Assembly (NCBI GenBank): GCA_004298385.1
Contig: SCTX01000089.1
Span: forward strand, 1-64,000
Origin: Betaproteobacteria bacterium
GTDB lineage: Bacteria; Pseudomonadota; Gammaproteobacteria; Burkholderiales; SG8-39
Direction of reading: 5' to 3'
DNA: 64,000 nucleotides
Shown: piece by piece, positions 1 to 64,000 of the stretch
Position numbering within the stretch: position 1 is the first letter of the stretch
How the letters are laid out: the number at the start of each line of letters is the position of its first letter
Notes under the pieces: model-generated
Told to the model about the DNA's origin: nothing
Seen by the model: only the letters and a program-made list of their open reading frames with translations
The model's database searches: none
Position numbers and translations under genes: made by a program

Positions 1-2
1 TG

Positions 3-293
3 AAGACCCGCGCCGAACGCAATCATCGCTCCCTGCAGGGCGAAGTGATGGCGATATTGGTGCAGGCTTCGGCGGCCAGCACGGCGGAGCAATCTTCACC
101 GCCTTATCGGGCATCCCTGACCGAAAGCGGGGCGCAGAAGGCAGCGCCCGCGCCCCAGCCTGCCGCGGGCGCGCTCGGGAAGAAGCTCACGATCGAAGAA
201 ATCTGGGAGCGCGGCAAGCGCCTTGGCCTTTCCAGTCCCAACGATTCCGCCAGCATCGTGCGCAAGCTCCGCAATGAACGCCACGGTCGTTGA
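3..293 (+). CDS. FitA/VapB-type RHH antitoxin, 5' end outside the window
   Basis: Antitoxin of a type II RHH/PIN module; it should bind the downstream PIN toxin and repress its own operon. The frame is open from base 3, and the codons before the ORF-track start read KTRAERNHRSLQGEV, typical of the RHH domain of FitA-like proteins, so the true start lies upstream of the window. The linker is Ala/Pro rich, and the C-terminus (LTIEEIWERGKRLGL) looks like a toxin-binding tail. The stop overlaps the toxin start by 20 bases, which implies translational coupling. The family call rests on the RHH segment plus the PIN neighbour. Confidence 0.75.
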   Translation, partial: KTRAERNHRSLQGEVMAILVQASAASTAEQSSPPYRASLTESGAQKAAPAPQPAAGALGKKLTIEEIWERGKRLGLSSPNDSASIVRKLRNERHGR

Positions 294-666
294 TTGTTCC
301 GCCCTCGCCGCGGTGGTTTTCGAAGAAGACTGGGCCGGCGAAGTCGTGCCGAAACTGAAGGGACGCCGGCTGATCGCCCCGGCACTGCTGCCGTTCGAGC
401 TCGCGCAGGTGTGCTCGACGAAGATGCGGCGCCAACCGACCCAAAGCGCCATCCTGCTGGACCAGTTTGTCGCCGCTCTCGGCGAACTGGGGCTGGACCT
501 GGAGCCCGTCGGCTTCGACGAGCTGCCGGCGCTGGCGGAGCAGCACGGCCTGTCTTGCTACGATGCGGCCTATCTGTGGCTCGCCCTGGCGCACCAAGCG
601 CCTCTGGTGACCTTCGATCGGAGGCTCGCGGCGGCGTATCGCGAGGCGGTGAAGGAAATCGAATGA
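274..666 (+). CDS. vapC: VapC-family PIN-domain toxin
   Basis: Putative PIN-domain ribonuclease of 130 aa. The ORF track opens at 223, but the family start is the ATG at 274 (MNATVVDCSALAAVVF), inside the antitoxin end. Acidic residues fit the PIN active site: Asp in VVDCSAL, Glu in LLPFELAQ, Asp in CYDAAYLWLA and Asp in VTFDRRLA. Length is normal for VapC. It forms an operon with the upstream RHH antitoxin, which should neutralise it. The exact RNA target cannot be read from sequence. Confidence 0.85.
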   Translation: MNATVVDCSALAAVVFEEDWAGEVVPKLKGRRLIAPALLPFELAQVCSTKMRRQPTQSAILLDQFVAALGELGLDLEPVGFDELPALAEQHGLSCYDAAYLWLALAHQAPLVTFDRRLAAAYREAVKEIE

Positions 667-673
667 CTCCTGT

Positions 674-751
674 CGCGGTCATGAACTGACCAGAAGAGGC
701 GAAGGGCGGCTGGAAGACGCGGCCGGCGGCGTGACGACAGGCGATTTTCGC
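674..751 (+). repeat. Fused 3' ends of a lost DUF4258/HTH module
   Basis: This stretch repeats two separate parts of the module at 2567-3232. Bases about 674-692 (cggtcatgaactgaccag) match the end of the DUF4258 gene near 2757-2775. Bases about 692-751 match 3191-3250, the last codons of its HTH partner (EEAKGGWKTR.AA stop) plus flank. The simplest reading is a second copy of the module that lost everything between these points, leaving the two gene ends joined. Confidence 0.8.
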
Positions 752-952
752 GTCCGAGCCGCTATGCCGCTTACGCAACTCAATGCGGCAACTCAGATTG
801 AAGATCTCAAATCCCCGCCGTCGAATCGCCTGGAGGCTCTCAAGGGTGATCGCAAAGGCCAGTGGAACATCCGGATCAACGAGCAGTGGCGAGTGTGCTT
901 TCGCTTTTCGAAGGGCGACGCTTTCGACGTTGAGATCGTCGATTACCATTGA
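752..952 (+). pseudogene. higB toxin relic, N-terminus missing
   Basis: The frame reads LNAATQIEDLKSPPSNRLEALKGDRKGQWNIRINEQWRVCF...DVEIVDYH, the C-terminal two thirds of a HigB/RelE-type mRNA interferase of about 92 aa. The first 30 or so residues are absent; the sequence upstream of about base 752 belongs to the fused repeat from another TA module. A GTG at 731 or the ATG at 767 could give a short protein, but it would lack the N-terminal helices. The cognate higA follows 12 bases after the stop and looks intact, so toxin function was probably lost while the antitoxin stayed. Confidence 0.8.
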
Positions 953-964
953 ACGGAGGTTTTT

Positions 965-1261
965 GTGATCAAGAACGGATTGCCGCCTATCCACCCGGGT
1001 GAATTCCTTCGCGAAATCCTCGACGAACGCCGCCTATCCCAAGCCAGTTTCGCGCGCTTCATAGGCGTGGCACCTATGCGCATCTCCCATATCGTCAAGG
1101 GTTCGAGGCCCGTTTCGGCAGAGCTGGCACTGCTGTTTGGGCGAGCTTTCGGCCAGTCACCGCGATATTGGCTCAATCTTCAAGCGGTCTACGACCTGAA
1201 GCTGGCCGAGCGCGCAATCGCAAAGCAATTGAAAAGCGTATCTGAACTCGAAGCGGCCTGA
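965..1261 (+). CDS. higA: HigA-family XRE antitoxin
   Basis: 98-aa helix-turn-helix antitoxin (PPIHPGEFLREILDERRLSQASFARFIGVAPMRISHIVKGSRPVSAELALLFGRAFGQSPRYWLNLQ), the classic HigA layout. It starts with GTG at 965, supported by a GGAGG about 5 bases upstream. Its role would be to bind HigB and repress the operon. Its toxin gene is truncated (752-952), so it is now an orphan that may still act as a DNA-binding protein or protect against other HigB toxins (inference). Confidence 0.85.
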   Translation: MIKNGLPPIHPGEFLREILDERRLSQASFARFIGVAPMRISHIVKGSRPVSAELALLFGRAFGQSPRYWLNLQAVYDLKLAERAIAKQLKSVSELEAA

Positions 1262-1296
1262 GCCAACCCCCCTTTCCGCCTCATAAACCCGGATTC

Positions 1297-1600
1297 CTAC
1301 GCAAGGCGCGCCTCCACCATCCGCCTCCACGGCGTCGCAGCGCGCAGCCGCGACCAGGCCGAACAGGTCGACGCGCACGAGGTGCTGCACGAAGGGGGCG
1401 ATGTCGATGTCGGCAAGGCCGTACTCCTCGCTGGCGAGCCACGGTGAACCATGTAGAGCGCGATCGATGCGCTCGACCATCTCGGTCAGGCGCGCAACGG
1501 ACGGCCTCAAGTCGTCTGCCGAAATGCCGTCCGGCGCCGCCTTGGCCACGACCTCGGTGCCGATGACGCTGCCGCCCCCATAGGCCACTGCCCGGAACGC
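1297..1600 (-). pseudogene. Glutathione S-transferase C-terminal relic
   Basis: On the minus strand the frame shows AVAYGGGSVIGTEVVAKAAPDG...ARLTEMVERIDRALHGSPWLASEEYGLADIDIAPFV.HLVRVDLFGL, the all-helical C-terminal half of a GST. One frameshift near 1330 is needed to reach the natural end (PWRRMVEARLA stop at 1297-1299). The N-terminal thioredoxin-fold half is not found upstream. The rest of the 1262-1789 gap holds only this relic and the promoter of the next module. Its last bases recur at 3942-3969. Confidence 0.75.
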
Positions 1601-1754
1601 CGCGTCCTTGTTGGTTTCCGACCGATTTGCGCTCCGAAGCCAGGCGCTTGCGCTCGAGTTGCGCACGTTGTCAGATGCGAAAGCGAGCCCGGTCGCCGGC
1701 GATAATTCACGATCCCGATTCACAGGAATTGGCTTTGCATCGGTGCACGCTCAT

Positions 1755-1783
1755 TTCCAAGCCAATACACTTAGTGATATACT
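1755..1783 (+). promoter_or_regulatory. Sigma-70-like promoter of the RelE/HTH module
   Basis: TTCCAA at 1755-1760, a 17-base spacer and TATACT at 1778-1783. The -10 ends 6 bases before the ATG at 1790, predicting transcription start at or next to the start codon. TAGT-gatat-ACTA (about 1772-1784) overlaps the -10 and is a candidate autorepressor site. Confidence 0.55.
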
Positions 1784-1789
1784 ACGACG

Positions 1790-2161
1790 ATGAAGAGAGT
1801 CTTCATGACGCGCCATTTCAGCCGCTGGATGCGCAACACCGGGTTGACCGAAGCAGCTCTACGCAAGGCGGTGGCGGAGATGGAGCAAGGCTTGATCGAC
1901 GCCGAACTCGGCGGCGGCGTGGTGAAGAAACGGGTGGCGCTTCCGGGACGCGGCAAGAGCGGCGGAGCGCGCACCCTGGTGGCAACGAACCGGGGTGACC
2001 GTTGGTTTTTCGTGTTCGGTTTCGAGAAGAACGAGCGCGACAACATTTCGGCCCGCGAACTCCAAGCGTTGCAAGCGATCGCGGCCGATTTGCTGAAACT
2101 CACCGCCAGCGATCTGGATGCCCAGGTCGGGACAGGCGCACTACAGGAGATATGCTTATGA
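1790..2161 (+). CDS. RelE/HigB-like type II toxin
   Basis: 123-aa protein of the RelE-type toxin group that starts MKRVF.T..FSRW and carries GGGVVKKRVALPGRGKSGGARTLVATNRGDRWFFVFGFEKNERDNI. The GRGKSGG-R segment and the FVFGFEKNERDNI strand-helix are hallmarks. Predicted ribosome-dependent mRNA interferase. The start at 1790 matches the family N-terminus; no Shine-Dalgarno precedes it, in line with the predicted leaderless mRNA. Its stop overlaps the antitoxin ATG (ATGA). Confidence 0.8.
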   Translation: MKRVFMTRHFSRWMRNTGLTEAALRKAVAEMEQGLIDAELGGGVVKKRVALPGRGKSGGARTLVATNRGDRWFFVFGFEKNERDNISARELQALQAIAADLLKLTASDLDAQVGTGALQEICL

Positions 2162-2481
2162 CAGCCAAGACCGTCGCGAAGAGCCGCATTCTGAAGGCGG
2201 TGCATGAAACCGCGCGTGATCTGAATGCGGCCGGTTTCATCGACATGCGCCGGATGCGCGAGTACGACGCACTGTGCCTGGCGCCGATTCCCGTTTATTC
2301 AAGGCAGAGAATCCGCGCCTTGCGCCAGCGCCACAAGCTGAGCCAGGCGGTGCTGGCGGCGGTGCTCAACACCAGTTTGTCGACCGTGCGCCAATGGGAA
2401 ATCGGCGACAAGCACCCCAGCGGCCCGTCGCTCAAGCTGCTCGATCTGCTCGACCGTAAAGGGCTGGAATCGCTGATCTGA
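2158..2481 (+). CDS. HTH (XRE/NadS-like) antitoxin
   Basis: 107-aa antitoxin partner of the RelE-like toxin. The first half (SRILKAVHETARDLNAAGFIDMRRMREYDALCL) precedes an XRE helix-turn-helix (IRALRQRHKLSQAVLAAVLNTSLSTVRQWEIGDKHPSGPSLKLLDLL). The ORF track opens far upstream at 2002. I chose ATG 2158 because AGGAG lies 8 bases before it and it overlaps the toxin stop; ATG 2152 is too close to that site. Likely binds the toxin and autorepresses through the site near 1778. Confidence 0.8.
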   Translation: MTAKTVAKSRILKAVHETARDLNAAGFIDMRRMREYDALCLAPIPVYSRQRIRALRQRHKLSQAVLAAVLNTSLSTVRQWEIGDKHPSGPSLKLLDLLDRKGLESLI

Positions 2482-2566
2482 TCAGTGCGGAAGATCGCAT
2501 GCAGGCCGGAAAGCCGCGTGGATACTGGCTTGCAAGCCGGTCCTGACGAAACACGCAAAGCAGCGT

Positions 2567-2770
2567 ATGCGGCAGCGCCGCATCAACCTGCGCCAGATCA
2601 TGGAATGCCTGCGCAAAGGACGTATCTTCGAGCCGGCACACCTGACCATCCATGGTGACTGGATGGCGACGCTCGAGCATCAGTATGCGGGCGACGCGGT
2701 GCGGGTTGTCGTCGCCATCGAACGACAGGAAGACGGCGAACTGGCCGTGGTTGTGACGGTCATGAACTGA
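2567..2770 (+). CDS. DUF4258-type putative toxin
   Basis: 67-aa frame (MRQRRINLRQIMECLRKGRIFEPAHLTIHGDWMATLEHQYAGDAVRVVVAIERQEDGELAVVVTVMN) with the DUF4258 pattern seen in small proteins paired with HTH antitoxins. In-frame codons upstream of the ATG read LTKHAKQ, typical of the family N-terminus, but no normal start codon precedes them. Either a non-AUG start is used or the 5' end is damaged. The HTH gene follows 15 bases later. Toxin activity is inferred from context. Confidence 0.6.
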   Translation: MRQRRINLRQIMECLRKGRIFEPAHLTIHGDWMATLEHQYAGDAVRVVVAIERQEDGELAVVVTVMN

Positions 2771-2785
2771 CCAGGAGAGAGAGTA

Positions 2786-3232
2786 ATGATCAAAGGATAC
2801 CGCTACACCGAAAGCGGCCTGACGAATGTCTGGCTGGCGAACGGCTACACCATCAGGAAAACCAAGTACGGGGAAGGCGTATCCATCCGCGACGTGGACA
2901 GCCTGCATCGTGCCCTGGCCCGGGCTTTGTCGAACAAGCCGCGCCTGACGGGAACGGAGGTCCGCTTCCTGCGCAAGGAAATGGGCCTGTCGCAGCGCGG
3001 CCTCGGGGAGCTGCTCGGCGTGACCGACCAGGCGGTGTCGCTATGGGAGCGAAAAGGCCAGTTGCCGAAGACGGCCGATCGGCTGCTGCGCCTGATCTAC
3101 GTCGAACACGACCGGGGCAACGCCCCCATACGCACCACCATCCAGCGCATCAACGATATGGACGCGCAGGAGCGCGAGCACATCATCGCGGAAGAGGCGA
3201 AGGGCGGCTGGAAGACGCGGCTGGCGGCGTGA
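2786..3232 (+). CDS. MqsA-like HTH antitoxin partnered with DUF4258
   Basis: 148-aa regulator. The N-terminal 55 residues (YRYTESGLTNVWLANGYTIRKTKYGEGVSIRDVDSLHRAL) are followed by an XRE HTH (LTGTEVRFLRKEMGLSQRGLGELLGVTDQAVSLWERKGQLPKTADRLLRLIYVEH) and a short tail ending EEAKGGWKTRLAA. There are no Zn-binding CXXC pairs as in true MqsA. An AGGAGAGAG motif precedes the ATG. Probably binds and represses with the upstream DUF4258 protein. Its 3' end exists in two more places in this island (674-751 and 3904-3945). Confidence 0.75.
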   Translation: MIKGYRYTESGLTNVWLANGYTIRKTKYGEGVSIRDVDSLHRALARALSNKPRLTGTEVRFLRKEMGLSQRGLGELLGVTDQAVSLWERKGQLPKTADRLLRLIYVEHDRGNAPIRTTIQRINDMDAQEREHIIAEEAKGGWKTRLAA

Positions 3233-3253
3233 CGACAGGCGATTTTCGCAGCG

Positions 3254-3607
3254 CTACGCCGCCCGCTTGCCCTGCGCGTGGCGCTCGGTCAGCAGGTACA
3301 GCACATACTGGTTCAGGCTCACGCCCTGGGATTTCGCGGCCTTCGCCATGTCCGCGTGCAGGCGTTTGGGCACGCGCATGAGGAACTTGCCGCTGTAGGC
3401 CATTTCGTCCGCGGGCTTCGACGGCGCGGGCACGGCGCGCTTCATGCTCTTGGCGGCCTTGATCCAGGCGGCGATGGCGTCGTGCGCCTCGCGGATCGCC
3501 GCGGCTTCGGTCTTGCCCCAGGCATTGCAGCCGGCAAGGTCGGGCACGACGGCGATGTAGCCCTCGTCCTCGTCGCTCCAGAACACCTCAATCGGATACT
3601 TCGTCAT
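3254..3607 (-). CDS. hicB: HicB-family antitoxin
   Basis: Antitoxin with the HicB fold at the N-terminus (MTKYPIEVFWSDEDEGYIAVVPDLAGCNAWGKTEAAAIREAHDAIAAWI) and an Arc/CopG-like RHH DNA-binding tail (FLMRVPKRLHADMAKAAKSQGVSLNQYVLYLLTER). The ORF track starts at 3619 (METKM); I prefer the second ATG at 3607, which has GGAG at proper spacing. It overlaps the end of hicA. It should bind HicA and repress the operon. Confidence 0.85.
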   Translation of the reverse strand: MTKYPIEVFWSDEDEGYIAVVPDLAGCNAWGKTEAAAIREAHDAIAAWIKAAKSMKRAVPAPSKPADEMAYSGKFLMRVPKRLHADMAKAAKSQGVSLNQYVLYLLTERHAQGKRAA

Positions 3608-3848
3608 CTTCGTCTCCATACTTGTCCATCATCCGGATCAGTTGCCGCGCCTGGTAGGGCGGAATGGTTCCGCCCCGGTTCTGGAAGTTGAGCAGATCGG
3701 GCTCGTCCGGCCGGCCGAAGGCGCGATGCGAGCCCTGTCCGCCGCTGTGGCTGAAGCCCAGCCGCTCCGCCACTTTGCAGGCGTCCTCGAAGCGCACCGC
3801 CTTCGGGTTCGCCCGGATTGCGGCCAGCAGCTTGTCTCGCCTCGTCAT
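3588..3848 (-). CDS. hicA: HicA-family mRNA interferase toxin
   Basis: 86-aa protein with the double-stranded-RNA-binding-like HicA fold: RDKLLAAIRANPKAVRFEDACKVAERLGFSHSGGQGSHRAFGRPDEPDLLNFQNRGGTIPPYQARQLIRMMDKYGD. The catalytic His is in GSHRAF. It is upstream of and overlaps hicB, the usual order. A TATAAT box ends 6 bases before its ATG, so the message is probably leaderless. Toxin identity is secure at family level. Confidence 0.88.
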   Translation of the reverse strand: MTRRDKLLAAIRANPKAVRFEDACKVAERLGFSHSGGQGSHRAFGRPDEPDLLNFQNRGGTIPPYQARQLIRMMDKYGDEDDEVSD

Positions 3849-3854
3849 GGAATG

Positions 3855-3881
3855 ATTATACTATATGCGGTATCAAGTCGA
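3855..3881 (-). promoter_or_regulatory. hicA promoter with overlapping palindrome
   Basis: On the minus strand TATAAT (3860-3855) lies 6 bases before the hicA ATG. The best -35 is TCGACT (3881-3876, 4 of 6 matches, 15-base spacing), so it is weak. The plus-strand sequence ATAC-tatatgcg-GTAT around 3858-3873 is an imperfect palindrome over the -10 and a candidate HicB operator. Confidence 0.45.
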
Positions 3882-3903
3882 CTCGCAGCATCATGGACAA
3901 GTC

Positions 3904-3969
3904 ATCGCAGAGGAGGCGAACGGCGGCTGGACGACACGAGTCGCGCCTCCACCATCCGCCGCCATGGCG
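3904..3969 (+). repeat. Joined relics: HTH antitoxin 3' end and GST 3' end
   Basis: Bases 3904-3945 translate as IAEEANGGWTTRVA, a diverged copy of the tail of the HTH gene ending at 3232. From 3942 the sequence cgcgcctccaccatccgcc is identical to 1307-1325, the end of the GST relic. The remaining 3970-4190 has no supported gene. It holds a GC-rich hairpin-like string (ccccaaggggacttccttcgggg) near 4127 of unknown role. Confidence 0.65.
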
Positions 3970-4193
3970 CTGCGTGAATCTCAGTCGGGCACTGGCTGGC
4001 CGCCTTCGGAGCCCGCAGGCGGCATCGCGCTGGCGTAGGCAGGGCGCGAAGTGACGCGCGCATATCCGATAGCCCCTAACGCAGCCGATATCATAGGCGC
4101 CGGGCGAAACGCCGCGTCCCTATCCCCCAAGGGGACTTCCTTCGGGGCGTTGGGTTTCCGGCCGGTTTGTGCCGGTTCCTTTTCCTCCAATCC

Positions 4194-4220
4194 CGTGCTA
4201 CACTGAATCCGTGTAACACG
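4194..4220 (+). promoter_or_regulatory. Palindromic operator of the second RHH/PIN module
   Basis: CGTGCTACAC (4194-4203), a 7-base spacer and GTGTAACACG (4211-4220) form an inverted repeat with one mismatch over 10-base arms. It lies 18 bases before the antitoxin ATG and includes a -10-like TACACT. RHH antitoxins autoregulate through such sites; binding here is inferred. Confidence 0.6.
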
Positions 4221-4238
4221 AGTCGAGGAGATTGAACC

Positions 4239-4469
4239 ATGGCCAACCTCACCATCACCGTACCCGAGGAAATCCTGAAAAGCGCGCGCCGGCGGGCGCT
4301 GGAGCAGGGCACGTCGGTCAACGCGGTGCTGCGCGACTACCTCGCCCAGTTCGCCGGCACGCAATCGGCGCAAGCGAACGCGGCGAAGCGCGTGCTGGAA
4401 TTGTCGAGAGCCGCCCGCTCGGGCCGCGGCAAGGCCAAGTGGAGCCGCGAGGAGCTGCATCAACGGTGA
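4239..4469 (+). CDS. RHH-type antitoxin of PIN module
   Basis: 76-aa antitoxin. The N-terminal strand-helix-helix (MANLTITVPEEILKSARRRALEQGTSVNAVLRDYLAQFAG) is a ribbon-helix-helix DNA-binding domain; the C-terminal third (LELSRAARSGRGKAKWSREELHQR) is the expected toxin-wrapping tail. GAGGAG precedes the ATG. Its stop overlaps the GTG start of the PIN toxin. The palindrome at 4194-4220 is its likely operator. Confidence 0.85.
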   Translation: MANLTITVPEEILKSARRRALEQGTSVNAVLRDYLAQFAGTQSAQANAAKRVLELSRAARSGRGKAKWSREELHQR

Positions 4470-4879
4470 AGTTTTTCTTCGACACCAACGTCCTCGTCTA
4501 CCTGTTCGACGCCGATTCACCCGACAAGCGCAAGAAGGCGCGCGCCCTTTTCCAGAAGCACGCCGAGGCAGGCGACATCCTGCTGAGCACGCAAGTGCTG
4601 CAGGAGTTCTACGTGGCCGTCACGCGCAAGCTGGCGCGGTCATTGGATGCCGCCACGGCGGCGGAATCGGTGTCGAGCTTCGCGGAACTGCCGCTGGTGC
4701 AGATCGACAGCGAGCTCATCCTCTCCGCCATCCACCGCAGCCGCAATAGCCAGCTTTCGTTCTGGGATGCCCTGATCGTGCAGGCGGCGATCGAAGGCCA
4801 CGCAAGCACGCTTTACTCCGAAGACATGCAGCACGGGCAAACGCTCGATAGCCTGCGCGTGGTCAACCCGTTTTCCTGA
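4466..4879 (+). CDS. PIN-domain toxin (VapC-like)
   Basis: 137-aa PIN nuclease. I placed the start at GTG 4466 (VKFFFDTNVLVYLFDADSP), which overlaps the antitoxin stop; the ORF-track start at 4232 would run through the antitoxin in another frame. Active-site acids: Asp in FFDTNVLVY, Glu in LQEFYVAVTRK, Asp in SFWDALIVQAA and the Glu-Asp in LYSEDMQHG. Predicted RNase neutralised by the RHH partner. Confidence 0.87.
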   Translation: MKFFFDTNVLVYLFDADSPDKRKKARALFQKHAEAGDILLSTQVLQEFYVAVTRKLARSLDAATAAESVSSFAELPLVQIDSELILSAIHRSRNSQLSFWDALIVQAAIEGHASTLYSEDMQHGQTLDSLRVVNPFS

Positions 4880-4985
4880 CCGCGCCCCCGAGCAGTCGCC
4901 GCGCCGGCGGCGGGCTCGCCGGAACGTGTTTCTCCGTTCGGTCCGGGTTACTCGGGTGAATGCCGCTCGGTAGCGCCGATTGCAT

Positions 4986-5582
4986 TCAGCGTGGCCCGGG
5001 CGGCCGCGCAGATTCGATCAGCCGGCAAGCAATGGCTATCGAGTTGCGGACTGAGTTCAAGTCACCCACATAGCCGCCGAGCGCTTGCTCCGCCCGTTTG
5101 CGCAGCGAGGCCGAGTCAATGAGGCCTTCTCCGGCAAGCAGCAGAATGTCCTCCCGATCCTGATCCGCAAATCGGGAAAGCTTAGCCACGGCCAAGTCAA
5201 TTGGCGCAAGCACTCTCACATCGATGAGCTTTTTGTCGATCCCAGGAAAGGCGACGGGCTGGGAATCCTTGTGCGCGTCCTCATGCAGCAGACCGAGAGT
5301 GTCGTTGTAATTTCGATCGAGGTACAGGAGGCGCGCGCGGCCATCGGGATCCCGATAGGAAACTTCGATCTCTTCATCGAACAGCACACGCTTCGAAAAA
5401 ACCGCGTCCACGTCCTCCGACACGCGAGCGCCCGTGAGCAGGTGCAGCGCGGCGCCTCCGGCGACATACATCCGTATGGGAAATGCATCGGGCCGCGAAC
5501 CCTTTAGGGTCTGCTGGATTCGCGACAAGACCTCGGTAAAGGCATTCAGGTATGCGTCTTGAGCCTTGATCTTCGGTGTCAT
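4986..5582 (-). CDS. DUF6036-like nucleotidyltransferase (putative toxin)
   Basis: 198-aa protein with a minimal nucleotidyltransferase signature: VAGGAALHLLTGARVSEDVDAVF (GG...EDVDA), then LLYLDRNYNDTLGLLHEDA and VRVLAPIDLAVAKLSRFADQDREDILLL, as in DUF6036/AbiEii-like proteins. The start is ATG 5582, with GAGG 8 bases upstream; the GTG at 5591 is less likely. It lies 10 bases after the HTH gene in one operon. A nucleotide-transferring toxin is the likely role by analogy with AbiE-type TA pairs; substrate unknown. A 107-bp piece of this gene recurs at 6562-6668. Confidence 0.7.
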   Translation of the reverse strand: MTPKIKAQDAYLNAFTEVLSRIQQTLKGSRPDAFPIRMYVAGGAALHLLTGARVSEDVDAVFSKRVLFDEEIEVSYRDPDGRARLLYLDRNYNDTLGLLHEDAHKDSQPVAFPGIDKKLIDVRVLAPIDLAVAKLSRFADQDREDILLLAGEGLIDSASLRKRAEQALGGYVGDLNSVRNSIAIACRLIESARPPGPR

Positions 5583-5592
5583 GCGAGACACC

Positions 5593-6117
5593 TCATGCGA
5601 GACCCCTGCGCCTTCTGGCCATGGGCAGGAACCGAGCCGCGCGCAGCGGCGATAGCTTCAGCCACAGGGCAAAGACTTCCGGAGTGGAGATTCCAGGATG
5701 AAGCGTCTCGGCAAGTCTTAGATAGCGCTCGCGTTCGAAACCCCGGGCGCTGGCGAGCAAGACGGCCAGGCCCCCCATGAAGAAGCCGGGCCCATGCGCC
5801 CGCCAAACATCCGGGTCGACACTGCCCGAGGCACATAGATCGAGCAGGTCATCCTCATATTCCCGACCGAATGCGTTTGGCAGGTGCTCGCCGTCCTGGA
5901 CGGTCGCAGGTACGGCAACCAGCGTGTAGCCCGCGGTTTGAGCCAGCGCCGCCAGTGTTTGCAGATCGCACGAAGGATTGCGCTTCAGCCTCGAGAGCGT
6001 TTCCTTGGGCAGGCCACTGGCTTTCGCCCAGCCCGAGTCGGTCGAAAACATTCCCTTCGCGGCCTTGGACATCTGATCCAGCAGCTTGGCAGGGCGAACA
6101 AGAGTTGATATATTCAT
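5593..6117 (-). CDS. HTH partner of DUF6036 (putative antitoxin)
   Basis: 174-aa protein. Residues about 10-65 form an HTH-like domain (LLDQMSKAAKGMFSTDSGWAKASGLPKETLSRLKRNPSCDLQTLAALAQTAGYTLVAVP). The C-terminal half is helical and hydrophobic (GPGFFMGGLAVLLASARGFERERYLRLAETLHPGISTPEVFALWLKLSPLRAARFLPMA). It is first in the operon with the DUF6036 gene, from a strong promoter that overlaps a palindrome. Antitoxin and autorepressor roles are inferred from order and the HTH. Confidence 0.65.
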   Translation of the reverse strand: MNISTLVRPAKLLDQMSKAAKGMFSTDSGWAKASGLPKETLSRLKRNPSCDLQTLAALAQTAGYTLVAVPATVQDGEHLPNAFGREYEDDLLDLCASGSVDPDVWRAHGPGFFMGGLAVLLASARGFERERYLRLAETLHPGISTPEVFALWLKLSPLRAARFLPMARRRRGLA

Positions 6118-6123
6118 CTACTA

Positions 6124-6156
6124 ATTATAAATTATATTGACATATAAATCAATATA
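6124..6156 (-). promoter_or_regulatory. Strong promoter and palindrome of HTH/DUF6036 operon
   Basis: Minus strand: TTGATT (6152-6147), 17 bases, TATAAT (6129-6124), then 6 bases to the ATG at 6117. The perfect inverted repeat TATATTGA-catataaa-TCAATATA (6133-6156) covers the spacer and -35, an ideal repressor position. The region 6157-6561 is AT rich to about 6290 and then GC rich; no gene was recognised in it. Confidence 0.7.
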
Positions 6157-6561
6157 TCTACGGTCCAATTGCATTAATAACCGAATTTTCAGCAGTCGCT
6201 GAAAAATAGCTTAATGGACGCAAATTACGCTAAAGTACCTCATCTACTTATGTTTACACATTTATATACAATAGCTTGGCTAATTTTACCGGGGCATGGA
6301 CCGGAGTACACCGTGATCGGCCGCGTCGCGCGCCGCATCTAAACAGCCTGCACCAACAGCTGTCAACGCGCCCGACGAGGCTGGCGAGCCGAAGGAGCCG
6401 CCCGATCGGTGAGCTTGCCCGGCCACTTTTCGCGGCCTGCGTTATTCGGGTCGGAGCGGTGAACCACTAAAGGTATTTGCCGGATCGCCAGCGCCGCACG
6501 GAAACTGCCGGATGGCGCGGGGCGCAGCGCGGCCGGTGCCGCGGGCGGCGGTTAAACCCTC

Positions 6562-6668
6562 ATGCGGCCTTCCCCGGCAAGCAGCGGAATGTCCTCCCGA
6601 TCCTGATCCGCAAATCGGGAAAGCTTAGCCACGGCCAAGTCGATTGGCGCAAACACTCTCGCATCGAT
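6562..6668. repeat. 107-bp partial copy of the DUF6036 gene
   Basis: Bases 6562-6668 align without gaps to 5119-5225, inside the DUF6036 gene, with 6 mismatches in 107. No other part of that gene is present here. It is a solitary duplicated internal fragment just upstream of bfr. Confidence 0.9.
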
Positions 6669-6720
6669 ACGCTCGGATTTCCTGCTAAGCTAGCTTCGCG
6701 CATTTCCAAGCGGAGGAAGC

Positions 6721-7185
6721 ATGAAAGGCGAAAAGAAGGTTATCGAACACCTGAACACGGTTTTGGCAAACGAGCTGACGGCGATCAACCAGTATTTCCT
6801 GCATTCGAAGATGTTCAAGAACTGGGGGCTGGAAAAGCTCGCGGCGCACGAGTACAAGGAATCGATCGATGAAATGAAGCATGCCGACAAGCTCATGGAG
6901 AGGATCCTGTTCCTGGAGGGAAAGCCCGCGGTCCAATTAAGGAAATTGTTGGTTGGCGATTCCGTCAAATCGGTACTGGCGTGCGACCTGAAGCTGGAGT
7001 TGGCCGGCCATCCGGATCTGAAACAGGCGATCGCCGATTGCGAGGAGGTCGGCGACTTCGTCAGCCGCGATCTGTTCCAGTCGATCATCGAGTCGGAGGA
7101 GGAGCACATCGATTGGCTGGAAACCCAGCTAGCGCTGATCGACAAAATCGGTATCCAGAATTACCAGCAGGCGCACATGGCGTGA
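6721..7185 (+). CDS. bfr: Bacterioferritin
   Basis: 154-aa iron-storage ferritin, a cytosolic 24-mer with haem and a di-iron ferroxidase centre. All ferroxidase ligands can be placed: E18, E51, H54, E93, E126 and H129; haem ligand Met52 is in DEMKHAD. One residue is missing against E. coli Bfr in the loop after FLEGKP (AVQLRKLLVGDSV), so later ligands are shifted by one. GGAGG precedes the ATG. It appears monocistronic; no Bfd gene is adjacent. The gap 7186-7352 to glpD shows no gene. Confidence 0.95.
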   Translation: MKGEKKVIEHLNTVLANELTAINQYFLHSKMFKNWGLEKLAAHEYKESIDEMKHADKLMERILFLEGKPAVQLRKLLVGDSVKSVLACDLKLELAGHPDLKQAIADCEEVGDFVSRDLFQSIIESEEEHIDWLETQLALIDKIGIQNYQQAHMA

Positions 7186-7352
7186 CAGGCAGCCGCTGCC
7201 CCCGCAGCTTGCATCGACCGGCGCGTCGGTCAAGCGCGCTCCGAAATCGGTCTCGCCGTAGAGCCGGTCGGAGGCCAGGGCGCGGCCCGGCGCGTCGCGC
7301 AGGATGCGCGCGCGCCGCGATTACTTTTTTTCCCGGCCGGCGGCGAGTGGTT

Positions 7353-8837
7353 TCACCGCCCGTGCGCCAGGCGGCCGGCAACGCGGCTTCGCTGCGCCTC
7401 GCTCATATGCAGGCCGCACTTTGTGCGCCGCCACAGCACGTCTTCGCCTGTGCGCGCCCATTCGTGCTCGATCAGATAGGCGAGTTCGCGCTCGTACAGC
7501 CCGCCGCCGAAGTTCTCGCCCAGGTCGGCCTCGGTTTTCGCGCGGTCGAGAATTTGCTCGATTAACATGCCGTGGCGACGCAGCAGGCGCGCCAGCCAAT
7601 GCGGATCGAGCCCGGAATAGCGCGAGCGGAGCTCTCCCAGCACGCCCGGAAAATCGCGCCCGCCGAAATCGCCCCCCGGCAGCGCCTCCGCGTGGGTCCA
7701 GGGCCGGCGCGCCGGGATCCAGCGCGCGAGCTTCTCCAGCACATGCTCGGCGAGCTTGCGGTAGGTGGTGATCTTGCCGCCGAAGATGGACAGCAGCGGC
7801 GGGCCCGCATCGTCGAGCAGCAGCACGTAATCGCGCGTAACGGCCGAGGGGTCTTCCGTGCCGTCGTCGTACAGGGGGCGCACGCCGCTGTAGCTCCACG
7901 CCACCTGATCGGCGCTGATCGCGCGCGCGCTGTAGCGGCTCGCCGCCGCGCACAGGTAGGCCACCTCCTCGGGCGAAGTCACCGGCGGGAGGTCCTCGCC
8001 CGCGACCTGTATGTCGGTGGTGCCGATGAGGGTGAACTCGCGCTCGTAGGGAATCATGAAAATCACCCGCCGGTCCGGATTCTGCAGGATGTAGGCGTAG
8101 CGTTTGTCGTGGATGCGCGGCACCACGATGTGGCTGCCTTTCACCAGGCGCACCCGGCCGGGCGAGCCGATTTTCAGTTCGCGCTCGAGCACGCTTTTCA
8201 CCCAGGGGCCGGCGGCATTCACCAGGATGCGCGCGCGCACCTCCGTCTCCTCGCCGCTCGCCTGCTGCCGCAGCGTCACGCGCCAGGCATCGCCCTCGCG
8301 CCGCGCGCCGATGCAGCGCGTGCGCGCGAGCACGTTCGCGCCATGCGCGCGCGCCGAGGAGAGGGTCAGCACCACCAGGCGCGCGTCGTCGACCCAGGCG
8401 TCGTAGTAGGCGAAGCCGCGGGTGAACGCGGGCTTCAGGCCGGCGCCGTGGTTCCCCGGAGCGAGCCTGACACCGCGCGACTTGGGCAGGCTGCTGCGGC
8501 CGCCTATATGGTCATAGAGGAACAAGCCGGCGCGGACCATCCACGCCGGGCGCAAGTGTTTCTCGTGCGGTAGCACGAATTCCAGCGGCCAGATGATATG
8601 CGGCGCGATGCCGAGCATCACTTCACGCTCGGCCAGGGACTCGGCCACCAGGCGGAACTTGTGGTACTCGAGGTAGCGCAGCCCGCCGTGGATCAGCTTG
8701 GTGCTGGCCGAGGAGGTCGCCGAGGCGAAATCGTTCTGCTCGGCGAGCAGTACCTTGATGCCGCGGCCGGCGGCGTCGCGCGCGACGCCCGCGCCGTTGA
8801 TGCCGCCGCCGATGACGGCGATGTCGTAGAGTTCCAT
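7353..8837 (-). CDS. glpD: Aerobic glycerol-3-phosphate dehydrogenase
   Basis: 494-aa FAD enzyme that oxidises sn-glycerol 3-phosphate to dihydroxyacetone phosphate and passes electrons to quinone at the inner membrane. N-terminal dinucleotide motif VIGGGINGAGVARDAAGRG, substrate/FAD segment STKLIHGGLRYLE, C-terminal FAD motif SIFGGKITTYRKLAEHVLEKL, then the helical GlpD tail. Full length. No glpK or glpF is nearby. A TATAAT-like box lies upstream on the minus strand (8903-8898) without a convincing -35. The gap 8838-9064 has no gene. Confidence 0.95.
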   Translation of the reverse strand: MELYDIAVIGGGINGAGVARDAAGRGIKVLLAEQNDFASATSSASTKLIHGGLRYLEYHKFRLVAESLAEREVMLGIAPHIIWPLEFVLPHEKHLRPAWMVRAGLFLYDHIGGRSSLPKSRGVRLAPGNHGAGLKPAFTRGFAYYDAWVDDARLVVLTLSSARAHGANVLARTRCIGARREGDAWRVTLRQQASGEETEVRARILVNAAGPWVKSVLERELKIGSPGRVRLVKGSHIVVPRIHDKRYAYILQNPDRRVIFMIPYEREFTLIGTTDIQVAGEDLPPVTSPEEVAYLCAAASRYSARAISADQVAWSYSGVRPLYDDGTEDPSAVTRDYVLLLDDAGPPLLSIFGGKITTYRKLAEHVLEKLARWIPARRPWTHAEALPGGDFGGRDFPGVLGELRSRYSGLDPHWLARLLRRHGMLIEQILDRAKTEADLGENFGGGLYERELAYLIEHEWARTGEDVLWRRTKCGLHMSEAQRSRVAGRLAHGR

Positions 8838-9064
8838 TGAGCGAGGTGCACCAGCGCCGCGTTCGCTCCGGCCGCGGCGGCAGCGACGCTGCGTTGAATT
8901 ATAGCAGTGCCGCGCACCCGGTCGCGCAAGCGCGTCGCCGGACGCACATCAAAGGACAGGCAACGGGCTTGGCAGGCTGGAAAGGCTCAATGCAAAACGA
9001 AGGGACACATCATGCTCGTGCTCCCCCGAGTCAGAGGCCGTTCCGGTAATTCTTGAACGCCCTC

Positions 9065-9358
9065 TTAAGCTCCTTTCGCCCGCGGTTTGCCGGCTTCGAA
9101 CAACGACGGCGTAACGCGGGCGCGCGCGAGATACTCGCGCAGGATCTTGACCGCCGAACGATCGAGCGTGTTGCCGTGATGCGGGCGGTGCAGCACGTCC
9201 TCGTGGCCATGCAGCTTCACGCGCAGGCGCGCGCCCGATAGCGATTCGACCTCGGCCCCGAGATGATGCAGCAGCGACTCCACCTCACGCCAGTGGATGT
9301 TGCCGCTGATCGGGTCGCGGAAGATGGACTCTACCAGGTGCTGGTGCTTGTGGCTCAT
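9065..9358 (-). CDS. HicA-like solo protein
   Basis: 97-aa protein: SHKHQHLVESIFRDPISGNIHWREVESLLHHLGAEVESLSGARLRVKLHGHEDVLHRPHHGNTLDRSAVKILREYLARARV. Its helix-strand-strand-strand-helix layout resembles HicA/YcfA proteins, but it is more distant than the hicA at 3588 and has no hicB beside it. It may be an RNA-binding protein outside a TA system. Function is not established. Confidence 0.6.
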   Translation of the reverse strand: MSHKHQHLVESIFRDPISGNIHWREVESLLHHLGAEVESLSGARLRVKLHGHEDVLHRPHHGNTLDRSAVKILREYLARARVTPSLFEAGKPRAKGA

Positions 9359-9456
9359 GCCAGGCGCCCTCGTACAAGAATCGGCTTGCGCTCATGATAG
9401 CCGAGACTGCGAAAGCGCGTTCGGGCCGAGACGCCGCTCCCGCGTCCGAGTTGAAC

Positions 9457-10233
9457 TCAACTGCCGCCGAACCAGTTGTACCCCTGGTCTTCCCAATAGC
9501 CGCCGGGGTAGGTGTTGGTGACGAAAATCGCCTGGATGTGTTTCGGGTTCTTGTAGCCAAGCTTGGTCGGCATGCGCAGTTTCATCGGGAAGCCGTAGCG
9601 CGGCGGCAGCGGCTGGCCGTCATAGCTCAAGCTCAGCAAGGTCTGCGGGTGCAGCGCGGTCGGCATGTCGATGCTGGTGTAATAGTCGTCGGCGCACTTG
9701 AAGCCGATGTACTTGGCGCTGGTGTCCGCGCCGACGCGGGCGAGGAAGCTGGCAAAATTCACTCCGCCCCATTTGCCGATGGCGCTCCAGCCCTCGACGC
9801 AGATGTGGCGCGTGACCTGGTCGGTCTGCGGCAGCGCCTGCAGCTCGGCCAGCGTCCAGGCGTGCCTGTCCGCCACCATGCCGGTGACCTCGAGCCGGTA
9901 GCTGTCCGCATCGACCTCGCGGATCTCGTCCTCGTCGTAGTAGGCATTGAACGGGAACGGCCGCGTGATCATCGATTCGGGATAGCTTGGCGCCAACTGC
10001 TTGGGATCGAACAGCCAGCCCTGCACCCGGTCGTTGAAGCGCGACACTTTCATCAGCGCCCGCTCGACGCTGTTCTCGTCGACGATGGCGCAGCCGGTCA
10101 ACAGCGACAGGCCGCCGAGCGTGAGCGAGCGCTGCAGGAACAGGCGCCGCGACGGCTGTTCGATGCGGCGCAGCGCTTCCTTTACCACGGCGTCGCCGTC
10201 GATCGCGGCCAGCCGGGGGGATTTTTCGATCAT
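9457..10233 (-). CDS. MsrP/YedY-like molybdopterin oxidoreductase
   Basis: 258-aa sulfite-oxidase-fold enzyme. A twin-arginine motif (RRLFLQRSLTLGG) lies about 29 residues from the start, so it is exported folded by Tat; a Cys follows (LLTGCAIV). The molybdenum-binding Cys is in TRHICVEGWS. Further family segments are FPFNAYYDEDE, ALHPQTLLSLSYDGQPLPPRYGFPMKLRMPTKLGYKNPKHI and GYWEDQGYNWFGG. It is shorter than E. coli MsrP and is paired with a cytochrome b rather than a recognisable MsrQ. Substrate is uncertain. Confidence 0.85.
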   Translation of the reverse strand: MIEKSPRLAAIDGDAVVKEALRRIEQPSRRLFLQRSLTLGGLSLLTGCAIVDENSVERALMKVSRFNDRVQGWLFDPKQLAPSYPESMITRPFPFNAYYDEDEIREVDADSYRLEVTGMVADRHAWTLAELQALPQTDQVTRHICVEGWSAIGKWGGVNFASFLARVGADTSAKYIGFKCADDYYTSIDMPTALHPQTLLSLSYDGQPLPPRYGFPMKLRMPTKLGYKNPKHIQAIFVTNTYPGGYWEDQGYNWFGGS

Positions 10234-10245
10234 GACGGCAACTCC

Positions 10246-10842
10246 TTAACGGCCGCGGATCATGGCCAACAGCGTACGCGGCACCAGCGCCACCATTGCC
10301 AGGTGCACCATAACAAAAGCGACCAGCGCGGCCATGGCGAAGAAATGCACGCGGCGCGCGGCCTCGTAGCCGCCCAGCAGCTCGCGCAGCAGCGGAAACT
10401 GCACCGACTTCCACAGCACCAGGCCCGACAGCACCAGCAGCACCGCGTCGGCGATCACGCACAGGTAGGCCGCGCGCTGCACCGCGTTGTACTGGCGCGG
10501 GTCCGCATGCGACAGATGACCGCGCGATGCGGCGAGCAGGTCGGCGACAATGGCGCGCGGCGACAGCGGGAAAAACTTGCGCGCGAGCCGCCAGGTGGCG
10601 ACGTTGCACACCAGGTACACCAGGCCGTTGGCGGCGAGCAACCACATTGCCGCGAAGTGCCACTGAATCGCGCCGCCGAGCCAGCCGCCCAGCGTGATCG
10701 CCTTGGCGAACTTGAAGTCGAACAGGGGCGACGCATTGTAGATACGCCAGCCGCTCATGGTCATAATCACCACTGCCAACGCATTGAGCCAGTGCGTCGC
10801 GCGCAGCCAGGCCGGGTGGATCAAAAAGCTAGAGTCAGTCAT
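10246..10842 (-). CDS. Cytochrome b561-type membrane subunit
   Basis: 198-aa protein with four to five hydrophobic helices and His residues in the right places for b haems: IHPAWLRATHWLNALAVVIMTMSGW, WHFAAMWLLAANGLVYL, AYLCVIADAVLLVLSGLVLW and RRVHFFAMAALVAFVMVHLAMVAL. It lies 12 bases upstream of the molybdoenzyme gene, so it should supply quinol-derived electrons to it at the inner membrane. Confidence 0.85.
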   Translation of the reverse strand: MTDSSFLIHPAWLRATHWLNALAVVIMTMSGWRIYNASPLFDFKFAKAITLGGWLGGAIQWHFAAMWLLAANGLVYLVCNVATWRLARKFFPLSPRAIVADLLAASRGHLSHADPRQYNAVQRAAYLCVIADAVLLVLSGLVLWKSVQFPLLRELLGGYEAARRVHFFAMAALVAFVMVHLAMVALVPRTLLAMIRGR

Positions 10843-10863
10843 GGAGGTCCCTTGCGCCGGAAC

Positions 10864-10998
10864 TCAAGACCCTGCGCACCGTTGCGCGCTCACCGCCTGC
10901 AGCACGTTGCCGCTGTCCTTCGCCCAGGCGGAGCCTGCGTCGGTCAATGGCAATGCCGATAAGCCGAACAGCCCTATCAGTGATTGGCGACGATCCAT
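10864..10998 (-). CDS. Short exported ORF before the cytochrome b
   Basis: 44-aa frame MDRRQSLIGLFGLSALPLTDAGSAWAKDSGNVLQAVSAQRCAGS. It looks like a signal peptide (basic start, hydrophobic core, AWA cleavage site) with little mature protein. GGAG precedes the ATG. It could be the truncated 5' end of a lost periplasmic redox subunit or a minor peptide. Upstream, 10999-11266 has no recognised gene. Confidence 0.35.
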   Translation of the reverse strand: MDRRQSLIGLFGLSALPLTDAGSAWAKDSGNVLQAVSAQRCAGS

Positions 10999-11266
10999 GA
11001 CATTCTCCAGAAAACAAAGGGGCCGCGAGACGCTACGCCGTCCGCATCGCCGGCTCCGGCGCCGACGAAGATGGATGCAGGGGCCGCGTCCGGCGCGCCG
11101 CGAACAATGCATTTGCCGCGCTCCGAGAGGTAGTTCGGAGGCAACTGGCGAATGGTTACACGGCCGGGCACAATTCGTAAGCGGCCGGCGGATGGCGGCC
11201 GCTCCCCGTGTCCGGAAACTCCTTGTTGTTCCGGGTTAAACTGCTGTTTTCGAATTCCCGGAATCC

Positions 11267-12466
11267 GTGATGGCCTGGCGCATCACCTCGCTGCTGCTAA
11301 ACCTCGGGCATGCGCTCGATCATCTGATGCTGCTCGTGTTCGCGACGGCGGTGGCAACTATCGCCCGCGAATTCGGCGTCGGGCGCTGGGAAGATCTCAT
11401 GCCCTACACCACGGGCGCCTTCGTCATGTTCGGCGTCGGATCGTTCCCGTCGGGACGGCTGGGGGACCTGTGGGGCCGGCGCGCGATGATGCTCGTATAT
11501 TTCTTCGGTATCGGCGGTTCGGCCCTGCTGATTGCCCTCACCCGGAACGTTTGGCAACTGGCGCTGGCGCTGGGCGTGATGGGCACTTTCGCCTCGATCT
11601 ACCACCCGGTGGGCATCCCGATGTTGCTGCGCCATACCAGCAAGCCGGGTATCACCATAGGGATCAACGGCATGGCGGGCAATCTGGGCATTGCCGTGGC
11701 CGCCATATCGACGGGCTTTTTCATGCAGTATGCCGACTGGAGGACCGCATTCATCGTGCCGGGCCTCCTATCGATAGCCTGCGGCCTGCTGTTCATGAAG
11801 TTCGCTCCGGTCGAGGACGGCGCGCCCGCGCAACGAAGCGTCAGGCAGATTGGACTCCCTCCGGCCACCCGAAACAGGGTTTTCCTGGTGATGACCATGC
11901 TCGCCATCACCAGCACCATCCTGTTCAACTTCACCACCAACGGCAACGGCGAGTTGCTGAAAGCGCGCTTGCCGATCCTGGTGGAACAGCCGGCCTTGCT
12001 CGGGATGCTGCTCGCGTTCGTCTACGGGCTCTCGTCGCTGTCCCAGTTGGCGGTGGGGCGCTTGATCGATCGCTTTCCGATTCGCAACGTGATGCTGGGC
12101 ATTGTCGCCTGTCAGGGACCTGTTTTCCTGTTGGCCGCTTTCAGCCAGGGCTGGACGCTGTATCTGGCCATGATCGTCTTCATGGTGCTGGTGTTCGGTT
12201 CGATTCCGTTCGCCGACGCTATTATTGCGCGCTTTGTCGATGACAGTATTCGCTCCCGCGTAAGCGGCATGCGTCTGGCTGTTTCCTTCGGCGTGAGTTC
12301 GATGGTCGTCTGGGCACTCGGGCCGGCGGTCAAGGCGGTCGGCTTCGGCTTTGCCCTGCTGGCTTTGGGGGCCGTCGCCATCGGCTCGCTCTTGATCACC
12401 TGGCAGTTGCCCGACGAGCAAAGCATCCGCAAGGCTTCCGCGGGGCATAGCCCGCAAACGGCCTGA
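11267..12466 (+). CDS. Major facilitator superfamily transporter
   Basis: 399-aa inner-membrane transporter with about 12 hydrophobic segments. The loop 2-3 motif is GRLGDLWGRRAMM (family GxxxDRxGRR) and a second copy is AVGRLIDRFPIRNVM. The ALDHLMLLVFATAVATIAREFG start resembles drug or small-molecule exporters of the fosmidomycin-resistance type. Start may be GTG 11267 or ATG 11270. Substrate unknown; the gene stands alone. 12467-12598 is intergenic without features. Confidence 0.8.
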   Translation: MMAWRITSLLLNLGHALDHLMLLVFATAVATIAREFGVGRWEDLMPYTTGAFVMFGVGSFPSGRLGDLWGRRAMMLVYFFGIGGSALLIALTRNVWQLALALGVMGTFASIYHPVGIPMLLRHTSKPGITIGINGMAGNLGIAVAAISTGFFMQYADWRTAFIVPGLLSIACGLLFMKFAPVEDGAPAQRSVRQIGLPPATRNRVFLVMTMLAITSTILFNFTTNGNGELLKARLPILVEQPALLGMLLAFVYGLSSLSQLAVGRLIDRFPIRNVMLGIVACQGPVFLLAAFSQGWTLYLAMIVFMVLVFGSIPFADAIIARFVDDSIRSRVSGMRLAVSFGVSSMVVWALGPAVKAVGFGFALLALGAVAIGSLLITWQLPDEQSIRKASAGHSPQTA

Positions 12467-12598
12467 GCGGCGCATCGTTCGATCCGCGTCGCGCTCGCCG
12501 CCTGCAACCGCGAAACCGCGCGCGTCGACGTCGCGGCGAACACGGCAAGATGCCCCGGTGAAGAGCGCTCGCGTTTCGCGCGAATGCGCCCCGGCCGG

Positions 12599-13504
12599 TC
12601 AGGCCTGCAACTGCGCAAGCTGCTGCGCGAGTTGCTGCATGCGTACGGCGATCGATTTCAGCAGCGAGGCGCCGAACGCGGGCTTGGCCTTGACCAGGTT
12701 GATGAAATCGTTCCGGTTGATCGCCAACAGTCTGCAGTCGGTTTCCGCGGTCGCCGAGGCCGCGCGCGCGGAGCGGTCGACCAGCGCCATCTCGCCGAAT
12801 ATCCCGCCCGGCCCGACGCGTTCGACCACGCTGTCGCCCACCGAGATGGCGACGCGGCCCTCCAGCACGACATACATGAACGCGCCGACCGCGCCTGCGC
12901 TCATGATCACTTTGCCTGCCGGGAAGCCGGCCGGTTCTTGTGCGGCAAGAGCGTCCCGCAAACCGGCGAGCGTCTTGCGGTCGAGGATGTCGCTGTGTTC
13001 GGCGGGAGCGCTCGCCGGGCGGGCAGTACCCAGCTTGGCGATGCTCTCGCGCAGGCGCTGTACCATGGTGCTCATCAGCATCAGCGCGAATTCGGGCTTC
13101 TTTTCCAGCGCGGTGTGAAACTGCTTTTCGTCCAGCGACAGCACACGGCAGTTGATCTTGGCCATCGCCGTCGCGCTTCTGGGCAGGCCGGCGATCACCG
13201 CGAGTTCGCCGAATATATGGCCCGGTTTCACCACCCCGAAAAATTTGTTCTGGATCATCAGGCCGATTTCGCCCTCAAGCAGTAGGTACATGCGCGCGTT
13301 CTTGGAGAACAATCCCCCGGCCTTCTCGCTTTCGGAGAAGATGGGCTTGCCGGCGGGTTTGTCTTCGATCGTTCCGGCGGAGCGGAAGAATTCCAGCGCG
13401 ACAGCCGGCTGGTAGAGCGGACTCTGCGCGGCGACCTGGGCGGTGGCGCGTGCGACCGCCTCGGGGCGGGGCGCGGGTTTGGCCGAGAAATCGAGTTCAT
13501 CCAT
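12599..13504 (-). CDS. Tandem cyclic-nucleotide-binding-domain protein
   Basis: 301 aa from the ATG at 13504 (MDELDFSAKPAPRPEAVARA); the ORF-track start at 13573 adds an unlikely leader. There are two cNMP-binding domains: residues about 45-165 (FGVVKPGHIFGELAVIAGLPRSATAMA) and about 175-295 (VERVGPGGIFGEMALVDRSARAASATA). Each has the phosphate-binding-cassette GE.A pattern followed by R(S/A)A. No DNA-binding HTH follows, so this is not a CRP/FNR regulator. A cNMP-sensing partner protein is likely. Confidence 0.8.
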   Translation of the reverse strand: MDELDFSAKPAPRPEAVARATAQVAAQSPLYQPAVALEFFRSAGTIEDKPAGKPIFSESEKAGGLFSKNARMYLLLEGEIGLMIQNKFFGVVKPGHIFGELAVIAGLPRSATAMAKINCRVLSLDEKQFHTALEKKPEFALMLMSTMVQRLRESIAKLGTARPASAPAEHSDILDRKTLAGLRDALAAQEPAGFPAGKVIMSAGAVGAFMYVVLEGRVAISVGDSVVERVGPGGIFGEMALVDRSARAASATAETDCRLLAINRNDFINLVKAKPAFGASLLKSIAVRMQQLAQQLAQLQA

Positions 13505-13612
13505 GGTTGCCACTATTTTAATCCCTAAGCCGGACTGACCGGAAGCGATCAACGCGCGTGCGGCTTGGAACAAGCCCTAGTCCGCCGGCCAGGGGTTTCG
13601 CGCCCGGCTTGG

Positions 13613-14443
13613 TCAGCTTTTTCCGGCAATGACATCCATGCCGCAGCGGTAGCGCGGGCTCACGGCGTAGTGCAGCGGTTCGAAGCCGCATTCCCGCAAC
13701 AGCGCGTACAGCCGGGGACGGCTGAAGCAGTGGTAGTGCTCCAGCTCGCCCCAGTAGGGATTGGCCTGCTGCTCATCCAGCGCCCGCCATACCGCGGTGT
13801 CCATGTTGGGCGTGGACACGAACAGCAGGCCGCGCGGCGCAAGCAAGGTTGCGGCGTGCTCGAGGGCCCGGCGCGGGAAGGCGAGGTGCTCGAGCACGTC
13901 GGCGAGCGAGACGACCTGGAATGCCGAGCGCTCCTGCAACTCCAGGATATCGCAGCAGCGCGCCTCGAAGCCGAGCGAGCGCAGCTTGGCGACGTTGGAC
14001 GGGCGCAGGTCGATGCCCAGCGGCCGGTAGCCCCATTCGGCCGCGGTAAAGATCAGCGCTGCGTTGCCGAAGCCGACGTCGAGCCAACGCCCGGGCGCAT
14101 CCTCGACGCGCGCGGTCACGCGCTCCACCACCTCGGCCCACAGCGCGCGCTGGCGCTCGACGTCATCGCCCGGCTGCTGTCCGGGCGGCGCGGCAGCGAA
14201 AACCAATGCCTCGGCCGCCCGGTTGAAATAGCCTTCGGCGAATACATGGCCACAGCGGTGGCAGCGGCACCAGCTTATGGTCGGGGGCAAGGCCGGCTGG
14301 TAGAGGATATGGCGCGTACAATCGGCCTCGCGCAGGTCGAGGATGGCCGCATCCCCGCATAGGGGGCAGGATACGTACGCGATGCGCGCCGGCTCGATGT
14401 CAGCCTCCGGCGCGGGCGGCGTAGTCCATGTCGGCGCCGCCAA
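13613..14443 (-). CDS. Class I SAM methyltransferase with N-terminal zinc motif
   Basis: 276 aa. N-terminal Cys pairs (VSCPLCGDA and CRCHRCGHVFAEGY) suggest a zinc ribbon as in sugar or lipid C-methyltransferase-like proteins. The SAM domain has LDVGFGNAALIFTAAEWGYRPLGIDLR (motif I, acidic end), VVSLADVLEHLAFPRRAL and LLAPRGLLFVSTPNMDTAVW. The substrate cannot be read. It is next to the cNMP protein and thiolase on the same strand but separated by gaps. Confidence 0.8.
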   Translation of the reverse strand: MAAPTWTTPPAPEADIEPARIAYVSCPLCGDAAILDLREADCTRHILYQPALPPTISWCRCHRCGHVFAEGYFNRAAEALVFAAAPPGQQPGDDVERQRALWAEVVERVTARVEDAPGRWLDVGFGNAALIFTAAEWGYRPLGIDLRPSNVAKLRSLGFEARCCDILELQERSAFQVVSLADVLEHLAFPRRALEHAATLLAPRGLLFVSTPNMDTAVWRALDEQQANPYWGELEHYHCFSRPRLYALLRECGFEPLHYAVSPRYRCGMDVIAGKS

Positions 14444-14488
14444 GGCAAGCTGGGGGCATTGGATTTGTTTCGTGTCCCCGGCTTCGTT

Positions 14489-15670
14489 CTAGACGAGTTC
14501 GATCGCCATGGCGGTGGCCTCGCCGCCGCCGATGCACAGGCTGGCGACGCCGCGCTTGCCGCCGGTCTTGCGCAAGGCGCCGATCAGCGTCACCACGATG
14601 CGCGCGCCGGAAGCGCCGACCGGATGGCCGAGAGCACAGGCGCCGCCGTGGATGTTGACCTTTTCGTGCGCCAGGCCGTGTTCCTTCATCGCCGCCATGG
14701 TTACCACGGCGAAGGCTTCGTTGATTTCGTACAGATCCACCGTGCGCGTGCTCCAGCCGGTCTTGTCGTAGAGCTTCCTGATCGCGCCGACCGGGGCGGT
14801 GGTGAACCAGCCGGGCTCCTGCGCATGGGTGCTGTGGCCGACCACGATCGCAAGCGGCGCGAGCCCGAGCTTCTCCGCCGTCGAGCGGCGCATCATCACC
14901 AGCGCCGCGCCACCGTCGGAGATGGAGCTCGAGTTGGCCGCGGTGATCGTGCCGTCTTTCTTGAATGCGGGTTTGAGCGCGGGAATCTTGTCGAAATTGG
15001 CCTTGAACGGCTCCTCGTCCATCTCCATGAAGCGTTCGTCCTTGCCCGCCTTGATGGCCATGGGCGTGATCTCCCAGGCGAAAGAGCCGTTCTTGTTCGC
15101 GGCCTGCGCGCGCTCAAGCGAAACCACCGCGAATTTATCCTGCGCTGCGCGGGTGAAGGCGTACTTGGCGGCGCAATCCTCGGCGAAGCTGCCCATCAGC
15201 CGCCCTTTTTCGTAGGCGTCTTCCAGGCCGTCGTAGAACATGTGGTCGAGAAGCTGGCCATTGCCCAGGCGATAGCCGCCGCGCGCTTTCAATAGCAGGT
15301 AGGGCGCGTTGCTCATCGACTCCATGCCGCCCACGACCATGATGTCATTGGTCCCCGCGGTGAGCAGATCGTGCGCGAGCATCGCCGCCTTCATGCCCGA
15401 GCCGCACATCTTGTTGATGGTGGTGCAGCCGGTGGCGAGCGGCAGGCCGGCGCCGAGCGAAGCCTGGCGCGCGGGCGCCTGGCCCTGGCCCGCGGGCAGC
15501 ACGCAGCCCATGATGACTTCGTCCACCTGCGCCGGTTTAATCTTGGCGCGTTCCACCGCGGCGCGGATGGCGGCGGCGCCCAGCTCGGGAGCGGCGAATT
15601 GCTTCAGCTCGCCCTGGAACGAGCCCATGGGTGTGCGTGCGGCAGAGACAATGACGATTGGATCGTTCAT
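14489..15670 (-). CDS. Acetyl-CoA C-acetyltransferase (thiolase)
   Basis: 393 aa from ATG 15670 (MNDPIVIVSAARTPMGSFQGEL). Active-site Cys in TINKMCGSGMKAA, His in NIHGGACALGHPVGASGARI and the second Cys in SLCIGGGEATAMAIE. It cleaves or forms acetoacetyl-CoA. A MerR regulator and an isovaleryl-CoA-dehydrogenase-like relic lie just upstream, so it may come from a leucine/isovalerate degradation locus. Confidence 0.93.
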   Translation of the reverse strand: MNDPIVIVSAARTPMGSFQGELKQFAAPELGAAAIRAAVERAKIKPAQVDEVIMGCVLPAGQGQAPARQASLGAGLPLATGCTTINKMCGSGMKAAMLAHDLLTAGTNDIMVVGGMESMSNAPYLLLKARGGYRLGNGQLLDHMFYDGLEDAYEKGRLMGSFAEDCAAKYAFTRAAQDKFAVVSLERAQAANKNGSFAWEITPMAIKAGKDERFMEMDEEPFKANFDKIPALKPAFKKDGTITAANSSSISDGGAALVMMRRSTAEKLGLAPLAIVVGHSTHAQEPGWFTTAPVGAIRKLYDKTGWSTRTVDLYEINEAFAVVTMAAMKEHGLAHEKVNIHGGACALGHPVGASGARIVVTLIGALRKTGGKRGVASLCIGGGEATAMAIELV

Positions 15671-15749
15671 GGCAGTTCCTTTCAAATATCAGACACGACT
15701 ATCGAAAATGCCGCTGGAGCAGGACTTCTCCCTGCCACATCGGACGGCA

Positions 15750-15830
15750 TCACTTGGTTTCACCGAACAGCCCCCGGCCGATTAGCATCCTGCGGATTTC
15801 CGAGGTGCCGGCGCCGATCTGGTATGAGCT
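15750..15830 (-). pseudogene. Acyl-CoA dehydrogenase C-terminal relic
   Basis: Minus strand reads SSYQIGAGTSEIRRMLIGRGLFGETK stop, with a stop codon just before it. GAGTSEIRRMLIGR is the C-terminal signature of acyl-CoA dehydrogenases of the isovaleryl-CoA group. Only the last 26 codons remain, between the MerR gene and the thiolase gene. Confidence 0.8.
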
Positions 15831-15900
15831 TCACGGACTTTACTTGCCGTTTGCGTAGACGTCAATTTAAGCCGACCGCCCGGCGTGGCCCGATTCCGCC

Positions 15901-16347
15901 CTAGCCCGCCGGCTTGCGTGCCCTGCTGCCCGATTTACGGTCGCCGGCGAGGATCCCGCGGCATTGCGCCTCGAATACCGCGACCTCCCCCAGCATCTCG
16001 TCTACGTCGGCGCGTTGCCGCTCGAGTTGCTCGCGCCGCTCGGCGAGCGAGGCGAGAAATTTCGCCAGTTGCGGCTTTTCGTCCCGGGCCGAATCATAGA
16101 GGTCGAACATCGCGCCGACCTCGGATAGGGACAGGCCCAGGCGCTTACCTCGCGGGATCAGCTTCAGCCGCACATAATCGCGTTTGCCGTAAATGCGCCG
16201 GCTGCCCGAGCGCCGCGGCGCGAGCAGTCCCTGATCCTGGTAGAAGCGAATGGCGCGCGGCGTGACATCGAATTCGCGGGCCAAGTCACCGATGCTATAC
16301 GTTGCTTCGTGCTGGTGGCGGGAGGACCTCATATTGCGTAGCAACAT
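15901..16347 (-). CDS. MerR-family regulator (LiuR-like)
   Basis: 148 aa (shorter from the ATG at 16332). The N-terminal winged HTH is EATYSIGDLAREFDVTPRAIRFYQDQGLLAPRRSGSRRIYGKRDYVRLKLIPRGKRLGLSLSEVGAMFDLYD, followed by a coiled-coil (LAKFLASLAERREQLERQRADVDEMLGEVAVFEAQC). No metal-binding Cys cluster. This pattern matches MerR regulators that control branched-chain acyl-CoA catabolism; its former target is probably the decayed acyl-CoA dehydrogenase downstream. Confidence 0.8.
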   Translation of the reverse strand: MLLRNMRSSRHQHEATYSIGDLAREFDVTPRAIRFYQDQGLLAPRRSGSRRIYGKRDYVRLKLIPRGKRLGLSLSEVGAMFDLYDSARDEKPQLAKFLASLAERREQLERQRADVDEMLGEVAVFEAQCRGILAGDRKSGSRARKPAG

Positions 16348-16448
16348 AACATGGCGAGGATCGCAAATATCTGCGAAAATCGGGCTGCTTATAGCCTGCC
16401 GAGTCTAGCTGTAGCGGCATTCTAACCTAAACCGGACCCGGCTCAAAC

Positions 16449-17537
16449 ATGGACCCGCAGCAAATCCTGCAATTTCCGCACCCCGCCGCGCCTGCCGCCG
16501 GCGTGAGCGTCGAGATCGTTCCGGGCCTGCGTTGGCTGCGCATGCCGCTGCCCTTTGCCCTGGACCACATCAACCTGTGGCTGCTCGAAGACGGACCGGG
16601 CTGGACTATCGTCGATTGCGGCATCGCCACCGATCTTACCAGGGGCTTGTGGGAGCAGATCTTCGCTGCGCCGCCGGGTGGCGAACCGCCGGGGGCAAGC
16701 AGTCGGGCGTTCCAGGCGACGCGCGTGCTGGTGACGCACTACCACCCGGATCATGCCGGTCTGGCGCACTGGCTGTGCGAGCGCTTCGGCGTCAAGCTGT
16801 GGATGTCCCAGGCCGAGTATTTGACCGCCCACGCCATACGCGAAAACATCGCCGGCTACGCCCCGGAGAATCTGCTCGCAATGTACCGCGGGAATGGTTT
16901 GGGCGGCGAGACCCTGAAACAAATGTCGATGCGCGGCAATCACTACCGCGTCGTCGTGCCGGAGTTTCCGCACAGCTATCGCCGTATCATGGATGGCGAC
17001 GAAGTTTGCATCGGCGGCCGGGGCTGGCGCGTCCTCATCGGCTACGGCCATGCGCCCGAGCACGCGGCGCTGTATTGTTCCGAACTGGGCGTGCTGATTT
17101 CGGGCGACATGGTGCTGCCGAAAATCTCTCCTAATATCAGCGTCCGGTCGACCGATCCAGACGGCAATCCGCTGAAACAGTTCCTCGACTCGCTCAAACG
17201 CTACACCGGGCTGCCCAACGATACGCTGGTGCTGCCTTCGCACGGACTGCCGTTCCGCGGATTGCGCGAGCGCGTCGAGCAGTTGGAAGAGCATCACCTG
17301 CAGCGGTTCGAGGCGCTGCATGAAGCCTGCGAGCAGCCGCTGTCGGCCTTCGAGGCGATGCCGACGCTGTTCCAGCGCGAGCTCGACACACAACAGTTTT
17401 TTTTCGCCATGGGCGAAGCGATGGCGCACTTGCATTATCTTTTTTACCAGGGCTCGCTCAGGCGCCAGACCGGTGCCGACGGCGTGATGCGCTACCTGCA
17501 GAACGGTGCGTTTCGCAAAGGAATCGTGGCAAAATGA
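16449..17537 (+). CDS. Metallo-beta-lactamase-fold hydrolase
   Basis: 362 aa. The zinc motif VLVTHYHPDHAGLAHWL (HxHxDH), further ligands in IGYGHAPEHAALY and LISGDMVLPKISPN, and His in VLPSHGLPF fit the MBL fold. The C-terminal 90 residues form a helical tail (ERVEQLEEHHLQRFEALHEACEQ...QQFFFAMGEAMAHLHYLFYQGSLRR) as in glyoxalase II-like or LACTB2-like proteins. Probably hydrolyses a thioester or similar; substrate unknown. Confidence 0.85.
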   Translation: MDPQQILQFPHPAAPAAGVSVEIVPGLRWLRMPLPFALDHINLWLLEDGPGWTIVDCGIATDLTRGLWEQIFAAPPGGEPPGASSRAFQATRVLVTHYHPDHAGLAHWLCERFGVKLWMSQAEYLTAHAIRENIAGYAPENLLAMYRGNGLGGETLKQMSMRGNHYRVVVPEFPHSYRRIMDGDEVCIGGRGWRVLIGYGHAPEHAALYCSELGVLISGDMVLPKISPNISVRSTDPDGNPLKQFLDSLKRYTGLPNDTLVLPSHGLPFRGLRERVEQLEEHHLQRFEALHEACEQPLSAFEAMPTLFQRELDTQQFFFAMGEAMAHLHYLFYQGSLRRQTGADGVMRYLQNGAFRKGIVAK

Positions 17538-17789
17538 ATTTTGCAACGGACCGATCTAGGCAAGCATGAGCAGAGGTATCCCTTCGTTTTGAAACGGCGC
17601 AGGATTAACGCAATTTGCCGAACCGGTTTGCCGGTGCATCCCGCCCGCTTAGCTTCAGTCTGAGTCCGCGCAAATAGTCCAGCCCCGCGAGGGCGCGGCT
17701 GCCGTACCACGAGGTCGCCTCGCCATCGATCCGCGCCAGAGAAACGATCCGCGCCGAATCAGCCGCGCGCTGGTGCACCGTGCCGACGG

Positions 17790-17879
17790 CGTCGCGCCTT
17801 GGGCGGCGTAGTGCCGCGCCAGGGCGGCGCCGATTCCGCTGGAGGCGCCGGTGATGAAAACCTTCGGCGGCGCCGGCGT
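17790..17879 (-). pseudogene. Short-chain dehydrogenase 5' relic
   Basis: Directly after the dsbA-like stop on the minus strand the frame reads TTPAPPKVFITGASSGIGAALARHYAAQGAT, the Rossmann start of an SDR (TGASSGIG). It then runs into unrelated sequence and no usable start codon is seen. An SDR gene often follows dsbA in related betaproteobacteria (from memory). The remainder of 17538-17881 shows no gene. Confidence 0.7.
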
Positions 17880-17881
17880 GG

Positions 17882-18535
17882 TTATTGCGCGCGTTCCCTG
17901 CGTGCCAGCTCGACCAACTGGTCGACCAGTTGCATCAGCTCGCGTGTGCCGCCGGCCATGCGCGCCGAAGTCACGAACTTGCCGTCGACCACGATGCTGG
18001 GCACGCCCTTGATTTCGTAGTTCCGGGTCATTGCGCGCGCCATGACCAACTTCGCCTGGATTTCGGGCGAGCGGTAGGCGCTGATGAATTTTTCCCTGTC
18101 GACGCCGTTGTGGGACGCCCAGTTGACCATTACCGCCTCTTCATTCAACTTGACGCCGTCGAAGTGGAAGTTGTCGTAGACCGGCCAGTGCAGGCGCGCC
18201 AGGTGGCCCGTGGCCTCCAGCGTGTAGAACAGCTTGGCGAAATTATCCCAGTTGTCCGTGGCCAGCGCCGGCACGCGTCGCAGCGTGACCGAAGCTGGCC
18301 CGTTGAACACCCAGCGCGCGAGCGCCGGCTCCAGTTCGTAGCAGACCGGACAGCCGTAGTAGAAGAATTCGATGACCTCTATCTTGTCGCCGCTCGCCAC
18401 CGGGCGCGGCGGGTCGAGCCGGACGTAGTCGCGGCCGAGCTGCGGCATGGACTGCGCCTGGGCTGCGACGCCGGCCGCGGCAAGCGCGAGCAAAACCGCC
18501 GCGAGCGCAGCCAAGGTTTTCCTGAGGACGATCAT
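17882..18535 (-). CDS. DsbA-family thiol:disulfide oxidoreductase (CPVC)
   Basis: 217 aa, from ATG 18535 (MIVLRKTLAALAAVLLALAAAGVAAQAQ, a Sec signal peptide). Thioredoxin-fold active site is FFYYGCPVCYELEP and the cis-Pro loop is EIKGVPSIVVDGKFVTS. Periplasmic disulfide donor. It sits downstream of a second DsbA-like gene with the canonical CPHC; the different dipeptide predicts a different redox potential or client set. The ORF-track frame starting at 19120 is a read-through. Confidence 0.88.
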   Translation of the reverse strand: MIVLRKTLAALAAVLLALAAAGVAAQAQSMPQLGRDYVRLDPPRPVASGDKIEVIEFFYYGCPVCYELEPALARWVFNGPASVTLRRVPALATDNWDNFAKLFYTLEATGHLARLHWPVYDNFHFDGVKLNEEAVMVNWASHNGVDREKFISAYRSPEIQAKLVMARAMTRNYEIKGVPSIVVDGKFVTSARMAGGTRELMQLVDQLVELARRERAQ

Positions 18536-18732
18536 TGCGTTTTTCCTCTGCCAAGCCGGAACCCCGAATAATATGCCCATCCGGCGAAGTTTGCCAAAGC
18601 GCCGCGCCCGACCGGAGTGGCGCATACGCGGCCATTGCGGGCGATGCCGGCGGGACCGGGACCACCCATCCTGATCGACGTGCTCACCAAAAAGGAACGG
18701 GTGATCTTGGGCGGCGCGGAGTCCACAGGCGG

Positions 18733-19377
18733 CTATTTCTTCGGCGCGGCCTTGCCGCTCTTCATGCGCGTTTGATCGACCAGATAATCGGCGACGGCGA
18801 GCATCTGCTCGAACGACTTGATGTTGTCGGTGATGACGACATATTTGCCGTTCACCGCCATGGCAGGCACACCCTCGATCTTGTACGCCTGGGTCAGTTG
18901 CCCGGCCCGTTTCACTTTGCCTTCGACGCTGAAGGAGCGGTAAGCAGCGGCGAATTTTTTCGTGTCCACACCCTGCTTGCCCAGCCATTCGGTTAGGGCC
19001 GCTTCGTTCGCGATCTTGAGCCTGGTGTCCTGGTGGACGGCGTCGAAAAGCGGTTTGTGCAGGCGCACGCCCTCGCCGATGGCCTCGAGCGTGTAGTAGG
19101 CGCGCGCCCCTTGCGCCCACTCGTCATTGAAAATAGCCGGAACGCGGCGGAATTGCACGTCTTTGGGCAGTTTCTTCGTCCAGGGTTCAATTACCGGCTC
19201 GAAATTAAAGCAGTGCGGGCAACCGTACCAGAAGAACTCGATAACTTCTATCTTGCCGGCGGCATCGGTAGGCTGTGCCGGGGAAAGTTCCCGGTACTCG
19301 ACGCCCGCCTTGGGCTGAGCGTGTGCCAAACCCGCAGCGAAAAGCACAATGAGGCATGTTATCAACCGTTTCAGCAT
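18733..19377 (-). CDS. dsbA: DsbA-family thiol:disulfide oxidoreductase (CPHC)
   Basis: 214 aa, from ATG 19377 (MLKRLITCLIVLFAAGLAHA, signal peptide). Active site FFWYGCPHCFNFEP, cis-Pro loop KIEGVPAMAVNGKYV. It introduces disulfides in periplasmic proteins. An upstream in-frame ATG at 19398 (MLFRESQMLKR) lies in a 12-bp direct repeat (cagcatttgact at 19372 and 19393), so the translation start may have been duplicated. The gap to the next dsbA-like gene (18536-18732) has no convincing gene. Confidence 0.9.
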   Translation of the reverse strand: MLKRLITCLIVLFAAGLAHAQPKAGVEYRELSPAQPTDAAGKIEVIEFFWYGCPHCFNFEPVIEPWTKKLPKDVQFRRVPAIFNDEWAQGARAYYTLEAIGEGVRLHKPLFDAVHQDTRLKIANEAALTEWLGKQGVDTKKFAAAYRSFSVEGKVKRAGQLTQAYKIEGVPAMAVNGKYVVITDNIKSFEQMLAVADYLVDQTRMKSGKAAPKK

Positions 19378-19424
19378 TTGACTCTCCCGGAACAGCATTT
19401 GACTTTCCCAAAAAAGATCCGCGC

Positions 19425-20003
19425 CTAATGCGGGGCGGAGTCCTTGGATTTGACCAGCGAAGCTTCGATTCCGTTCTGCGCCAACGTCTGGCGCAAGCGA
19501 TTTATTTCGTCCACCTTGCTGTACGGCCCGACACGCACCCGGTACCAGGTGCCTTTTTCGGCAATATTGATCGGTTCCACGCCCGCCTCCACGCCAAGCA
19601 ACGCAAGCCGGGCTTTCAGGTTGTCGGCATCGGCGGGATTTTGAAACGAACCCACCTGCAGCAGGTAATTCTCCGCGGGCGCGCCGGGCTTGGCCGCCTG
19701 TTTGATCTGTTGTTCGGTCACCGTTTCCTCGGCGCCGGGCAGTATCTTGTAGAACTCGAAGCGCGGCCTCTCCACCTGTTGCGCGGTCTTTTCGTCCGGC
19801 TTGGCCAGCGCCTTGCCCGGTTCCGCCGCAGCCTTCTCCGGCGGCTTCGCCTTGTTGAGGAACGGGATCGGGGTCTTGTTCATATACCATACGATGCCGA
19901 CGGCGATGGCCAGGCCAAGGAGGAGACCGATGAAAATCCCGAGCAGCGTGCCACCGCCGTTTTTCTTCTTCGTTACCGTTCTCGGTTTGTAATCTTTGGC
20001 CAT
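19425..20003 (-). CDS. SPOR-domain membrane protein
   Basis: 192 aa. Short basic cytoplasmic tail (MAKDYKPRTVTKKK), one membrane helix (LLGIFIGLLLGLAIAVGIVWYM), a Pro/Ala/Lys linker and a C-terminal SPOR domain (YLLQVGSFQNPADADNLKARLALLGVEAGV...GTWYRVRVGPYSKVDEINRLRQTLAQNGIEASLV) that should bind denuded septal peptidoglycan. It lies between argS and dsbA. Confidence 0.9.
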   Translation of the reverse strand: MAKDYKPRTVTKKKNGGGTLLGIFIGLLLGLAIAVGIVWYMNKTPIPFLNKAKPPEKAAAEPGKALAKPDEKTAQQVERPRFEFYKILPGAEETVTEQQIKQAAKPGAPAENYLLQVGSFQNPADADNLKARLALLGVEAGVEPINIAEKGTWYRVRVGPYSKVDEINRLRQTLAQNGIEASLVKSKDSAPH

Positions 20004-20086
20004 TTATCGCTCATTACAGTATGAGGGGATACCTCCCCTCATACTCCCCTAAGTCGGGGCCGTTTCGACAAATCCGAAACGGCCTA

Positions 20087-21733
20087 TTACATTTTTTCAG
20101 GAGCGCTCACACCCAACAGCGCGAGACCGTTATGCAGCACTTGGCGCACGGCGAGGATCAGTGTAAGCCGCGCCAGCTTGAGTTCCCCGTCGGCGACGAG
20201 TATGCGCTCGGCATTATAGTAGCTGTGGAACTCGCCTGCCAGTTCGCGCAGGTAGAAAGCCACCATGTGCGGCGCGAATTCGCGCGCTGCCTCGGCCACC
20301 ATTTCCGGAAATTCTCCCAGCCGCTGCGCCAGGGCGAGCTCGCGCTGGAGGGTGAGCGATGCCAAGCCGGCGGCGGGGAGCGCCTGCGGGTTTCCGCCCC
20401 ATTGCGCCAGTACCGAGCAGATGCGCGCATGCGCGTATTGCACGTAATAGACCGGATTGTCTTCGGTCTGCGACTTCGCCAGGTCGATGTCGAACACGAA
20501 TTCGGTGTCGGCCTTGCGCGAAACCAGGAAAAAACGCACCGCATCGCGGCCTACCTCGTCGATCAGATCGCGCACCGTGACGTAGCTGCCGGCGCGCTTG
20601 GACAGCTTTACCTCCTCGCCCCCCTTTATCACCGTCACCATTTTGTGCAGCACGTAATACGGGTAGTCCCGCGGAATGCGGGCTCCCGTCGCCGCGCCGA
20701 GCGCCTGCAGTCCGGCACGCACCCGCGCCACCGTGCCGTAATGGTCCGAGCCCTGTACATTGACCGCGTGCGCGAAACCGCGCTGCCACTTGGCGATGTG
20801 ATAGGCGACGTCGGGCACGAAATAAGTGTGGCTGCCGTCGGATTTCCTCATCACCCGATCCTTGTCGTCACCGTAGTCGGTGGTCCTGAGCCACAGCGCG
20901 CCGTCCTGTTCGTAGGTCTTGCCCGAGGCGATGAGCGCGCGCACCGTCGCCTCGACCTTGCCCTCGGTGTAGAGCGAGGATTCGAGGTAATAGTTGTCGA
21001 ATTTCACGCCGAACGCCTTGAGGTCCTGATCCTGCTCGTGGCGCAGCGCGGCTACGGCGAACCTGCGCACCGCCGCGAGATCGGCGGGGTCGCCGTTCCG
21101 GGCGAGATAGCCGGCCGCGATATCGCGTATGTATTCGCCGTGGTAGCCGGATTCGGGGAACGTCACCGCCTCGCCGCCTTGCTCGCGTGCGCGCGCCTGC
21201 ACCGACAGCGCCAGATTGTCGATCTGCGCGCCGGCGTCGTTGTAATAGAACTCGCGCGTCACCTTCCAGCCCTGCGCTTCGAGCAGGGCCGAGATCGCGT
21301 CACCCAGCGCCGCCTGGCGGCCGTGGCCCACGTGCAGCGGGCCGGTGGGGTTGGCGGAAACGAACTCGACCAGGATGGGCCGACTCCGTCCGGCGTCGGC
21401 GCGACCGTAACGCGCACCGGCGGCATGCACCATGCCCAGCGCATCCAGCTTGGCGGCCGCTTTCAGGCGCAGATTGATGAAGCCTGGACCGGCAAGTTCC
21501 GCCTGGTCCAGCCAGGGTGAGGCGGGCAGGCCGGCGATCAGGGCCTGCGCCAGCTCACGCGGATTGCGCCTGAGCTCGCGCGCAAGCTGCATGGCGACGT
21601 TGCACGCCCAGTCGCCGTGCGCAGCCTGCTTCGGACGCTCCAGCGCGATGATGGACGCCGGATACTGCGGCGCCACGCGCGCCAGCGCCTGCGTCAGCAG
21701 ACCTACCAGATGGGACTTGATTGCGGCGGACAA
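20087..21733 (-). CDS. argS: Arginyl-tRNA synthetase
   Basis: 548-aa class I synthetase that charges tRNA-Arg. HIGH-type motif in [21 protein letters not shown], the KMSK region replaced by VKLSKRAG as usual for ArgRS, N-terminal Add-1 domain and the C-terminal anticodon-binding helices ([11 protein letters not shown] end). Full length. The structured repeat 21838-22042 lies upstream, between priA and argS. Confidence 0.95.
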
Positions 21734-21837
21734 GGCAGAGGAGCTTGCGGCGAAAAGAGATGCGTATTATAGCTTGGGAAGATCTGATCAAGGCCGCGCG
21801 CCGATCAGACCAATTGCGGCGCGGGGGTTCTATACAA

Positions 21838-22042
21838 GATCGCCGATCGCGAGCGGATACGCTGTTCATCCGCGCGCGATCGGCGATCCGCGCGGACGGG
21901 TCGCCGTCCACGCAAGTTCGATCGGCGCAGTTCGGTGTACTCCCCTACGTCGAGCGATGTCGCCGGGCGGTCATTGCGCGCTCCGCGCGCCAACCGTGTT
22001 TCCCGTACGGATGAAAAGCGCATCCGTACGGGAAACACGGTT
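21838..22042 (-). repeat. Structured dispersed element, full copy 1
   Basis: 205-bp multi-hairpin element. Read on the minus strand: hairpin H1 (22042-21992, 20-bp perfect stem, 11-nt loop tgcgcttttca), a small GCGCGC stem, a variable linker, hairpin H2 (21913-21890, 10-bp stem, one G-U type pair), hairpin H3 (21888-21838, 20-bp stem, one mismatch, 11-nt loop). It matches the plus-strand element at 55423-55628 in order, spacing and partly in sequence, with compensatory changes in stems. A smaller 7-bp hairpin lies at 21783-21809. It fills the argS-priA gap and has no U-tract typical of a terminator. Confidence 0.85.
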
Positions 22043-22093
22043 CTGAATAGACGCAACATCAGCGTGGCCCGATCTAGATCGCCACCCACAAGA

Positions 22094-24274
<2,181 letters not shown>

Positions 24275-24379
24275 GCGTCGCCAAAAGAAAAAAAATCGAT
24301 TACGGAAGCTACGCGAGCAAGGTCAAGCGATTTATCTGAAAACTGCTGCATCACCCTATTACCAAAGGAGAACTCAGGT

Positions 24380-24413
24380 TGTGCACAATTCTTGTGGGTA
24401 ACTTTGTGAATAA
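24380..24413 (-). promoter_or_regulatory. Cluster of DnaA-box-like sites
   Basis: Minus strand: TTATTCACA (24413-24405, fits TTWTNCACA), TTACCCACA (24401-24393, one mismatch) and TTGTGCACA (24388-24380, one mismatch), evenly spaced 12-13 bp apart, followed by AT-rich DNA to about 24530. It lies in the 332-bp priA-hemE gap. DnaA binding is possible; an origin is not claimed. Confidence 0.45.
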
Positions 24414-24606
24414 GTTTGCAGCCTTGCTGTAAGCGTCTTTGCCATAAGGAATTTTTTCTTCTGCTCAAAATTGCAGCGATACGTTTATATGTTTAAAAAC
24501 ATAATGTTACAATGTTTTCATAGAGACACAGTGGCGGTTGCCAGCAAATACGGGCGAGCGCGCGGCGTTGTGCATAAGTCAAGGTTTGCGCAAGCAGCGG
24601 AAATCC

Positions 24607-25695
24607 TTAGCTGGCGCGGGTGTCGGCCTTGTTGCCGTGATAGCGCGGGCTCGTTCGATGGACGCAATCGACCAGAATCTTGACGTTTTCAGGCGGGGTG
24701 AATTGGGAAATGCCATGGCCGAGATTGAATACGTGGCCGCTGCCGTGGCCGAAGGAGGCCAGGATTTTTTCCGTTTCGCGCTCCACCACTTCTGCGGGGG
24801 AATACAAGACGGCGGGGTCAAGGTTACCCTGCAGCGCAACACGATTGCCGATGCGCGCTCGCGCCTTGCCGATGTCCACGCTCCAATCGAGGCCCACACC
24901 ATCGCAGCCGATGCCGGCGATGTCCTCCAGCCAGTTGCCGCAGCCCTTGGTGAACACGATAGCCGGAATGCGCGCGCCGGCATGCTCACGTTTGAGGCCG
25001 GCGATGATGCGCTGCAAATAGGCGAGAGAGAACTCGCGGTAGGCCGCATGCGACAGGCTTCCGCCCCAGGTATCGAAGATCATCACCGCCTGCGCGCCGG
25101 CTTCGATCTGTGCGTTGAGGTAGACCGTCACCGCCTGCGCGGTGACGTCTAGGATGTGGTGTAGCAGATCGGGCCGCGTGTAGAGCATGGTCTTGATGGT
25201 GCGGAAATCGTCGCTTGCGCCGCCCTCGACCATATAACAGGCGAGCGTGTACGGGCTGCCGGCGAAGCCGATCAGCGGCACGCTGCCGGCGAGCGCGCGC
25301 CGGATTTCGCCGACCGCGTCGATCACATAGCGCAATTCAACGCCCGGGTCGGGCACGGCCAGGTCACGGATTTCCCACTCTTCGCGCAGCGGCCGTTCGA
25401 ATTTCGGTCCTTCGCCTTCGGCGAAGTACAGTCCCAGGCCCATGGCATCGGGAATCGTAAGGATGTCGGAGAACAGGATGGCGGCGTCGAGCTCGAACCG
25501 CGCCAGCGGCTGCAGCGTGACCTCGGTGGCATAGCCCGGGTTCTTGCACAGGCCGAGAAAGCTGCCGGCGCGGCTGCGCGTCTGGTTGTATTCCGGCAGA
25601 TAGCGGCCGGCTTGGCGCATCAGCCATACCGGCGTGTATTCGGTGGGCTGGCGCAAGAGCGCGCGGATCAGCGTGTCGTTTTTCAGTCGGGTCAT
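24607..25695 (-). CDS. hemE: Uroporphyrinogen decarboxylase
   Basis: 362-aa enzyme that converts uroporphyrinogen III to coproporphyrinogen III in haem synthesis. N-terminal signature [19 protein letters not shown], catalytic Asp segment [14 protein letters not shown], and [19 protein letters not shown] plus [19 protein letters not shown]. Full length. It lies 1 base after the EVE gene's region on the same strand and is likely co-transcribed with it. Confidence 0.95.
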
Positions 25696-25696
25696 G

Positions 25697-26158
25697 CTAT
25701 TTCAGCAGTTTGGTGGTGATGAACTTCCATTCGTCCGGGTCGACCGGCGTGATGGACAGGCGGTTGCCGCGCGCGAGCAGGCGCATGCCCGCCAGCGCTG
25801 TTTGCTGGCGCAGTTCGGTCAGGCCGAGGAGCCGGGTTTTTTTCACGAACTTCACTTCCACGTTCACCCAGCGCGGCTTGTCGCGCGTGGCCTTGGCGTC
25901 GTAATACTTGCTCGTGCGGTCGAACTGGGTCTCGTCCGGATAGGCATTGGCGCAGACTTCCGCCAATCCGGCGATTCCCGGCTCGGCGCAACTCGAATGA
26001 TAGAACAGCACTTGGTCGCCGATTTGCATCCGGTCGCGCATGAAATTGCGCGCCTGGTAGTTGCGCACGCCAAACCAGGCGGCGCGGCGCCGCGGCGCGC
26101 GCGCAAGGTCGTCGATGCTCAACTCGTCGGGCTCGGACTTCATCAGCCAGTAGCGCAT
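25697..26158 (-). CDS. EVE-domain protein
   Basis: 153 aa from ATG 26158 ([57 protein letters not shown]). EVE domains are PUA-like and read modified nucleotides. The first seven codons coincide with a 20-bp repeat copied at 27462-27481, so an integrative element has separated this gene from its original upstream DNA (6S RNA, zapA). The current upstream sequence 26159-26338 is element DNA. Confidence 0.9.
26139..26158. repeat. Left attachment-site repeat (attL-like)
   Basis: ttcatcagccagtagcgcat is identical to 27462-27481. It is the first 20 bases of the EVE gene on the minus strand, ending exactly at the start codon. An integrase relic begins 180 bases inside. Confidence 0.85.
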
Positions 26159-26338
26159 CAACGCTCCGACGATGTCCAATGAAATGCGGAAACATGTTTA
26201 TTATTATCATATTGTGAATAGACAGGAATTTTTCCTGTCCGCGGAAATCCCACCCAATCCAGGGATACTTTGTGTAAAGTCCCACCCAGAATCCCACCCA
26301 AAATCCGGCCCAGGAGTGATGTATAGAAGGAGTAGCGC

Positions 26339-26602
26339 ATGGGTAAATTAGCCGCGGTGACGTGTGAAAATTCAAAGCCAAACGATGCGGGCGACCGCCT
26401 CCTGGGGGAGGGCGACGGACTATTCCTTCGCATCCGTCCGAATGGCGCCGAGACCCGGATTGTCGAATATGAGTTCAAGGGAGAACGACGAAAATTCACC
26501 GTCGGATTATACGTCCGCACCGGCGCTACCGGCGCGAGTATCGGGGAACGGCTGTCGGCGCGCCCAATGTTAAGGGATGAAGTAACGGAAAGTGAGTCCT
26601 AA
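26339..26602 (+). pseudogene. Tyrosine integrase N-terminal relic
   Basis: The frame reads MGKLAAVTCENSKPNDAGDRLLGEGDGLFLRIRPNGAETRIVEYEFKGERRKFTVGLYVRTG, the arm-binding (DUF4102-type) N-terminus of phage P4-like integrases. After about 60 residues similarity ends and the frame stops at 87 aa; the catalytic domain is absent. It lies next to the left repeat, the usual position. 26603-26665 has no gene. Confidence 0.8.
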
Positions 26603-26665
26603 GTTCTCGATGACGCCTGGGCTGAGCGTTCCTTACATGGCAATGGGGCGGTTTCAGTGAATGAG

Positions 26666-26694
26666 TTGACTTGTGACGCGCTACACGCTACAGT
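26666..26694 (+). promoter_or_regulatory. higBA promoter (leaderless)
   Basis: TTGACT (26666-26671), 17 bases, TACAGT (26689-26694), then aaaaac and the higB ATG at 26701. The predicted transcription start coincides with the start codon. Confidence 0.65.
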
Positions 26695-26700
26695 AAAAAC

Positions 26701-26979
26701 ATGATAGTCAGTTTCAGGCACCGGGGGCTTAAAGGGTTTTTCGAGGAGGACGATCCCCGGAGGCTGCCGCCGGACATGGTGGACCGGATCAGGGACATTC
26801 TGGCACGGTTGCACCAAGCGGAGGTGATTGAGGATATGAAAGTCCATTCCTACAGGCTTCATCCGTTGAAAGGAAACCGGAAAGGAGAGTGGGGCGTAAC
26901 GGTGAGGGCAAACTGGCGCATTACCTTTCGGTTTGAGGATGGGTATGCGCTGGAGGTGAATTTAGAGGACTACCATTGA
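26701..26979 (+). CDS. higB: HigB-family toxin
   Basis: 92-aa RelE-superfamily mRNA interferase: MIVSFRHRGLKGFFEEDDPRRLPPDMVDRIRDILARLHQAEVIEDMKVHSYRLHPLKGNRKGEWGVTVRANWRITFRFEDGYALEVNLEDYH. The RLHPLKG and NWRITFRF segments are the HigB hallmarks. Complete, unlike the relic at 752. It has no Shine-Dalgarno and is predicted leaderless. It is cargo of the decayed element, with higA 13 bases downstream. Confidence 0.9.
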   Translation: MIVSFRHRGLKGFFEEDDPRRLPPDMVDRIRDILARLHQAEVIEDMKVHSYRLHPLKGNRKGEWGVTVRANWRITFRFEDGYALEVNLEDYH

Positions 26980-26992
26980 ACAGGAGAGCGCT

Positions 26993-27298
26993 ATGAAGGG
27001 TTTGAAAATGAAGAATCCACCCCATCCGGGATTTTCGGTGCGCGTGGCCTGTCTGGAGCCGCATGGGTTGAGTGTGACCGAAGGGGCGAAGGTTCTTGGT
27101 GTGTCGCGGTCTGCGTTGAGTCATCTGGTGAACGAGAGCGCAGACCTGTCGTGGGATATGGCTATTCGCCTGGCGAAGGCATTTGGCGGTACGCCGGAGG
27201 GATGGATGCGCTTGCAGTTTCAGTACGATGCGGACCAGGTGGAAGAACGGTCCAAAAAAATCAAAGTGAAGACTTTTGCGGAAGCGGTTCATGCGTGA
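26993..27298 (+). CDS. higA: HigA-family antitoxin
   Basis: 101-aa XRE antitoxin: PPHPGFSVRVACLEPHGLSVTEGAKVLGVSRSALSHLVNESADLSWDMAIRLAKAFGGTPEGWMRLQFQYDADQ. AGGAGAG precedes the ATG. It pairs with higB, neutralising it and repressing the promoter at 26666. The base composition of this element is visibly lower in GC than its surroundings, in line with horizontal origin. Confidence 0.9.
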   Translation: MKGLKMKNPPHPGFSVRVACLEPHGLSVTEGAKVLGVSRSALSHLVNESADLSWDMAIRLAKAFGGTPEGWMRLQFQYDADQVEERSKKIKVKTFAEAVHA

Positions 27299-27321
27299 GG
27301 AGTGGAAGGAAGTAAAACACT

Positions 27322-27456
27322 ATGAAGAAGAAAATTCCGGCGTTTAAGACCGATGCGGAAGCGGAGCGGTTCGTCGATGCGGCTGATCTGTCTTATTGTA
27401 TGAAATCGCGGAAAACTAATACTGGCGCTGGTTTCCGGCGCATCGCTGCGTTTTAG
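27322..27456 (+). pseudogene. BrnA/CopG-like antitoxin, truncated at the element end
   Basis: 44-codon frame MKKKIPAFKTDAEAERFVDAADLSYCMKSRKTNTGAGFRRIAAF. The first 25 residues match the start of CopG-type antitoxins of the BrnA kind (MKKKIP.FK.D.EAE.FV..ADL). The rest is unrelated sequence running up to the right repeat, so the RHH part is lost. Confidence 0.65.
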
Positions 27457-27461
27457 CGGAT

Positions 27462-27481
27462 TTCATCAGCCAGTAGCGCAT
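27462..27481. repeat. Right attachment-site repeat (attR-like)
   Basis: Second copy of ttcatcagccagtagcgcat, encoding MRYWLMK of the EVE gene on the minus strand followed by element sequence. It marks the right end of the roughly 1.3-kb element. Confidence 0.85.
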
Positions 27482-27498
27482 TGCGAGGAACTCGACAA

Positions 27499-27528
27499 AC
27501 AAAAATCGCAGACACTGGGTCTGCGATT
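27499..27528 (-). terminator. Rho-independent terminator after 6S RNA
   Basis: Minus strand AATCGCAGAC-ccagt-GTCTGCGATT followed by TTTGTTTG: a perfect 10-bp stem with a T-rich tail, 12 bases after the predicted 6S RNA 3' end. Confidence 0.85.
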
Positions 27529-27539
27529 GGTGAGGTATC

Positions 27540-27732
27540 GGATTCCCCGCAAATGCCGTCAGGCCCGCATCCTCTGAACCTGCAGTCCAGAGTGGTCGCG
27601 TTCCGGCCGCCGTAGGTACATCCGCAATCGCGCGAGGCGAAGGGACGCGCACAAAAGCGGCGCTAGGGTCCGCAACCTCAGCACATATATTGGTTCAAGG
27701 AATATATGGCCTAAACGAGCATCGCAGGGAAA
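27540..27732 (-). ncRNA. ssrS: 6S RNA
   Basis: About 193 nt on the minus strand, downstream of zapA as in many beta- and gammaproteobacteria. The 5' end TTTCCCTGCGATGCTCGTTTAGGCC lines up with the E. coli 6S start, and the 3' end GGTTCAGAGGATGCGGGCCTGACGGCATTTGCGGGGAATCC with the E. coli 3' end; these ends can pair into the closing stem. 6S RNA binds sigma-70 RNA polymerase in stationary phase. End points are estimates. Confidence 0.83.
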
Positions 27733-27763
27733 CATTTCGCGGTCTGGCCCGCCCGGACGCGAT

Positions 27764-28075
27764 CTAGAACAGGGAATCCTGCTGCGACAACGCCTGATCG
27801 AGCTTCGACTGCGCTGAATTCATTCTACGCTTTAATTCTGCCATGTCAAAGCCATTGCCGATCTTGATCGAGAGCAGTTCGTTGGCGATATTCAGCGCGG
27901 CCATGACGGCGATGCGCTCGGTCCCCGCGACCTTGCTCGCTGCCTTGATTTCGGTCATTTTCTTGTCGACATAGGCGACTGCCGCGAGCAGCGCCTCGCG
28001 CTCCTCGTCGGCGCAGGTGACCCGATAATTGCGTCCCATGATGCTGACATCGAGGGCTTTGGCTTTTTCGCTCAT
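27764..28075 (-). CDS. zapA: Cell division protein ZapA
   Basis: 103 aa from ATG 28075 (MSEKAKALDVSIMGRNYRVTCADEEREALLAAVAYVDKKMTEIKAASKVAGTERIAVMAALNIANELLSIKIGNG), then a C-terminal coiled-coil (ELKRRMNSAQSKLDQALSQQ). It cross-links FtsZ protofilaments. The ORF-track start at 28210 lies inside zapB in another frame. It overlaps the zapB stop by four bases. Confidence 0.93.
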   Translation of the reverse strand: MSEKAKALDVSIMGRNYRVTCADEEREALLAAVAYVDKKMTEIKAASKVAGTERIAVMAALNIANELLSIKIGNGFDMAELKRRMNSAQSKLDQALSQQDSLF

Positions 28076-28263
28076 TCCGGGATCCGCCGCAGCAGCGCTT
28101 CGAGACGGGTCTTGGCGCCATCGACCTTGTCTTCCAGGCGCTTGACATCGTTTTGCGCGGATACCAACTGCAGCCTCAGTTCCTTGTTTTCGCTTTTTAG
28201 GCGCTGGCACAGTTCCAGGAACTGGTCGATTTTGCCGTCGAGCGCGTCGAATTCCGCATTCAT
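28072..28263 (-). CDS. zapB: ZapB-like coiled-coil protein
   Basis: 63-aa all-coiled-coil protein (MNAEFDALDGKIDQFLELCQRLKSENKELRLQLVSAQNDVKRLEDKVDGAKTRLEALLRRIPE). The heptad pattern and place before zapA fit the small ZapB/TIGR02449-type division proteins. The ORF track gives GTG 28269, but the ATG at 28263 lies 6 bases after a TATAGT -10, so a leaderless start is favoured. Confidence 0.8.
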   Translation of the reverse strand: MNAEFDALDGKIDQFLELCQRLKSENKELRLQLVSAQNDVKRLEDKVDGAKTRLEALLRRIPE

Positions 28264-28269
28264 CGCCAC

Positions 28270-28299
28270 ACTATAGTTTTAAAAATCGTGACAAGTCAA
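28270..28299 (-). promoter_or_regulatory. zapBA-6S promoter
   Basis: Minus strand TTGACT (28299-28294), 18 bases, TATAGT (28275-28270), then gtggcg and ATG at 28263. A good sigma-70 match that predicts transcription starting at the start codon. Confidence 0.65.
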
Positions 28300-28502
28300 G
28301 TAATAACACGCAACTCTCAATGCTCTTTCCATGATGAATAAGCCGCCCTATTTGATTGACCCGGCGCACGATTTCGAGGCCGCCGATTTCTTGCCGGACT
28401 GCGCCCGAAGGCGCGCCAGACCGGGCCCTTTTCCGCATGTTCTCGCACCTCCGCGGCCGAAAATTTTTTATTTATCGGCGATACTGTGTAAAATCGCTGC
28501 AC

Positions 28503-28700
28503 TCGTTCGAGGTGTCCGCCGGCGATTCCTGCCGGCGGGTGAAACGGGAAACAGGTACAGCGTGTAGCTACGCTCAAGCCTGTGCTGCCCCCGCAACGGT
28601 AGGTGAGCGCGGGTTTGTCACGATGCCACTGTAAGCAAACGCTTACGGGAAGGCGACAAATCCAATCCCACAAGCCCGGAGACCGGCCTTGCGCGACAAG
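28503..28700 (+). promoter_or_regulatory. Cobalamin riboswitch
   Basis: Conserved parts in order: ggtg near 28511, gggtgaaacgggaaacaggt (28536-28555), ctgcccccgcaacggta (B12 box, 28584-28600), gccactg (28625-28631), gggaaggcg (28647-28655) and agcccggagaccggcc (28672-28687). It lies in the leader of btuB, so adenosylcobalamin should shut off B12 uptake. A -10-like TAAAAT at 28489-28494 lies just upstream. The rest of the 28264-28500 stretch has no supported gene. Confidence 0.93.
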
Positions 28701-28812
28701 TGGAAACACTGCGGGGATGCGGTGCGCCGGTTGCGCTTTCGATTTCCCCCTGCGTTTCCTTCGTTGTTTCAATTGTGCAGCCTGCGGGGACGCCGGCTGT
28801 TGGGGGAAAATC

Positions 28813-30840
28813 ATGCATTCCAAATCAGTTATTACCGCCATCGCGCTCGCGCTGGCGACGCAGGTATTTGCCCAGGAAGACGCAGTGGTGGTCACGGCCA
28901 CGCGCTTTCCGGAAAAACAGCTCGAGCACCCCGTCGGGGTCACGGTCATCACGCGCGAGCAGATCGCGAACAGCGCGGCAGCGACTCTGCCGGACCTGCT
29001 GGCGCGCCAAGCCGGCATCAATACGCGCAACAACACGGGCAGTCCTGACGTGGCGGTCGACATGCGCGGCTTCGGCGTGAGCGGCGATCAGAATACCCTG
29101 GTGTTGCTCGACGGCCAGCGCCTGAACGACATCGAGCTTACCACGGTACGGTGGTCCGCGATTCCGCTCGAGGCGGTAGAGCGCGTCGAAATCCAGCGCG
29201 GCGGCGGTGCGGTGTTATTTGGCGGCGGCGCCACGGGCGGTACCATCAATATCATCACCCGCTCGCCGATCGCGGGCGACAGGAGTGCGACGGTGAGTGC
29301 CAGCTATGGCAGCTACAACACGAACGGCTTGCGCGCCGCCGTCAATCTTGCGGGGGCCAACACCGGTTTTTCGCTGAACGCCGGCCGGTACGACTCGGAC
29401 AATTACCGGGTCAACAATCGCCTGGAGCAGGGCAACCTGCTGGGCGATCTGCGCTGGACCGGGATTCGCGGCGGCTTGGTATTCAAGTTCGGACTGGACA
29501 ATCAGTCCCTGCGGCTGCCGGGCGTGCGCACCGATGTGCAGTTGCAAACCGACCGGCGCGGCGCCACCACGCCCGGCGACTACAGTTCGCGCGACTCGAC
29601 GAATGCGACGTTGTCCGGGCGTTACGAGTTCGACAGCTTTGATGTCGCCGCCGACCTCTCCCATCGCGACACCAAGCGCAATGCATTCTTCGACAATTAT
29701 TTCGGCCCGTTCGGCCAGGCGTCGTTCATCGACACGCACGGCAAGGTGTGGGCTTTCACACCACGCGCGAAAGTGCCGTACCGGTTTTGGGGACGTGACA
29801 ACACCCTGATCGTCGGTGCGGACCTGGATTACTGGAACTACCTGTCCCTGCGCGCCACCGATATCGCCACGCTGGGCACGCCTGTAGCCAACATCGCCGC
29901 GACCCAGCGCGACCGGGCGATTTACGCGCAGAACCACACAGCGCTCGGCGAAGCGACCAAGCTTACTTTGGGTGTGCGCGCGCAACGCGTCGAGATTGCG
30001 TCCAACGACCGCGCCAATACGCTGCCCAGCGCGAGCGCCGCGCAGGCCCGCGACCCGCGTTCCTGGGAGGTGGCGCTGCGGCACAAGCTAAATTCGGCAA
30101 CCGCGATTTACGGCAAGGTCGGCACCAGCTTCCGCATTGCCACCCTGGACGAAATGTTCAACAACTGCGGCTTTTTCGACCTGACTACCTTCACCTGCTT
30201 CTCGACCGTCACCCCTCTGGAGCCGCAGACCTCGCGCGACCGCGAGATCGGCGTCGAGTACAAGCAGCAGCAATGGCGACTGCGGGCGAACTATTACCGC
30301 ATGGACCTGCGCAACGAAATCCACTTCAACGCCCTCACTTTCCTTAACATGAATCTGTCGCCGACGCAGCGCCAGGGCATCGAACTGGAAGGCAGTTGGA
30401 AACTGGGTTCGCGCTGGGATTTGTTCGGCAGTTACACGCATGCGCGCGCCACCTTTCGCGAAGGCGTCTATGGAGGGGTAGACGTGAGCGGCAAGAATTT
30501 GCCGCTAGTGCCGCGCGACCAGGTCAAGCTGGGCGTCACTTGGGCGGTCGCGGACAAGACGCGCCTCTCCGGCGCGCTCGCGTACGTCGGCAAGCAGTAC
30601 TACGATAACGACCAGGCCAATAATTTCGCCGGCGGGCAGATGCCTTCTTTTCTGACGGCAGACCTGAAGCTCAGCCGCGCGGTCGGCCTGTGGAATTTAA
30701 CTCTGGCCGGGAACAATCTGTCCAACAAGAAGTACTACACCTACGCCATTCGCGGAGGCGGGGCTGCGGCGACCAACTTCAACGCCTACCCGATGGCGGA
30801 GCGCCACTTCCTGTTCACCGCGGAATACCCGTTCCGGTAA
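28813..30840 (+). CDS. btuB: TonB-dependent vitamin B12 receptor
   Basis: 675-aa outer-membrane barrel from ATG 28813 (signal MHSKSVITAIALALATQVFAQ). TonB-box-like EDAVVVTATR, plug domain (TLPDLLARQAGINTRNNTGSPDVAVDMRGFGVSGDQNTLVLLDGQRLND...VERVEIQRGGGAVLFGGGATGGTINIITR), then the 22-strand barrel ending in an aromatic-rich strand (HFLFTAEYPFR). Substrate assignment rests on the upstream cobalamin riboswitch and the downstream btuCDF genes. Confidence 0.9.
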   Translation: MHSKSVITAIALALATQVFAQEDAVVVTATRFPEKQLEHPVGVTVITREQIANSAAATLPDLLARQAGINTRNNTGSPDVAVDMRGFGVSGDQNTLVLLDGQRLNDIELTTVRWSAIPLEAVERVEIQRGGGAVLFGGGATGGTINIITRSPIAGDRSATVSASYGSYNTNGLRAAVNLAGANTGFSLNAGRYDSDNYRVNNRLEQGNLLGDLRWTGIRGGLVFKFGLDNQSLRLPGVRTDVQLQTDRRGATTPGDYSSRDSTNATLSGRYEFDSFDVAADLSHRDTKRNAFFDNYFGPFGQASFIDTHGKVWAFTPRAKVPYRFWGRDNTLIVGADLDYWNYLSLRATDIATLGTPVANIAATQRDRAIYAQNHTALGEATKLTLGVRAQRVEIASNDRANTLPSASAAQARDPRSWEVALRHKLNSATAIYGKVGTSFRIATLDEMFNNCGFFDLTTFTCFSTVTPLEPQTSRDREIGVEYKQQQWRLRANYYRMDLRNEIHFNALTFLNMNLSPTQRQGIELEGSWKLGSRWDLFGSYTHARATFREGVYGGVDVSGKNLPLVPRDQVKLGVTWAVADKTRLSGALAYVGKQYYDNDQANNFAGGQMPSFLTADLKLSRAVGLWNLTLAGNNLSNKKYYTYAIRGGGAAATNFNAYPMAERHFLFTAEYPFR

Positions 30841-30875
30841 GCTGCCGGCACCGGGTTCGCCGTGATTGCGAGCGT

Positions 30876-31910
30876 ATGCAGAACGAGTCTTGGACTGGAT
30901 TGAGTCGGGCATTGCTCATCTGGCTTGTCCTTGCCGGCGCCGCGCTTGCGGCGTTCGGCATAGCGCTCGCCATCGGCAGCAGCCGATTAGCGCCGGCTGA
31001 ACTGCTGCAGGCCCTGGTTTCGCCGCAGGACAGCACGGCCGGCGACATCGTCACGCGCCTGCGCCTGCCGCGCGCGCTGGCCGCCTTCGCCACCGGCGGC
31101 CTGCTCGCGCTCGCCGGCGCGCTGATGCAGGTGCTGCTCCGGAATCCCCTCGCCGATCCGTATGTGCTCGGCCTGTCGGGCGGCGCGTCGGTGGGCGCGC
31201 TCGGCGCGATGATGCTGGGCTTGGGCGCGCTGTGGGTCAACCTCGGCGCGGGCGCGGGGGCGCTTGCGGCCATCGCGCTGGTGTTCGCGCTGGCGCGGCG
31301 CGATTTCTCCCGCCGCCAGATATTCGGCGCGCATGAGGCCTCGCCGCGCCTGCTGCTCACTGGCGTGATCCTCGCCGCCGGCTGGGGGGCGGTCATCACC
31401 ATCATGCTCACCGTCGCCTCCGAGTCCAAGCTGCGCGGCATGCTGTTCTGGCTGATGGGCGACCTGAACGGCGCCGAGTCATGGACGCCCGCGATGCTCG
31501 TGCTCGCCGCCGCGCTCGTCGTCACGGTTCCTCTGGCGCGCGATCTCAACGTGCTGCTGCGCGGCGAGGCGCTGGCGCATTCGCTCGGCGTGCGCGTGGC
31601 GGCGCTGCGGCGCGCTGCCTACCTGGTCGCCGCGGCCGCAACGGCTCTGGCCGTCACTACCGCCGGCCCGGTCGGATTCGTCGGGCTGGTGGTGCCACAC
31701 GCCCTGCGGCTCGCTCTGGGCAACGACCAGCGCGTGCTGCTGCCGGCGGCCGCGCTCGCCGGCGGCACGCTGCTGCTGCTCGCCGACACCGTGGCGCGCA
31801 GCGTGCTCGCGCCGCAGCAACTGCCGGTGGGCGTGATCACCGCGGTGCTCGGCGTGCCCGCGTTCATGTTCTTGCTCACGCGCAGTCCACGCACGGCGGG
31901 CGCGGCATGA
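30876..31910 (+). CDS. btuC: Cobalamin ABC transporter permease
   Basis: 344-aa FecCD-family inner-membrane permease with about ten helices. Signature segments: RLPRALAAFATGGLLALAGALMQVLLRNPLADPYVLGLSGGASVGA and TTAGPVGFVGLVVPHALRLALGNDQRVLLP. It starts at ATG 30876, 36 bases after btuB, and overlaps the ATPase gene by ATGA. Confidence 0.9.
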   Translation: MQNESWTGLSRALLIWLVLAGAALAAFGIALAIGSSRLAPAELLQALVSPQDSTAGDIVTRLRLPRALAAFATGGLLALAGALMQVLLRNPLADPYVLGLSGGASVGALGAMMLGLGALWVNLGAGAGALAAIALVFALARRDFSRRQIFGAHEASPRLLLTGVILAAGWGAVITIMLTVASESKLRGMLFWLMGDLNGAESWTPAMLVLAAALVVTVPLARDLNVLLRGEALAHSLGVRVAALRRAAYLVAAAATALAVTTAGPVGFVGLVVPHALRLALGNDQRVLLPAAALAGGTLLLLADTVARSVLAPQQLPVGVITAVLGVPAFMFLLTRSPRTAGAA

Positions 31911-32680
31911 GCGCGCCCCTGCTCGAAGCGAACGACCTGAGCCTGCGCGTGGCCACGCGCACGCTGGTGCACGATCTGAATTTCCGCGTGCAGCCGGGTG
32001 AACTCTGGTGCGTGCTAGGCCGCAACGGCGCGGGCAAGACCACCTTGCTGCATACCCTGATGGGCCTGCGCGAGGCGCAGGGCGGGGCGGTGCGCTTGGC
32101 CGGCAAGAATCTAACCGCCTGGACCCCGGCCGAAGCGGCGCTGCGGCGCGGCTTCCTGCCGCAGTCCTTCCACGACGTGTTCAGCTCCAGCGTGCTCGAC
32201 TGCGTAATGATCGGTCGCCACCCGCATCTTTCGCGCTGGCAATGGGAGGACGAGGGCGACCGCGAAGTCGCGCTAGCCGCGCTCGCGCTGGCGGACCTCG
32301 CCGGGTTCGGCGGGCGCGACGTGCTCACCCTGTCCCGCGGCGAGCGCCAGCGCGTGGCGCTGGCCGCGTTGTTCGCCCAGGATGCGCCGCTGCTCTTGCT
32401 CGACGAGCCGGTGTCCCACCTCGACCTGCACCATCAACTCATGGTGCTCGAACACCTGCGCCTGCTCGCGCGCGAGCGCGGCCGCGGCGTACTGTTCACG
32501 GTGCACGACCTCAACCTCGCGGCGCGTTTCGCCAGCCACGCGCTGCTGCTCACGCCGCCAGGGGCGGTGCGCAGCGGCGCGATCGCGGCGGTGATGGCCG
32601 AGGGCGATTTGTCGGCCGCCTTCGGCCACCGTGTCGCGCGCATCGAGGCCGCGGGTCGCACCTTGTTCGTGCCGGATTGA
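31907..32680 (+). CDS. btuD: Cobalamin ABC transporter ATPase
   Basis: 257-aa ATPase. Walker A GRNGAGKTTLL, Q-loop region RRGFLPQSFHD, signature LSRGERQRVALA, Walker B PLLLLDEPVSHLD, H-loop FTVHDLN. It powers the BtuC permease. The ORF-track start at 31481 is a frame through btuC; the real ATG is 31907. Confidence 0.92.
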   Translation: MSAPLLEANDLSLRVATRTLVHDLNFRVQPGELWCVLGRNGAGKTTLLHTLMGLREAQGGAVRLAGKNLTAWTPAEAALRRGFLPQSFHDVFSSSVLDCVMIGRHPHLSRWQWEDEGDREVALAALALADLAGFGGRDVLTLSRGERQRVALAALFAQDAPLLLLDEPVSHLDLHHQLMVLEHLRLLARERGRGVLFTVHDLNLAARFASHALLLTPPGAVRSGAIAAVMAEGDLSAAFGHRVARIEAAGRTLFVPD

Positions 32681-32682
32681 AC

Positions 32683-33570
32683 ATGCCGCTCGCACGATGC
32701 CTGCTCGCGGCGGCGCTGGCCCTGGCCCGCGTTCCGGCCGGCGCCGAAGTCCGCGTCACCGACGACGCGGGCCGCGCCGTGACACTCAAAGCTCCGGCGC
32801 AGCGCATCATCAGTCTCGCGCCCCACCTGACCGAGTTGCTGTTCGCCGCGGGCGCCGGCAAGCAGGCCATCGGCACGGTCGAATTCAGCGACTACCCGGA
32901 GGGCGCCAGGGCCGTGGCGCGCGTCGGCGACAGCGCGCTGCTCGACCTGGAGCGCATCGTCGAGCTCAGGCCCGACCTGATCCTCGTGTGGCAGCACGGC
33001 AACGCGCAGCGCCAACTCGACAAGCTGCTGAGCCTCGGCATCCCGGTGTTCTACGACCAGCCGAACCGCTTGTCGGACATCCCGCGTTCGATAGAGCGGC
33101 TCGGCCGCCTCGCCGGCACCGAGGTGGTGGCCACTTCGGTGGCCCGCGCTTTCAGGGCGCGCGAGGCGGATTTGCGCAAGCGCTATGCCGGGCGCGCGCC
33201 GGTGCGGGTGTTCTACCAGATCTGGGAACAACCGCTGATGACCATCAACGACGAGCACCTCATCAGCGACGTCATCCGCCTGTGCGGCGGACACAACGTA
33301 ATGGCGGACTTAAAGCAGCTTGCGCCGGTGATATCCACCGAGGCGGTGCTGGCGGCGGATCCCGAAGTGATCGCCGGCGCGACCGCCGAACCCAATATGC
33401 GCGACGACCTCGACAACTGGAAAACCTGGCCGCGCATCCTGGCGGTGAAACGCGACAACCTGTTCGTCATCCACACCGACCTTATCAGCCGCCACACGCC
33501 GCGCGTGCTCGACGGCGCGCAGCAGATGTGCGAGAACCTCGACAAGGCACGGGCGAAGCGTAGGCGATGA
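32683..33570 (+). CDS. btuF: Periplasmic cobalamin-binding protein
   Basis: 295-aa class III solute-binding protein. Signal peptide [22 protein letters not shown]-lobe [35 protein letters not shown]-type motif; [28 protein letters not shown]-lobe [29 protein letters not shown]. It delivers B12 from the periplasm to BtuCD. Directly after btuD and overlapping the cobQ relic. Confidence 0.9.
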
Positions 33571-33989
33571 ACCCCGCACGCCTTGCCGGCGCCCTGATGG
33601 TGCAGGGCACGACTTCAGACGCCGGCAGCCCAGCGGAAGTCAACCTGCGCGAGCGCGACGTCGCCAACATGGGTTTTGCCGAAGCGGTCGATTGCCCGGT
33701 GATCCTGGTGGCCGACATCGACCGCGGCGGCGTGTTCGCGCATTTCCTCGGTACGCTCGAATGCCTGTCTGCGTCCGAGCGGCAGCGCGTGCGCGGTTTC
33801 GTGATCAATCGCTTTCGCGGCGACATTGGTTTGCTGCAGCCCGGCGTGGAGTGGCTGGAGCGCAAAACCGGCAAACCGGTATTCGGCGTAATTCCATATC
33901 TTCCCGGCCTGCATCTCGATGCCGAGGATGCGATCAAGACCGAGCAGGGGGAAAAGACCGATGGCGAGCGGCTGCGCGTGAGCGCGCCG
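33567..33989 (+). pseudogene. Cobyric acid synthase (cobQ) with internal deletion
   Basis: The frame begins [12 protein letters not shown], the P-loop start of CobQ, and jumps in frame to [45 protein letters not shown]...[47 protein letters not shown]. Roughly 100 codons between the P-loop and the SPAE motif are gone, and the glutaminase domain is missing after RLRVSAP. The Lys-Ser/Thr of the P-loop is lost, so amidation of cobyrinate is impossible. The long ORF continues by chance into the next gene. 33990-34143 has no recognised gene. Confidence 0.85.
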
Positions 33990-34143
33990 TATTCATCTGC
34001 GGAGAACGCGTTTAGGTTGAAAGAATCGCAAAACACGACTAGAGTGTTCTACTCGACCCGTCGCGTGGAACGCACTCCCTGCATCGACAACAAGGTGCGT
34101 CGAATTCCGGGACGGGGATTGACTTCCAGTAAAGGGGACAGCA

Positions 34144-35130
34144 ATGGCTTCGTTCTTGCGGAAAACCGGGTTTGCCGTCGGCTTGCTGCTCGTTGCAGCC
34201 GGCTTGTCGCCGTTAGCGCATGCTCAAGCGGCCTATCCCAGCAAGCCGGTACGCATCATCGTGCCGTCCACGCCGGCCGGCGTGCTGGACAACGTGACGC
34301 GCGCGCTGGCGCCGCGTCTGGCCGACCAGCTCGGTCAGCCCATCGTCATCGAGAACAAAGGCGGCGCGGGCGGCAACATCGGCGCCGAGGCGGCAGCGCG
34401 CTCGCCGGCGGACGGCTACACGCTGTTCATCGGCTTCAATGCCACCCACGGCGCGAACCTGGCGCTGTTCGGCAAGCTGGGCTACGACCCGGTGAAGGAC
34501 TTCGCCCCCATCAGCTTGCTCGCGTCGGTGGCCAACATCATCTCGGTCCATCCTTCGGTGCCGGTGAACTCGCTGACCGAACTGGTGGCCATGGCCAGGG
34601 CCAAGCCGGGACAGTTGAGCTACGCCTCGTCCGGCAACGGCACCTCCACGCACCTTGCAGCCGAACTGTTCAAGGCCTTAGCCGGGGTGGACATCACGCA
34701 CATCCCGTACAAGGGCAGTGCGCCGGCCGTGGCCGACACGATCGCCGGCCATGTGCCGATGATCGTCGACAGCGTGGCCTCGTCGACGGCGCAGGTGAAG
34801 GCCGGCAAACTCAAACCACTGGCAACCACCAGCCCGAAGCGCTTGGCGGTGCTGCCCGAACTGCCCACCGTCGCGGAATCCGGCTACCCCGGTTTCGCGT
34901 CCGTCGCCTGGCTTGGCCTGCTCGCGCCCGCCGGCACGCCCAGGGCCATCGTCGAGCAGCTCAACGCGCAGGTGCTCAAGGTCATGGCACTGCCCGAGAC
35001 GCGCGAGCGCATGGCGGCCTTCGGCGTCGAGATCACCACGTCCACACCCGACGAGTTCGCTGCCCACATCCGGTCCGAAATGGCCAAGCTGGGCAAGGTG
35101 ATCCGCGACGCGAACATCAAGGTGAACTGA
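34144..35130 (+). CDS. Bug-family (TctC) solute-binding receptor 1
   Basis: 328 aa. Signal peptide [28 protein letters not shown], then the Bug fold: [65 protein letters not shown] and [27 protein letters not shown]. Periplasmic receptor of a tripartite tricarboxylate transporter; TctA/TctB membrane genes are not in the window. It heads the acyl-CoA catabolic cluster, so the ligand is likely its substrate acid. Confidence 0.9.
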
Positions 35131-35196
35131 ACCGGCTCGCGCGCAGCCGCCCGGTTGCCGCACCCATTTCCCCACCCTTTGCACTCGAGCACCAGC

Positions 35197-35367
35197 ATGT
35201 CCGACAAAGAGATCTACTACGACGTCAAGGATTACGTCGACGCCATCACCATCAACCGGCCGAATGGGCCGAATCCGGCCCGGCGCAATGAAATCGCGGT
35301 GCGCGAGGCGCCGGTCGGGCCAGTCGCGGGCCCCGCGCTGCGCTACGCGATTTTGGACAACGGTTAA
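35197..35367 (+). pseudogene. Enoyl-CoA hydratase 5' relic
   Basis: The frame [23 protein letters not shown] is the N-terminus of a crotonase-family protein; after residue 23 the sequence diverges and stops at 35365. A fragment of another gene follows at once. Confidence 0.65.
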
Positions 35368-35499
35368 TTCGTCGTATCGCCGATCACCGCAACCCCGTTG
35401 GGGGAAGCGTTCCGCGGGCTCATGCCGTTTGTACTGGCCGCGCTCCCGGTGCCGGTCGTCTATGCGGTGTTCCCGGGGCTGGTGAGCTGGACCACTTGA
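35368..35499 (+). pseudogene. TRAP large permease C-terminal relic
   Basis: Open frame FVVSPITATPLGEAFRGLMPFVLAALPVPVVYAVFPGLVSWTT stop. The pattern (FV.S.IT..PLGE..RG..PFVLA......FP.L..W) resembles the last helix region of TRAP DctM permeases. No start; a fragment only. Confidence 0.5.
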
Positions 35500-35532
35500 C
35501 GCAGCGCTCATTGGACATCGAAAGGAAATAGC

Positions 35533-36282
35533 ATGGATCTAGGCTTGAAGGGCAAAGTCGCCGTGGTGACGGGTTCGGGCCGCGGCATCGGCGCGGAAAC
35601 CGTGCTGGCCCTGGCGCAGGAAGGCGTGAAGGTGGTCGTGACCGATATCGATGCGGAGTCGGCCCGCGCGACGCAGCAGCGGCTCGCGGCGCTGGGGTTC
35701 GATGCCATCGCGGTACCCGCCGATGTATGCCGCGCCGAAAGCGTCGAGGCGCTTGCGCGCGCCACTATCGACGCTTTCGGGAGCGTGCATATTCTGGTGA
35801 ACAACGCCGGCTTTCCACGCGACAACTATCTCGCCAAGATGCCCGAATCGGATTGGGACGCGGTGATCGACACGATCCTCAAGGGCGCCTACCACTGCAC
35901 CAAGGCGGTCTTGCCCATGATGATGGCGCAGCGCTTCGGGCGCATCATCAACATCTCGTCGCGGGCGCATTTGGGCAACCCGGGCCAGGCGAACTACTCG
36001 GCCGCCAAGGCGGGCATAATCGGTTTCACCCGCGCCGTGTCGCTTGAGCAGGGCCGTTACAACATTACCGCAAATGCGATCGCCCCCGGATTTGTCGAAA
36101 CCGAGGGCATCCGCGCTCTGCCGCATTACCAGCGGATCAAGCAGGCGGCCATCGCCAAGACACCGTTGGAGCGGGTCGGCACGCCGCGCGACATCGCCAA
36201 TGCGGTTGTTTATCTGGCATCCGATGCCGCCGGCTATATCACGGGCGAAACCCTGCACGTGACCGGCGGTCGCTACAGTTGA
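35533..36282 (+). CDS. Short-chain dehydrogenase/reductase (FabG-like)
   Basis: 249-aa NAD(P)-dependent SDR. Cofactor motif VVTGSGRGIGAETVLALAQEG, structural NNAG (ILVNNAGFPRD), catalytic Ser in IINISSRAHLGNPGQANYSAAKAGIIGF with the YxxxK pair, and the C-terminal GYITGETLHVTGGRYS. Probably oxidises a 3-hydroxyacyl-CoA in the cluster that runs to 41651. It starts 13 bases after a GAAAGGAAATAG leader. Confidence 0.88.
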   Translation: MDLGLKGKVAVVTGSGRGIGAETVLALAQEGVKVVVTDIDAESARATQQRLAALGFDAIAVPADVCRAESVEALARATIDAFGSVHILVNNAGFPRDNYLAKMPESDWDAVIDTILKGAYHCTKAVLPMMMAQRFGRIINISSRAHLGNPGQANYSAAKAGIIGFTRAVSLEQGRYNITANAIAPGFVETEGIRALPHYQRIKQAAIAKTPLERVGTPRDIANAVVYLASDAAGYITGETLHVTGGRYS

Positions 36283-36330
36283 GCCGCCGGCAGCAATCAA
36301 ATTCATCGAGTCGCGTCGGAGGGGTACAAC

Positions 36331-37479
36331 ATGGATTTCGGACTGAGCAGTGAACAACTGGCGTTGCAGGAAAGCGTCCGCCGCTTCATGCGCAAGCGGG
36401 TGGCGCCCCTCGTTGCCGAGCACGAAAAGCGCGAACAGTTTGCTTGGGAATTGCTGCCCGAACTGCGGCAGTTCGGCTATATCGGCGGTCTGCTGCCCGA
36501 AGAGGCCGGCGGCTACGGCATGCGCTTTGGCGATTGGGCGCTGCTGATGGAGCAGGCGGGCTATCACTGGTTGTCGATGCGCGTGCTGTTGAACGCCCTC
36601 AACATCATCGCCTCGCTGCTGCACCGCAACGCCACGCCGGCGCAGCGCGAACGCTTTCTTAAACCTTTGCTCAACTGTGAAAAGCGGTTCTGGGTCGGGA
36701 TCACGGAACCTAATCATGGCTCGAACGTCGCCGGCATCGAAACCAAGGCGGTCGATAAGGGGGACCATTACCTGGTCAACGGCGGCAAACTGTGGATCAC
36801 CAACGGCGCCGGCGGCGACTGCGGCGTACTGGTGGTCAAGACCTACAGCGATGGCTGCGACGGCGGCCTCAGTCTGTTGCTGGTCGACAGGGACGAGACC
36901 AAGTACGCAGCGCGCCGTGTCGGCACCATGTTCATCAAGAGCACCGGGACATCGGAGCTGAATTTCGCGGACGCCGTCGTGCCGAAGGAGAATTTGCTCG
37001 GCAAGGAAGGGGAGGGACTGAAGGCGATCCTCAGCGGCCTAAATTACGGCCGGCTCAATGTCGCCATGGGAGCGGTCGGGGCAGCGCAGGCGGCCCTCGA
37101 TTTGTCGATCGAATATGCCAAGAACCGCAAGCAGTTCGGACGCGTGATCGGCGGCTATCAACTGGTGCAGAAACTGATCGTCGACATGACCGTGCGCACC
37201 GAGGCCGCCCGCGCGCTCGGATACAAGGCGGCCTGGGCGCTGGATCAGGGAGGCACGGCCCGCGCCGAATGCTCGATCGCCAAACTCTATGCCACAGAGG
37301 CCGCGCACGAGGTGGCAAGCATGGCGCTGCAAGTGCACGGCGGCCTGGGCTACAGCGTGGACTATCCGATCGAGCGCATTTTCCGCGACACCCGCGGCGG
37401 CATGATTCCCGAGGGAACCTCCGAGATCCAGACTCTCATCATCGGTCGCGAGATCCTCGGCATCTCGGCCTTCCGTTAA
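36331..37479 (+). CDS. Acyl-CoA dehydrogenase 1
   Basis: 382-aa FAD enzyme. N-domain MDFGLSSEQLALQESVRRFMRKRVAPLV, FAD/substrate segments FWVGITEPNHGSNVAGIETKA and LWITNGAGGDCGVLVVKTY, C-terminal RKQFGRVIGGYQLVQKLIVDMTVRTEAARALGYKAAW and IPEGTSEIQTLIIGREILG. GGAGG precedes the ATG. Likely the first oxidation of an acyl-CoA made by the ligase or CoA transferase next to it. Confidence 0.9.
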   Translation: MDFGLSSEQLALQESVRRFMRKRVAPLVAEHEKREQFAWELLPELRQFGYIGGLLPEEAGGYGMRFGDWALLMEQAGYHWLSMRVLLNALNIIASLLHRNATPAQRERFLKPLLNCEKRFWVGITEPNHGSNVAGIETKAVDKGDHYLVNGGKLWITNGAGGDCGVLVVKTYSDGCDGGLSLLLVDRDETKYAARRVGTMFIKSTGTSELNFADAVVPKENLLGKEGEGLKAILSGLNYGRLNVAMGAVGAAQAALDLSIEYAKNRKQFGRVIGGYQLVQKLIVDMTVRTEAARALGYKAAWALDQGGTARAECSIAKLYATEAAHEVASMALQVHGGLGYSVDYPIERIFRDTRGGMIPEGTSEIQTLIIGREILGISAFR

Positions 37480-37489
37480 GGCGCGTGCA

Positions 37490-39019
37490 GTGGCGATGAC
37501 GCCGTTACATGCGCTGCGCCTGAACGCGCGGCGCTTTCCGCGCAAGCCCGCGATGGTGTTCGAGGGTGGCGTCATGGATTACAGCGCTTTGTTCGCGCGG
37601 GTTGAGCGGATGATGAGCGCTTTCGCCGGCCTCGGCCTTGCCTGCGGCGACAAGGTTGCCATCTTGGCGCTGAATCATCCTGATTTCGTCGCGGCCTATT
37701 TCGCCCTGACCGGGATAGGCGCGATTCCCGCGCCGGTCAACTACCGCATCGCGGAAGACGACATGGCGCAGGTCGTGCAAGCGTCGGATGCCCGTGTGCT
37801 GCTGCTCGGAGCCGGTTTCGAAGACAAGGCCGCGCGTCTGGGCGCCCTGGTGCGGGACATCGTACTGATCGGCGGCGCGCGGGCCGAGGCGGCGCCTGGC
37901 GCGCTGGGACTCGACGAACTGCTCCGGCGGGCCGACGATGCGCCGCCGGCGGGCCTGGAGGGCAGTACGGTCATGCTCCATACCTCGGGCACCACCGGCC
38001 TGCCCAAAGGCGCGCTGCGTTCGCGCTTCGGCTTCGAGGAGCGCGCGCTGGAGCAGGGCTTTTGCGCCGATGACCGCATGCTGTGCGCGTTGCCGATCTG
38101 TTTGTCGGCCGGCTGCGTTTATACGCTGCTGCCGCTTTATCTCGGCGCCACGGTCTATCTGATGGATGGCTTCGACCCGGCTGAAGCGCTCCAAATTATT
38201 CAACGCGAGCGCGTCACCGCCACCATGTTGCTGCCCGCCATGCTGCAAAGAATGGTCGAACAAGCCGATTTTCGCGAAGCGGACACCTCGAGCGTGCGCA
38301 CGCTCCAGTCCGGCGGCGGCGAACTGCACGGCGCTCTCAAACGGGCGCTGATGGAGAAGTTCGGCGATGCGCTGAGCATCTATGCGGCTTCGTCCGAAGT
38401 CGGCCCCTATGCCAACCTGCGCGGCGCCGAACTGCGAGCGCACCTGGGCGGTAACTGCGTCGGCCGGGTGTTCTTCGGCGTGGAACTGAAGTTGCTCGAC
38501 GACGAGGGCCGCGAAGTGCCGACGGGAGAGGTGGGCGAGATATGGGCGCGCAGCGAGTCCCGTTATGACGAGTACTACAAGGATGCGGAGCTGACGGCCA
38601 GCACGCGCCGCGGCGACTACCTGAGCGTCGGGGATCTGGGACGTTTTGACGCCGACGGCCTGCTCTATTTCGCCGGACGCAAGCGCGACATCATCAAGAG
38701 CGGCGGCATCAACATCTACGCGCCGGAGATCGAGGAGGCGATCCAGACCCACCCGGCAGTGCGCGAAGTGTCCTGTATCGGACTACCGGATAGGCAATGG
38801 ACGGAACTGGTCTGCGCCGTCGTGGTGCCGCGGCCCGGTTCGCGTGTCGATGCCGAGGACATCCTCGCGCATGCCGCGCAGCGTTTGGCGAGCTACAAAA
38901 AGCCGCGCCGCGTGGTGTTCGTGGAAGAGTTTCCCAGAAATCTGACGGGACGGGTGCTGAAGAACGCGCTGATCGAAATGGTGCAACAAAAAATTGCCGC
39001 GGAGGAGATGGAAACATGA
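37490..39019 (+). CDS. AMP-dependent acyl-CoA synthetase
   Basis: 509-aa adenylate-forming ligase. AMP-binding P-loop MLHTSGTTGLPKGALRSR, the A5-like YAASSEVGPYANLRG, A7-like YLSVGDLGRFDADGLLYFAGRKRDIIKSGGINIYAPEIEEAI and C-terminal catalytic Lys region LASYKKPRRVVFVEEFPRNLTGRVLKNAL. Activates a carboxylic acid to its CoA thioester. Its stop overlaps the MaoC start (ATGA). Confidence 0.9.
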   Translation: MAMTPLHALRLNARRFPRKPAMVFEGGVMDYSALFARVERMMSAFAGLGLACGDKVAILALNHPDFVAAYFALTGIGAIPAPVNYRIAEDDMAQVVQASDARVLLLGAGFEDKAARLGALVRDIVLIGGARAEAAPGALGLDELLRRADDAPPAGLEGSTVMLHTSGTTGLPKGALRSRFGFEERALEQGFCADDRMLCALPICLSAGCVYTLLPLYLGATVYLMDGFDPAEALQIIQRERVTATMLLPAMLQRMVEQADFREADTSSVRTLQSGGGELHGALKRALMEKFGDALSIYAASSEVGPYANLRGAELRAHLGGNCVGRVFFGVELKLLDDEGREVPTGEVGEIWARSESRYDEYYKDAELTASTRRGDYLSVGDLGRFDADGLLYFAGRKRDIIKSGGINIYAPEIEEAIQTHPAVREVSCIGLPDRQWTELVCAVVVPRPGSRVDAEDILAHAAQRLASYKKPRRVVFVEEFPRNLTGRVLKNALIEMVQQKIAAEEMET

Positions 39020-39492
39020 ACTTTGAAGAACTGAAGGAACAGAAGTTTTACTGGGAAGATCTGACGATCGGCCAAGTCTTCGACAGCCCCAGCCGCACCA
39101 TCACCGAGGCCGATATCGTCAACTTCGCCTGCCTGTCGGCCGACTTCAACCGCCTGCATGTGGACGCGACCTACGCCAGCCGGACGTCGTTCGGCCAACG
39201 CATCGCCCACGGCCTGCTGGTGGTCTCGGTGATGTCGGGGCTTACCACGCGGATGCTGCTCAACCACTTCATCGAAGAAAACCTTTTGGGCCTGCTCGAG
39301 ATGCACGTTCGTTTTCCGAAACCGACCTTCGTCGGCGACACTATTCGCGTGCGCGTCGAGGTGTCCGGTAAAAACGAAACCTCCAAGCCGGACCGGGGGG
39401 TCGTGACCTTTCGCCGTCAGGCCGTCAACCAGCGCGGCGAGGTCGCGGTGGAGGGCGAGTGGAAGCTTCTGCTGCGGCGGCGGACGGCATAG
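39016..39492 (+). CDS. MaoC-like hydratase/dehydratase
   Basis: 158-aa hot-dog fold protein. Hydratase-2 motif YWEDLTIGQVFDSPSRTITEADIVNFACLSADFNRLHVDATYASRTSFGQRIAHGLLVVSVMSGL contains the catalytic Asp (SADFN) and His (RLHVD). It should hydrate an enoyl-CoA. ATG 39016 chosen; the ORF-track start at 38797 reads through the ligase. The following 39493-39699 carries an open frame but no recognisable family. Confidence 0.88.
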   Translation: MNFEELKEQKFYWEDLTIGQVFDSPSRTITEADIVNFACLSADFNRLHVDATYASRTSFGQRIAHGLLVVSVMSGLTTRMLLNHFIEENLLGLLEMHVRFPKPTFVGDTIRVRVEVSGKNETSKPDRGVVTFRRQAVNQRGEVAVEGEWKLLLRRRTA

Positions 39493-39699
39493 CATGGATT
39501 TTCCCCGATTTGACCCGCCTGATCGAGCCGCGATCCGCGACGGTAGCGGGCACCTCCAAGCGAGGGGGCAATATCCGCCCCGACATCCTGAAAAACCCGC
39601 TCGACCACGCAACCGGCGCCGAGAACCTCGAGTTTGTCGCGCTGATCGTGGAAGAGTTTCGCGACCCAGACCCCCACTAACAAGGAAGAGGCACGACAC

Positions 39700-40497
39700 A
39701 TGAGCATCAAGACAGCCATCGGCTATACCACGCGCGAGGACATCTTCGTGCGCCAACGCAATCTCGCCAAGGACATACTGGGCAAGCTCGACTTCATCGA
39801 CATGATCTACTTCACGGCAACCGGAGAGGTGCCCTCAGAGTCGGTGAAACGCATGACCAATGCCATCATCGTTACCGCCACCGACCACGGCCTGACGCCG
39901 AGCGCGATCTCCGCGCGCATGACTTATCTCGGCGCGCCGGAATCGCTGCAGGGCGCCGTCGCCGCGGGATTGCTGGGCGCGGGCAATCATTTTCTCGGCA
40001 CCATGCAGAACGCCGCGCAACTGCTCCAGAGCGAGATCGGTTCGCTGACGCAGGACGATCCGCCGGCGGCCTTCGCCGAGCGCGCGCGGGAGCTTGCGCG
40101 CGCGTACCGGCAGGCACGCCGCATCATTCCCGGCGTGGGCCATCCGATTCATATCAACGGCGATCCGCGTGTGCCGGTGTTGCATCGCATCGCCGCCGAC
40201 AACGGCTTCGACGGAAAACACTGGTCTTTGCTCGCCGCCATCGAGGAAGCGGTAAAGGCCGAGTTCGGCAAATACCTGCCGATCAATGCCGCCGGCGCCG
40301 TCGGCGCGACCGTCTCGGACATGGGATTGGCGCCCGTCTGGGCACGCGCCTTCGCGCTTATCGGCCGCTCCGCGGGTCTGCTGGCGCATTTAATGGATGA
40401 ACAGCGCGCGCCGCTTGGCCAGAAAATATGGGACCTGCTGCTGGCGCAGGATGACAGCGCCGCTCTGGCCGCCAAAAGCGGAGTGGCGAGGACATGA
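39700..40497 (+). CDS. Citryl-CoA lyase / citrate-synthase-like protein
   Basis: 265-aa protein, much shorter than citrate synthase. It keeps the fold's core: KTAIGYTTREDIFVRQRNLAKDILGKLDFIDMIYFTATGEVP, GNHFLGTMQNAAQLL, RIIPGVGHPIHINGDPRVPVLHRIA (active-site His) and LLAHLMDEQRAPLGQKIWDLL. Proteins of this size act as lyases on citryl-CoA-like substrates. In this cluster it would cleave a 3-hydroxy-3-carboxyl-type CoA ester; the substrate is not known. Confidence 0.8.
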   Translation: MSIKTAIGYTTREDIFVRQRNLAKDILGKLDFIDMIYFTATGEVPSESVKRMTNAIIVTATDHGLTPSAISARMTYLGAPESLQGAVAAGLLGAGNHFLGTMQNAAQLLQSEIGSLTQDDPPAAFAERARELARAYRQARRIIPGVGHPIHINGDPRVPVLHRIAADNGFDGKHWSLLAAIEEAVKAEFGKYLPINAAGAVGATVSDMGLAPVWARAFALIGRSAGLLAHLMDEQRAPLGQKIWDLLLAQDDSAALAAKSGVART

Positions 40498-41651
40498 TGC
40501 CGGCGCCGCTTGCCGGCGTGCGTATCGTTGATCTTACCGAGTTGCTGCCGGGCCCCTACGCGACGCAGTTGTTGGTCGATCTTGGGGCGGAAGTGATCAA
40601 GATCGAGCGACCCGGCGCGGGTGACAACGGCCGCGCCCTATCGCCGGGGATGTTTGCGTCGGTGAACCGGGGCAAGCGCAGCTTGTGTCTGGATCTGAAG
40701 CACGACGAGGGCCGCGCCGTGTTGCGCCGGCTGGCGACCCGCGCCGACGTGCTCGTCGAAGGGTATCGCCCCGGCGTGGTGAAACGGCTGGGCATTGATT
40801 ACGATAAGCTGCGTCCGCTCAATCCGCGGCTGATTTATGCTTCGCTGACCGGCTATGGACAAACCGGCCCGCTTGCCCAGCGTCCAGGTCATGACGTCAA
40901 TTACCTCGCCGCCGCCGGCATCGTGGCCCTTTCGGGCGCGCCGGACGGCCCTCCGGTGCACCAAATCGGCGCTCCGGTCGGCGATCTGGCGGGCAGCATG
41001 TTTGCCGTTGTGGCGGTGCTGGGCGCTCTGTTTCAGCGCACCCAAAGCGGCGTGGGGCAGTACCTCGATGTGTCGATCGCTGACGCGCTGGTGAGCTGGA
41101 TGTCGCCGCGCATCGGCGTGCATCTGAAGAGCGGCCATGGCGACGCCGCGTCGACAAAGCGCGAGGTATTGACGCGGCCGGCCTATGGCGTATTCGAAAC
41201 CGCCGACGGGAAATACCTGAGCTTGGCGGCGGTGGAGACGCATTTCTGGCGGCGTCTGGTGCAGGCCCTTCAGTTGACCGAGTTCGCCGGCGAGGAGATG
41301 GAGGAATACAGCGTCCGCATCGAACGCACTGCCGTAATCGCCGCCGCACTGCGCACCTGTTTTCGCTCCCGGCCGCTGGCGCACTGGGCAGACTTGCTGG
41401 CGCAGCACGATGTCCCGTTCAGCACGGTTCCGGATATATCGGAGGTATTGACGCATCCCCATTTTCTGGCGCGCGGCCTGTTTGCCGCCGGCGCTGGTGG
41501 GCCGTTCGTTCAATTCCCGGTGCCGATGACGGGCGTGGCCGGCACGACCCGCCCGGCCCCGAATCCGGGCGAGCACAGCGACAGCATCCTTGCCGACATC
41601 GGTTTTGACGCGTCGGAGATCAAGCGCTTGCGCGAGCAGGGCGTCGTCTGA
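40494..41651 (+). CDS. CaiB/BaiF class III CoA transferase
   Basis: 385 aa. N-terminal LAGVRIVDLTELLPGPYATQLLVDLGAEVIKIERPGAGDNGR, VNRGKRSLCLDLKHDEGRAVLRRLATRADVLVEGYRPGVVKRLGIDY, and catalytic Asp in APVGDLAGSMFAVVAVLGAL. Moves CoA between acyl groups. It overlaps the lyase stop by four bases. Together with the ligase the cluster has two ways to form CoA esters. Confidence 0.9.
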   Translation: MMPAPLAGVRIVDLTELLPGPYATQLLVDLGAEVIKIERPGAGDNGRALSPGMFASVNRGKRSLCLDLKHDEGRAVLRRLATRADVLVEGYRPGVVKRLGIDYDKLRPLNPRLIYASLTGYGQTGPLAQRPGHDVNYLAAAGIVALSGAPDGPPVHQIGAPVGDLAGSMFAVVAVLGALFQRTQSGVGQYLDVSIADALVSWMSPRIGVHLKSGHGDAASTKREVLTRPAYGVFETADGKYLSLAAVETHFWRRLVQALQLTEFAGEEMEEYSVRIERTAVIAAALRTCFRSRPLAHWADLLAQHDVPFSTVPDISEVLTHPHFLARGLFAAGAGGPFVQFPVPMTGVAGTTRPAPNPGEHSDSILADIGFDASEIKRLREQGVV

Positions 41652-41656
41652 GACAG

Positions 41657-41812
41657 ACCGATGGGGGTCGTGCCCGTCACACCAAGCAGGAGAGAGATGC
41701 AGTTTTAATCTGAATCCGAAGACTGGCAGGTTGCGGCAAGCTATTCCTTGCGCCGCCACCCGCAAGCCGAGGTGGCGCCGATCGTCGAGGCCTACGCGGA
41801 TGAGCTTCCGAT
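41657..41812 (+). pseudogene. 5' fragment of an acyl-CoA dehydrogenase (copy of 44493 gene)
   Basis: The sequence aligns with the leader and first 35 or so codons of the gene at 44493: gaagactggcaggttgcggcaagctattccttgcgccgccac...gaggtggcgccgatcgtcgaggcctacg. The frame is broken right after the start (ATG CAG TTT TAA). It ends where the opposite-strand dehydrogenase ends. Confidence 0.8.
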
Positions 41813-42994
41813 TCAACTCCGCCGCTGGTCGAAGGCCCTGCCGTAGACCATCGAGGCGATGGTGTTGCGCAGAATCTCCGTGGTGCCGCCGCCCAGCGCG
41901 AAGCCCCGGCAATCCCGGACCATGCGTTCCAGGGAGCAATCCCGGGTGAAACCCAGGTGGCCATGAATCTGCAAACCCTCGTTGGTTACCCGTTGCACCA
42001 TTTCGTTGGCGTACAGCTTGGCTAAAGCAGCATCCAAGGGGTCCGGAAAACCGTTCTTCAAGTTCGTGGCGGCGCGATAAATCATCATCCGGGCGGCATG
42101 GATCTGCACCGCCATGTCGGCGATTTTCCACTGGATGCCCTGGAACTCGCAGATGGGCCGGCCAAATTGCTTCCGCTCTTCGGAATAAGCCTTCGCGGTT
42201 TCATAGGCGGCCTGAGCCACACCCAGGCACATCGCGGCATTGCCGACCCGCTCCGGTCCGAAGGAACCCATGAGGATCTTGAAACTCTTGCTGCTGGTGG
42301 GATCGCCGGGCACCAGAACGTTCCCCTTCGGCACCCGGCAGTTATCGAAGAAAACCTCGACCTCGGGCATTCCCCGCCCCCCCATTTTGCGGGTCGGCTG
42401 GCTGACGCTGAAACCCGGAGTGCCTTTCTCGATGACGAGGGCGCCGATGCCGCGGGGCCCGACGCTATCCTTGGCGAAGCGGGCGAACACCAGGATATGG
42501 GTGGCCAGATGCCCCCCCGTGCAGAAGGCTTTCTCGCCTTTCAGCACATAATGGTCGCCATCAGGCAGCGCGGTGCTCGTCATGTCGGTCACGGCCGAGC
42601 CGGCATGGGGTTCGCTGATGCCGATGCCGAACATATACTCTCCGCTGACCGTCTTCGGCAACCAGCGTTTCTTTTGTTCTTCGTTGCCCAGAATGGCAAT
42701 GGCACGGGACGGGCCGTTCAGAGCCAACTGACAAATGAGGCCGGTGTTGAAGCAAACTCGGGCGATTTCCTCCAGGAACACCGTCCCCTGAATAATCGGG
42801 GCTCCGGAACCGCCGTACTGCTCCGGAATCACCATTCCCAGATAACCCAGCTTGGCGAGCAAATTCCGATTTTCCACCGGGAACTCCTCCTTCTCATCCC
42901 AGTAGGCTGCCTTCCCCCGAAAGGCCTTCTCGGCGAATTTCCGCACTTCCTGGCGAAAAGCCTCCAACTCGGGATCCAGTTGAAACATGGTCAT
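41813..42994 (-). CDS. Acyl-CoA dehydrogenase 2 (opposite strand)
   Basis: 393 aa from ATG 42994 (MTMFQLDPELEAFRQEVRKFAEKAF), preceded by AGGAG at 6-base spacing. FAD motifs YMFGIGISEPHAGSAVTDMTSTA and KAFCTGGHLATHILVFARF, C-terminal RKQFGRPICEFQGIQWKIADMAVQIHAARMMIYRAATN and GFALGGGTTEILRNTIASMVYGRAF. The usual EGT(S/N) near the C-terminus is GGT here, so the catalytic Glu may lie elsewhere. It is the only catabolic gene on this strand in the cluster, so it probably came in separately. Confidence 0.88.
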   Translation of the reverse strand: MTMFQLDPELEAFRQEVRKFAEKAFRGKAAYWDEKEEFPVENRNLLAKLGYLGMVIPEQYGGSGAPIIQGTVFLEEIARVCFNTGLICQLALNGPSRAIAILGNEEQKKRWLPKTVSGEYMFGIGISEPHAGSAVTDMTSTALPDGDHYVLKGEKAFCTGGHLATHILVFARFAKDSVGPRGIGALVIEKGTPGFSVSQPTRKMGGRGMPEVEVFFDNCRVPKGNVLVPGDPTSSKSFKILMGSFGPERVGNAAMCLGVAQAAYETAKAYSEERKQFGRPICEFQGIQWKIADMAVQIHAARMMIYRAATNLKNGFPDPLDAALAKLYANEMVQRVTNEGLQIHGHLGFTRDCSLERMVRDCRGFALGGGTTEILRNTIASMVYGRAFDQRRS

Positions 42995-43403
42995 AGCGTG
43001 CTCCTTGCGCGTGGTTATCTCTGCCCCCATCCAAGCGGCGGAAGGTGTTTGTCCTGACAAACTTTTGCATTAAACCCCTGAAGTGTCAAGGCGCTCTCGG
43101 AAGTAGCTCTCGGAAGTAATCTATCCCAATTCGATATGACCCGGAACGGGGTTCGCATTTCCAACGAGATATGAGCCTGAAGCATGAGTTTTCGCTCGAT
43201 CATCCAGGACAGGGTGATCGATATGAATGAAATGCGGCTCGTCAGTCGGTTCTCAATGAGACTAGAACTATGGCTTTGCGGAAATTTTCGTTATACTCGA
43301 TCCCATCAAGGTCGCGCAAGACGACGATGCCGACCGGCGCAAAGCCGGCGACGTGATGCTGGGGGGCATCCTGCCGCTCCCGCCATAAAAAATCTTTGAG
43401 GAG
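42995..43403. other. Intergenic stretch with no recognised gene
   Basis: 409 bases between divergent genes. Seen: a 13-bp tandem repeat (ctctcggaagtag near 43089-43115) and a short open plus-strand frame ending VAQDDDADRRKAGDVMLGGILPLPP stop at 43388, which I do not recognise. GAGGAG near 43396 serves the Bug gene. Confidence 0.5.
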
Positions 43404-44396
43404 TTGCAAAAAATGAGACGGTTCTTCAAGCATCTGTGTTTTGGGTTCCTCGTTCTCGCGCTATCGATCACAATGTCCGCAGAGGCATTTGCCCAAAGTT
43501 ATCCCGCCAAGCCCATCCGCTTGCTGGTGCCCTATGCCGCCGGCGGAGCGACCGACATCATGGCCCGGGTCGTGGCGCAAAAACTTTCGGAGAACCTGGG
43601 GCAGCAAGTGCTAGTGGAAAACCGGGCGGGAGCGGGGGGCAATATCGCCGCCGATGCCGTTGCCAAGGCCGCCCCCGACGGTTACACGCTATTTTTCGGA
43701 TCCACCGGCCCGCTGGTCATCAACCCGTTTTTGTACGCCAGGCTTTCTTTCGACCCGGCCAAGGATTTCGCTCCCATCGGGCTGGTGGGCGACATGCCCC
43801 TGTTCCTGGTCATACCGGTCAGCCAGCCGGTTCATTCGATCAAGGATTTAATCGCTCTGGCCAAAGCCAAGCCCGGCAAACTCAATTATGCCTCCTCGGG
43901 AATTGGGGGAACCACTCATTTAGCCATGGAGCTGTTCAAGACAACGGCTGGGGCGGACATCCTCCACATCCCCTACAAAGGTACCGCTGCGGGAGTGGCG
44001 GACATGCTGGCGGGGAATATCCAGGTCATGTTCGACGTCATGGCGACCAGCGGCCCCCATGTCAAAACCGGCAAGCTGCGTTTTATCGGGGTGACAACAG
44101 CCAAACGTTCGGCTTTCGCCCCGGACGTGCCGACTATCGCCGAGTCGGGGTTTCCGGGGTTCGAAGCCACTTTCTGGACCGGCTTCCTCGCCCCCGCCGG
44201 AACCCCCCGGGAAATCATCAACAAGCTCAGCACCGAATTGGCCAAGGTGATCGCCCTTCCCGAACTGCGGGAGAGTTTTGCCAGCTTGGGAATGGAACCC
44301 CGCACCGCCAACCCCGAGCAATTCGAGGCCTTTATCCGCTCGGAAAGCGTCAAGTGGGCCAAGGTGGTCCGGGACTCCGGAGCCAGGGCCGAATAA
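43404..44396 (+). CDS. Bug-family (TctC) solute-binding receptor 2
   Basis: 330 aa. Signal peptide MRRFFKHLCFGFLVLALSITMSAEAFAQ, then SYPAKPIRLLVPYAAGGATDIMARVVAQKLSENLGQQVLVENRAGAGGNIAADAVAKAAPDGYTLFFGSTGPLVINP and LHIPYKGTAAGVADMLAGNIQVMFDVMA. It precedes an acyl-CoA dehydrogenase gene, as receptor 1 does, so the cluster seems built from two related modules. No TctAB partner in view. Confidence 0.92.
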   Translation: MQKMRRFFKHLCFGFLVLALSITMSAEAFAQSYPAKPIRLLVPYAAGGATDIMARVVAQKLSENLGQQVLVENRAGAGGNIAADAVAKAAPDGYTLFFGSTGPLVINPFLYARLSFDPAKDFAPIGLVGDMPLFLVIPVSQPVHSIKDLIALAKAKPGKLNYASSGIGGTTHLAMELFKTTAGADILHIPYKGTAAGVADMLAGNIQVMFDVMATSGPHVKTGKLRFIGVTTAKRSAFAPDVPTIAESGFPGFEATFWTGFLAPAGTPREIINKLSTELAKVIALPELRESFASLGMEPRTANPEQFEAFIRSESVKWAKVVRDSGARAE

Positions 44397-44492
44397 GCCC
44401 CGGGGTTTTGTGTCATCAAGCACTTGAGCGAGCGGGGCGCCGTGCGAGGCAGGCCGATGGAGGTCGCGCCGTTCACGCCAAGAAGATGAAAG

Positions 44493-45650
44493 ATGCAATT
44501 TGAATTGGAAGACTGGCAGGTTTCGGCAACAGAATCCTTGCGCCGCTACCTGAGCGCCGAGGTGGCGCCGATCGTCGAGGCCTACGAGGACGAGCATCGC
44601 TTGCCGCCGCCGGAAGTGATCCGCAAGATGCACGACTTCGGCTTGTTGGGCGGCTTGCTGAAACAAGCGGACGGGGGGGCGGGACTCGACTATGTGACCT
44701 ACTGCACCCTGCTGGCGGAGTTGTCACGGGTCTGGCCGTCATTGCGCAGCATCATCACCGTCTCCAATCTGGCGCTCATGATACTGGCCGAGCGAGGCAC
44801 GGACGCTCAGCGGCAGCGTTACCTGAATGCCTTGGTGAAGGGCGAAAAGCTGGCCTTTTTTGCCCTGACGGAACCCAACGTCGGCTCCGATGCCAGTCAC
44901 GTCGAAACCCGCGCCGTCGAAACAGACGACGGCTGGTTACTGAATGGACGGAAGCTCTATATTTCCAACGGACCTGCCGCCGATCTTGGCATCGTGTTCG
45001 CCCGTACCGGGGAGAAAAACGGCCGGCCTGCCGTGTCGGCGCTGATCGTGGAGAAGGGCATGCCCGGCTTCACGTCGGTGCGTGTGCGCAGCATGGGCAT
45101 GAACTGCTGCCCCCTCGGTGAATTGCTGTTCGACGACGTGCTGGTGCCGAAAGAAAACCTGGTGGGCGAGAGGGGGGCAGCCTTCGAAATTGCCAAGCAC
45201 TACCTGAATTTGGGCCGTTGCTTTGTCTCATTCGTCTGCTTGGGCCTGTCGCAGGCCGCTTTCGATGCGGCGGTGCGTTACGCCGGAGAGCGCCACCAGT
45301 TCGGGCGGCCGATCGGCCAGTTTCAACTGGTGCAGCAGATGATCGCAGACATGATGACTTGGCTTGAAACTTCACGCCTGTTGTCTTACCGTGCCGCAGC
45401 CGCCCTTGACCGCCAGCATGCCGACGGCGCCCGGTATTGTTCGATGGCCAAGCGGCACAACAGTGAGGCGGTGCTGCGCGTATGCGAAACCGCGCTGCAA
45501 GTGCATGGCGGGGCCGGCTACACGCGCGATTTCCCGGTGGAGCGCTTCTACCGCGATGCCAGGCACTTGACTATCGCCGAGGGCACGAACCAGATCCAAG
45601 CGTTGCTACTGGCGCAAAGCGTGCTTGGCTTGTCCGCGTTGCGCGGTTGA
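44493..45650 (+). CDS. Acyl-CoA dehydrogenase 3
   Basis: 385 aa: MQFELEDWQVSATESLRRYLSAEVAPIVEAYEDEHRLPPPEVIRKMHDFGLLGGLL, FFALTEPNVGSDASHVETRAVETDDGWLLNGRKLYISNGPAADLGIVFART, RHQFGRPIGQFQLVQQMIADMMTWLETSRLLSYRAA and the C-terminal LTIAEGTNQIQALLLAQSVLG with the common EGT motif. A broken partial copy of its 5' end is at 41657-41812. Confidence 0.9.
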   Translation: MQFELEDWQVSATESLRRYLSAEVAPIVEAYEDEHRLPPPEVIRKMHDFGLLGGLLKQADGGAGLDYVTYCTLLAELSRVWPSLRSIITVSNLALMILAERGTDAQRQRYLNALVKGEKLAFFALTEPNVGSDASHVETRAVETDDGWLLNGRKLYISNGPAADLGIVFARTGEKNGRPAVSALIVEKGMPGFTSVRVRSMGMNCCPLGELLFDDVLVPKENLVGERGAAFEIAKHYLNLGRCFVSFVCLGLSQAAFDAAVRYAGERHQFGRPIGQFQLVQQMIADMMTWLETSRLLSYRAAAALDRQHADGARYCSMAKRHNSEAVLRVCETALQVHGGAGYTRDFPVERFYRDARHLTIAEGTNQIQALLLAQSVLGLSALRG

Positions 45651-45697
45651 TCTCCGGATTAGTCGCTTACGCACCAGCAGCTTCCGGCCTGTCCGGC

Positions 45698-47632
<1,935 letters not shown>

Positions 47633-47718
47633 CTAGAAAAGCTGCTCGCGCCGGCGCACCCGCGCCAGCCGGACTAATGTGAATGTGACCCAAGGGAGCG
47701 GAGACAGGAGGGAGAACT

Positions 47719-47815
47719 GCTCACGCTTCCCTGCGGCGGCATTATCCGCATCAGGTTCAAAGGGACTCTCTCACCCGCACCGCCGATTTCCGGCACTCGC
47801 GCAGGACCCCTAACG
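47719..47815 (-). promoter_or_regulatory. TPP riboswitch
   Basis: Minus strand shows the THI box parts in order: ggggtcctgcgcgagtgcc, gcgggtgagagagtccctttgaacctgat, gcggataatgccgccgcagggaagcgtgagc. It lies in the thiC leader, about 100 bases from the start codon, so thiamine pyrophosphate should repress thiC. Confidence 0.95.
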
Positions 47816-47921
47816 TCAGGAGGCCAAGGTACCGCAATCGCTGGTGTTTTGCAATTGCGCAGCGCCCGCTGCAGCGGGCAACCCGCGGCAAGATCCTGTC
47901 CGTGACGATCGGACATTGCGG

Positions 47922-47973
47922 TTGACGCCCGGGCCGAATCTCTATATATTACTAACCAGTCAGTTATCAATAA
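47922..47973 (+). promoter_or_regulatory. TetR/RND promoter and operator
   Basis: TTGACG (47922-47927), 17 bases, TATATT (47945-47950), followed by actaaccagtcagttatcaataacc (47951-47975), an AT-rich string with imperfect dyad symmetry (AACcagtcaGTT) typical of TetR sites. Predicted transcription start lies inside it, so the TetR protein would autorepress. Confidence 0.6.
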
Positions 47974-47976
47974 CCT

Positions 47977-48651
47977 ATGAACGCTCCCGAAAAGAAGCCG
48001 CAGCCCCGCTGGACCCGCCGCAAGGATGCGCGCCCCGAAGAAATCATCGCCGCCGCGCTGGACCTGTTCGTCGAGCGCGGTTTCGCCGCCACGCGGCTGG
48101 ACGATGTGGCGGCGCGCGCCGGCGTGAGCAAGGGCACGCTCTATTTGTACTTCGAAAACAAGGAAGATCTGTTCAAGGCGGTGGTGCGCGGCAACATGCT
48201 GCCGCTGCTGCAGCACGGCGAAGCCCTGGTGGAAAACTTTACCGGCAGCTCGGGCGAGTTGATGCGCCGTCTGGTGCGCGGCTGGTGGAACCTGACCGGC
48301 TCGACCAAAGCCACCGGCCTGCCCAAGCTCGTGATTTCCGAGGCGGGAAACTTTCCCGACCTTGCCGAGTTCTATTACCGCGAAGTGATTCTGCGCGCGC
48401 ACTCGATGTTCCGCAAGGTGCTGCAGCGCGGCACGGAGGCGGGCGAGTTTCGCGCGGTAGACATCGACCACTTGGTGCACGTGTCGCTGGCGCCGCTGGT
48501 GATGCTTACGCTGTGGAGTCATTCGTTCGCCTGCTGCGAGCGCGAACAATTGCAGCCCGAGCGCTACCTGGATACCTATTTGGATACGTTGTTGCACGGT
48601 CTGCTCAAACCGCAGGCGCAGGAGAAAAAGCATGCCCGCAAGAAACCCTAG
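47977..48651 (+). CDS. TetR-family regulator of the RND pump
   Basis: 224 aa. N-terminal HTH: EEIIAAALDLFVERGFAATRLDDVAARAGVSKGTLYLYFENKEDLFKAVVRG, the canonical TetR pattern; the C-terminal ligand domain is divergent (VENFTGSSGELMRRLVRGWWNLTGSTKATGLPKLVISEAGNFPDLAEFYYREVILRAHSMFRKVLQRG). Its 3' end overlaps the adaptor gene by 20 bases. It is expected to repress this efflux operon; inducer unknown. Confidence 0.9.
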   Translation: MNAPEKKPQPRWTRRKDARPEEIIAAALDLFVERGFAATRLDDVAARAGVSKGTLYLYFENKEDLFKAVVRGNMLPLLQHGEALVENFTGSSGELMRRLVRGWWNLTGSTKATGLPKLVISEAGNFPDLAEFYYREVILRAHSMFRKVLQRGTEAGEFRAVDIDHLVHVSLAPLVMLTLWSHSFACCEREQLQPERYLDTYLDTLLHGLLKPQAQEKKHARKKP

Positions 48652-49756
48652 ACGCTGGTGGCTGGCCGCAGGCGGCCTCGGCGTCGCGCTCGCCGCGGCC
48701 GGTTTTGTCGTCCACGACAACAGCGTCGCTTCGGCCCAGCCCGCAAGCGCGCCGGTGATCGAGTTCGCCGCGGGCGACCTGGTGAGGCCGCAGACGCGCG
48801 AACTGCGCTCGTCGATTTCCATCACCGGAACGCTCGCGCCGCGCAACTGGACCACGGTCAAAGCCAAGGTCGCGGGCGACCTGAAGACCATCCAGGTGCG
48901 CGAAGGCGAAAGCGTGAAGCCGGGCCAGGTGCTTGCGCGCATCGATACCCAGGACGCGCAGGCGCGCCTGGACGAAAAAATCGCCGACCTCGAAGCCGGC
49001 CGCGCCCAGCTCGCGCTTGCCGACAAGAACCGCGCCAACAACCTGGCGCTGCTGCAACAGAAATTTATCTCGCAAAACGCGTTCGACAGCGTGCAAAGCA
49101 GCTTTCAGGTGTCGGAAGCCAGGCTGAAGGCGCTCGAAGCGCAGGTCGCCCTGGCGAAAAAGGCGCTTGCCGACACCGTGGTCAGCGCGCCGCAAGCGGG
49201 TATCGTATCGCAACGCCATGCGCAGCCGGGGGAAAAGCTTCCGGTCGACGGCAAGATACTGACCCTGGTCGACCTCACCGAAATGGAAGTCGAGGCCGCG
49301 GTGCCTGCAGGCGACATTCCGAGCATCCGCGTCGGGCAGCAGGTGAGCTTCCGCGTTGAAGGCTTCGGCGAGCGCGAATTCAGCGGGCACATCGACCGCA
49401 TCAACCCGGCGACGCAAAGCGGTTCGCGCTCCATCCTCGTGTATGCCGTACTGCCAAACCGCGACAACGCGCTCAAGGGAGGCATGTTCGCCAAGGGCAG
49501 CGTGACCTTGAGCAAGGTCGAATCGGCACAGGTGCTGCCGCTTTCCGCAGTACGCGAGGAAAACGGCAGGGCATTCGTGATGCGCATCACCAGCGACAGG
49601 CTGGAGGCGCGCACGGTCAAACTCGGCCTGAGGAACGAGGACGAAGGCGTGGTGCAAATCGTCGACGGCCTGGACGCGCAAAGCCGGGTGATCCGCTCTA
49701 ACCTGGGCACGTTCAAGCCCGGCGCCCTGGTCAAGATAGCGCCAAACCGCAACTGA
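48632..49756 (+). CDS. RND efflux periplasmic adaptor
   Basis: 374-aa membrane fusion protein. N-terminal anchor (RWWLAAGGLGVALAAAGFVV), lipoyl halves (RNWTTVKAKVAGDLKTIQVREGESVKPGQVLARIDTQDAQARLDEKIADLEAGRAQLALA and SAPQAGIVSQRHAQPGEKLPVDGKILTLVD), coiled-coil hairpin between them, then beta-barrel (VRVGQQVSFRVEGFGEREFSGHIDRINP). Links the inner-membrane pump to an outer channel. Confidence 0.92.
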   Translation: MPARNPRRWWLAAGGLGVALAAAGFVVHDNSVASAQPASAPVIEFAAGDLVRPQTRELRSSISITGTLAPRNWTTVKAKVAGDLKTIQVREGESVKPGQVLARIDTQDAQARLDEKIADLEAGRAQLALADKNRANNLALLQQKFISQNAFDSVQSSFQVSEARLKALEAQVALAKKALADTVVSAPQAGIVSQRHAQPGEKLPVDGKILTLVDLTEMEVEAAVPAGDIPSIRVGQQVSFRVEGFGEREFSGHIDRINPATQSGSRSILVYAVLPNRDNALKGGMFAKGSVTLSKVESAQVLPLSAVREENGRAFVMRITSDRLEARTVKLGLRNEDEGVVQIVDGLDAQSRVIRSNLGTFKPGALVKIAPNRN

Positions 49757-49786
49757 GGCGCAACGCGCCTCGGCCTGAAATTTCTC

Positions 49787-52700
49787 ATGTGGTTCACCCG
49801 CATCTCGATCAATAACCCGGTATTCGCCACCATGATGATGGCGGCGTTCCTGGTGCTGGGGCTGTTCTCCTACCAACGGCTGGCGGTGGAACAGTTTCCC
49901 GACATCAATTTCCCCGTGGTGGTGGTGCAGACCGAGTATCCGGGGGCCTCCCCCGAGAGCGTGGAGGCCGACATCAGCCGCAAGATCGAGGAGGCGGTCA
50001 ACACCATCAGCGGCATCAAGACGCTGTCTTCGCGCTCCTACGAAGGTCTGTCCGTGGTAATCGCCGAGTTCGACCTGAGCGTCGACCCGGCGGTCGCGGC
50101 GCAGGACGTGCGCGAGAAAGTGGCCGTGGTCAAGGTGGGCTTCAAAAAGGAAGTGAAAGAATCGCGGGTCACGCGCTTCAACCCGGACGACCTGCCCATC
50201 GTATCGCTCGCCGTGCGCTCGGACACCAGGCCACTGCGCGAACTCACCACGCTCGCCGACCAGATGATCGTCAAGCGCGTGGAGACGGCGCGCGGCGTCG
50301 GCCAGGCGACCCTGGTGGGCGGGGTGAAACGCGAAATCCAGATTTTCCTCAAGCCCGCGGAAATGGAATCCCTGGGCGTGGGCATAGACCAGGTAATCAC
50401 GGCGGTCCGCAGCGAAAATCAGGAACTGCCGGCCGGGGCGATCACTTCACGCGAATCGGAAAAGCTGGTGCAGGTGCAGGGGCGCATCGCCCGGCCGGAG
50501 CAGTTCAACCGCATTATCGTCGCGCGCCGCGGCGGCCAGCCGGTCTACCTCTCCCAGGTCGCGACCGCGGTCGACGGCCAGGAGGAGGAGGAAAGCGCCG
50601 CGCTGGTGAACGGCAAGCGCGTGGTTTCGCTGGACATCATCAAATCGCAGAGCGCCAACACCATCGACACGGTGGACAACGTCATGGTGGTGGTGGCCGC
50701 GCTGAAGAAACAGCTTCCCGACGACGTCACGCTGGAAGTGGTGCGCGACACCTCGCGCGGCATCCGCAATTCGGTCAACAACGTGAAGCACACGCTGATC
50801 GAAGGCGCGGCGCTCACCATCCTCATCGTGTTCCTGTTCCTCAACTCCTGGCGCAGCACGGTAATCACCGGGCTCACCTTGCCGATTTCCCTGATGGGCA
50901 CATTCCTGGTGATGTTCGCGGCGGGCTTCACCATCAATATGCTGACGCTGATGGCGATGAGCCTGTGCGTGGGCCTGCTGATCGACGACGCGATCGTGGT
51001 GCGCGAAAACATCGTGCGCCACCTCGCCATGGGCAAGAGCCACCACGACGCCGCGCTCGAGGGCACGCAGGAAATCGGTCTGGCGGTGATGGCCACGACA
51101 TTCTCCATCGTCGCGGTGTTCCTGCCGGTGGGTTTCATGGGCGGCATCATCGGGCGCTTTTTCCACCAGTTCGGCATCACCGTGGCGGCGGCGGTGCTGC
51201 TGTCGATGTTCGTCAGCTTCACGCTCGACCCGATGCTGTCTTCCGTATGGTACGACCCGGCCGCGCACGGCGTGCACGGCAAGGGCTGGTTCGCGCGCAT
51301 GCTCAACTGGAACGAGCAGATGATCCTGCGCGTGAGCGCGCGCTACTCGGGCCTGCTCTCCTGGTCGCTCGCGCACCGAAAAAGCGTGCTCGCCATCGCC
51401 GTGGCGAGTTTTCTCGCCGCGTTCGCCCTGGTGCCCAGAATAGGTTCGGAGTTCGTGCCCGAGGCCGACCTCGCCGAAATCATGGTGCAATTTAATACAC
51501 CGGTCGGATCGTCGCTGGAATTCACCCAAGCCAAGGTGCAGCAGGCGGAAGCCGCGCTGCGCGAATTTCCAGAAACGATCTATACCTATGCCACGGTCAA
51601 CACCGGCACCACGCCCGGCAAGAACTACGCCACCATATTTGCGCGGTTGCTGGACCGCGGCCAGCGCGCTGCCGATCAAAAACAGTTGCAAAAACCAATG
51701 CGTGAACGCCTGCAGCAAATCGCCGGCATCGAAATCACCAACTTGGGCGTCTACGCCCCGGTCGGCAGCGGCAAGCCGCTGCAGGTCTCGGTGCAAGGCG
51801 CGGACATGGCGGAATTAGAGCGGCTCTCGGGAGAAGTAAGAAAAATGATGGGCGAGATCGACGGGCTGGTGGACATCGATTCCAGCCTCAAGGCCGCCAA
51901 ACCCACGGTGGCAGTGCGCGTCAACCGCGAACTGGCGAGCGACCTCGGGGTGGGCGTGGGAAGAATCGGCGAGGCGCTGCGGCCGCTCTTGGCGGGCGAG
52001 GCGGTCTCGAGCTGGAAAGCGCCCGACGACGAGAACTACGACGTCAAGGTGCGGCTGCCGAAAAGCGGCCGTGAAAACCGCGGGGACCTGGAGCGCATCT
52101 ACATCGCCAGCAACCAGGTGGGCGCCGATGGCAGCCCGAAAATGGTGGCGCTGCGCCAAGTCGCCGAGTTCGTGCCCACGGTCGGCGCCACCCAGATCAA
52201 CCGCAAGGACCTCACGCGCGAAGTGCTGGTCACCGCCAATGCCCTCGGACGGCCGGCGGGCGACCTGGGCAAGGAAATCATGGCACGGCTGGCCCACATT
52301 CCGACCCAGCCGGGCTATCGCTTCGTCATGGGCGGCTCGACCAAGGACATTCAGGAAACCATGGGCTACGCCCTGTCGGCGCTGGTCCTGGCGGTCATAT
52401 TCATCTATTTGATCCTGGCCAGCCAGTTCGGCTCCTTCCTGCAGCCGGTGGCGATCATGATGTCGCTGCCGCTGTCGCTGATCGGGGTGCTGCTCGCGCT
52501 CTTGATTGCGCGCTCGACGCTCAACATTTTTTCCATCATCGGCTTCGTCATGCTGATGGGCTTGGTGACCAAGAACGCAATCCTGCTGGTGGACTTCGCC
52601 AACCAGCTGCGCGCTGCTGGGCAGGACCGCGCGCACGCCATCCTCGAGGCCGGGCGCATCCGGCTGCGGCCTATCCTGATGACCACCTTCGCCATGGTGT

Positions 52701-52930
52701 TCGGCATGATCCCGCTCGCGCTCGGCATCGGCGAGGGCTCGGAGCAGCGCGCGCCCATGGCGCACGCGGTGATCGGGGGCATTATCACCTCCACTCTGCT
52801 CACCCTGGTGGTGGTGCCGGTGATCTACACCTATCTCGACGATCTCGCGCTCTGGGCGCATAACAAACTCGGGACCGGGCAGGCTGCGGATGCGGCCGAG
52901 CCCAATCCTGGTGCGCAGAACGCCGACTAG
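49787..52930 (+). CDS. RND efflux permease (HAE1 type)
   Basis: 1047-aa proton-driven pump. TM4 carries the proton-relay Asp pair (LCVGLLIDDAIVVRENI) and TM10 the Lys (MLMGLVTKNAILLVDFANQLR). N-terminus MWFTRISINNPVFATMMMAAFLVLGLFSYQRLAVEQFPDINFPVVVVQTEYPGASPESVE is typical of HAE1/AcrB relatives. Twelve helices and two large periplasmic loops expected. Same operon as the adaptor. A TolC-like gene follows three genes later. Confidence 0.95.
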   Translation: MWFTRISINNPVFATMMMAAFLVLGLFSYQRLAVEQFPDINFPVVVVQTEYPGASPESVEADISRKIEEAVNTISGIKTLSSRSYEGLSVVIAEFDLSVDPAVAAQDVREKVAVVKVGFKKEVKESRVTRFNPDDLPIVSLAVRSDTRPLRELTTLADQMIVKRVETARGVGQATLVGGVKREIQIFLKPAEMESLGVGIDQVITAVRSENQELPAGAITSRESEKLVQVQGRIARPEQFNRIIVARRGGQPVYLSQVATAVDGQEEEESAALVNGKRVVSLDIIKSQSANTIDTVDNVMVVVAALKKQLPDDVTLEVVRDTSRGIRNSVNNVKHTLIEGAALTILIVFLFLNSWRSTVITGLTLPISLMGTFLVMFAAGFTINMLTLMAMSLCVGLLIDDAIVVRENIVRHLAMGKSHHDAALEGTQEIGLAVMATTFSIVAVFLPVGFMGGIIGRFFHQFGITVAAAVLLSMFVSFTLDPMLSSVWYDPAAHGVHGKGWFARMLNWNEQMILRVSARYSGLLSWSLAHRKSVLAIAVASFLAAFALVPRIGSEFVPEADLAEIMVQFNTPVGSSLEFTQAKVQQAEAALREFPETIYTYATVNTGTTPGKNYATIFARLLDRGQRAADQKQLQKPMRERLQQIAGIEITNLGVYAPVGSGKPLQVSVQGADMAELERLSGEVRKMMGEIDGLVDIDSSLKAAKPTVAVRVNRELASDLGVGVGRIGEALRPLLAGEAVSSWKAPDDENYDVKVRLPKSGRENRGDLERIYIASNQVGADGSPKMVALRQVAEFVPTVGATQINRKDLTREVLVTANALGRPAGDLGKEIMARLAHIPTQPGYRFVMGGSTKDIQETMGYALSALVLAVIFIYLILASQFGSFLQPVAIMMSLPLSLIGVLLALLIARSTLNIFSIIGFVMLMGLVTKNAILLVDFANQLRAAGQDRAHAILEAGRIRLRPILMTTFAMVFGMIPLALGIGEGSEQRAPMAHAVIGGIITSTLLTLVVVPVIYTYLDDLALWAHNKLGTGQAADAAEPNPGAQNAD

Positions 52931-53074
52931 GATGGCGCGGCCGCCAAGCACCGGTCCCGCCGCCCGCAGCGGCGGATCGTGCTATGTGACAAGCTTCACC
53001 TGGCGGCAGCGCAAACTAATGGTAAAATTTCCGCTGTTCAAATCACCTCCGCGAGCCAACTCGCCTTGCCTGCC

Positions 53075-53728
53075 ATGAACATCGAACAAGCCCGATTCAA
53101 CATGGTCGAGAATCAAATCCGGCCATGGGAAGTACTGGACCAGCAAGTGCTGGACCTGCTGTACGTGGTCAAGCGCGAAGATTTTGTGCCCGCCGCCTAC
53201 CAAACGCTCGCCTTCTCCGATATGGAGATCCCCATCGGCCAGGGCGAGCACATGTGGCAGCCAAAGATGGAAGCGCGTGTGTTGCAGGAGCTGGCGGTAA
53301 AGCCGGCCGACCAGGTCCTGGAAATCGGCACCGGTTCCGGCTATTTCGCCGCGCTGCTCGCGCATCGCGTACAGCATGTGTACAGCGTCGAAATCAAGCC
53401 GGAACTGAAGATCTTGGGCGAGGCCAATCTGCGCCGCGCCGGCGCGGCCAACGTGACAGTGGAACTCGGCGACGGCGCATGCGGATGGACCAAACACGCG
53501 CCCTACGACGTCATCGTCCTCAGCGGCTCGACGCCGGTGCTGCCGCAGCAGTTCCTGCAGCAACTGAAAATCGGCGCACGCCTGTTCGCCGTGGTCGGCA
53601 ACCCGCCGGTGATGACGGCGCGGCTCATCACCTGTACCGGCGAGGGAATCTATAACTCGATCGATCTGTTGGAAACCAGCATCGCACCCCTGGCGAACGC
53701 TCTTGCGGGCGAGCGCTTCAGCTTCTGA
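53075..53728 (+). CDS. Protein-L-isoaspartate O-methyltransferase-like protein
   Basis: 217 aa from ATG 53075 (MNIEQARFNMVENQIRPWEVLDQQVLDLLYVVKREDFVP). SAM motif I VLEIGTGSGYFAALLAHRV, then VYSVEIKPELKILGEANL, and the PCMT-like loop IPIGQGEHMWQPKMEARVLQELAV. The usual PCMT motif GQTISQP is altered (IGQGEHMWQP), so it may not act on isoaspartate. The gene sits before rhodanese and tolC. Confidence 0.85.
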   Translation: MNIEQARFNMVENQIRPWEVLDQQVLDLLYVVKREDFVPAAYQTLAFSDMEIPIGQGEHMWQPKMEARVLQELAVKPADQVLEIGTGSGYFAALLAHRVQHVYSVEIKPELKILGEANLRRAGAANVTVELGDGACGWTKHAPYDVIVLSGSTPVLPQQFLQQLKIGARLFAVVGNPPVMTARLITCTGEGIYNSIDLLETSIAPLANALAGERFSF

Positions 53729-53730
53729 CC

Positions 53731-54054
53731 ATGACGCAGATCACGCCGCAGTCGTTGCGCCAATGGCTGGCCGATGCCGGACGCAAACCGCCGGTTCTGC
53801 TCGACGTGCGCGAACCCTGGGAGTACCAGACCTGCCGCATCGAGGGATCGACACTGGCGCCGATGAACACCATCCCGGCGCGGGCGCGGGAACTCGATCC
53901 GGAAACCGAAACTGTAGTGATCTGCCATCACGGCATGCGCAGCTTACAGGTGGCTTTATTTTTGGAACGGAACGGCTTTTCCAAGCTCTACAACCTGCAG
54001 GGCGGAGTGAATGCCTGGGCCGACCAGGTCGAACCCGCGATGCCCAGATATTGA
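53731..54054 (+). CDS. Rhodanese-like sulfurtransferase
   Basis: 107-aa single rhodanese domain: LLDVREPWEYQTCRIEGSTLAPMNTIPARARELDPETETVVICHHGMRSLQVALFLERNGFSKLYNLQGGVNAWADQVEP. Active-site Cys in VICHHGMRS. Carries sulfur as a persulfide; partner unknown. It begins 2 bases after the methyltransferase stop, so the two are co-translated. Confidence 0.92.
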   Translation: MTQITPQSLRQWLADAGRKPPVLLDVREPWEYQTCRIEGSTLAPMNTIPARARELDPETETVVICHHGMRSLQVALFLERNGFSKLYNLQGGVNAWADQVEPAMPRY

Positions 54055-54061
54055 GCCCGCC

Positions 54062-55390
54062 ATGAAAAGACACGCGCTGTTCCTCGGTATTCTTGCTTTC
54101 AGCCAGCCGCTATTGGCGGCTGATCTGCTGCAAACCTACCGCGAGGCGCGTGCCAACGACCCGGTGTACGCCTCGGCGCGGGCGTCGCGCGACGCCGGTC
54201 GCGAAAATCTGCCGCAGGGGCTGGCCCTGCTGCTCCCGACCGTCAGCGCCAGCGGGTTCACCCAGATGAACGACATCGACATCACGTTCCGCGGCGTGGC
54301 GCCGCCGTCGCAACGCGAGGGCAACACCAACGGCTACAGCCTGTCGCTGACGCAACCTTTGTTCAACTGGCAAAGCATCATGTTATACAAGGAAGCCGGC
54401 TTCAAGGTGGCGCAGGCCGAAGCCGCCTTCGGACAGGCGGCCCAGGATCTGGTCGTGCGCGTAGCGCAGGCCTTTTTCGACGTGCTTGCGTCCCAGGACA
54501 GCTTGGCTTTCATCCAGGCGCAAAAGACCGCCATTTCCGAGCAGTTGGCCCAGGCCAAGCGCAACTTCGAGGTGGGCACCGCCACCATTACCGACACGCA
54601 CGAGGCGCAAGCGCGTTTCGACCTCGCCACCAGCCAGGAAATCGCGGCGCAAAGCGACCTCGAGATCAGGCAGCGCGCCCTGCAACAGATCATCGGCAAG
54701 TTTCCCGACCGGCTCACCCCGCTGCGGCCTTCGACCGAGCTCAGCCCGCCCAAGCCCAATGCGATGGAGCAATGGGTAAGCAGCGCGGAAAACCAGAACT
54801 TCGCGGTACGCATACAGGAAGCCGCGCTGGAGATCGCCACGCGCGAGGTCGAACGCAGCCGCGCCGGCCACTATCCGTCGCTCAACCTGGTGGGCAACGT
54901 CGGCAAGAACTCGGCGAGCATCAGCACTATCGGCACCACCAGTCTGGGTACCGACAGCACCAGTCGCAACATCGGACTGCAGCTCGCGATCCCCCTGTAC
55001 GCCGGCGGCGGGGTCAACTCGCTGGTGCGGCAGGCCATCGCCAATCAGGAGAAGGCGCGCCAGGACCTGGAGACTGCGCGTCGCAGCGCGGCGCTATCGG
55101 CGCGCCAGGCCTACCTCGGCGTCACCAACGGCATGGCGCAAGTGCGCGCGCTGGAACAGGCACTCGTTTCCAGCCAGAGCGCGCTCGACTCGAACAAGCT
55201 CGGCTACGAGGTAGGCGTGCGCATCAACATCGACGTGCTGAACGCGCAGCAGCAGTTGTTCTCGACCAAGCGCGACCTGTCAAAGGCGCGCTACGACACG
55301 CTCCTGAACGGGCTCAAGCTCAAGGCCGCGTCGGGCACGCTGACCGAGGAAGACCTGGGGGCGGTGAACCGCCTGCTGGGCACGGATTAA
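54062..55390 (+). CDS. tolC: TolC-family outer-membrane channel
   Basis: 442 aa from ATG 54062 (signal MKRHALFLGILAFSQPLLAA). TolC repeat architecture: ADLLQTYREARANDPVYASARASRDAGRENLPQGLALLLPTVSASG, then a second half with GLQLAIPLYAGGGVNSLVRQAIANQEKARQDLETARRSAALSARQAYLGV and YEVGVRINIDVLNAQQQLFSTKRDLSKARYDTLLNGLKLKAASG. Trimeric exit duct, probably for the RND pump at 48632-52930. Followed by the dispersed hairpin repeat. Confidence 0.92.
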   Translation: MKRHALFLGILAFSQPLLAADLLQTYREARANDPVYASARASRDAGRENLPQGLALLLPTVSASGFTQMNDIDITFRGVAPPSQREGNTNGYSLSLTQPLFNWQSIMLYKEAGFKVAQAEAAFGQAAQDLVVRVAQAFFDVLASQDSLAFIQAQKTAISEQLAQAKRNFEVGTATITDTHEAQARFDLATSQEIAAQSDLEIRQRALQQIIGKFPDRLTPLRPSTELSPPKPNAMEQWVSSAENQNFAVRIQEAALEIATREVERSRAGHYPSLNLVGNVGKNSASISTIGTTSLGTDSTSRNIGLQLAIPLYAGGGVNSLVRQAIANQEKARQDLETARRSAALSARQAYLGVTNGMAQVRALEQALVSSQSALDSNKLGYEVGVRINIDVLNAQQQLFSTKRDLSKARYDTLLNGLKLKAASGTLTEEDLGAVNRLLGTD

Positions 55391-55422
55391 GGCAAGCTCG
55401 AGCCGTATTTGCTTTTTTCCAT

Positions 55423-55628
55423 AACCGTGTTTTCGGTACGGATGCGCTTTTTGTCCGTACCGGAAACGCGGTTGGCGCGCGATAGCGCGCAAAGCCAGCG
55501 AATGCACCCCAGCGAACAACGGAGATCTCCTCAAGCCACGGTGCCCGAGCTTGCGCGGACGGCGGCCCGTCCGCGCGGATCCTCGATTGCGTACGGACGA
55601 TGACCCTGTCCGTACGCAATCGAGGATC
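55423..55628 (+). repeat. Structured dispersed element, full copy 2
   Basis: 206-bp element in the convergent tolC-waaA gap. H1: arms 55423-55442 and 55454-55473 (20 bp, two G-U type pairs, 11-nt loop tgcgctttttg); GCGCGC mini-stem (55475-55490); linker; H2: arms 55553-55562 and 55567-55576 (10 bp, 4-nt loop); H3: arms 55578-55597 and 55609-55628 (20 bp perfect, 11-nt loop). Same order and length as copy 1 at 21838-22042, inverted. Confidence 0.88.
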
Positions 55629-55664
55629 TTGAATAAAACCATAATCGCTTTTGCCTTTATCCAC

Positions 55665-55752
55665 AACCGTGTTTTCTGTACGGATACGCTTTTCATCCGT
55701 ACAGAAAACACGGTTCGCGCGCGCAGCGCGCAATGGCCGCCAGTCTACGTCG
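55665..55752 (+). repeat. Structured dispersed element, partial copy
   Basis: H1 only: arms 55665-55684 and 55696-55715, 20-bp perfect stem, 11-nt loop tacgcttttca, then the GCGCGC block (cgcgcgcgcagcgcgcaatggccgcc). It ends at the 3' end of waaA, where H2 and H3 are missing. Confidence 0.8.
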
Positions 55753-57004
55753 GCGGCAGCAGCCTCTCGCAGATCGCCAGATTGCGCGCTGTTGCACCTT
55801 GATGCGCGCGGCTGAACGCGAGCGCCGCCTGCGACATGCGCGCCAGGGTCGCCCGATCCCCGAGCAACTCCCCCGCCCGCTCTCCCAGCATGGCCGCGTC
55901 GGCGACCTCGATCGCGGCGCCCGCCGCCACGGCCAGCCTGGAGGCCTCGGCGAAGTTATACATATGCCGGCCGAACAGCAGCGCGCGGCCCACGGCACAG
56001 GCCTCGATCAGGTTCTGCCCGCCGTAGGGCAATAGGCTGCCGCCGATGAAAGCCAGATCGCAGGCGGCGTAGTAGGCCGGCATTTCCCCCATGCTGTCGC
56101 CGAGCAGCACGCGGCAATCCGGCGGCAGCGCGCGCGTGTCGCTGCGGCGCAGGTAGCTCAAGTTGCGCTTGGCCAGCAGATCCGCGACCTCGTCGAAGCG
56201 CTGCGGGTGGCGCGGCACCAGCAGCAGCAACAGGCCCTCGACTCGGATGCGCGCGAGCGCATCCAGGACCAACTCTTCCTCGCCCTCGCGCGTGCTTGCC
56301 GCCAGCAGTACCGGGCGTTGCCCGATGCGCCGCTTCAGTTCCGCGCCCAGGGCCAGAAGCTGCGGCGCCAAGGCGACATCGAACTTGAGATTGCCCGTCA
56401 CCTCGACCGCGCGCGCGCCCAGCCGCTCCAGGCGCTCCGCGTCCTCGCGGGTTTGAGCGCTCACCGCCGCCAGGCCGCCGAGCGCGGCGCGGGTTAGCGG
56501 CGCCACCAGCGCGTAGCCGCGGGCCGATTTTTCCGACAGGCGCGCATTGGCAAGAAGCAGCGGTACACCGAGGCGCGTGCAGCATTCGACAAGGTTGAAC
56601 CAGATTTCGGTTTCCATGAGGATGCCCAGGCGTGGCCTGAAGCGCGCGAGAAAGCGCGCCACGGCGCCGGGATAATCATAGGGCAGATAGACTATGGTCG
56701 CTACGCCGCCGTATAGCTGCTGCGCGCTCTCCCGCCCGGTCGGCGTCATCTGCGTGAGCAGCAGTTCATGCCCGGGATAACGCGCAAGCAGCGCGCGTAC
56801 CAGCGGTTCGGCGGCGCGCGTTTCACCCACGGACACTGCGTGCAGCCAGATCACCGGTCGTCCGGGCGTGGCCCGATACCAGCCGAAACGCTCGCGGATG
56901 TGTTCGCGGTAGCCGGGCTGACGCCTGCCACGCCACCAAAGGTGCATGAGCACCCAGGGAAACAGCAGCCGCAACAGCAGCCGATAAGCGAGGCGCCAGA
57001 TCAC
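55745..57004 (-). CDS. waaA: Kdo transferase (WaaA)
   Basis: 419-aa GT30 enzyme that adds Kdo to lipid IVA at the inner membrane. N-terminal anchor helix region (LAYRLLLRLLFPWVLMHLWWRGRRQPGYREHIRERFGWY), acceptor loop VIWLHAVSVGETRAAEPLVRALLARYPGHELLLTQMTPTGRESA, LMETEIWFNLVECCTRLGVPLLLANARLSEKSARGY and the C-lobe FIGGSLLPYGGQNLIEACAVGRALLFGRHMYNF. It starts 4 bases inside the waaC stop. Confidence 0.95.
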   Translation of the reverse strand: MIWRLAYRLLLRLLFPWVLMHLWWRGRRQPGYREHIRERFGWYRATPGRPVIWLHAVSVGETRAAEPLVRALLARYPGHELLLTQMTPTGRESAQQLYGGVATIVYLPYDYPGAVARFLARFRPRLGILMETEIWFNLVECCTRLGVPLLLANARLSEKSARGYALVAPLTRAALGGLAAVSAQTREDAERLERLGARAVEVTGNLKFDVALAPQLLALGAELKRRIGQRPVLLAASTREGEEELVLDALARIRVEGLLLLLVPRHPQRFDEVADLLAKRNLSYLRRSDTRALPPDCRVLLGDSMGEMPAYYAACDLAFIGGSLLPYGGQNLIEACAVGRALLFGRHMYNFAEASRLAVAAGAAIEVADAAMLGERAGELLGDRATLARMSQAALAFSRAHQGATARNLAICERLLPPT

Positions 57005-57972
57005 GCCAAGCCTTCGCCGGTGACCTGATGTAACGCGGTCAACACCTCGGCCACCTCGGGCACTGCTTCAGTGCCGCCCAGATTGCGCACCCGCGCGCCC
57101 CGATCGGCGTACACGCCGGTCAGGCCTGAATGCGTGCCGCAATATAACGCCACCACGGGACGGCCGAGCGCTGCCGCCAAATGCGTCAAGCCGGTATCGA
57201 CACCGATCACGGCTTGCGCGCCGGCTAGCAGCCCGGCCACGGCGAGGATGCCGAGCGCGGGGGGCACAAGCGCGTTGGGCAGGGCACGCGCTATGCGCTC
57301 GCTGCGGGCGCGCTCCGCGGCATCGCCCCAAGGCAGAATCGAGACGTACCCCTGACGTGCGAGTTCGCCGCCGAGCCGCCCCCACGCCGGCTCCGGCCAG
57401 AGCTTGTCGGCGCGGCTGGTCGCGTGCAACAGCACGCAGTAGGGCCGGGACTCGATCGGCCCGACACCCGAGGGCACGGCGATGCCGTAGTCTAGCGCGG
57501 CCGGCAGCGCATAGCCCAGGGCCCGGGCGGCGAGGCGCCGGTTGCGCACGACGGCATGCAGGTCGCGCGGCACTACGTGGGTAACATCGTAGAATTTCGC
57601 CGCCAGCGGCTCGCGCGCGCTGGCGCCGGCATAGCCGTGGCGCGTGCCGTAGGCGGCCCGCGCCAGAAGCGCGCTCTTGATCAAACCCTGAGTGTCGATG
57701 ACGCAGTCGTAGCGCACGCCCGACAGCGCGCGGCGGAACTGGCCCAACTCGCGCCAATGCGCTCCCTTGAATGGATTCCCGCGCCAGCGCCGCAGCGCCA
57801 CCGGAATCGCCCGGCGCACTCCCGGATGCATGCCGACGATGTCGCGATAAGCTTCTTCCACCACCCAATCGATGCGCGCGCGCGGTAAGCGCGCGCGGAT
57901 GTCGCTCACCACCGGCAGGTTGTGCACCACGTCGCCGAGCGAGGACGTCTTGATGAGCAGAATATCGGGCAT
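57001..57972 (-). CDS. waaC: Lipopolysaccharide heptosyltransferase I
   Basis: 323 aa from ATG 57972 (MPDILLIKTSSLGDVVHNLPVVSDIRARLPRARIDWVVEEAY), a GT9 enzyme that adds the first heptose to Kdo2-lipid A. C-lobe nucleotide-sugar motif AGLLAGAQAVIGVDTGLTHLAAALGRPVVALYCGTHSGLTG. Overlaps waaA. The ORF-track start at 58017 adds 15 unlikely residues. 57973-58109 has no gene. Confidence 0.94.
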   Translation of the reverse strand: MPDILLIKTSSLGDVVHNLPVVSDIRARLPRARIDWVVEEAYRDIVGMHPGVRRAIPVALRRWRGNPFKGAHWRELGQFRRALSGVRYDCVIDTQGLIKSALLARAAYGTRHGYAGASAREPLAAKFYDVTHVVPRDLHAVVRNRRLAARALGYALPAALDYGIAVPSGVGPIESRPYCVLLHATSRADKLWPEPAWGRLGGELARQGYVSILPWGDAAERARSERIARALPNALVPPALGILAVAGLLAGAQAVIGVDTGLTHLAAALGRPVVALYCGTHSGLTGVYADRGARVRNLGGTEAVPEVAEVLTALHQVTGEGLA

Positions 57973-58109
57973 GCGCGGGGGGAAAGGGGCCGGCTTTGTT
58001 AGAATAAGCGCGAGCAATTATAAGCTGAGTTCCGAGGCGGCAAATTTGCGCATGTCACGCGGGTTATGCTTTCCGTGTTCCGAATTGATAGCCGGGCTGG
58101 ACACATTAT

Positions 58110-59987
58110 ATGTGCGGCATTATAGGTATCGCTGCTCGATCTCCTGTTTCAGTTTCAGATCGCGGTTGGCTGGCGCTTGGGCGTGACGCCCTGCGCCACC
58201 GCGGCCCGGACGATGCGGGCGAGTGGTGGTCCGCCGATGGTTGCGTCGGCGTGGGGCATCGGCGCCTAGCCATCATCGATCTCTCGCCTGCCGGGCATCA
58301 GCCGATGCAGGACGCGGGCGGCGGCTTGTGCATCGTGTTCAACGGCGAAATCTACAACTTCGCCGATCTGCGCCAAGAGTTGACGGCGCAGGGGCACGCG
58401 TTTCGCAGCCACAGCGATACCGAAGTGATTCTGGCCGCCTACGCTGAGTGGGGCACGGATTGTCTCTCGCGCCTGAATGGCATGTTTGCCTTTGCGCTCT
58501 ACGACAGTCGCCGGCGGCAACTCTTGGTGGCGCGGGACCGGGCGGGGGAAAAGCCGCTGTTTTATGCGCCGGCCCACGGCGCGCTGCGCTTCGCCTCCGA
58601 ACTCAAGGGGCTGATGGCGGACCCCACCCTCGCGCGCCGCATCGACCGGGAGGCGCTGGATTGCTACCTCACCATGGGCTTCGTGCCGGGTGAGCGCTCG
58701 ATGTTGCAGGGGGTGAAAAAACTGCCTCCCGCCCATGCGCTGGTGTTCGATCTGAATAGCGGCCAATCGCGGCTCTGGTGCTACTGGCAGTTGCCGGAGC
58801 TGAGCGCTCCGGCAGTCGAAGGCGAGACAACTGAAGCCGGGCTACTGGATGAGTTGGAGGCCTTGCTGGAGGATTCCGTGCGCCGGCAGTTGGTCGCCGA
58901 TGTGCCTGTGGGGATACTGCTGAGCGGCGGCGTGGATTCCAGCCTGATCACGGCCATGGCGGCGCGGACAGCGCCCAAGGTGAAGACCTTCACCATCCGC
59001 TTTCCCGGATTCGGCCAGTACGACGAAACCGAACATGCCCGCTTGATTGCCCGGCACTTCGGCACCGAGCATGTGGAGCTCGTCGCCGCCGAATCGGCCG
59101 TGGATCTGCTGCCGCTGCTGGCGCGGCAGTTCGACGAGCCCATGGCGGACTCCTCGATGATTCCCACCTATCTCGTCAGCCGCCTGGTGCGCGAGCATTG
59201 CACGGTCGCGCTGGGGGGCGATGGCGGGGACGAATTGTTCGCCGGTTACCCTCATTACAACCGTCTGCTCTGGCTGCAGCAAAAATTCGGCGCAATTCCA
59301 CCAGGCTTGCGGCAGGCAGCGTCCAGGACGGCGCAAGCACTGCTGCCGCTTGGCTTCAAGGGCCGCAACTGGTTGCAGGGACTGGGGACCGACTTTCGCA
59401 CCGGCTTGCCTCTGATTTTCTCCTTGTTCGATCGCGGCACGCGGCGGCGCCTGATGGCAGGGCAGGGCGTATGGGATCTGGCGGCCGAGCGCGCCCGGGA
59501 ACAGCGCATCCCCGAGTCGGCAGACCTGTTGCAGCGGGCCACCCGCATGGATTTCGGGAACTATCTCGCCGAGGACATTCTGGTGAAAGTGGACCGCGCC
59601 AGCATGCTCAATTCGCTGGAGGTGCGCGCCCCCTTGCTCGACTACCGTCTGATCGAATTCGCCTTCGGCAAGGTGCCGTCGCGGCTGAAGGCCACGGCAG
59701 GCAGCCGCAAGGTATTGCTCAAGCAACTTGCCGCCCGTGTCCTGCCGCGGGAGTTCGACCGGCAGCGCAAGCAGGGATTCTCGATTCCGCTGGCGGCGTG
59801 GCTGCGGTCGGGGCCATGGAAAACATTTTTTCGCGAAACGCTGCTGGGTTCGGACAACACCGTGTTCGACCACGATGAGGTGAGCAAGCTGCTGGCCGGG
59901 CAGGCAAAAGGGAGGGTAAACAGCGAACGCTTGTTCGCGCTGGTACTGTTCGAATTGTGGCGGCGGGAATACCGGATCTCAATGTAA
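58110..59987 (+). CDS. asnB: Asparagine synthetase (glutamine-hydrolysing)
   Basis: 625 aa. N-terminal glutaminase with catalytic Cys2 (MCGIIGIAA) and HRRLAIIDLSPAGHQPM, NGEIYNFADLRQELTAQGHAFRSHSDTEVILAAY; C-terminal ATP-PPase with PVGILLSGGVDSSLITAMAA (SGGxDS). Enzymes of this type inside polysaccharide clusters often amidate sugar acids rather than make asparagine; both are possible. Starts a rightward operon. Confidence 0.9.
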   Translation: MCGIIGIAARSPVSVSDRGWLALGRDALRHRGPDDAGEWWSADGCVGVGHRRLAIIDLSPAGHQPMQDAGGGLCIVFNGEIYNFADLRQELTAQGHAFRSHSDTEVILAAYAEWGTDCLSRLNGMFAFALYDSRRRQLLVARDRAGEKPLFYAPAHGALRFASELKGLMADPTLARRIDREALDCYLTMGFVPGERSMLQGVKKLPPAHALVFDLNSGQSRLWCYWQLPELSAPAVEGETTEAGLLDELEALLEDSVRRQLVADVPVGILLSGGVDSSLITAMAARTAPKVKTFTIRFPGFGQYDETEHARLIARHFGTEHVELVAAESAVDLLPLLARQFDEPMADSSMIPTYLVSRLVREHCTVALGGDGGDELFAGYPHYNRLLWLQQKFGAIPPGLRQAASRTAQALLPLGFKGRNWLQGLGTDFRTGLPLIFSLFDRGTRRRLMAGQGVWDLAAERAREQRIPESADLLQRATRMDFGNYLAEDILVKVDRASMLNSLEVRAPLLDYRLIEFAFGKVPSRLKATAGSRKVLLKQLAARVLPREFDRQRKQGFSIPLAAWLRSGPWKTFFRETLLGSDNTVFDHDEVSKLLAGQAKGRVNSERLFALVLFELWRREYRISM

Positions 59988-59997
59988 CATTGAGCGG

Positions 59998-60795
59998 ATG
60001 TACACAGAATCGCCCGAAGTCTCCCATAAGGTATCCCGCCCTTTGTCCCGCCAGACGCTTTCCGCAGTCATCATTACCAAGAACGCCGCAAACCAGCTTG
60101 CGGCCTGCCTGGAAAGCGTCTCTTTTGCCGACGAGATCGTGGTGGTCGACTCGGACTCGAGCGACGGCACTGCCGAACTCGCCGCCCTGCGCGGCGCCCG
60201 CGTACTGCGGAAGGAGTGGCTGGGGTTCGGGGCGCAGAAACAGTTCGCGGTCGAAGCCGCGCGCCATGACTGGGTGCTGTGTCTGGACGCCGATGAGCGC
60301 GTGAGCGAACACCTGCGCGCGAGCATCCTTGCGCAGTTGGCCGCGCCCGCGACGCAGGCCTATGCCATGCCGCGCCGTAATCGCTTCATGGGACGCTGGC
60401 TCAGGCATGGCGAGGGTTATCCGGACTGGAGCCTGCGTCTGTTCGACCGGCGGCATGCGCGCTGGAGCGATGATCCCGTGCACGAAAAAGTGCTCACCGG
60501 CGCGCCGGTGGCGCGCCTCGAGGGAGACCTGCTGCACGATTCGGCCGAGACGCTCGAGGCTTATCTGGACAAGCAAAACCGCTATACCAGCATGCAGGCC
60601 GTGGCCTTGTTCAAGGCGGGAAAACGGGCCGGCGTGGCGCAACTGCTGCTGTCGCCGGTGCTGCGCTTCGCCAAATTCTATTTCCTGCGCCTGGGTTTTC
60701 TCGACGGCGCCGCCGGCCTGGTGCATATCGCCATCGGTTGCTGCAACAGCTTCCACAAATACGCCAAGCTGATGGCGCTGCAGCGCGGCGGTTGA
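59998..60795 (+). CDS. Family 2 glycosyltransferase (WaaE/LgtF-like)
   Basis: 265 aa. GT2 start LSAVIITKNAANQLAACLESVSFADEIVVVDSDSSDGTAELA, DxD-type VLCLDADERVSEHL and RRNRFMGRWLRHGEGYPDWSLRLFDRRHARWSDDPVHEKVL, a pattern seen in LPS core beta-glucosyltransferases. C-terminal hydrophobic stretch suggests membrane contact. In operon with asnB (10-base gap). Confidence 0.88.
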   Translation: MYTESPEVSHKVSRPLSRQTLSAVIITKNAANQLAACLESVSFADEIVVVDSDSSDGTAELAALRGARVLRKEWLGFGAQKQFAVEAARHDWVLCLDADERVSEHLRASILAQLAAPATQAYAMPRRNRFMGRWLRHGEGYPDWSLRLFDRRHARWSDDPVHEKVLTGAPVARLEGDLLHDSAETLEAYLDKQNRYTSMQAVALFKAGKRAGVAQLLLSPVLRFAKFYFLRLGFLDGAAGLVHIAIGCCNSFHKYAKLMALQRGG

Positions 60796-60798
60796 CGC

Positions 60799-62121
60799 AT
60801 GCCGGATATCCGCGCGCCGGCTCAGGAACGTTTTCGCCGCCTGTCGAAAGAGGGGGCCTGGGTTTTCCTCGGCCAGGCAAGCGCCGTTCTCGGATCGCTG
60901 GCCGGTGTGCGGCTGCTTACGGAAATGCTCGATCCGGCCGCGTATGGCGAGCTGGCACTGGGCTTGACCGTAGCCAGCCTGGTCAATCAGGCAGTGCTCG
61001 GGCCGCTGAGCAACGGCATTACCCGGTTCTATGCGCCGGCGCAGGAACGCGGGGATCTCGGCAGCTACCTGAGCGCCGTCCGCGCTCTGCTGCTGGCGGC
61101 GGCAGCGGTCATCGCCATCATGATCCTGCTCGCGGGCGCCGGGCTGATGATAGCCGGCCGAATGCAATGGATCGCCATCGCCAGCGCGGCTTTCCTGTTT
61201 GCCGGTCTCGGCGGCTGCAACGCAATCCTCAGCGGCATCCAGAATGCCGCACGCCAGCGAGCCATCGTCGCGCTGCATCAGGGGATCGAGCCCTGGGCGC
61301 GGTTTCTGCTCGCCGCCGCCTTGCTGCTATGGCTGGGCGCCACCAGCACGGTGGCGATGGCCGGCTTTGCCGTTGCAGTCACGCTGGTGCTCGGATCCCA
61401 ATATGTGTTTTTTCGGAAGGTCATTCATGGCAATGGAGCCGCGGCGGATCGAAGCAGTTGGCGCCAGCAGATCTGGAAATATTCATGGCCGATCGCGATC
61501 TTTGGAATCTTTACCTGGATGCAGCTTGCCTCCGATCGCTGGGCGCTGGAGCTTTTCGCGACCACGCAGGAAGTCGGGCTGTATGCGGCACTGCTCAATC
61601 TGGGTTACTACCCGATGTCGATCGCGACGGGAATGGGGGTGCAGTTCCTGGTGCCGATTTTCTACCAGCGCGCCGGCGATGCCAGCGACCATAGTCGCAA
61701 CGCCGGCGTGGCCAGCCTGAGCTGGCGCCTTACCGGGATCGCCCTGGGGCTGACCGGCGCGGTCTTCCTCGCCGCGCTCCTGTTTCACGCGCCGATATTC
61801 CGGATTTTCGTCGCGGCCGAATACGCTTCCGTGTCTCATCTGCTGCCCTGGATGCTGCTGTCGAGCGGGGTATTCGCCGCCGGCCAGATCATCGCCCTCA
61901 ATCTGATGAGCCAGATGAAAACGCAAATGATGATCGCGCCCAAGCTGATCACGGCACTGCTGGGTGTCGCCCTCAATTTTGCGTTTGCGTATTGGTACGG
62001 CATAGCCGGCATAGTCATCGCGGGCATGCTGTTTTCAGTGTCGTATCTTGTCTGGATGGCGGCGCTGGCAAGGCATGAAGAAACACATTTCCTGTCGCGC
62101 CAATCAGGGAAAGAAACATGA
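60799..62121 (+). CDS. Polysaccharide flippase (MOP superfamily)
   Basis: 440-aa inner-membrane protein with about 12 to 14 helices: AWVFLGQASAVLGSLAGVRLLTEMLDPAAYGELALGLTVASLVNQAVLGPLSNGITRFYAPA is the oligosaccharide-repeat-transporter start (Wzx-like). It should flip lipid-linked glycans to the periplasm. Its stop overlaps the next ATG (ATGA). Confidence 0.88.
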   Translation: MPDIRAPAQERFRRLSKEGAWVFLGQASAVLGSLAGVRLLTEMLDPAAYGELALGLTVASLVNQAVLGPLSNGITRFYAPAQERGDLGSYLSAVRALLLAAAAVIAIMILLAGAGLMIAGRMQWIAIASAAFLFAGLGGCNAILSGIQNAARQRAIVALHQGIEPWARFLLAAALLLWLGATSTVAMAGFAVAVTLVLGSQYVFFRKVIHGNGAAADRSSWRQQIWKYSWPIAIFGIFTWMQLASDRWALELFATTQEVGLYAALLNLGYYPMSIATGMGVQFLVPIFYQRAGDASDHSRNAGVASLSWRLTGIALGLTGAVFLAALLFHAPIFRIFVAAEYASVSHLLPWMLLSSGVFAAGQIIALNLMSQMKTQMMIAPKLITALLGVALNFAFAYWYGIAGIVIAGMLFSVSYLVWMAALARHEETHFLSRQSGKET

Positions 62122-62909
62122 ACGTCCGCGCCCTGCTGCTTCGACTCTACCGCTTGCTCAGAGACCAATTCGGCGTCGATCCGATAAAGGCGCTGCGCTC
62201 CCTGCGGGGTCTGCCGCGATTTGTGCGCGATTACTTCCGCTTCCGCTCCGGCCACAGCGGGCGCATCGAGTTGTTGCCTTGCCTGCACGACTGGCACGAA
62301 GAAGGGGGGGCGGCCACGCTGGAATATTTCTGGCAGGATTTGCTGGTCGCCCGGGAGATTTACCAGGCTCGGCCGGAAAGACACGTGGATGTCGGCTCGC
62401 GCGTGGACGGGTTCGTCGCCCACGTGGCCAGTTTCCGTGAAATCGAGGTATTCGACGTCAGGCCGATCAGCACGCAGGTACCGGGGGTAAAGTTCAGGCG
62501 TGCCGATCTGATGCAGTCCGTGGCAGGGATGACGGGCTGCTGCGACTCGGTATCCTGCCTGCACGCGCTCGAGCACTTCGGCTTGGGCCGTTACGGCGAC
62601 CCGATCGATCCCAAAGGCCACGAGCGCGGGCTCGCAAATATGGCAGCCCTGCTCAGGCAGGACGGAGTCCTGTACCTGTCCGTTCCGATCGGCGTCGAAC
62701 GCGTCGAATTCAATGGCCAGCGTGTTTTCGATCCTCGCGCTATGATTGCCCTGGCCATGGCGAATTCGCTCGACCTGCGCGAACTCAAGGTGATCCGGCA
62801 GGGAGGCAAGGTCGAGGCGGTTGCGCCGGACGAAGCGCGGCTTTCCGAACTGGCGAAGCAGCGCTACGCGCTCGGCATTTTCACCTTCGCCAAGCGCGCC
62901 GAACCTTAG
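62118..62909 (+). CDS. DUF268-type methyltransferase-like protein
   Basis: 263 aa. HVDVGSRVDGFVAHVASFREIEVFDVRPI and CDSVSCLHALEHFGLGRYGDPIDPKGHERGLANMAALLRQDGVLYLSVPIGVERVEFNGQRVFDPRAMI match the DUF268 family of SAM-fold proteins common in surface polysaccharide loci. The VDVGS motif stands where motif I would be. Role in glycan modification is inferred. Confidence 0.82.
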   Translation: MNVRALLLRLYRLLRDQFGVDPIKALRSLRGLPRFVRDYFRFRSGHSGRIELLPCLHDWHEEGGAATLEYFWQDLLVAREIYQARPERHVDVGSRVDGFVAHVASFREIEVFDVRPISTQVPGVKFRRADLMQSVAGMTGCCDSVSCLHALEHFGLGRYGDPIDPKGHERGLANMAALLRQDGVLYLSVPIGVERVEFNGQRVFDPRAMIALAMANSLDLRELKVIRQGGKVEAVAPDEARLSELAKQRYALGIFTFAKRAEP

Positions 62910-62944
62910 GGTCTGCCGACATTCAGAACTTACTGCAGAAGCTA

Positions 62945-63682
62945 TTGCGCGCGCTGGGCGACAGGGAGTCCGGCTGGCCCAGGATCGCCGCATACCTGAG
63001 CCTGCGCGCGGGCATTTACTACCGCAAGTCGTGGTCCCAGTGCGGCGAGGACCTGATCATGCGCTACCTGTTCGATCTGCTGCGGATCGCGCGTCCCAGC
63101 TACATCGACATCGGCGCGCATCATCCCTGGTACTACAACAACACCTACCTGTTCTATCGCCAGGGTGCGCGCGGCGTCAACGTCGAACCGGATCCTTCGC
63201 TGTACGCCGGATTGCGCAAGGGACGGCCGCGCGACGTCAATCTCAACATCGGCATCGGGCCGCGCGAGGCGGAAATGGACTTCTACGTCATGTCCAGACG
63301 CACCCTCAACACCTTCTCCGCCGTCGAGGCAAAGAAGTGCGTCGAGCAGCACGGCCTGCGTATCGTCGATACCCGGCGCATTAAGGTGCAAACCTTCGCG
63401 CAGGCGGTGGACACCCATATGGGGCGCACTCCCGACCTGGTTTCGCTCGATGTCGAGGGCCTGGATCTGGACATCCTGCGCTCCATCGATTTCGCGAGGC
63501 ATCGCCCGCATGTGTTCTGCGTCGAGACCCTCAGCTATGCGCAAGGCGATGGCAGCGGAATCAAGAGTCCGGAGATCCACGCGCTGATGATAGCGAATGG
63601 ATACAAGCTGTACGCCGACACTTACATCAATTCGATCTACGTCGCGGAGAGCAGCTGGCGCACCCTCCGGACCAGGCAATGA
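62945..63682 (+). CDS. FkbM-family methyltransferase
   Basis: 245 aa. SQCGEDLIMRYLFDLLRIARPSYIDIGAHHPWYYNNTYLFYRQGARGVNVEPDPSLY is the FkbM SAM domain, and DLVSLDVEGLDLDILRSIDFARHRPHVFCVETL the later core. Start is uncertain: TTG 62945 is used, but the frame is open upstream (DIQNLLQKLLRALGD) without an ATG. Probably methylates a sugar of the surface glycan. Confidence 0.82.
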   Translation: MRALGDRESGWPRIAAYLSLRAGIYYRKSWSQCGEDLIMRYLFDLLRIARPSYIDIGAHHPWYYNNTYLFYRQGARGVNVEPDPSLYAGLRKGRPRDVNLNIGIGPREAEMDFYVMSRRTLNTFSAVEAKKCVEQHGLRIVDTRRIKVQTFAQAVDTHMGRTPDLVSLDVEGLDLDILRSIDFARHRPHVFCVETLSYAQGDGSGIKSPEIHALMIANGYKLYADTYINSIYVAESSWRTLRTRQ

Positions 63683-63692
63683 GGATCGCGCG

Positions 63693-64000
63693 ATGGCGCT
63701 GAAATCCTGGCTCAAGGCGAGCCCCCTGTTCGCATTCAACCTGGTGAACCGCGACCGCTGGGTGGCCGCGCAGGCGGCGAGCCTGCCCGCGGGCGCGCGG
63801 GTGCTCGATATGGGCGCCGGCTCCTGCCCATACCGTCCGCTGTTTGCGCATTGCCGCTACGAAACCCAGGACTTCGCCGGCTTGGGCGATGATCAGTTGC
63901 GTCATGGCGGCTACGGCCGGATCGACTACCGCTGTGATATCGCCGGCGTGCCGGTGGCGGACGCGGTGTTCGACGCGATCCTGTGCACCGAAGCGCTGGA
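63693..64000 (+). CDS. Class I SAM methyltransferase, 3' end outside the window
   Basis: Starts at ATG 63693 (MALKSWLKASPLFAFNLVNRDRWVAAQAASLPAGARVLDMGAGSCPYRPLFAHCRYETQDFAGL). Motif I VLDMGAGSCPYRPLF and later VADAVFDAILCTEALE (LEH-type region) are seen before the window ends. Part of the glycan cluster; substrate unknown. Confidence 0.8.
   Translation, partial: MALKSWLKASPLFAFNLVNRDRWVAAQAASLPAGARVLDMGAGSCPYRPLFAHCRYETQDFAGLGDDQLRHGGYGRIDYRCDIAGVPVADAVFDAILCTEAL

Follow-up and report, generated by a model that had tools for sequence, protein, structure and literature searches.

Two classes of bacterial repeat are usually kept apart: MITEs, which are defined by their ends, and REP/BIME sequences, which are defined by inverted palindromes. 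MITEs are small and have terminal repeats and target repeats (PMC10969869, PMC2229807). REPs carry GTAG or CGTC tags, mostly have stems of 6-13 bp (PMC3733652), and are tied to RAYTs, while compensatory stem changes have been described for REPINs (PMC3116915). For some bacteria, REPs and MITEs are known that work in 3' UTRs as RNA elements (PMC3733652, PMC10969869). The element described here joins the two classes: it is a variant combining MITE ends with a REPIN-like core. The family is real, abundant, and genus-restricted; a literature search confined to open-licence papers found no description of it, and within those papers it is undescribed. We consider it probable that the element is MITE-type non-autonomous mobile DNA with a REPIN/BIME-like core, nearly confined to one uncultured Burkholderiales genus.

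The window, a stretch of 64,000 nucleotides, contains two arrays of hairpin modules, termed A and B, at 55410-55733 and 21827-22055. Each module contains a hairpin of 51 nt whose stem is 20-22 bp long. In the first array, on the plus strand, module A (55410-55491; profile match, E = 5e-22) comprises a leader, a long hairpin at 55423-55473 with two mismatches, and a GC mini-hairpin. An A-to-B linker of the 53-bp class follows at 55492-55547 (a gap of 53 bp with a recurring consensus), and then module B (55548-55639; E = 5e-25), in which GC hairpin H2 (55553-55576) and a long hairpin with a perfect 21-bp stem (55578-55628) are followed by TTGAATAAAACC. A second module A (55652-55733; E = 6e-26), with its long hairpin at 55664-55714 (perfect 21-bp stem) and GC mini-hairpin, forms with module B the canonical B-A unit at 55551-55740, for which the RNA folding z-score is -12.75. 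The second array, in the priA-argS gap, lies on the minus strand and consists of module A (21974-22055; E = 2e-24; long hairpin 21992-22042, perfect 22-bp stem), a linker of the 53-bp class (21920-21973) recognized by linker comparison, and module B (21827-21919; E = 8e-26; long hairpin 21838-21888 and GC hairpin). A probable decayed left terminal repeat of this copy, weak alone, lies at 22068-22090 on the same strand with 7 mismatches to the repeat; the same place in the orthologue of genome G004 carries a terminal repeat with 2 mismatches.

The original prediction had described these loci as a 205-bp multi-hairpin element of constant geometry. Its plan of H1, mini-stem, linker, H2, and H3 is indeed shared by both loci, which are mutually inverted and lie 3' of tolC and priA; H1 and the mini-stem correspond to the module A at 55410-55491, and H2 and H3 to the module B at 55548-55639. 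The uniform 20-bp stem and 11-nt loop did not hold, as reading and folding of the two loci gave stems of 20-22 bp, loops of 6-11 nt, and two mismatches in H1 at 55.4 kb. All hairpins named there are present, but the third long hairpin at 55664-55714 had been overlooked. The proposed common apex was borne out in a fuller form, CGGATR-YGCTTTT-YATCCG, common to A and B. The linker, thought to have diverged, is not free sequence: of 50 A-to-B linkers, 35 measure 53 or 54 bp and show a clear consensus. As for the 205-bp A-B stretch, it is a real recurring junction, drawn too small to be the basic unit.

To compare copies, modules were aligned from fetched loci. Module A consists of TTTTTATCCAT, a 51-nt hairpin (AACC...GGTT), and GGCGCGCGCAGCGCGCAATG; module B, in window orientation, consists of CTTGCGCGGACG..CGTCCGCGCG, a 51-nt hairpin (GATC...GATC), and TTGTATAAAACC. 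The reverse complement of B follows the plan of A, with a TTTTAT leader, a long hairpin with the apex CGGATG-YGCTTTT-CATCCG, a short GC hairpin, and CGCGCAA, so that A and B look like inverted relatives in their alignments. A kissing-loop interaction between the A and B modules of a unit was considered and rejected, since inverted kinship explains the loop complementarity and no within-unit co-variation was found (292 of 2000 shuffles reached the observed value for B-A). Among 149 arrays clear of locus ends, whose counts are biased by the way loci were fetched, the commonest form is B-A (83), and not A-B (17) as had been supposed. The remainder include A alone (17), A-B-A (12), B-A-B (7), and B-A-B-A (6), and alternation is near-strict, with a single exception (B-B-A). 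The spacer from B to A varies little, and the 190-bp B-A is the most frequent BLAST piece in congeners. Arrays such as A-B and A-B-A would arise via tandem growth, internal deletion, and end loss.

Outside B-A, weaker conservation runs outward as far as TATACGTGGCGACTTAAAT (left) and ATTTAAGACGCCGTATA (right), which form imperfect terminal inverted repeats and enclose B-A in complete copies. These copies measure 272-278 bp end to end and read, in order, terminal repeat, small GC hairpin, hairpin B, short spacer, hairpin A, small GC hairpin, and terminal repeat, with TA at the ends. They are thus under 500 bp, and they encode no protein; no transposase gene was found inside any copy. Both terminal repeats were detected in 8 of 91 B-A arrays and are absent or unrecognisable in most copies. 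With up to three mismatches allowed, the left repeat was found at 73 places in nine of 14 genus genomes, and nearly all inspected occurrences have A and/or B alongside, whole or truncated. Occurrences without modules are deletion remnants (L278; L291 at position 367) or, in one case, an isolated repeat (L344). Complete, end-less, and array forms coexist across a dozen related genomes.

Like the TA-ended bacterial MITEs (Correia/NEMIS, RUP, and ERIC; PMC2229807), the element is small, non-coding, and intergenic, with terminal inverted repeats, TA ends, stable folds, and presence or absence among relatives. It differs from them in its length of 272-278 bp (about 100-200 bp for those MITEs), in being GC-rich, in its two separate long covarying internal hairpins, and in its tandem mosaic arrays; moreover, IS630-Spn1 has been proposed as the parent of RUP (PMC2229807), whereas no parent IS was found for the element. 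QMITE2 of Coxiella (PMC10969869) is likewise a MITE whose truncated, end-less copies resemble REPs, but it has direct repeats of 7-9 bp and an unrelated host, and its description, in the part considered here, mentions no hairpin core of two modules. Among the identities first suggested, the non-autonomous mobile unit comes close, given complete copies of about 275 bp with terminal inverted repeats and TA ends, and an empty site in relatives. Counted against the MITE reading, conservation is stronger in the hairpin core than at the ends, opposite to what a plain MITE shows.

Further copies of the element exist, contrary to the outcome that would have refuted the original prediction. BLAST of 55409-55640 against its own genome (3.55 Mb, 169 contigs) gave 86 matches, some of which are palindromes matching themselves on the opposite strand. 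The apex CGGATRYGCTTTTYATCCG, with at most one mismatch, is present in 74 copies (41 + 33) in this genome, where a reversed control of the pattern has zero occurrences. Twelve of 13 other genus genomes contain the apex, ten with 37-181 copies and two with 1-3. The named carriers are uncultured Burkholderiales or Betaproteobacteria MAGs, including NC_groundwater_1600_Pr3_B-0.1um_63_13, RIFCSPLOWO2_12_FULL_64_23, Chersky.17_31, and Hainich-H52-bin064-1. An order-wide sample of 399 genomes yielded, outside the genus, two hits spaced as A-B in one other genus of the family and only two further single one-mismatch hits. The spaced pair (G027, C39:3049-3222) may be a transferred copy, a contaminant, or what is left of an old one. 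Hits to the apex in unrelated phyla were set aside, being estimated at about the chance number for the pattern and collection size, with three within genes.

Orthologous gaps are filled or empty depending on the genome. The tolC-waaA gap carries B and/or A modules in G000, G011, G005, G004, G008, and G002, and none in G003, G013, G012, G001, and G006, while G009 has only an H2-like remnant. Among readable genomes, the priA-argS gap is filled only in G000, G004, and G009, and the same gap can hold different module strings in different congeners. At one site, on contig C5 of G000, a query of the joined flanks found the sequence uninterrupted in seven congeners. The junctions there, marked by slashes, are GAC/TATACG...GGACA/TAGAATCC, compared with GAC/YARGATTC in the seven empty orthologues. 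These junctions are compatible with insertion at TA and duplication of TA; with TA already at both ends of the element, a single clean site cannot establish the duplication. A trans-acting transposase would recognise the terminal repeats and insert the element at TA, probably duplicating TA.

Other repeats occupy the same gaps. Beside argS, at 21771-21805 of the window, lies a different short repeated palindrome, CTTGGGAAGNTCTGATCAAG, with a part inverted nearby (GATCAGA). Two copies are present in the same argS-priA gap of G005 (L244); exact matches are confined to loci of this gap, and similar stretches occur in G004, G009, and G006. A hairpin repeat, CGAGGGGA...TCCCCTCG with ...CCATTTCAGAATTACCGAAATGGCC, occurs in the tolC-waaA gap of G003 (L215) and the priA-argS gap of G002 (L252); its presence in G002 and in the element-free G003 possibly marks a second dispersed family. 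In G011 the argS and priA flanks are on different contigs, each terminating near the element site, and element copies may contribute to breaks in these MAG assemblies.

The long stems covary well beyond the two copies in the window. Watson-Crick pairs fill 94.0% of pair cells across 160 distinct A hairpins, compared with 77% in column shuffles, and in 126 B hairpins the figures are 92.7% and 82.5%, an excess of roughly 10-17 percentage points. Pair 13-39 of A, for instance, has three common types (TA 59, CG 50, and GC 42). Across congeners, same-locus copies showed 88 double pair-preserving differences and 128 single ones, where about 19 double differences of any kind were expected if the sides were independent; these counts are uncorrected for shared ancestry. 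When each module is read on the strand with the YGCTTTT loop, G-T mismatches are more frequent than A-C mismatches. The excess is centred on pairs 15 and 16 (105 to 9) and is marginal at the remaining pairs (83 to 58; P = 0.04). As A and B are inverted, this wobble signal points to opposite strands of the unit, which speaks for strand recognition by each module and not for a single RNA. The inverted hairpins would stay paired because they are folded as single strands, either as DNA in replication or transposition or as 3' UTR RNA, and the strand bearing the YGCTTTT loop in each module would be the one that is read.

Arrays show a bias toward positions downstream of genes. Gene context, derived by running a simple gene finder based on codon bias over fetched loci, placed 141 arrays with both neighbours called in 49 convergent, 83 tandem, and 9 divergent gaps, compared with 27, 159, and 54 for other 40-800 bp gaps of the same loci (P = 3e-9); arrays are thus enriched between convergent genes and depleted between divergent ones. 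In tandem gaps, modules usually begin about 50 bp past the upstream stop codon, with only the outer arm between. This placement, together with the very stable fold, the tolerance of G-T pairs, and the precedent of known REPs and MITEs in some bacteria (PMC3733652, PMC10969869), would suit host selection that keeps the hairpins as 3' UTR RNA elements (mRNA stabilisers, processing sites, or terminators), irrespective of what mobilised them. We regard such selection as unlikely, though not negligible. The orientation of arrays is random relative to transcription (same direction in 34 of 83), the wobble signal falls on opposite strands for A and B, and the same gap is filled or empty by species. 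An equal location bias would be expected if insertions elsewhere were harmful. Intrinsic terminators were rejected, with 2 weak sites against 0.8 (SD, 0.9) expected and none on the long hairpins.

Stem pairing might instead be unselected, with one arm templating correction of the other through hairpin template switching or gene conversion among copies. At some loci, copies are separated by 4-5 paired changes within a single stem while their flanks are 85-95% identical (L009/L242 and L059/L345), which exceeds what stepwise compensation easily yields. Against such correction, single-sided differences are common too (128, compared with 88 double), and a symmetric process would not be expected to give the strand-asymmetric excess of G-T at pairs 15 and 16; we judge it possible, at low probability. 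With the presence/absence sites and the strand-specific wobble, two matters become testable: what mobilises hairpin repeats of this orphan kind, and whether selection or arm-to-arm correction underlies their stem covariation.

A more specific version of the mobile-element reading, which we offer only tentatively and think doubtful, is a terminal-repeat MITE/REPIN hybrid in which each hairpin is read on its YGCTTTT single strand, on opposite strands of the unit, by a putative enzyme that moves the element or repairs its stems. Both genomic orientations would then work alike.

The element also resembles REPIN/BIME sequences (PMC3116915, PMC2817692): its palindromic modules form inverted doublets at a set spacing, their orientation alternates, changes are compensatory, and copies lie at 3' ends. 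The suggestion of a REP/BIME-like family is accordingly half right: inverted palindromic modules with covarying stems, near-strict alternation, and fixed linkers are present, whereas a canonical REP is not. The hairpins are near-perfect and 51 nt long, their flanks (ATCCAT and GGCGCGC in A; CGCGCG and TTGTATAAAACC in B) are without GTAG or CGTC, no linked RAYT was found, and outer terminal repeats are present. We find it improbable that mobility resides in the inverted hairpin pair alone, with a Y1 tyrosine transposase (RAYT) or similar enzyme transferring the pair as single-stranded DNA and the outer repeats being incidental. The prevalence of inverted doublets over rarer singles, the core conserved above the ends, the stems covarying as in REPINs (PMC3116915), and the G-T excess on the YGCTTTT strand would suit it, but at the sole clean insertion the junctions coincide with the outer repeats. 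In addition, a RAYT partner was rejected: the copy-rich genomes G002 (89% complete) and G008 (59% complete) lack Y1 genes, G003 has Y1 genes but zero copies, and the fetched Y1 loci are without A or B modules except at L192. The L192 array lies near an IS200-type gene, but it recurs in another genome (L097), so this proximity was not counted as linkage. The linked REP-associated transposase that had been proposed as a check was thus sought among these loci and not found.

For the preferred MITE-type reading, likewise, neither Y1 nor DDE_3 transposase presence tracks copy number, and none of the Y1, DDE_3, or DDE_Tnp_1 families searched in the genus genomes, fragmented MAGs that easily lose IS, accounts for the element. 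IS630 (DDE_3) and DDE_Tnp_1 were rejected as autonomous partners for want of matching ends, and no autonomous IS with the element's ends was found among the terminal-repeat, DDE_3, and DDE_Tnp_1 loci of these incomplete MAGs; this too counts against the MITE reading. An autonomous parent IS is not required in every use of the term MITE. Palindromes at L199 (G006) and L119, GTGGGAGCGAGCTTGCTCGCGA, resemble classical Pseudomonas-type REPs, and a Y1 transposase gene adjoins them in L199; by their sequence they look like a separate REP/RAYT system in the genus.

A single structured RNA, also suggested originally, is disfavoured by the random orientation and the opposite-strand wobble, and an Rfam family identity was rejected, as the element gave only sub-threshold hits, mostly to microRNA hairpin models, beneath gathering scores. 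Elsewhere in the window, Rfam matches over gathering scores are a cobalamin riboswitch (28493-28705, plus strand), a TPP riboswitch (47711-47821, minus strand), and 6S RNA (27540-27733, minus strand). A 33-bp inverted pair at 13514-13546 and 45680-45712, 32 kb apart, 82% complementary, and with ends TATTTTAATCCC/GGCTTAGG, may be another repeat family.
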